DNA of 21,656 bases from IMG/VR virus record IMGVR_UViG_3300033986_000177, positions 1 through 21,656 of that record, one strand, 5' to 3'. This document shows, one piece after another, positions 1 to 21,656 of this stretch (the first letter of the stretch is position 1; each line of letters begins with the position of its first letter). Source of the stretch: a virus. Under the pieces are notes generated by a model, which saw only the letters and a list, made by a program, of their open reading frames with translations, did not search any database and was not told the origin of the DNA. The position numbers and the translations under genes are program-made.

Positions 1-1265
1 CCGCCTCCGGAGCTGGATGTATATGTGCTGCCTCCGCCGGATGCCGCCGCTTTGGAATAGGCGCGAAAGCTTGTCAGCTTGTAGGTAAGGTTTACGGAGT
101 TTATCCGCACCACCTTGTCGGAGATGTAAAATCGCAAAACGGCGGGATTTGAGCTGTCCGCATTGTCGGCAAAGGTCGTGCTGTCGATGTTGACGCTGCC
201 CTGCGAGTACAGGTCGGCAATCCTCTGCCGGTCGGACAGGTCCGCCATGGACTGCGCTATGTCCTGCTCCTTGTTGGCTATCGTCACCTTGACTTTACTG
301 CTTTCCTTTTTAACCGCTGTGACGGGCAGGAGCGCGCTTATGCCGTCTTCATCATCAATTATTCGCACGATATCACCCGGGGAAATCCTTTCGCCGTTTA
401 AAACCGACATATCCACGCTGTAAGAGAGATAAGGCTCTTTTGTCTGCTCCAAAAGGCTTTTGCCGTATTCAAGGAGGCTTTCGGCATATTGATACCTTCT
501 GTCAACTGCAATTTTTGCGACAATGCCGTATTTGGCGGCTGTGTCGGCATCAAGATATGGCAGGCCGCCGTTTACCGGGCAGATGTTGAGCTGGTTGTCG
601 CCCTCGCCGTATCCAAGCGGATAAAGCCTTGTGCAGAGGTTTGTCGGGTCGATGGTCTTTGTTATGCTGTCAAGGTTTTTGCCGTACCTTATTTCCCCCT
701 TTTGCGAGGACGTATCCCGAAGCTTGAGCGACAGCTTGAAATTATTGATTTCTCTCGTGTCAAAAGTCCATATGTACGGCTCCACAAAGCAGTTTGCAAT
801 GCTGAGCAGCGCGGAAAGAAGATTTTCATTTTCCCAAGTATAGAGATATTGATGATTAAAATCGCAGTCCGCAAGGCTCCATCTTTTTGCGCTCTGCCGG
901 TCAAGCACATAATTTATGACGTCCGATGTGTATGTGCCGGTATTCCCCACGCTGTGGGCGCCGAAAAGCACATCGTCAAGCAAGGTCGCAAGGACGTGCT
1001 CGCAATCGTAGGAGATGTCCTTTTGACCCGCGCTTTTTGTAAACTTTGTCGGCAAAATGCGGAAAAGCTCCGCTCTTTCGCCGTTGTCCCAAATCTCAAC
1101 GTAGTTGAGCGGCTTGCAGTACACGTTTTTGCAATCATCGGCAGGCAGGCTGAAGCTTGCTGAGCCAAGCCCGTTGAGTTTTAATTCATAGCTTATGTCA
1201 TAGGCGTTCTCCAAAAAGCACAATCTATTTCCGGTGATGTGGTCGTAAACAGCTATTAAATCCAT
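1..1265 (-). CDS. Tail endopeptidase / Tal (Prophage_tail family), partial
   Basis: This frame is open from an ATG at 1265 to the left edge, about 421 codons without a stop, so the 3' end is missing. The protein begins MDLIAVYDHITGNRLCF and contains the pattern of Tal/prophage endopeptidase tail proteins: an N-terminal hub domain (ELKLNGLGSASFSLP, VEIWDNGERAELFRI), then CEHVLATLLDDVLFG, LCTRLYPLGYGEGDN and later SYSVDMSVLNGERISPGD. Proteins of this family form the tail tip below Dit and often carry a C-terminal hydrolase or adhesin. The visible end turns Gly/Ser-rich (ASGGGSTYTSSSGGG), which suggests a linker to a further domain outside the window. The RBS is GGAGGGAC, 7-8 bases before ATG. 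The start overlaps the stop of the upstream gene by 10 bases, as expected in a translationally coupled tail operon. The family call rests on residue patterns and gene order. Confidence 0.85.
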   Translation of the reverse strand, partial: MDLIAVYDHITGNRLCFLENAYDISYELKLNGLGSASFSLPADDCKNVYCKPLNYVEIWDNGERAELFRILPTKFTKSAGQKDISYDCEHVLATLLDDVLFGAHSVGNTGTYTSDVINYVLDRQSAKRWSLADCDFNHQYLYTWENENLLSALLSIANCFVEPYIWTFDTREINNFKLSLKLRDTSSQKGEIRYGKNLDSITKTIDPTNLCTRLYPLGYGEGDNQLNICPVNGGLPYLDADTAAKYGIVAKIAVDRRYQYAESLLEYGKSLLEQTKEPYLSYSVDMSVLNGERISPGDIVRIIDDEDGISALLPVTAVKKESSKVKVTIANKEQDIAQSMADLSDRQRIADLYSQGSVNIDSTTFADNADSSNPAVLRFYISDKVVRINSVNLTYKLTSFRAYSKAAASGGGSTYTSSSGG

Positions 1266-1993
1266 CTGTCCCTCCAAACAACATGGCAGGCAAGCTTTCT
1301 GTCTGCCGAGGTGTCCTCGTAAATCAATGTATTTGCGCCGCCGCCAAGCAAAATAGGGCTGCTGCCGGTCTGCCAATAACTGATTGCGTTTGTGCCGTCA
1401 ACAGTGACCGTTATATCATCGCTGTCAATTACCAGTGTCTGTCCCGGGGCAAGCGCAAGTTCCGGCAAAGCAAGGTAGGCATACTCGTATACATCCACGG
1501 GTAAATTAGCTGCGCCGTAAGCAAGTATATCTCTTGCGTTTGCGGTCAAATATATTTTCTGACGTATTTTTGCGGGGATTGCTAAAATGACAATGCTGGT
1601 TGCCGGCAGGCGTAATCTCTGCTTGGTTTTTACCGCGGGCTGATTTGCGGTCAAGCCAAAGCCCGCTGACATATTGCCAAGCCGCAAATACCCTGTTATA
1701 CGGGCTTTGGCGGTAGCGTAAAAAGCAATTGTCGCAGGCGAGCCGGTAATATGCGCGATTGTGTGCAAATTAAGACGAGCCGCAAAATTAACCTCTGCCG
1801 CGCCAAGGTTAAGCGCAACTGTTTTTTGCGTAATTTCCGCAGACAAGCTAATTTCAGCCGTACCAATCGGCAGGCGGATTTTCGTTTTTGCGGCAACCCC
1901 CCGCGCAGTTATTTTGATTGCGCATATGGGCTTAAGCGCCGTATAACTCGATGTGTTATACGGCGCCCCGTAACCGTCTAAATTGTAGCGCAT
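1256..1993 (-). CDS. Tail protein with Dit-like C-terminal domain
   Basis: 245 aa, ATG with RBS AAGGGGCGG. The first part (MRYNLDGYGAPYNTSSY, then about 130 residues of alternating Ala/Ile/Leu/Thr) looks beta-rich and is not recognised. The last roughly 75 residues resemble the C-terminal domain of siphovirus distal tail (Dit) proteins: a GQTLVIDSDDITVTVDGTNA segment, a Gly-rich GSSPILLGGGANTLIYED segment and the terminal VVWRDRWI, matching the usual 'TL.ID...TV..NG.N ... PG.N.I.Y ... W.DRWL' ending. It lies between a short Dit-like protein and Tal, so it probably belongs to the baseplate/tail tip. Domain assignment is by motif memory, not by search; the N-terminal half could be an adaptor or a carbohydrate-binding region. 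Confidence 0.8.
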   Translation of the reverse strand: MRYNLDGYGAPYNTSSYTALKPICAIKITARGVAAKTKIRLPIGTAEISLSAEITQKTVALNLGAAEVNFAARLNLHTIAHITGSPATIAFYATAKARITGYLRLGNMSAGFGLTANQPAVKTKQRLRLPATSIVILAIPAKIRQKIYLTANARDILAYGAANLPVDVYEYAYLALPELALAPGQTLVIDSDDITVTVDGTNAISYWQTGSSPILLGGGANTLIYEDTSADRKLACHVVWRDRWI

Positions 1994-2004
1994 TTAACCG
2001 CCCC

Positions 2005-2406
2005 TTAATCGTTAGTAATTATAAGGTCACCCACATCAAATACCGGTTGCTGGTCTGTCTGTATTGTCACCGGCGACGTAAGGGCGCCTTTGACGATGAG
2101 ATTGCCGCCCGTCGCGGCGTCAAGGATTGCCCAATAATTAGCCTGTGTCCAATTGCCCGTAGCGCGCGGCATCTCAACGTTGCCGGAGTTTTTGACAGTC
2201 ATTTTGCCGTCTATAAGTTCCGCCGCGGTCATGCCCGGGATTTGCGCCCTCGCGTATCCCGCGCCGGTTACCTCTATACCGCTGTTGTCGGCTCCCGGGT
2301 CGGTTGTATACAGCGCAAAATACAGCGTTTCCGGCGGCGTAAATGTCGCCTTGGTAAATATCATGTCCATTATTTTTTTTGCCATATAATTCGATAATGC
2401 ACTCAT
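2005..2406 (-). CDS. Small phage tail-fibre-like protein
   Basis: 133 aa when started at the ATG at 2406, which has GAGGTG six bases upstream; an in-frame GTG nine bases earlier has no comparable RBS. The sequence follows a pattern common in small phage proteins called 'tail fibre protein': SNYMAKKIMDMIFTKATF, LYFALYTTDPGAD, GIEVTGAGYARAQI, then ILDAATGGNLIVKGALT and a short beta-rich end (VFDVGDLIITND). Such proteins are usually found among tail-tip genes and are thought to be virion associated; the exact role is not established. It sits between the two Dit-like halves, and the stop of the upstream gene overlaps its start. Family recognition is fairly confident, the function is not. Confidence 0.75.
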   Translation of the reverse strand: MSALSNYMAKKIMDMIFTKATFTPPETLYFALYTTDPGADNSGIEVTGAGYARAQIPGMTAAELIDGKMTVKNSGNVEMPRATGNWTQANYWAILDAATGGNLIVKGALTSPVTIQTDQQPVFDVGDLIITND

Positions 2407-2408
2407 AA

Positions 2409-2933
2409 TCAGCACCTCTTTTTAATCGTAATTTTAATGCCGGTAACAGGAGTGTCACCGGTATTTTTTAAATATATTTTTGTGGGGGCCTGTGCTGTGC
2501 CCTGCGAAAAAAGCGATATCGCCTGCCCGTTTTGCGTAATTGTAAAATTTTGCTGACGGATTGCTGACAAGGCAAACGGATATGCCGTGAAAACAATGTC
2601 AAATTCTTTTAAAGTTGTGAGTTCTTTAACGTCTATTGCTTCAAAAACACGGGCGTTGTAAATTTTATCCGGCTCGGTGTCTAAAATCAATTCGCCTTCT
2701 CCGGAAAGCCAAGCTCCTATTTCGCGGGCTTTTTCCGCCGAACGTCCGATATAAGCGCAAGACACCACAATATTTACGTCGCCGTATGTATTGTCCGTAA
2801 CATAATAATTGCCGTGCCTGCCGGGAATTGTTATTGCCGATACGTTTTTGGAAGCTTTTATAAAACGTTTTATGTCAGTAACCACAATGCCATACGTTTC
2901 GCTGTGTCTGCCTCTAAATGTAAACCCTGTCAT
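2409..2933 (-). CDS. Distal tail (Dit) protein, short form
   Basis: 174 aa. The start MTGFTFRGRHSETYGIVVTD, followed by ISIPGRHG-like AITIPGRHGNYYVTD, then AREIGAWLSGEGELILD and FDIVFTAYPFA, is the typical N-terminal domain of siphovirus Dit proteins (Sipho_tail family), which form the hexameric hub joining tail tube and baseplate. The end (PTKIYLKNTGDTPVTGIKITIKK) enters the beta-sandwich where many longer Dit proteins carry a C-terminal domain; here the gene stops at TGA right after it, and a Dit-like C-terminal motif appears instead in the gene at 1256-1993. ATG overlaps the tape measure stop (ATGA). The family usually spans about 220-300 residues, so this one is short. Confidence 0.8.
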   Translation of the reverse strand: MTGFTFRGRHSETYGIVVTDIKRFIKASKNVSAITIPGRHGNYYVTDNTYGDVNIVVSCAYIGRSAEKAREIGAWLSGEGELILDTEPDKIYNARVFEAIDVKELTTLKEFDIVFTAYPFALSAIRQQNFTITQNGQAISLFSQGTAQAPTKIYLKNTGDTPVTGIKITIKKRC

Positions 2934-5413
2934 ATCAATGCGACTCCTTTGCTGCGCGCGGCTTTTACGGCTTTGCTATATAATTTTTCGGCAAGCATAT
3001 CAATGTCCGCCTCGTCGCGGATTACAATGGTGTCCGCAACTTTGCCGAAAAGTGTTGCGGAAGTTAATGCGGATTTTTCTATCCCAAAGGCGTCATTTGC
3101 GCTTGTTTTTACGGTGCTTTTTAAATTAAAAGTTGATGGTATCGCGTTTTGCATATCTTTTGAGATACTTGTCATTTCATCGCCAAAACCAATGCCAAGC
3201 CCTTGCGCCATGTATCCGCCGAGCTCCGCAAAAAGCTTTGAGGGACTATGTATGCCAAAAAAATCCTTAATGCGGTCGACAACGCCCCCAAAAAAACCGG
3301 ATATTTTATCCCAGAGCCATTCACCCGCGTCTGAAATGCCCTGCCAAAGCCCTTTAATCAGATTGCCGCCAATCTCTGCCATTTTATAAACAAAACTGCC
3401 GAAAGCATCAACAATAGCGTCAATAATTTTGGGCACAGCCTTAATAATTTCGGCAATAATAATTGGCAAATTTTGTATAAGAGCGACAAATAATTGTACT
3501 CCGGCAAGAATAATTTTGTCAATGTTTTTTATAAGCCCATCGCAGATAGCGCTGATTATTTGAGGTAAAGCCTTTACAATCGTGGCGATAATCTGCGGCA
3601 GATTAGTTATAAGCGCAATTAACAATGTCACTCCGGTTTGGACTATTTGCGGCAAGGCGGTTAAAAGCCCGTTTATTATTCCGCTGATGATTTGCGGCAA
3701 GGCATTGACTATTGCTGTTATTACTGCCGGTATTGCCTGCACGAGCCCCATGAAAAGTGTGGTTGCCGCAGTTATTACAGCGGTTATATTGCTTGTCAAA
3801 AATGTTACTACGGCGGTTATGATTTGAGGCAGAACGGCAACAATGCCCGGAAGGACTGACATGAGCCCGGTTGCAATTCCCGTAAAGGCAGTCAAAGCCG
3901 CCTGTATGAATTCAGGCCCCGATTCCGCAAGCGCCGTTGCAAGGGAAGATAATATTGCTGGCAGATTTGCTCCAAGCTGTTCGGCTACCGTCTGCAAACC
4001 GGTCATAAGCGCCGAAAAAGCCTCCGTTGCGCTTTGCGCCAATGTGGGTATAAGTCCCGGCAGGGCATTCAGCACCATGGAAATCAGATTTGTAAGCCCG
4101 GAAATCAGCGATGGCAGCAATGTTGATGTTATAGTCGGCAGAACATTGACAATTGATGTGACAACCGCCATCAAAACAGCATTGAACCCGTTAAGGAAGC
4201 CGGGAAGCAGATTGCTTATTTGCGTCAAAACATCATTTAAAAAGCTTGTAAGGCCTGATGCAAGCTCTCCGCTGTCGCCGCTTTGCAGAGTTTTTACAAG
4301 CATCTGCGCCAAGTTGGGCAGTCCCGCATTTACCGTATCCATTATGCCGGCAAGGGCGGGGGCAAAGGCAACCGCTATTTTTTTCCCCGCGGCGGAGGTA
4401 GTTGCTTTAAAAGTGTCTATTCCGTCATTAAAGGCGTTAAGGCTGTTTAGGCCGTCCTGCGACAAAATCAATCCGGCCGCCTCGGCCTTGTCCCCAAGCT
4501 CTTGCAAAGTATCGGCGCCGCCCTTAATAAGCGGGTTAAGGTCTTGCGCAGACTTGCCGAAAATTTGCATAGCCAACGCGTCGCGCTCGGTTTCATTTGA
4601 TACCTTGCCAAGGGCGGTTATAGCCTCATTAAAGACCGTTTGCCCATCCCTTAATTGTCCATGAGCATCAACAACGCTCACTCCAAGAGCTGCATATGCT
4701 TCAGCGGCGCTCCCTGTACCGTCTTTTGCGCTTGCCATGGATTTTATATTTTTTGCCATAGCACCGGTTAAAGTGTCAAGAGATACATCAATTATATCAC
4801 TTGCATAGGCAAATTTTTGTATTTGCTCCGTTGTAAGCCCTGTTTGCGTTGCAAGCGTATTGATGTCGTCGGCAGCTCCTGCTGCTTTTGCAGTCATACC
4901 AACAACGGCTACGCCTGCCGTGGCAGCAGCAGTCGCATATTTTTGCACTGCGCCGATTGACACATCAACCACTTTTGCGGGTATTTCCATTGCGCTTTTT
5001 ATTTTTTCTGCGGCGGTTTTGACGCCGTTCGCCATGAGGTCAAATTTTGAGGGCGTATCTTTGAGTTCGTCTTTTAACGACTTTAATTTGCTTTGCGTGT
5101 TTACAAGCTCGGATTGATAAGCAACATATTGTTCGCGACTGATTTTACCTTCGGCGAATTGCTTATTGACTTGTTCTTGCGCATCTTTTAAGGTTTTGAG
5201 TTTTTCCGATACCGCACTTATTTGGTCTTTTAAAATCGCTTGCTTTTGCGCAAGCAAATCCGTGTTAGTAGGGTCAAGTTTAAGCGCTTGATTGACTTGT
5301 TTGAGCTCACTTTGCAAACCTCTTGCTTTGCTGTTGACATCTGCAAGCGCTTTTTCAAGCGGCGATGTATCGCCGCCTATCTCAATTGTTATGCCTTTGA
5401 GCGACTTTGCCAT
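2930..5413 (-). CDS. Tail tape measure protein
   Basis: 827 aa from the ATG at 5413 (RBS GGGGGTGA, 5-6 bases before); an in-frame GTG nine bases upstream overlaps this RBS and is less likely. The N-terminal 130 residues are charged and helical (coiled coil: LEKALADVNSKARGLQSELK, LKTLKDAQEQVNKQF). A central hydrophobic part contains repeated 'LPQII' units (ALPQIISGIINGLL, NLPQIIATIVKALPQII, NLPIIIAEIIKAVPKII). The C-terminal end has the conserved FFGIHSPSKLFAELGGYMAQ motif shared by many tape measure proteins. Such proteins set tail length and are chaperoned by the two products encoded just upstream. If the common rule of about 0.15 nm per residue holds, the tail is roughly 120 nm; this is inference. 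Confidence 0.95.
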   Translation of the reverse strand: MAKSLKGITIEIGGDTSPLEKALADVNSKARGLQSELKQVNQALKLDPTNTDLLAQKQAILKDQISAVSEKLKTLKDAQEQVNKQFAEGKISREQYVAYQSELVNTQSKLKSLKDELKDTPSKFDLMANGVKTAAEKIKSAMEIPAKVVDVSIGAVQKYATAAATAGVAVVGMTAKAAGAADDINTLATQTGLTTEQIQKFAYASDIIDVSLDTLTGAMAKNIKSMASAKDGTGSAAEAYAALGVSVVDAHGQLRDGQTVFNEAITALGKVSNETERDALAMQIFGKSAQDLNPLIKGGADTLQELGDKAEAAGLILSQDGLNSLNAFNDGIDTFKATTSAAGKKIAVAFAPALAGIMDTVNAGLPNLAQMLVKTLQSGDSGELASGLTSFLNDVLTQISNLLPGFLNGFNAVLMAVVTSIVNVLPTITSTLLPSLISGLTNLISMVLNALPGLIPTLAQSATEAFSALMTGLQTVAEQLGANLPAILSSLATALAESGPEFIQAALTAFTGIATGLMSVLPGIVAVLPQIITAVVTFLTSNITAVITAATTLFMGLVQAIPAVITAIVNALPQIISGIINGLLTALPQIVQTGVTLLIALITNLPQIIATIVKALPQIISAICDGLIKNIDKIILAGVQLFVALIQNLPIIIAEIIKAVPKIIDAIVDAFGSFVYKMAEIGGNLIKGLWQGISDAGEWLWDKISGFFGGVVDRIKDFFGIHSPSKLFAELGGYMAQGLGIGFGDEMTSISKDMQNAIPSTFNLKSTVKTSANDAFGIEKSALTSATLFGKVADTIVIRDEADIDMLAEKLYSKAVKAARSKGVALI

Positions 5414-5705
5414 TTGCTTCACCCCCGAAATGCGCTCTTAATTTATCCCGTTCCGGGCTTGTCTGCTCAAGCCGCCAGCAATCGGCAAGATATTCTCGCC
5501 CGCTCTGCGTCTGCGAATAGTTATAAACAACTGCGTCTTTAAGCAATTGCCAAAACGTTATCACATTTAATTCATCCACCTCGGTAAAATTAAATCCGGT
5601 ATAATCTGCGACAATTTTTTCTTCAAGGCTTTCGATTTCGTAATAAACCGGTTCTTCGCTCGGCTTATGCGGTATTTTTATATTTTTTTTTCGTTTTTTA
5701 TCCAA
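5382..5705 (-). CDS. Tail assembly chaperone, -1 frame extension (gpT-like)
   Basis: An open frame ending at 5382 whose only upstream start is a TTG at 5705 without a usable RBS. It lies in the -1 frame relative to the chaperone ORF ending at 5678 and overlaps it across A-rich slippery sequence, so it is best read as the 'T' part of a G-GT fusion like that of phage lambda. A shift on A AAA AAC (5699-5693) would give a protein of about 193 aa: 90 residues from the first ORF followed by RKKNIKIPHKPSEEP and the rest of this frame. The sequence is acidic and helical (YYEIESLEEKIVADYTGF, NVITFWQLLKDAVVYN, GREYLADCWRLEQT), which fits a tape-measure-binding chaperone. Its 3' end overlaps the tape measure start. 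Confidence 0.8.
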   Translation of the reverse strand: MDKKRKKNIKIPHKPSEEPVYYEIESLEEKIVADYTGFNFTEVDELNVITFWQLLKDAVVYNYSQTQSGREYLADCWRLEQTSPERDKLRAHFGGEANGKVAQRHNN

Positions 5706-5962
5706 TCAAAAAAGTCGCTTAAAAACGCCGTTGCGGTTTTTAAGTCAAAATTGTCCACTACAAATTCAGCCGTAAATTTTTTGCCGGAGTTATTGTTATT
5801 TAAAATCAGCGCAATTGCATTTGCAATGGCATCAATATCTCCGTTTTGTGAGGCCAGCGTCATTATAGTTTTAAGTGCCCCAAGTTTTGGAGCACTTAAC
5901 GTTATAATTTCGCCATCTATTTGGCACTGATAACCGCTTTTAATTGCTGACAAATCAAACAT
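5678..5962 (-). CDS. Tail assembly chaperone (gpG-like)
   Basis: 94 aa from the ATG at 5962 (RBS GGAGAG); an in-frame TTG 18 bases upstream overlaps the RBS and is rejected. The protein (MFDLSAIKSGYQCQIDGEII, KLGALKTIMTLASQNGDID, KTATAFLSDFFDWIKNEKKI) is small, lies between the tail tube gene and the tape measure gene, and ends in an A-rich slippery sequence. That position, size and arrangement are diagnostic for the first of the two siphovirus tail assembly chaperones, which keep the tape measure soluble and recruit tail tube subunits. Sequence identity within this family is always low, so the call rests mainly on context. Confidence 0.85.
   Translation of the reverse strand: MFDLSAIKSGYQCQIDGEIITLSAPKLGALKTIMTLASQNGDIDAIANAIALILNNNNSGKKFTAEFVVDNFDLKTATAFLSDFFDWIKNEKKI
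5693..5699 (-). other. Slippery heptamer A AAA AAC for -1 frameshifting
   Basis: In the frame of the first chaperone ORF the codons read ATA AAA AAC, giving the canonical X XXY YYZ heptamer A AAA AAC. Eleven bases on, a run of nine A (5691-5683) adds a second slippery A AAA AAA in the same frame. A -1 slip on either moves translation into the downstream chaperone frame just before the ORF1 stop (TAA, 5680-5678). Confidence 0.8.
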
Positions 5963-5963
5963 A

Positions 5964-6488
5964 CTATACACTCTCCTCAAAAATTATCAATGTGCCCTCG
6001 CCGTCAATCGGCAACGCCGAAAATTCGGCATCAATAACCGTCTCCTTGTCTTTTGCAAAGGCAAAACTAAATCCCGCTTTGTTTTGCCCTTTGATAGTAA
6101 CTCTTATGTCACCCTCTGTGGCATCCTTATGTACAAATCTGATTATATAGCTTTTACCGTCTTGATTATTAATACCACCAATTTTTACGGTCCTAATGCC
6201 GCTGGTCTCTGTTACTCTTGCTGTTGCGCAAAGTTTTGCAAGCGTTTCCCCGTTCCACGTCATTATACCGCTTTTGAGCGTGACTTCTTCTGACGTGAGG
6301 ATTGTTTTGCTCACATACCCCAAGTCATCCTTTGCAGTATAAAAATCCGGCTTGTACTCCAAAGTAGCCCCGCCGGAGATATAACCTATAAGGTTTTCCT
6401 TTTTTTCAAGGTCGGTGTTAGCAGGTATTCCGCCGGTAGCTTCAACGATGTAGAGCAATCCGCTGCCAAGTATTATTTTTTCAGCCAT
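5964..6488 (-). CDS. Major tail tube protein
   Basis: 174 aa, ATG with RBS AAAGGATG. The order (after a gp10-like protein, before the chaperones) and the sequence (MAEKIILGSGLLYIVEATGG, SGGATLEYKPDFYTAKDDLG, TSEEVTLKSGIMTWNGETL, then a beta-rich C-terminus with AGFSFAFAKDKETVIDAEFSA) match the tube proteins of Gram-positive siphoviruses. These form stacked hexameric rings around the tape measure. There is no extra C-terminal Ig-like domain. It ends two bases before the next ATG. Confidence 0.85.
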   Translation of the reverse strand: MAEKIILGSGLLYIVEATGGIPANTDLEKKENLIGYISGGATLEYKPDFYTAKDDLGYVSKTILTSEEVTLKSGIMTWNGETLAKLCATARVTETSGIRTVKIGGINNQDGKSYIIRFVHKDATEGDIRVTIKGQNKAGFSFAFAKDKETVIDAEFSALPIDGEGTLIIFEESV

Positions 6489-6503
6489 TTATAACATCCT
6501 TTC

Positions 6504-6890
6504 TCAATTTGTTTCAATCGTGCTTTCTAAAAGTTCCGCAAGGCGTTTTTTCGCAAGCTCTTCCCCGTATTTGATATGCGGAAAAGCTCTTGTCCGTCCT
6601 CCGTTTACAGTTGCATGCCCGTACTCTAATAAATGAGTAAGCCTATAATATGGAGCTGCAACATACCAAGTTTTAACGCGCTTGTATTGTGTTTCGGCAG
6701 TAGTTGCCAAGCGAAAAGCTTTAACGTATTTTCCGGTACCGCCAAAAGTCACATGGTTTTTAATCTCATTCATTGCTTCTGCCGCCACCGTATCAACCGC
6801 AGCTTTTGTTTTGTCGGTTATATCTTTGCTGTAATTTGCAAGTTCGGCGCTTATCGCTGTGCTTAAATCATCAATTTTAACTTTTGCCAT
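6504..6890 (-). CDS. HK97 gp10-like head-tail / tail completion protein
   Basis: 128 aa from the ATG at 6890, which has GAGG nine bases upstream; an in-frame TTG 18 bases earlier overlaps the upstream gene without its own RBS. The pattern MAKVKIDDLSTAISAELANY, then DKTKAAVDTVAAEAMNEIK and the C-terminal LTHLLEYGHATVNGGRTRAF and PHIKYGEELAKKRL is characteristic of the HK97 gp10 family ('LLEYGT...GGR..A.PH...A'). These proteins act at the head-tail interface of siphoviruses. It overlaps neighbours only slightly and belongs to the head-tail connector cluster. Confidence 0.9.
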   Translation of the reverse strand: MAKVKIDDLSTAISAELANYSKDITDKTKAAVDTVAAEAMNEIKNHVTFGGTGKYVKAFRLATTAETQYKRVKTWYVAAPYYRLTHLLEYGHATVNGGRTRAFPHIKYGEELAKKRLAELLESTIETN

Positions 6891-6891
6891 A

Positions 6892-7203
6892 TCAAATAAC
6901 CTCGACAAGGCTAAATTCGTACACCGTCATAAATACGCTTTCCTCAGCTATCCAAAGGCGCTCGCGATTATACGGGATTTTATCAAGCAACGCCTCAATT
7001 TTGCTTTCTATTGCAGGCGATATTTTTACGCAATATAGCTCCACTCTGATGTCACGCTCTGCAATGCAATTTTTTTCATCGGTGCCGCGAATTTGACGGC
7101 TTTCCGTATACACCACAAATGGGGGAACAACGTTTTTGTTGCTAAATTTTATTTCTGCTACCGGCAATCCGGTAGTTTCAAGCCATGCTTTAACATCACT
7201 CAT
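6892..7203 (-). CDS. Putative tail terminator / minor capsid protein
   Basis: 103 aa from the ATG at 7203 (GGTGG a few bases upstream); TTG and GTG codons just 5' are unlikely starts. The sequence MSDVKAWLETTGLPVAEIKF, PPFVVYTESRQIRGTDEKN, IRVELYCVKISPAIESKIEA, then YEFSLVEVI resembles small tail terminator proteins that form the ring closing the tail tube at the head side: 'PPFVVY', an ELY strand, and a helix in the middle. It occupies one of the two places between stopper and tube where the terminator normally lies. The order here is terminator-like before gp10-like, so the exact assignment of the two remains open. Confidence 0.65.
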   Translation of the reverse strand: MSDVKAWLETTGLPVAEIKFSNKNVVPPFVVYTESRQIRGTDEKNCIAERDIRVELYCVKISPAIESKIEALLDKIPYNRERLWIAEESVFMTVYEFSLVEVI

Positions 7204-7504
7204 AATATCCACCAAGCCTGCGGTTGCAATATAATTCGGTTATTCCATCTTCGCGCGCGTAAATACGGTAAATGGTATATTGCGTATCATTGTATTTGAT
7301 TTTGTCTTGCTCGTTATAGCTTTCGCTGTCCATAGCAAGGCAAATTTCCGGCTTTATTCCGGTTTGCCCCGCGCGGAAGAATTCGTTTGATTGAACCGGC
7401 AGCTCCGCGCAAAAACAAAGCGTTTCTGTGCCCTCGTCGCTTATCAAATAGCATATGTTATCCATAAGCGGCGCCGACTTTGATGAGATATTTTTAAGCC
7501 CCAT
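7196..7504 (-). CDS. Head-tail stopper (head closure) protein
   Basis: 102 aa from the ATG at 7504 (RBS GGAGAG about 7 bases upstream). A longer ORF begins upstream but the extra 42 residues overlap the adaptor gene and look like out-of-frame sequence. The protein (MGLKNISSKSAPLMDNICYL, ETLCFCAELPVQSNEFFRAG, KIKYNDTQYTIYRIYAREDG, ITELYCNRRLGGYYE) has the size, beta-rich character and gene position of the SPP1 gp16 / HK97-type stopper that plugs the portal channel and receives the tail. The call relies on context and on the general pattern 'Y..YRIY....G..ELYC..R'. Confidence 0.75.
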   Translation of the reverse strand: MGLKNISSKSAPLMDNICYLISDEGTETLCFCAELPVQSNEFFRAGQTGIKPEICLAMDSESYNEQDKIKYNDTQYTIYRIYAREDGITELYCNRRLGGYYE

Positions 7505-7766
7505 TGTTGCATCTCTCCTTTGCAATGCGATTGCGTATCCTCCATTGCAAATTTTGCGGCATAGGCGCATCCTCGGCACGTTTTTTATACACCCATTCGG
7601 CGTAGTCGCAAAGCAAAATTTGGTCCTCACTTTTGGTTAAATCAAGGTCAATTCCCTTTGCAGCTAATTCGGCTTGCCTTGCCTGCAACATAGGGATAAA
7701 ATAATCGTCCCGGGCGTTATGAGTAACGCCCAAGACAATTTTAAACAGTTTTAATACGGTATCCAT
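7494..7766 (-). CDS. Head-tail connector adaptor (gp6-like)
   Basis: 90 aa, ATG with RBS AAGGGGCGG. The sequence VLKLFKIVLGVTHNARDDYF, then KSEDQILLCDYAEWVYKKR and NLQWRIRNRIAKERC, is the helical fold of the gp6-like DNA packaging/adaptor family, which forms a ring under the portal. It directly follows the capsid gene and precedes the stopper gene, with which it overlaps by 11 bases. Confidence 0.85.
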   Translation of the reverse strand: MDTVLKLFKIVLGVTHNARDDYFIPMLQARQAELAAKGIDLDLTKSEDQILLCDYAEWVYKKRAEDAPMPQNLQWRIRNRIAKERCNNGA

Positions 7767-7786
7767 TTTACCGCCCCTTATTTAAT

Positions 7787-9055
7787 TTATCCGGCAGGAG
7801 TTGTAAATGTAAGCGTAACAAGTACAAAAGCTCCCGGTTTTGTCGGCCTGCCGTCAAATCTGCCTTTGCCGCGGAACGCCATTTGGTCTTCCGAAAATTT
7901 AACATGCTCGGACTTGTCAATTGTTATCGTTTCGCGCTCAACAAGGGTATATTTGCTGAAATCGCCAAATAAAATTTTGTCGTCGTCCATGTTGTTATTA
8001 AATACAACACGCAATCCAAGCAAATCCGGTGCATTGAGATTAGGCATTTTTGCAACGACTTCTCCGGCACTGGTCGATTGTATGCTATATTGCAGCAATC
8101 GGTTGTAATAGGTTGTACGGCTCATAACCGCAACTATTTCTCCGGTGCTGTCTGCGCCGGTATCAATTTTAGCAATCGGTTTTGTAATGTCTGCAAAGCC
8201 GGTCGGGTCCTTTACGGTGACTTTGTTAGCTGCCGGCAGTTTGGGTATAATGCCATCCGGCTGTTTGTCACCCGTGCCTTTAAGGATTGCGGCGTCAAGC
8301 CCAAGCGCAATGGCTCTTGCAAGCTTGCGCGCCACATATTCGTCAAGGTTTACTATGCTGTCCTGCAACATGGAGTTATCGACAAAAGTAACCTTGCCGA
8401 TTTTATAGCCGTCAAAGCTAATATTTGTAATTGTGCCGGTATCTCCATCGGCAAGTGTGCCGGTTTGCTCAATCCATGTTGCCGCGGTTGTGTCCGTGTC
8501 AATTAAAATACGGGTTTTGCCGTTTACCCTGATTTTATCGACAAGCGGGTAAAGGGTTGTATAATCGCCCATTATATCCATTATGCGGTTTACGATAACT
8601 TCGGGAATTGCTAATTCCTGTCCGCCGACTGCGCGCAAATTCCTAAATTTGTCATAAAATTCCTTAACCTCTGCACGCTCATAATATGCTCCCGACTTCA
8701 AAAGCTCTCTAATTTGATACCTATTCATATTCGCATTTTCGCCTCTTTCTTCATGATTTTCTTTTTGAGTTGTTGTTTTGCTGCGTTCGGCAAGTTCTTC
8801 AAGCTCTTGCGTTATGCGCGATATTTCGCTTTCAAGCTCGCCTATTTTTTCTGCCAAATTTTCGGACGCATTTTCTTTCTCAAACGCGTCTATTTCTTCT
8901 GTCACCATTTTAAGGTCTTCTTCGGTCTGTGCTTCGTCAAGCGCTTGTTTCAGTTCTTCTGCCCTTTTGGAGAGTGCCTCTTTTTTTTCAAGGCAATTTG
9001 TGAGTTCGCTTTGACGCTGTTTAAGCAGCGCTTGCAATTTAAGTTGTTTTAACAT
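7787..9055 (-). CDS. HK97-fold major capsid protein with N-terminal delta domain
   Basis: 422 aa, ATG overlapping the protease stop; RBS GGAGG eight bases upstream. Residues about 10-92 form a highly charged coiled coil (LKQRQSELTNCLEKKEAL, KIGELESEISRITQELEEL), the scaffolding-like delta domain that the prohead protease removes. After a Gly/Asn-rich hinge near residue 105 comes the mature capsid part: ELLKSGAYYERAEVKEFYDK, VGGQELAIPEVIVNRIMDI, TTAATWIEQTGTLADGDTG, KIGKVTFVDNSMLQDSIVNL, KLARAIALGLDAAILKGTG, and the C-terminal TKPGAFVLVTL. This is the typical order for the clostridial branch of HK97-type major capsid proteins. Cleavage near residues 100-110 is inference. Confidence 0.95.
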   Translation of the reverse strand: MLKQLKLQALLKQRQSELTNCLEKKEALSKRAEELKQALDEAQTEEDLKMVTEEIDAFEKENASENLAEKIGELESEISRITQELEELAERSKTTTQKENHEERGENANMNRYQIRELLKSGAYYERAEVKEFYDKFRNLRAVGGQELAIPEVIVNRIMDIMGDYTTLYPLVDKIRVNGKTRILIDTDTTAATWIEQTGTLADGDTGTITNISFDGYKIGKVTFVDNSMLQDSIVNLDEYVARKLARAIALGLDAAILKGTGDKQPDGIIPKLPAANKVTVKDPTGFADITKPIAKIDTGADSTGEIVAVMSRTTYYNRLLQYSIQSTSAGEVVAKMPNLNAPDLLGLRVVFNNNMDDDKILFGDFSKYTLVERETITIDKSEHVKFSEDQMAFRGKGRFDGRPTKPGAFVLVTLTFTTPAG

Positions 9056-9600
9056 TTAATAGCCTCCAATCTTTTCTTCAAATTTGCTTTTTTAAATTTT
9101 ATAATATCTTTTGCCCTTGCTTGTACTTGCGTTTGCGGATAAGCCGGGAAAGTACAAATTGATACTTCCGCAACATCGGCTTTTTCCACTGTCCAATGCA
9201 GCCCATCCGGTTTTTCTTCGTAGCTTTCAAGTACGGGAGTAAAACCAAAGCTGCACCCGCTAATGTCACCACGTTCCACGCGGGCATATACTGCTAACGC
9301 TTGCGGGTCGTTTTGATTGATTTTAACCCGCCCCCATAAGCCGTGGGCGTCAGTTTTAAGTTCAAGCGTGCCGCTGCCTGTGCGCCCCAAAACATAACCC
9401 GTATCGTGGTTAAATAGACATCGGATGTCATTGCTTTTTAGTGCGTCGTCAAAAGCCCCACGGGCGATTTTTTCAAAACAGCCTTCATATAGTGCCGTTT
9501 CCTGTTCGAATACTGCAAAATATCCTTCGATGTATTTTTCGCCGCTTTGTTCGGCGCGAACAGTTAATTTTGACGCTTGATAAGATGTTCTTTCATTCAT
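9049..9600 (-). CDS. Prohead maturation protease (HK97 gp4 / U35 family)
   Basis: 183 aa from the ATG at 9600 (AAGGTGA six bases upstream). A longer ORF starting at 9666 lies inside the portal gene and is rejected. The serine protease signature is visible: His65 in CLFNHDTGYVLGR, Ser114 in GDISGCSFGF and Glu145 in ADVAEVSICTFPAYP; the conserved IEGYFAVFEQETALY is near residue 24. It cleaves the delta domain from the capsid protein and then itself during head maturation. It overlaps the portal end by 8 bases and the capsid start by 7, a coupled arrangement found across HK97-like phages. Confidence 0.93.
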   Translation of the reverse strand: MNERTSYQASKLTVRAEQSGEKYIEGYFAVFEQETALYEGCFEKIARGAFDDALKSNDIRCLFNHDTGYVLGRTGSGTLELKTDAHGLWGRVKINQNDPQALAVYARVERGDISGCSFGFTPVLESYEEKPDGLHWTVEKADVAEVSICTFPAYPQTQVQARAKDIIKFKKANLKKRLEAIKC

Positions 9601-10777
9601 TATTTTCACCTTCTTGCACAAGTTTTTTCTGGTCGCCAACCTTGTCCACCGGCACATAATTTTCAAGCACTATATACTCATTCATTCCGGGATTGTCGCT
9701 AGGGGCATAGTCAAATTCCGTACGGCCCTCATTTCGATTAAGCATGCCCCCCGCAACCATTTCTTTAACAAACTGTACTTTTTCGGTCAAGTTGTATTGC
9801 AACAAAGACTTTGGGTTGAATTTAAAATACATTGTGGGCGAATATAACAAGCCTTTTGTCAACGTCTGCTGTATAATCATTGCAACACTCATTATTTCAG
9901 TCGAAATAAAGTTGTTATATGCCTCTTTGTCAAAATCTCCAATGCCAACCATAAAAGCGGGTACGCCAAAAGCAGCCGCTATTGTGCCTTTGTCAAGCTT
10001 TATGCTATCTTGTATCGCAAGGTCGTTTAGTGTAAGTGGTTGTATTGTTTTGATGTCAATTTCTCCGGCCGGTATGAGCCACGGCTCGCCTTGTTCCGTT
10101 TCTTTCGCATAGCTGCCCAGTATTTTCCGGCGCATTTCCTCGTCTTGCAGCTCTTGTATGTCGGCATTTATCGATATAATTAGAGAGGGTTTCCACTTTG
10201 AGCGTAAAAACGCTGTTTTAGTAGCATTTGCCTGCAAAAGATTTTCGACCGCGTCTTTTATTAACGGCGCATATCCTTGCCCTTTATATGGCTTGTCGTC
10301 GTCTGGGTTGAGTACAAAATGCAAAACTTCGCTTGGGTCGAAAGCTACGCCATTATACCGTATACGGTAGCCGTCTTGTACATCGTCAAAATATACCCGG
10401 CTCATGTCCCATATGTCCATACTGTCAAGCAAACCGTTTTTGAAATTTGGATAAACAACGGCATTGCCGTATATGAGCATATCCGTGACAATTTTATAGA
10501 TAAAATTTTTACGCGTCATATTGTGGTTAGGCGTAATGTCAACCTTTTTCGCAAGCTCATTTTTGAGCCGCACATCCCCGTTTTCCTTGTTTTCCATCAG
10601 CATGATCGTCATTGAGGATACTAAATTAGCAATTTTATGTACACATTGCCGGACGTCCGGATTTTTTGATAATGGAGTATACCCAAGCGGGCAAAGTATG
10701 TCGCGGGCGTCAGTGCCGTTAAGCCAAAGCGCTACAGGGTCGGCGCGTATTTTGCGTTTACGAAATGGATTTTTAAT
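9593..10777 (-). CDS. HK97-type portal protein (apparent ATT start)
   Basis: The conserved portal N-terminus lies upstream of the first in-frame ATG (10612). Reading back in frame gives KNPFRKRKIRADPVALW, DARDILCPLGYTPLSKNP and DVRQCVHKIANLVSSM, a typical portal start leading into MTIMLMENKENGDVR. The frame is closed by the TerL stop at 10790. Between the stop and this sequence there is no ATG, GTG or TTG; the only candidate placed well after the RBS AAGGGGG (10785-10791) is ATT at 10777, seven bases away. This yields 394 aa, a normal portal length, against 339 aa from the ATG. Later motifs (MLIYGNAVVYPNFKNG, PSEVLHFVLNPDD, LDKGTIAAAFGVPAFMVGIG) confirm the family. The portal forms the dodecameric DNA entry ring. 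Confidence 0.9.
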   Translation of the reverse strand: MKNPFRKRKIRADPVALWLNGTDARDILCPLGYTPLSKNPDVRQCVHKIANLVSSMTIMLMENKENGDVRLKNELAKKVDITPNHNMTRKNFIYKIVTDMLIYGNAVVYPNFKNGLLDSMDIWDMSRVYFDDVQDGYRIRYNGVAFDPSEVLHFVLNPDDDKPYKGQGYAPLIKDAVENLLQANATKTAFLRSKWKPSLIISINADIQELQDEEMRRKILGSYAKETEQGEPWLIPAGEIDIKTIQPLTLNDLAIQDSIKLDKGTIAAAFGVPAFMVGIGDFDKEAYNNFISTEIMSVAMIIQQTLTKGLLYSPTMYFKFNPKSLLQYNLTEKVQFVKEMVAGGMLNRNEGRTEFDYAPSDNPGMNEYIVLENYVPVDKVGDQKKLVQEGENNE

Positions 10778-10784
10778 AACAATT

Positions 10785-10791
10785 CCCCCTT
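10785..10791 (-). promoter_or_regulatory. RBS AAGGGGG deciding the portal start
   Basis: AAGGGGG overlaps the terL stop codon TAA and stands seven bases before ATT at 10777. It supports initiation upstream of the first ATG at 10612, which lacks a convincing RBS. Confidence 0.7.
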
Positions 10792-12502
10792 AATTAAACC
10801 ATTTGTTTATTTTGCTTTTTTTGTCCTTATCGTCAATAAACTGTTTGACTGCAATAACCGTGCAATCAAATAAGTCCATACGGGCATTTTCGGCGACTTT
10901 TTCAAAGCGGATACGGTCATCAAAATCTTCCACCGCTTTTACGTTGCCAATGCAATACTCAAAAGCTTTGCTATGTAAGTAATAAAATTTTTTGTCTTTA
11001 ATTTGCTTTTCAATGTAGCGAAAAGCCTCGGATTTTTTCCAATATGCCTGATCTATTTGCTCCATTTTGAAACCGGATTGAACCATCATCCGGTAAAAAT
11101 CGCGTGATTTGTATTTGTCAAAACCGCAAGTATTAATTTTAAAACCTTTCCTTTTCATTTCGACAAACCATTTTACAACGTCGTTATAGTCGACCGTGTC
11201 TGCGTTACAAAGGGTAAGCCATCCTGCCTCTTGCCACCAAAAAAACGGGATGTTATCCTCCTCAGATTTTTCGTGCGCCCTCGTTATCGGCATAAAGCCA
11301 TGAGTTATTACAATTGACACGCCATTATATTCGCCGTATAAACAAGCTGCGGTCAAGTCGTGCATAACCGATAAATCCGCACCGCCCGTCCACGCAATCG
11401 GTAATTTTATAAGCTCGTCAATTGTCCAATTATAGCTTTCGTCGGAAACCTGCACCTCCGCCATGTCGAAATAACTATCCGCAACATTCGTATAAATATT
11501 GAGGGATTTATTTAAAAATTCGTTTCGGCTTGACGGATCGTTTTGAGCCTGCAACGCCTCTGCTTCCATGTCCTGCGGTCGGATTGTTATGCCGTAGTTA
11601 GGGTTAGCCTTTTCATGCTCAATGGGATTTAAGTAGTCTGCCGGGTTGTCTGCTTTGCAGATAAAAATAAAATATTGCTCGTCTTTTACAGTGCCTGCAA
11701 GCACTTTTTGACAATAACAAAGCCTTTGATAACAAAAACTGTTAATTTTTGCCCCCGCTGTGGTAATGCCAATCAAAAGCTTGTTGACATAAGCTTTCAT
11801 AGCCTGCTTGTAAACAAAATAATCGTTTGGGGAGCGATAGGCATGTATTTCATCCAAAATAATAATGTTGGCGTTTAACCCGTCGGCCTGTTCGGAATTG
11901 CTCGCAAGCGCCTGCATTTTAATCGAGCCGATTTCTTCCCCGTTTTCGTTTTCAAACGTTCGGCTTATTGAGTGTTCGGCGTTGCTGTCCATGATTTTAA
12001 AATTAGTTTCTTCGCCCATGTACTTTATGTTGCGTTTAATAACGTCAAAGCTTTCAAGTGCGCGGTCAAGTTTGGTTGCAATCATATAGAGCACCGACGT
12101 ATAACGCATATCAAGCAGCGAAAAAGCCCAAGCTAAAGCCGCTGCAAAAGCCGTTTTGCCGTTTTTTCGCGGTATAAAAATAAACGCCTCATGGTATCGG
12201 CGTTCTTTCGTTCCTTTTATGTAAAACCCTGCAAGGTTATAGCAAATAAATTTTTCCCATGCTTCCAACAAAAATGGTTGCCCTTTTTTCGGGCCTTTGA
12301 TATGCACAAACGTTTTTTCGATTATTTGTATCACAAATTCCGCGCTTTTTTCGTTAAAGTCATATTCGCCACTTTGCAGGTCGTTTAAAAACCTTTGGCA
12401 CGCTTGTATGTTTTCAACGCAAGCTATTTTTTTGCCGCCAACAACATTACGGGCATACTCCATCACGATATTAAAATTTTTACCGTGTTTAGTTGACGCC
12501 AT
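10790..12502 (-). CDS. terL: Terminase large subunit
   Basis: 570 aa, ATG with a short AAGGG upstream. The N-terminal ATPase has Walker A PRKNGKTA (residues 111-118) and Walker B NIIILDEIH (212-220), followed by the coupling motif GITTAG (245-250). The C-terminal RNase H-like nuclease shows GGADLSVMHD (Asp376, Asp382), GFDKYKSRDF (Asp462) and LFDCTVIA (Asp546). It pumps DNA into the prohead through the portal and cuts the concatemer. Length and motif spacing are normal for the family that pairs with P27-type small subunits. It overlaps terS by 14 bases, and the portal follows directly in the same reading frame after the TAA. Confidence 0.97.
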   Translation of the reverse strand: MASTKHGKNFNIVMEYARNVVGGKKIACVENIQACQRFLNDLQSGEYDFNEKSAEFVIQIIEKTFVHIKGPKKGQPFLLEAWEKFICYNLAGFYIKGTKERRYHEAFIFIPRKNGKTAFAAALAWAFSLLDMRYTSVLYMIATKLDRALESFDVIKRNIKYMGEETNFKIMDSNAEHSISRTFENENGEEIGSIKMQALASNSEQADGLNANIIILDEIHAYRSPNDYFVYKQAMKAYVNKLLIGITTAGAKINSFCYQRLCYCQKVLAGTVKDEQYFIFICKADNPADYLNPIEHEKANPNYGITIRPQDMEAEALQAQNDPSSRNEFLNKSLNIYTNVADSYFDMAEVQVSDESYNWTIDELIKLPIAWTGGADLSVMHDLTAACLYGEYNGVSIVITHGFMPITRAHEKSEEDNIPFFWWQEAGWLTLCNADTVDYNDVVKWFVEMKRKGFKINTCGFDKYKSRDFYRMMVQSGFKMEQIDQAYWKKSEAFRYIEKQIKDKKFYYLHSKAFEYCIGNVKAVEDFDDRIRFEKVAENARMDLFDCTVIAVKQFIDDKDKKSKINKWFN

Positions 12503-12878
12503 TCAAAAGCCCTTCTAATTTACTCTGCTTTTTACTTTTCGCCATATCTTTATTCCCCATTTTTTTAAGCCCGGACGGAGTAAGTCCCAAAATATTTTCA
12601 AGCTCGGTAAGCTCTTTACGTAAATTTTCAACCGATAAATATAACGCCGTTTTGCGGTTGTTAGTCGCGCCAGCTTTGTTTGTGTACGCCTCCGTTATTT
12701 TACAACCGCCCTCGTACCATTGAGCCATAAGTATGCTAAATTGCACTCTCATTTCGGCATAGCGGGCGATAATCGCGCTAAATTCGGGGCGATAAGTGCC
12801 TAATGTGCGCATATCTTCGACGGTCTGTTCAAAAATAGTTTCAAAATCATTTTGGCGGATAACTTTTAAATCATTCAT
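12489..12878 (-). CDS. terS: P27-family terminase small subunit
   Basis: 129 aa from the ATG at 12878, which has AAGGGGG seven bases upstream; the in-frame TTG six bases earlier is nearly inside that RBS. Recognisable family features are LGTYRPEFSAIIARYAEMR, KITEAYTNKAGATNNRKTA and LYLSVENLRKELTELENIL followed by GLTPSGLKK. Small subunits recognise the phage packaging site and regulate TerL. The basic Ser/Lys-rich tail (KDMAKSKKQSKLEGLL) is typical. It follows the HNH gene by 24 bases and overlaps terL. Confidence 0.92.
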   Translation of the reverse strand: MNDLKVIRQNDFETIFEQTVEDMRTLGTYRPEFSAIIARYAEMRVQFSILMAQWYEGGCKITEAYTNKAGATNNRKTALYLSVENLRKELTELENILGLTPSGLKKMGNKDMAKSKKQSKLEGLLNGVN

Positions 12879-12902
12879 CGGCAAGCCCCCTTTATCAAAT
12901 TT

Positions 12903-13247
12903 TCAGCGCATATATTCAGAGTTCCCCCTGCCCGATGCCCCAAGGGTTATTTGGATTTTTTTTGGAGAGGGGGGGATAGTTTTGTTTTTTAGCGCAATCC
13001 CCAATTCTGTTAGTCGCCCCGTCGCGCGGTCGTGTAATTTATTGTGCATATCCGTACTAACTGCTATTAAATTCCAGTCGCACCACATATACTCCGGATA
13101 ATCTGATACCGGGTAAATATGATGTACCGTTGTAGCGTCCACCCTTTTACCATACCATTTGCTTATTTGACATAAGTATCCGTCACGTTTAAGTATTGCC
13201 TCACGCTTTTTATCCCAGCGCTTGCTATGATATATATTTGCACGCAT
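12903..13247 (-). CDS. HNH endonuclease (packaging-associated)
   Basis: 114 aa, ATG with RBS AGGGTGA. The HNH fold is visible: ILKRDGYLCQISKWYGKRVD, TTVHHIYPVSDYPEYMW (first His pair), NLIAVSTDMHNKLHDR (Asn and last His). Of the four zinc-ribbon cysteines common in relatives (CxxC ... CxxC), only the first is kept: CQIS replaces CxxC and STDM stands where the second pair would be. The gene lies directly upstream of terS, as in many cos-type phages, where HNH proteins cooperate with terminase in cutting and packaging. It is the first gene after the terminator/promoter region, so it probably heads the late operon. Confidence 0.9.
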   Translation of the reverse strand: MRANIYHSKRWDKKREAILKRDGYLCQISKWYGKRVDATTVHHIYPVSDYPEYMWCDWNLIAVSTDMHNKLHDRATGRLTELGIALKNKTIPPSPKKIQITLGASGRGNSEYMR

Positions 13248-13272
13248 AATTTCACCCTAAAAAGGATTTTTT

Positions 13273-13318
13273 AAAAAACCCCCGCTGGGAAAAAAATGAA
13301 CAAAAACCCAGCGGAGGG
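13273..13318 (-). terminator. Rho-independent terminator
   Basis: On the minus strand an 8-bp perfect stem (CCGCTGGG at 13314-13307 reading down pairs with CCCAGCGG at 13289-13282), extended by three G-C pairs past a bulged base, has a 17-base loop and is followed at once by TTTTTT (13278-13273). It lies between the DUF1492 regulator gene and the HNH gene and would stop minus-strand transcripts before the packaging operon. Confidence 0.85.
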
Positions 13319-13366
13319 AAAAGGAGGTAAGAGCAAATGTGAGGTTTTTTATTTTGCTCCATTGTA

Positions 13367-13396
13367 ATGATATCATGCTTTCAACGTGACATTCAA
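13367..13396 (-). promoter_or_regulatory. Candidate extended -10 promoter for the late/packaging region
   Basis: On the minus strand TTGAAT (13396-13391) is followed after 18 bases by TATCAT (13372-13367), immediately preceded by TGA (extended -10). TATCAT matches TATAAT at five of six bases. The direct repeat ATGTCA-TTGA-ATGTCA (10-base period, about 13387-13402) covers the -35 and could be an activator site for the adjacent DUF1492 protein; that part is inference. Confidence 0.45.
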
Positions 13397-13406
13397 TGAC
13401 ATCTTT

Positions 13407-13799
13407 TCAAGCGGAAATCTCATCGAATTTTTTAAGCGCTTGCTTATGCAGTCGTAAAACCTGCCGGTAGCTGTAATTCATTTCTTCAGCTATCTTTTCC
13501 CATTTTTTAAAGCATAGGTATCGGTATTCCAAGACTGCTCTGTACCTTGCGTTGTCTATTTTTGCGATTAAATCCGCAAGCTGCTTTTTTACATCCACTA
13601 ACCTGTCAATGTCGGCGTTTATCTCGCTTTGCAAATCGGCAATCTTGCAAAGGATTTTGTCTTGTGCCGGATTTGCTCCCGCGCCGACCTTGTCATACTT
13701 TGCCGTACACTTGCAGGCAAGCGCTATGCAAACCTCCCTTTGTGCTATCTTGCTGTCGATTAGCAAATTAAGCTTGTAGGCCGCTTTAAGGTCAATCAA
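13407..13799 (-). CDS. DUF1492 / sigma-70 region 4-like late transcription regulator
   Basis: 130 aa from a TTG at 13799, with GGGAGGT eight bases before. The first 85 residues form a long helix or coiled coil (CKIADLQSEINADIDRLVDV, KKQLADLIAKIDNARYRA). The C-terminal part VLEYRYLCFKKWEKIAEEMN YSYRQVLRLHKQALKKF is a sigma-70 region 4-like helix-turn-helix (about 97-125). Proteins of this type (DUF1492, RinA/ArpU-like) stand at the end of early modules just before terminase genes in Gram-positive phages and are thought to turn on late genes. The position here, immediately before the candidate late promoter, agrees. It is followed by a strong terminator. Confidence 0.88.
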   Translation of the reverse strand: MIDLKAAYKLNLLIDSKIAQREVCIALACKCTAKYDKVGAGANPAQDKILCKIADLQSEINADIDRLVDVKKQLADLIAKIDNARYRAVLEYRYLCFKKWEKIAEEMNYSYRQVLRLHKQALKKFDEISA

Positions 13800-14152
13800 T
13801 TAAAACTACCTCCCCTAAATCCCAAGCATACACATTTCGCAAGGCATTGTTGATTTTCTGTTCAAAGCTTTCAATGTCAATCGCATTAGCTATTGCATCA
13901 TAAGCCGCGTCAAGCCAATTTTCCGGCATTTCATCGGCGCAAAAAAAACTCCAAGACCCGATACAAGTCAACTTTTGACGGATATATCTTTTTGGCGATG
14001 TATACATTAACGGTATCATTGCCAAGTAAAAAATCTGTATATCTTTGGTCGACTAGAAAATCCTCTTTTGTCATGACGTCATAATCGTTATAATAAGTTT
14101 GTTTTACGCACAAAACTGTTTTTGGCGAAAGCTGTGATAAATAGCAACTCAT
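13792..14152 (-). pseudogene. Hypothetical gene split by a frameshift at a T8 run
   Basis: Two overlapping ORFs cover this stretch. The first (ATG 14152, RBS AAAGGAG) reads MSCYLSQLSPKTVLCVKQTY ... DLYRVLEFFLRR and stops at 13931; the second ends at 13792 with FFCADEMPENWLDAAYDAIA ... YAWDLGEVVLID and has no start with an RBS. Both meet at eight consecutive T (13948-13941). With seven T they form one 119-residue protein reading through LEFFCADEMPENW. So this is probably a single gene with a one-base insertion, either real, a homopolymer sequencing error, or rescued by slippage. No family is recognised. The rest of the protein is soluble, acidic and mostly helical. Its end overlaps the regulator start by 8 bases. 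Confidence 0.75.
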
Positions 14153-14775
14153 TTGGTTTCTTCTCCTTTTATACGTTGTGATATTTCGCTTAAAAGCTCT
14201 TGCGTTGTAAAGTTTGCAAGTGGGTTTGATTGTGTTTCTTCATCTGACTTCAAATAAAAAGCCGGCCGAACGCCAATGAGGCCGTAGTACGCGCTGCCGT
14301 TGCACAAACTGCCGTTCGAGTAGACACGCCGCGCGAGGTGCGAATAGCCGGCGTACGGGGTAATCAGCCACCACCAGTCGTCTAATTCAAGCAGGTCCTG
14401 TTCGGCATACTTTTCAAACTGCTTTTGAGATAGAAGGCCGATCTTGTCGCGGCTGGTTCCGTATCCGACGCCGCCTAAGTGGTCCGAAAGGTCCCAGACG
14501 GCCGGAATAATTTTGTCAGTGTCAATTTTCCCCGCAGCCTTGATTGCGGCCAGGAAATTTTCATTCAGATCCTTGCGGATAGTGCTGGTCCGCCAATCAT
14601 TAAGTTTGAAACCTTCAAAGCGTGCATATTTGAAAGGAAACAAATTAAAAGGTCTGTCCCCAATTGTTTCCGCCGTAACAACTAATGTTGTTCCATCGTT
14701 AAAATGTTCTAACACTTTCAGATTTGCAATTCCTGCGTCAAAAATTTCGCCGACTTTTAAGTCTTTAAGTTTCAT
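14149..14775 (-). CDS. DUF6273-like protein with C-type-lectin-like C-terminus
   Basis: 208 aa, ATG with RBS AGGAGG. The start MKLKDLKVGEIFDAG, the centre NDWRTSTIRKDLNENFLAAI and KIIPAVWDLSDHLGGVGYGT, and the C-terminal DDWWWLITPYAG ... RRVYSNGSL ... IGVRPAFYL follow the DUF6273 pattern seen in clostridial phages and surface proteins ('NDW..S.IR..LN..F', 'WWWL.TP', 'G.RP.F'). This resembles the C-type-lectin / formylglycine-generating-enzyme fold used as a ligand-binding scaffold. The block after WWWL is rich in NNC codons and in Tyr, Ser, Asn and Gly, as in variable regions of diversity-generating retroelements. It ends with about 30 residues of hydrophilic tail and overlaps the next gene by 4 bases. 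Function is unknown; ligand binding is inference. Confidence 0.8.
   Translation of the reverse strand: MKLKDLKVGEIFDAGIANLKVLEHFNDGTTLVVTAETIGDRPFNLFPFKYARFEGFKLNDWRTSTIRKDLNENFLAAIKAAGKIDTDKIIPAVWDLSDHLGGVGYGTSRDKIGLLSQKQFEKYAEQDLLELDDWWWLITPYAGYSHLARRVYSNGSLCNGSAYYGLIGVRPAFYLKSDEETQSNPLANFTTQELLSEISQRIKGEETK
14257..14370 (-). other. Candidate hypervariable segment of the DUF6273-like gene
   Basis: The codons from WWWL to GVRPAF are mostly GC-ending (TAC, GCC, GGC, CAC, CTC, AAC, TGC repeat), and 39 of 60 bases at 14281-14340 are G or C, well above the neighbouring genes. Many NNC codons at surface positions are what adenine-targeted mutagenesis of AAC would leave. No template repeat or reverse transcriptase is seen in this window. 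Confidence 0.4.
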
Positions 14776-14788
14776 TTTTATAAACCTC

Positions 14789-15172
14789 CTAAATTATTCC
14801 TAATTTTTTAGCGTTGTGATCGTAAAATGTGGCATCTCCTGTAACCAGCGCCACGCATTGCAGGGCCTTGTCCGCAACCTCGCCAAGGTCGTTGCTCTTA
14901 TTAATTTCAGCGCGCAATATCCCACAAATACGGATTGCGTCTTGATAATACGCATAAGCCTTGCGCCTGTTTTCTACGTCCTGCAATTCCACCGCAAGCT
15001 TTTTATCAATGTTTTTACGCCTGTTTGCGCCCTCCTCTTTCGTAATTGCTCCGCTGTTGTAGTCCGCGTACAATTGTTTTAGTGCCGTATAGTAGCCAAG
15101 TTCCAACAGCGACGCATGAGCAGGCAGAGCCTTGCCACTGTATGCCATTTTTGCAATTTCATCCCAATCCAT
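14789..15172 (-). CDS. Hypothetical helical phage protein
   Basis: 127 aa, ATG with RBS GAGGAGG. Not recognised. The sequence is almost wholly helical and charged: MDWDEIAKMAYSGKALP, LLELGYYTALKQLYADYNSG, AITKEEGANRRKNIDKKLAV, ELQDVENRRKAYAYYQDAIR, with a small C-terminal end (GDATFYDHNAKKLGII). No membrane segment, signal peptide or metal motif can be seen. It lies one base downstream of the VRR-NUC stop and is probably co-transcribed with it. A role in DNA metabolism or host takeover is possible, but nothing in the sequence shows it. Confidence 0.8.
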   Translation of the reverse strand: MDWDEIAKMAYSGKALPAHASLLELGYYTALKQLYADYNSGAITKEEGANRRKNIDKKLAVELQDVENRRKAYAYYQDAIRICGILRAEINKSNDLGEVADKALQCVALVTGDATFYDHNAKKLGII

Positions 15173-15173
15173 T

Positions 15174-15476
15174 TTAAACCTCCTCTATAAGTTTTAATGC
15201 ATCCTCCACACTGCGGCATATGCCCGCCCTGTGGCCCATGTCATTAAGCATCTTAATAAATTTATACTGCTCCGGCCTCACTTTGCCGCGCGGCGCTTTA
15301 ACCTCAATAAATGCCACCTTGCCCCGCCCGATGAAAAGCAAGTCCGGCAAGCCTTTGACGCCGCATTTTACACGCCGCCCGTCCCCGGTTAAAAATACTC
15401 CCACATTGAGCCTTATCACTATGCCGTAATCGGACAGCGCCTTGCGTATGGCGTTTTGTATGTCAACCTCTGCCAA
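15174..15476 (-). CDS. VRR-NUC domain nuclease
   Basis: 100 aa from a TTG at 15476 with GGAG upstream; the codon before is a stop, so no earlier start exists. This is a stand-alone VRR-NUC protein of the PD-(D/E)xK superfamily: GVKGLPDLLFIGRGKVAFIE (Pro44-Asp45), EVKAPRGKVRPEQ (Glu58, Lys60), and a C-terminal GICRSVEDALKLI. Stand-alone phage forms of this size are believed to cut branched or flap DNA structures and are often coded beside the SF2 helicase, as here; the two genes overlap by 14 bases. Full catalytic residues are present, so activity is likely. Confidence 0.92.
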   Translation of the reverse strand: MAEVDIQNAIRKALSDYGIVIRLNVGVFLTGDGRRVKCGVKGLPDLLFIGRGKVAFIEVKAPRGKVRPEQYKFIKMLNDMGHRAGICRSVEDALKLIEEV

Positions 15477-16791
15477 TTATGCCCATCTCCTTGCCCTTGT
15501 ACCATGCCCAGCCGGGCTTGTAGCCTTTGAGCTTGCCATATACCGCAAGCTCTTTGAGCGTCTTGCATTTTTTGTACGTGTCATAAGTCTTGATTATGTC
15601 GGCAATGCGCTGCTCGTTGATTTTTTTAAGCTCGCCGCCTTGCGCCTCGACTGTGCGCTCGTTAGCATATACATGCCCGCATTTGGGGCAAACTGCGGCA
15701 GGGGAGTGAGTGTAATAGCAATCAGGGCATTGCCTTACCGGTACGGCTGCTTTGCGCGCTGTTTTTTGTGGTTTGGGATCAAGGCTCCATTGTCTGTCCA
15801 TATCCGGCAGGCCATGGCGGTACACGTTGCCAACATGGTCGATTATTATTGCCCGCTTGTCCGGCTTGTGCCTCATGCAGCGCATTGACTGTTGTATGTA
15901 TAGCGTAAGAGATTTTGTCGGCCGCAGGAGTATTGCCACCTCGCAATCAGGCACATCAAAGCCCTCGCTGATAAGGTCAACATTACACAAAATTTTTATT
16001 GTACCGTTTCGGAAGTCCTGTACTATCTGCTTGCGCAGCTCTGCGGGGGTGTCCCCGTCAAAATGTGCCGCCGCAATGCCAGCTTGTGCAAACTGTGCCG
16101 CTATTGCTTTGCTATAATCTAACGTCGGGCAGTAGCATATTGCTTGTTTGCCGTCTGCAAGTCGCTTGTAATGCTCTATTATGTCGCCGTAAATTTTAGG
16201 CTTGTCAAGCAACTGGGCGGCTGCCGATTGCACAAAATCTCCGGCGCGCGATTTAAGGCTGGACAAGTCCGCCACCTGCGGCGCATAATAGTCGTAAGGG
16301 GCAAGATAGCCATTATCTATCATCCATTTGGCGGAGGGCATTATAAGGAGCCTGTCGTTAATCTCGCCAAGCCCGCCGCCGTTAAGCCTTACGGGAGTAG
16401 CGGTAAGCCCCACCCGATAAGCATCTGGATATGCGTTATATATCCGGCGGTAGCTCTCCGCAAGGCAATGGTGATTTTCGTCTGTGATTATCAACGACGG
16501 CTTTCCCACGCAATCCAAATGCCTTGTGACAGTCTGCACCATGGACACATCGCAAAGCGCCATATTAACGCCATGCGCGGCAAAAGTGTCTTTTAGCTGC
16601 TCAACAAGTTCCTGCCTGTGCACAAGCAACAGCACCCGTCTGCCGTTAAGGGTTGCCCGCTTTGCCATTTCTGCGGCAATCAGCGCCTTGCCACACCCGC
16701 ACGGCCCGACAATGCATGGAGATTTATAACCCTCTCTCCACGCTTTGGCAACCTCGTTAATAATTTCTTCTTGATATTTTCTTAAATTTAT
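15463..16791 (-). CDS. DEAD/DEAH-type SF2 helicase (apparent ATA start, altered Walker A)
   Basis: The first in-frame ATG (16668) lies after motif I. Reading back to the stop at 16798 gives NLRKYQEEIINEVAKAW and then CIVGPCGCGKALIAAEM, the expected N-terminus. No ATG, GTG or TTG occurs there. AGAGGTG (16805-16799) stands about seven bases before an ATA at 16791, exactly where an ATG would be expected, giving 442 aa. Motif I is GPCGCGKA (29-36), with Ala36 instead of Ser/Thr. Motif II is DENH (104-107), motif III LTATP (about 129-133), motif VI about QQSMRCMR (299-306). A four-Cys zinc ribbon (CPDC, CPKC; 354-370) follows. Its role would be unwinding during phage replication. The start and Ala36 raise doubt about normal expression and ATP hydrolysis. 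Confidence 0.88.
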   Translation of the reverse strand: MNLRKYQEEIINEVAKAWREGYKSPCIVGPCGCGKALIAAEMAKRATLNGRRVLLLVHRQELVEQLKDTFAAHGVNMALCDVSMVQTVTRHLDCVGKPSLIITDENHHCLAESYRRIYNAYPDAYRVGLTATPVRLNGGGLGEINDRLLIMPSAKWMIDNGYLAPYDYYAPQVADLSSLKSRAGDFVQSAAAQLLDKPKIYGDIIEHYKRLADGKQAICYCPTLDYSKAIAAQFAQAGIAAAHFDGDTPAELRKQIVQDFRNGTIKILCNVDLISEGFDVPDCEVAILLRPTKSLTLYIQQSMRCMRHKPDKRAIIIDHVGNVYRHGLPDMDRQWSLDPKPQKTARKAAVPVRQCPDCYYTHSPAAVCPKCGHVYANERTVEAQGGELKKINEQRIADIIKTYDTYKKCKTLKELAVYGKLKGYKPGWAWYKGKEMGIIGRG

Positions 16792-16798
16792 TGCTTTT

Positions 16799-16805
16799 CA
16801 CCTCT
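16799..16805 (-). promoter_or_regulatory. RBS AGAGGTG deciding the helicase start
   Basis: AGAGGTG is placed about seven bases before ATA (16791). The internal ATG at 16668 has no RBS and would delete motif I. Confidence 0.65.
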
Positions 16806-16853
16806 TTTTGTTACATCTTTTACACTTTCGTTACACCATAAAAAGAGCTACAA

Positions 16854-16875
16854 ATGCCTATTTTACGCGGTTTTA
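16854..16875 (+). repeat. Long direct repeat, copy A (ATGCCTATTTTACGC)
   Basis: ATGCCTATTTTACGC followed by GGTTTTA; 15 identical bases plus GTTT after one mismatch are shared with the copy at 17017. Both copies are followed by TTACAC boxes. Confidence 0.85.
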
Positions 16876-16899
16876 CACCTGTTACACCTGTTACACCTT
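16873..16899 (+). repeat. Tandem 9-bp iterons TTACACCTG
   Basis: Three head-to-tail copies of a 9-base unit at 16873, 16882 and 16891; the third has T as its last base. Part of the origin candidate. Confidence 0.85.
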
Positions 16900-17016
16900 T
16901 TTTTGCATATACACTATATATATTTATGTTTTTTCTTTTTTTTGTTTTTATTAAAATGCGTATATATAATATATATAATAGTGTAACAAGTGTACATGTG
17001 TAACAATATATTATAG

Positions 17017-17037
17017 ATGCCTATTTTACGCAGTTTA
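17017..17037 (+). repeat. Long direct repeat, copy B (ATGCCTATTTTACGC)
   Basis: Second copy, followed by AGTTTA and then GTTACACCTT. Together with copy A it brackets the AT-rich core. Confidence 0.85.
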
Positions 17038-17077
17038 GCTGTTACACCTTTGTTACACTTTTTGCTCAAAGGTGTAA

Positions 17078-18877
17078 TTAAAATGGAGGATTTGTACTTT
17101 GCTGCATTATTTTAATGCAAGCACATCTTGCCAAAGTACCGTTAATACGTTGAGGGACTTTGGATTTGCCTTGCTTGTCGCTCACTGCTAGCCCTTTGTC
17201 AATCATCATTTTAAGGGCGGCACGCGGCGAAAATCCCGCATCCTGCAAAGCCTTGTCAAACACATTGCCAAGTATGTACGCATAGCCGTCGTCAATCCTG
17301 CCCCAGACTTCGCCGATATCACTCTCGCCGCAAAATTTTATTTTATTCGCGGCAATAAACTGCAAGCAAAATTGATATGCCCGCTCTGTGGCGTCAGCAT
17401 CCTGCCTTGTCGGCAAAAACGGCAATAAGTCGTCTACTGTCAACGGCGCATCGTCAAAACCATAAAAATCAACGAGCGCCTTATCGGCTGCAATCAAAAG
17501 GGCAATGTTTGCTGTTTGTTTTTCGGTCGTGTCATTTTTTGATAAATCCGCCTGCAAGGCTTTAAAACGGGCCTTTATGTGCTCCATGTTGCCGTCCCGC
17601 AGGAGATAATCTATCCATCCCATGCCGCCAAAGCCGTAATTTTCCAAAAGCGTTGCAACCGTTGCATTGCCGTTGTAAAACAGCTTGTTCTGTGGCTCAA
17701 TCTCCAAAATGCGGTTGTATATCCCTCCGGTCGAATGGTCCTCGACTATGGGGCACTCTCCTGATGTGATTATGATATTGCGCCAAGAGTCCACCCGGTC
17801 AAGGCCGCCGGAACGGTTGCCGCGCATTTTGGCGACGCCGTTTGCAAGCATGTATATTTCGGCGTCAAAGCTTTTTTTGTTGCATCTTATATATTGAAAC
17901 TCATCAAGCACAAGGGGCAGGTTTTTAAGCGCACTTGCATTGCGCTCCATCCCTACGCCGGTTGAGTAAAACGATACGGTGTATTTGCTCAGCGCAGGAT
18001 TTCCCCAAACGCTTGACGCAAGCATAAGGGCAACGGTTTTGCCCGCTCCGGACGTTCCCCAAAGGTGTACGAAAAAATTATTAAGATTAAACGGCTCGAC
18101 AAGTACAGACGCATAGCTTGCGGCAAGGACTATTTTGTTGACGATACTTGTCCGCCTTGCCTCGACGACAACATCAAGCCATTTGTTAAAATCCCCAGAT
18201 GTGTGGATGTGTGTCAATATGCTGCCTTCGCCGGTCTGCACTTGCTTTGCGTAAGGCAAAAACAGCTTGTCAGACAGCCATCCCGCCTTATCGGTATAAT
18301 ACTTGACCGGCAGCTCGTTTAGGCGCTCCACATCCTGCAAATAGGCAATCAAATATTTAGCGTTGCCATCCGTTACCATTATCCCGTTGTCGGACAGGGC
18401 AATAATTTTTTTGGCGGACGCAATCTCGGACTTATCGACCGTCAAATAGTGCCAGCCACCATCACGATAAAATTTTATCTTAACTTTTTGCAGGTCTGTA
18501 CTGATGTCAATAAGCCGCTCGCATAGGCAAATCTGATGCGGGCAGGCAAGCTGCTCCTCGCCGTTGATATTGCGCCTGATAGAGCCGCTGTCGTCAATCT
18601 GCCATGTGCCGATGTCAAGCGTGAGGCCGTCAAAGTCGTATAAATTTTGTGACGGGGTGTAGATTTGTGTCTGCTCACGCCTGTATTTGTGATACAGGTC
18701 CTTAAATTGCTTTGTGCCGGTAACAAGGCCATCCTTTTTGGCGGCTTTTGCGGCGGCATCCATCGCCATCTCAAAATCCAGCGTGTCGCAACCTTGCAAG
18801 GTTTTATGATATAGGCCCGCAAAAATTTCTTTTAGCTTTGCGCCCGGGCTTAAATCTGCCGGAAGTGTGTTATCCAT
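17078..18877 (-). CDS. DUF927-type ATPase / replicative helicase
   Basis: 599 aa, ATG with RBS AGGAGG nine bases upstream. The N-terminal 110 residues are a small helical part; the DUF927 core follows, with KYYTDKAGWLSDKLFLPYAK, then Walker A GTSGAGKT (274-281), Walker B LPLVLDEFQ (320-328), and WRNIIITSGECPI (about 365-377) in the sensor region. The last 130 residues form another domain ending with a winged-helix-like piece (FSPRAALKMMIDKGLAV). DUF927 proteins are found in phages and mobile elements beside CHC2 primase modules and are taken to act as the replicative helicase. Here the CHC2 gene overlaps it by 8 bases, and the origin candidate follows directly. The helicase role is known by context for the family, not proven here. 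Confidence 0.9.
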   Translation of the reverse strand: MDNTLPADLSPGAKLKEIFAGLYHKTLQGCDTLDFEMAMDAAAKAAKKDGLVTGTKQFKDLYHKYRREQTQIYTPSQNLYDFDGLTLDIGTWQIDDSGSIRRNINGEEQLACPHQICLCERLIDISTDLQKVKIKFYRDGGWHYLTVDKSEIASAKKIIALSDNGIMVTDGNAKYLIAYLQDVERLNELPVKYYTDKAGWLSDKLFLPYAKQVQTGEGSILTHIHTSGDFNKWLDVVVEARRTSIVNKIVLAASYASVLVEPFNLNNFFVHLWGTSGAGKTVALMLASSVWGNPALSKYTVSFYSTGVGMERNASALKNLPLVLDEFQYIRCNKKSFDAEIYMLANGVAKMRGNRSGGLDRVDSWRNIIITSGECPIVEDHSTGGIYNRILEIEPQNKLFYNGNATVATLLENYGFGGMGWIDYLLRDGNMEHIKARFKALQADLSKNDTTEKQTANIALLIAADKALVDFYGFDDAPLTVDDLLPFLPTRQDADATERAYQFCLQFIAANKIKFCGESDIGEVWGRIDDGYAYILGNVFDKALQDAGFSPRAALKMMIDKGLAVSDKQGKSKVPQRINGTLARCACIKIMQQSTNPPF

Positions 18878-19334
18878 GTTTTGCCGCCTCCTCTATCAGG
18901 TACTCTATGTAGTCAAGCTTTTGCAGGGCCTCGACAAACTCGGGGCAGGGGACGTCATCGGGGCTTTGCGGCCGCTTGTCGCAATATGCCTGCCAAAGCC
19001 GCCTATGCTCGGCGCACAACGCCGCTATACGGCTGTCTTTGCTTGTCTTTGGCTTTTGCGGGCGTATCGGAATGGCCTGCTTGACGCGGGACAGCCCGAA
19101 ATCCATGGCAAGCTTGTCACAAGCTGCCTTAAAATTAAGCCCGTATAATCGCATTGTAAAATCAATTACATCCCCACCGGCGCCGCAGCCGAAACAATAA
19201 TAACTATGACTGTATAGCTTAAGCGAGGCCGTGTCCTCGCGATGGAAAGGGCAGCAAATAAAGCCTTTTTTAGGCGGGTAGCCGTATGTTTCGGCTACCC
19301 GCTCCATAGACAATTGTTTTATCGCGTCTAAAAT
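18870..19334 (-). CDS. CHC2 zinc-finger primase domain protein (apparent ATT start)
   Basis: The zinc ribbon is complete: CPFH, then CFGC (Cys-x2-His ... Cys-x2-Cys) in a sequence MERVAETYGYPPKKGFICCP with GGDVIDFTMRLYGLNF after it, as in the DnaG N-terminal domain. No TOPRIM domain is present, so this is a stand-alone zinc-binding primase part of 154 aa. A TTG at 19313 or ATG at 19307 could be called as start, but neither has an RBS, and the conserved helix LDAIKQLSMERVAE begins earlier, at an ATT at 19334. GGTGGGAG lies 10 bases before this ATT. No ATG, GTG or TTG occurs in that earlier part. The start overlaps the end of the SSB-like gene by 7 bases. It presumably works with the DUF927 protein in priming. 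Confidence 0.85.
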   Translation of the reverse strand: MLDAIKQLSMERVAETYGYPPKKGFICCPFHREDTASLKLYSHSYYCFGCGAGGDVIDFTMRLYGLNFKAACDKLAMDFGLSRVKQAIPIRPQKPKTSKDSRIAALCAEHRRLWQAYCDKRPQSPDDVPCPEFVEALQKLDYIEYLIEEAAKHG

Positions 19335-19915
19335 GGCAAATCATCTCCCACCGCGCCGGAATTATGCTTTGGCGGGGAGAACTCCTCGAATTCGGCGGGC
19401 AGGTTGTCCGTACTCGTTAAAGGCTTGTCCTCCGGCACAGCATAATCTCCGGATTTGATTGTATCGACGCCCCGGAAAAAGCGAGGTTTGGTTATCCATT
19501 TTTTGCTACCTTGGCTGTTGAGGTACTCCTCGCGCCCAAAGAGCACTCCGACAAACGTGCCCTTAAAACATCCGGCAAATTTGTCGCCCCAAACAAGCTT
19601 AAAGTTTTTGTTGCTCTCCTCGACGGAGGTTACAAAAGACTTAAAGCCACGGTTTGTGCCGCCGTTGTCGTCGTAAACAAGCTGGTTGACGACGCAGCCC
19701 CACTTCTTTTCCGCGCGCGTGTCGGACTTGTAAAGGCCGGTGAAATATCCCTTGAAATCCCCGTCCGCTATGTCAAGGTAAATCTTAATCATGTCCTTGC
19801 CGGTGGAGCTTTTGCACTCCTCAACTTTTAAAATTTGGCAAACATATCCGCCTGCGGGCAGGATTTTAAAATCCCCGAACCCCTGCACTGTATCAAAATC
19901 ATTTGGTTTTTGCAT
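19328..19915 (-). CDS. SSB-like / DUF669-type protein with DDLPF tail
   Basis: 195 aa, ATG with RBS AAGGAGG. The sequence has a beta-rich core: LPAGGYVCQILKVEECKSST, GKDMIKIYLDIADGDFKGYF, TGLYKSDTRAEKKWGCVVNQ, FAGCFKGTFVGVLFGREEYL. It ends in a flexible Pro/Glu-rich tail and DDLPF, resembling the acidic tip DDDIPF of bacterial single-stranded DNA binding proteins, which binds partner proteins. The location after a Sak4-type ATPase and before primase genes is where phage SSB-like DUF669 proteins are usually coded. The proposed role is coating single-stranded DNA during replication and recombination. Family name is given with caution; the OB-fold is inferred, not shown. Confidence 0.75.
   Translation of the reverse strand: MQKPNDFDTVQGFGDFKILPAGGYVCQILKVEECKSSTGKDMIKIYLDIADGDFKGYFTGLYKSDTRAEKKWGCVVNQLVYDDNGGTNRGFKSFVTSVEESNKNFKLVWGDKFAGCFKGTFVGVLFGREEYLNSQGSKKWITKPRFFRGVDTIKSGDYAVPEDKPLTSTDNLPAEFEEFSPPKHNSGAVGDDLPF
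19345..19352 (-). promoter_or_regulatory. RBS GGTGGGAG candidate for CHC2 gene
   Basis: Located inside the end of the SSB-like gene, 10 bases before ATT at 19334. The spacing is slightly long. Confidence 0.45.
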
Positions 19916-19930
19916 AGTAAAAAATCCTCC

Positions 19931-20536
19931 TTAAATTTGGTAATAATTGCGTATTGCGTCGTCAACTGCTTTAAGGTCGTTGTCCATCTCCGGCGGAAGC
20001 ATGTCCCGCGGAGCTTTTGCAGGATTTGTCCCATCGGACTGGGTAATGAATTTATGCTCCGTGCCATCAGCCACGCAAAGCAGTACGATTGTAAAAAGCC
20101 CCTCAATGGTAAGCTTTTCGTCAAGCATCCTGCCGACTGTTTTTGCTTTTGTTTTGCCGTCGGCGGTAAGCTCGGTGTGGTGGAGCAGATAGACAATCCT
20201 GTCCTGCGGCAGGCTCTGGACTATGTATTTCAGCATATTGTAAAACCGCAGGGCCAGCTCGGTAAATTTATCATAGCCGCGCTCCTTCGCGCGGGCAAAA
20301 AAATCAAATGCAAGCAAGTATTGACTGTCGTCAATTGCATAGCTTTTTGTGGGATTTTTTTGCAGCGTCCTGCCGATAAGCTCATACGTTGCGTTTTGGA
20401 TTGTCGGCAACTGCCGCTTAAATGGCAACGGCTTGCCGGCAACCGAAAATATTGTTATCTCATTTGGTGCAAAGCCGGAGAGGGAAGACGTTTTGCCGCT
20501 GCCGCTTTCCCCAAGCACCAAAACGGGGATACCCAT
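19931..20536 (-). CDS. RecA-like / Sak4-type phage ATPase
   Basis: 201 aa, ATG with RBS GAGGTGGAG. Walker A is GESGSGKT (9-16) and Walker B SYAIDDSQ (65-72, Asp69-Asp70), followed by a helical part and IVYLLHHTEL (a RecA-like strand with a histidine in place of glutamine). The C-terminal TIEGLFTIVLLCVADGTEH and FITQSDGTNPAKAPRDMLP complete the AAA_24/Sak4 pattern. Such ATPases act in phage recombination as annealing factors together with an SSB-like protein, which is the next gene here. It lies between Gp157 and the SSB-like gene, all within one operon. Annealing activity is known for tested relatives, not for this one. Confidence 0.88.
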   Translation of the reverse strand: MGIPVLVLGESGSGKTSSLSGFAPNEITIFSVAGKPLPFKRQLPTIQNATYELIGRTLQKNPTKSYAIDDSQYLLAFDFFARAKERGYDKFTELALRFYNMLKYIVQSLPQDRIVYLLHHTELTADGKTKAKTVGRMLDEKLTIEGLFTIVLLCVADGTEHKFITQSDGTNPAKAPRDMLPPEMDNDLKAVDDAIRNYYQI

Positions 20537-20545
20537 AGCTCCACC

Positions 20546-21052
20546 TCACTTTATTCTCAGGGATTGCTTTACTTTTAAGGCACAATATGGTATACTTGTG
20601 CCGGAGTTAAGCAGATTTTTGATGTCCTGCCTGCTGATTTTCGGCGGTTGGGGGATGAGCAGCTCTGGCTTGTTTTCCTTTGCCCAGTCCGCGAACAATC
20701 CCTCGTCCTCAATGTCCACCGATGGGGGATTGTTCGCCACGGAAAGCCTTATTCGCGCGGTTTCGATTTTTGCCTTTCCAGAGGCTTGCATTGCCGAAAG
20801 AAGGTAGTTTTTAAGGCTTTCGACCTTGTTGTTTTTTGCGCGCAGTCTTTCCAGCAGGGCATCGACCTCGGCCTTTATTGCCTCCGCCTCGGCGGACAGA
20901 TTTTTAATATACAGTCCGATTGCCTCGGCTTTGTCGTTAAATTCCGCCTGCACCGCCTCTAAGGTGTCGGCTATCGCTTCCTCGGGGATTTCGTCATTCG
21001 CGATTGCATCAAGCAAGGCAAGGTATTTTGTGTTGATTTCGTAGAGGGTCAT
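20546..21052 (-). CDS. Siphovirus Gp157 family protein
   Basis: 168 aa, ATG overlapping the previous stop (ATGA), RBS GGAGGT nine bases upstream. MTLYEINTKYLALLDAIAND, AEAIKAEVDALLERLRAKNN, KVESLKNYLLSAMQASGKAK, then IRLSVANNPPSVDIEDEG is the classical Gp157 pattern. The first 110 residues form a coiled coil, the rest is a small beta part with NNPPSV. The family is common just before recombination genes in Gram-positive phages; a link to phage resistance was reported for the streptococcal relative, but its activity is not clear. Confidence 0.92.
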   Translation of the reverse strand: MTLYEINTKYLALLDAIANDEIPEEAIADTLEAVQAEFNDKAEAIGLYIKNLSAEAEAIKAEVDALLERLRAKNNKVESLKNYLLSAMQASGKAKIETARIRLSVANNPPSVDIEDEGLFADWAKENKPELLIPQPPKISRQDIKNLLNSGTSIPYCALKVKQSLRIK

Positions 21053-21513
21053 GCTTTAATTACCTCCAAAAATTTTTTCAGCTCGGCAAGCTCGCTTGCC
21101 TTTGCGTTTATTTCCGATTGCAAATCCGCAATTTTTGCGTTTATAAATTCCGCAACGCAGGCGGGAATTTTGGGATTTGCGCTTTGTGTAGCAGGCTCGC
21201 CGGCGGGAGTAAGTCTACCTTGTTTGCGCAGGTAGCTTATGCGGCTATTAACCTGCTGTTTGCTTACTCCGCCTATTTCGTCGGCGATTTGTGCGGCAGT
21301 TTTGCCGTTTGCTATGCCGTCGGAAATAATTTTGTCCGCCCGTGCGTCAAAGATTTGCGCCTTAGGCTGAGGCAGCGTTATCCCCGCTTGGGTAAGGATA
21401 TCCTTGATTGTGTCCGTTGTGGTGCCGTTGAGCTGCGCAAGTATGTTGATTTGCTCGCGCTGGTCTTTGGCCTGTTTGTAGGAGGTTATTATCTCTCCGT
21501 TTGTCATTTGCAT
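21049..21513 (-). CDS. Helix-turn-helix DNA-binding protein
   Basis: 154 aa, ATG with RBS GGAGGGGAC. Two short helical units are visible: INILAQLNGTTTDTIKDIL (about 22-40) and DKIISDGIANGKTAAQIADE followed by VSKQQVNSRISYLRKQGRL (59-101), the latter a likely helix-turn-helix. A Pro/Ala linker then leads to a C-terminal coiled coil (IADLQSEINAKASELAELKK). The protein may be an early-region regulator or a DNA-bound replication factor. The first gene-overlap (ATGA) with Gp157 shows operon membership. No specific family is recognised. Confidence 0.85.
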   Translation of the reverse strand: MQMTNGEIITSYKQAKDQREQINILAQLNGTTTDTIKDILTQAGITLPQPKAQIFDARADKIISDGIANGKTAAQIADEIGGVSKQQVNSRISYLRKQGRLTPAGEPATQSANPKIPACVAEFINAKIADLQSEINAKASELAELKKFLEVIKA

Positions 21514-21656
21514 AACTTGTCCCCTCCTCCAATCGGAAGCGCTCCGCCGACCGCAAGGCAGCTAAGTATGCTTGCCGTCATCATTACAAGCCATGCCAAT
21601 GCGGCGGGCGAAGGGGCAATCAGCAATATGTACTGCAAGCTCATGCAAAACAGTAT
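21504..21656 (-). CDS. Small membrane ORF, possibly partial
   Basis: This frame is open from the right edge to a TGA at 21504. From the ATG at 21644 it gives 46 aa: MSLQYILLIAPSPAALAWLV, then MMTASILSCLAVGGALPIGG and a short end (GDKLCK). The centre is one or two hydrophobic membrane-like segments. Its end overlaps the start of the helix-turn-helix gene by 10 bases and contains that gene's RBS. The RBS of this ORF lies outside the window, so the start is uncertain, and the gene may be longer. Confidence 0.5.
   Translation of the reverse strand: MLFCMSLQYILLIAPSPAALAWLVMMTASILSCLAVGGALPIGGGDKLCK

Follow-up and report, generated by a model that had tools for sequence, protein, structure and literature searches.

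A probable AUU start codon in a phage portal protein gene and recurring candidate AUU/AUA starts among its relatives

Results

The portal start site

The portal protein gene of the phage DNA analyzed here is very probably translated from an AUU codon at position 10777 on the minus strand, by Shine-Dalgarno (SD)-directed initiation close behind the large terminase gene, terL. The window, by which we mean the whole stretch of 21,656 nucleotides (IMG/VR record IMGVR_UViG_3300033986_000177), carries terL (10790-12502, minus strand; PHROG 9, E = 1.5e-119) immediately upstream of the portal gene, and the terL stop codon TAA (10792-10790) lies in the portal frame, 12 nt ahead of AUU. The SD AAGGGGG (10791-10785) overlaps this stop and is followed by the 7 nt AATTGTT (10784-10778) and then ATT (10777-10775), so that the junction reads ...TTT AAT TAA GGG GGA ATT GTT ATT AAA AAT CCA TTT... 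on the minus strand. A preliminary description of this DNA had placed ATT seven bases past AAGGGGG, in a frame bounded by the terL stop and devoid of ATG, GTG, or TTG as far as ATG 10612, and both statements are exact on reading this strand. ATT is followed by 54 codons before this first in-frame ATG, and the distance from ATT to 10613 is 165 nt, or 55 codons. A caller restricted to ATG, GTG, and TTG returns a shortened open reading frame, 9593-10612.

The calculated duplex with the anti-SD has an energy of -10.2 kcal/mol at the ATT site, with a spacing of 6, versus +0.6 kcal/mol at ATG 10612, which has no SD. In the local fold the SD of the window is partly paired (mean unpaired probability of 0.19, in a calculation that leaves out unfolding by terL ribosomes). 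The same SD and ATT are found in L002, a different contig that is 96.6% identical over 6.2 kb; as the site is identical despite 203 mismatches over that length, ATT is not a sequencing error. On sequence grounds, AUU, read as fMet, is the only codon at a suitable distance from the SD that could act as a start, and in relatives its position, where TTG, ATA, and ATG starts align, is held only by start-capable codons. With AUU coming first and no usable NUG, a strong SD at normal spacing, and conservation, the site is a predicted natural AUN (infC-type) initiation site.

The portal protein and its N-terminus

From AUU, the portal gene (9593-10777, minus strand) has 394 codons. Its product matches PF04860 (E = 2.5e-58) over profile positions 1 to 319 of 321 and PHROG 12 (E = 2.5e-70), and its fold matches the portals of Geobacillus phage GBSV1 and HK97. 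The gene order in the window is the HK97-type terL-portal-protease-major capsid protein (MCP), with terL and portal identified by profile and the following two genes by homology across loci and the annotation of named relatives.

The 55 codons that would be missing if ATG 10612 were the start (10613-10777, minus strand) are, judged by their substitution pattern, protein coding and under purifying selection. In codon-aligned pairs, pN/pS for the 54 codons after the start versus the rest of the gene is 0.23 versus 0.22 between the window and L003, 0.24 versus 0.21 between the window and L171, 0.07 versus 0.06 for L051-L065, and 0.07 versus 0.12 for L004-L005; the N-terminal part is looser in the pair L012-L014 (0.34 versus 0.15). 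The near-invariant residues 32, 33, 49, 50, and 54 all precede ATG 10612. This selection, together with an N-terminus shared by relatives, agrees with the initial proposal that the codons ahead of the first ATG encode a portal N-terminus. Two tryptic peptides, ADPVALWLNGTDAR and DILCPLGYTPLSK, are predicted to be encoded ahead of ATG 10612 in the portal of this phage.

An AlphaFold2 model of the portal built on a 74-sequence alignment has a mean pLDDT of 77.5 and supersedes a poor model from a 14-sequence alignment (pLDDT 48). With a pLDDT of about 40, the first ~34 residues resemble a disordered tail (low confidence at 1-31), and the first helix, residues 40 to 54 (codons 10616-10660, minus strand), lies in a block with a pLDDT of about 92. 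The best fold match of the model is the GBSV1 portal 9i8c (E = 2.2e-36), and 8fql also matches (E = 3e-17). As 9i8c, the closest solved relative, was deposited "without the N-terminal tail" and the pLDDT of this region is low, folding may not require the tail. In the model, helix 40-54 belongs to the portal fold and would be deleted by a start at ATG 10612. The expectation that a truncated portal would probably not assemble therefore depends on the loss of this helix.

Start codons among portal relatives

Relatives were gathered from viral contigs, bacterial genomes, and named phages, giving a family of 53 distinct members at ≥55% identity, the window included. Starts were called with AUN penalized by 3 kcal/mol against AUG, and the calls comprise 15 AUG, 23 UUG/GUG, 9 AUU, and 6 AUA. 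In the 15 AUN portals, ATT or ATA stands about 5 nt past a strong SD, and TTG, GTG, or ATG takes its place in the others; the starts lie about 28 to 43 codons ahead of a conserved GY. A start at the position of ATG 10612 is called in 0/53. A portal starting at ATT, as originally suggested, is thus supported by the starts of relatives as well as by the purifying selection upstream of ATG 10612. When the strongest SD was sought first and start codons were ignored, an in-frame NUG occupied the slot behind it in 37/53 members, ATT or ATA at a spacing of 4 to 6 in 14/53, and neither in 2/53, in one of which another SD outscored.

The codon preceding the motif KNPF/RNPF is ATT in the window, L170, and L123, ATA in L100 and L098, and TTG in L171, L176, and L099; that preceding GLF/GIF/GIL-type motifs is ATG, GTG, TTG, or ATA, start capable in every case. 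On a tree built without the N-terminal columns of the start region, AUN requires 8 changes, and at least 4 of these are forced by well-supported branches. The noncanonical codon is conserved in 15 of the 53 distinct relatives and on at least four such branches. AUN portals also occur in bacterial genomes, namely, those of Sporanaerobium hydrogeniformans (L051) and an Oscillospiraceae MAG (L054). As in translationally coupled gene pairs, the portal start of the window lies near the upstream stop, at 12 nt, with the SD over that stop; the distance is 9 to 23 nt in most relatives. In two AUN relatives terL is 487 to 1836 nt from the portal start, and coupling to terL is therefore inessential in the family. 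Among named phages no portal relative reaches 60% identity, hence a comparison with deposited annotation is unavailable for AUN members; in the plasmid collection the best matches are 22 to 26% identical, with none at 60%.

An AUN call for the L083 portal was rejected, with its weak SD and its position 6 codons ahead of the anchor, and AUN calls in terL homologues were regarded as artifacts, having mostly weak SDs and inconsistent internal positions. Two distant portals, L155 and L146 (44 to 46% identity), carry ATA CTA GAY AGA TTT 11 nt past a strong SD.

The portal is present in 12 copies per virion capsid. Start codons of portal and MCP genes at the same loci differ (Fisher p = 2.5e-12, in a test that ignores relatedness), with 47 AUG, 3 NUG, and 0 AUN for MCP (n = 50) versus 15 AUG, 23 NUG, and 15 AUN for portal, such that 38/53 portals have a non-AUG start. 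Protease genes frequently start with NUG, and with AUN in 1/51. The protease genes of L152 and L117 were called at ATA behind strong SDs (AAGGGGGTGAAAAC followed by ATA and AAGGAGGCGGTTAAA followed by ATA), which makes the protease a second head gene with possible AUN starts.

A probable second AUN start in the window

All genes of the window were scanned for AUN starts, and the sole strong-SD call besides the portal is a superfamily 2 (SF2) helicase gene (ResIII, PF04851), which from the sequence appears to start at ATA 16791. As the helicase also has one, AUN starts are no one-off in this phage. The gene has 442 codons from AUA (15463-16791, minus strand); its AUA codon (16789-16791) follows the SD AAGAGGTGA (16798-16806) with a duplex of -10.1 kcal/mol and a spacing of 6. 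The frame contains no in-frame NUG between TGA 16800-16798 and ATG 16668, and ATA 16791 is two codons past that stop. The 41 codons ahead of ATG 16668 encode LRKYQEE and motif I, GPCGCGKA (Walker A), and the match to PF04851 has an E value of 3.5e-26 from AUA versus 3.5e-13 from ATG 16668. Most helicase relatives start with ATG, including L192 (77%), and L193 (63%) carries ATA behind an SD.

Motif I of the helicase (16672-16710, minus strand) has Ala in GPCGCGKA versus Ser/Thr in the other relatives shown (e.g., GGGKS), with GKA also in L192 (77%); it is conceivable from the sequence that ATPase activity may be altered by GKA. The window contains seven copies of GTGTAAC, on both strands, each of them within the 229-bp gap 16830-17058 upstream of the helicase (1.2 expected), and they adjoin repeated CGTAAAATAGGCAT blocks, an arrangement that looks like the iterons of a replication origin. 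An ATT call at 19334 for a CHC2 zinc-finger primase was rejected, as this codon belongs to the 3' end of the SSB-like gene that precedes it. The primase-like gene (18870-19313, minus strand) lacks an SD before TTG 19313 or ATG 19307 and is perhaps coupled to the SSB-like gene, the stop of which is 14 nt upstream.

Discussion

When the sequence of the site is placed into the context of initiation, a simple mechanism can be proposed. The SD overlapping the terL stop would position the 30S subunit, and initiator fMet-tRNA would match two of the three bases of AUU, and the product would be a portal of 394 residues that has the N-terminus typical of its family. Both initiation at AUU and methionine as the first residue are what we infer for this site, and part of the initiation could be due to ribosomes terminating at the terL stop 12 nt upstream. 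The closest portals in host genomes (L171 and L176, 74%) belong to Clostridia sharing their order with Ruminiclostridium papyrosolvens, and the host is therefore probably a clostridium, in which AUN starts function.

Other start positions are far less convincing. ATG 10612 is the earliest canonical start and would give a portal of 339 amino acids with the upstream codons left untranslated, and yet that start would lack an SD, leave the purifying selection ahead of it unaccounted for, and cost the protein helix 40-54 and five near-invariant residues; with no relative called there, it is very improbable. Slightly less credible still is readthrough of the terL TAA to yield a TerL-portal fusion. 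The two genes do share a frame, with TAA and 4 codons between them, but terL of several AUN relatives ends in a different frame or is 487 to 1836 nt distant. Initiation at the out-of-frame TTG 10782, situated between SD and ATT, with a subsequent -1 shift at AAAAA is just as remote: this TTG sits only 2 nt past the SD in a frame that runs for 16 codons before closing, and the remaining 14 AUN lineages lack a TTG in the interval from the SD to the start.

A more serious alternative, which we nevertheless hold to be improbable, is that the true start in relatives is a GTG within the SD and that AUN is an ordinary internal Ile codon. Eleven of the 15 AUN lineages do have a GTG in frame at -9, where it forms part of the SD (GGTGAG or a similar sequence), and these are therefore the weaker cases. 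This GTG is only 0 to 2 nt from any SD, however, and the codons between GTG and AUN are unconserved even in the 93%-identical L100 and L098 (AGA AAT versus ATT AGA), whereas codons 2 to 6 are conserved. ATC is also absent at the AUN position, although it makes up 24% of Ile codons (110/451). In L170 and L048 an in-frame NUG occurs solely before the SD, and a GTG-in-SD start is impossible in the window and in L069/L070, where there is no in-frame upstream NUG at all. The same GTG bears on the prediction that automated gene calls would be truncated. This applies to the window, as seen with the restricted caller, but 11/15 AUN relatives would receive the in-frame GTG instead, and the 55-residue truncation is consequently specific to the window phage and its near twin.

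Initiation at AUU or AUA is itself already known, if rare (infC, pcnB, ccpN, and cvfC1). An internal AUU start in phage T4 gives rise to the shorter product of gene 26*, which resembles the portal case as AUU in a phage structural gene and differs from it in being internal and not the main start. A literature search, thin on subscription papers, found no report of an AUU/ATT start in a phage portal. The Staphylococcus aureus genes infC, ccpN, and cvfC1 (PMC13009471) similarly combine AUU/AUA with a strong SD and are conserved in relatives, but they are host genes, and the feedback of IF3 on infC has no known counterpart at the portal of the window. With an extended SD, the activity of AUU/AUA starts in S. 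aureus is about 10% of that of AUG (PMC13009471). The Escherichia coli pcnB gene also has an AUU start, which limits translation according to Binns and Masters (2002), as cited in PMC13009471, and is again a host gene, that of a proteobacterium. In Clostridium butyricum and C. sporogenes, AUU/AUA/CUG/AUC give 5 to 20% and 7 to 17% of AUG, respectively, with one leader, and six alternative codons give 45 to 85% and 40 to 100% with another (PMC9680021). The M13 gene V-gene VII pair exemplifies close stop-start coupling that is IF3 sensitive (PMC2268962), although those reporters used AUG and mutant initiator codons, whereas the portal AUN is natural.

The GBSV1 portal (PDB 9i8c, DQ340064) is 47% identical and has the same terL-portal-protease order, and its N-terminus MGLFDRW...IRAD (MGLFDRWRRTKRKSKIRAD...) aligns to the region ahead of ATG 10612; unlike the portal of the window, it starts at ATG. 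The HK97-family portals (PF04860; HK97 gp3, 8fql/8cez) are alike in profile and fold, with an identity of just about 18 to 19%.

Why a weak start would be kept in a portal gene may be explained in two ways, for which we find about equal support, each holding a little short of an even chance. A weak AUU could be selected to hold down the synthesis of portal in relation to that of capsid protein, consistent with the occurrence of AUN in 15/53 portals and 0/50 MCPs of the same loci (same test, relatedness ignored). Against this, the protease, probably also required below capsid amounts, rarely has AUN (1/51), and AUN nearly matches the activity of AUG in some Clostridium contexts. It is equally conceivable that AUN is tolerated and unselected, with weak clostridial discrimination letting NUG and AUN drift, given a strong SD. 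This would fit the range of 5 to 100% of AUG for AUU/AUA/CUG/AUC in Clostridium (PMC9680021), the repeated switching of start codons across the tree, and the AUA start of the unrelated helicase gene, but drift by itself fails to predict the concentration of AUN in portals and its absence from 50 distinct MCP starts. A bolder reading, which we put forward tentatively and consider rather unlikely, is that AUU and AUA are ordinary, repeatedly gained starts in Clostridia phages that prefer genes of low copy number, portal and helicase among them, and are excluded from MCP, amounting to a dosage code invisible to current gene finders.

In conclusion, this analysis points to an essential virion gene with an AUN start that is kept by relatives and to a second AUN gene within the same 21.6 kb. 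Gene finders limited to ATG, GTG, and TTG would truncate both portal and helicase, the latter losing its ATPase motif, and as such finders truncate genes of this kind, protein databases for Clostridia phages probably contain N-terminally clipped entries. These phages could offer a natural test of the start codon stringency of clostridial ribosomes and of whether phages set protein ratios by start codon strength.
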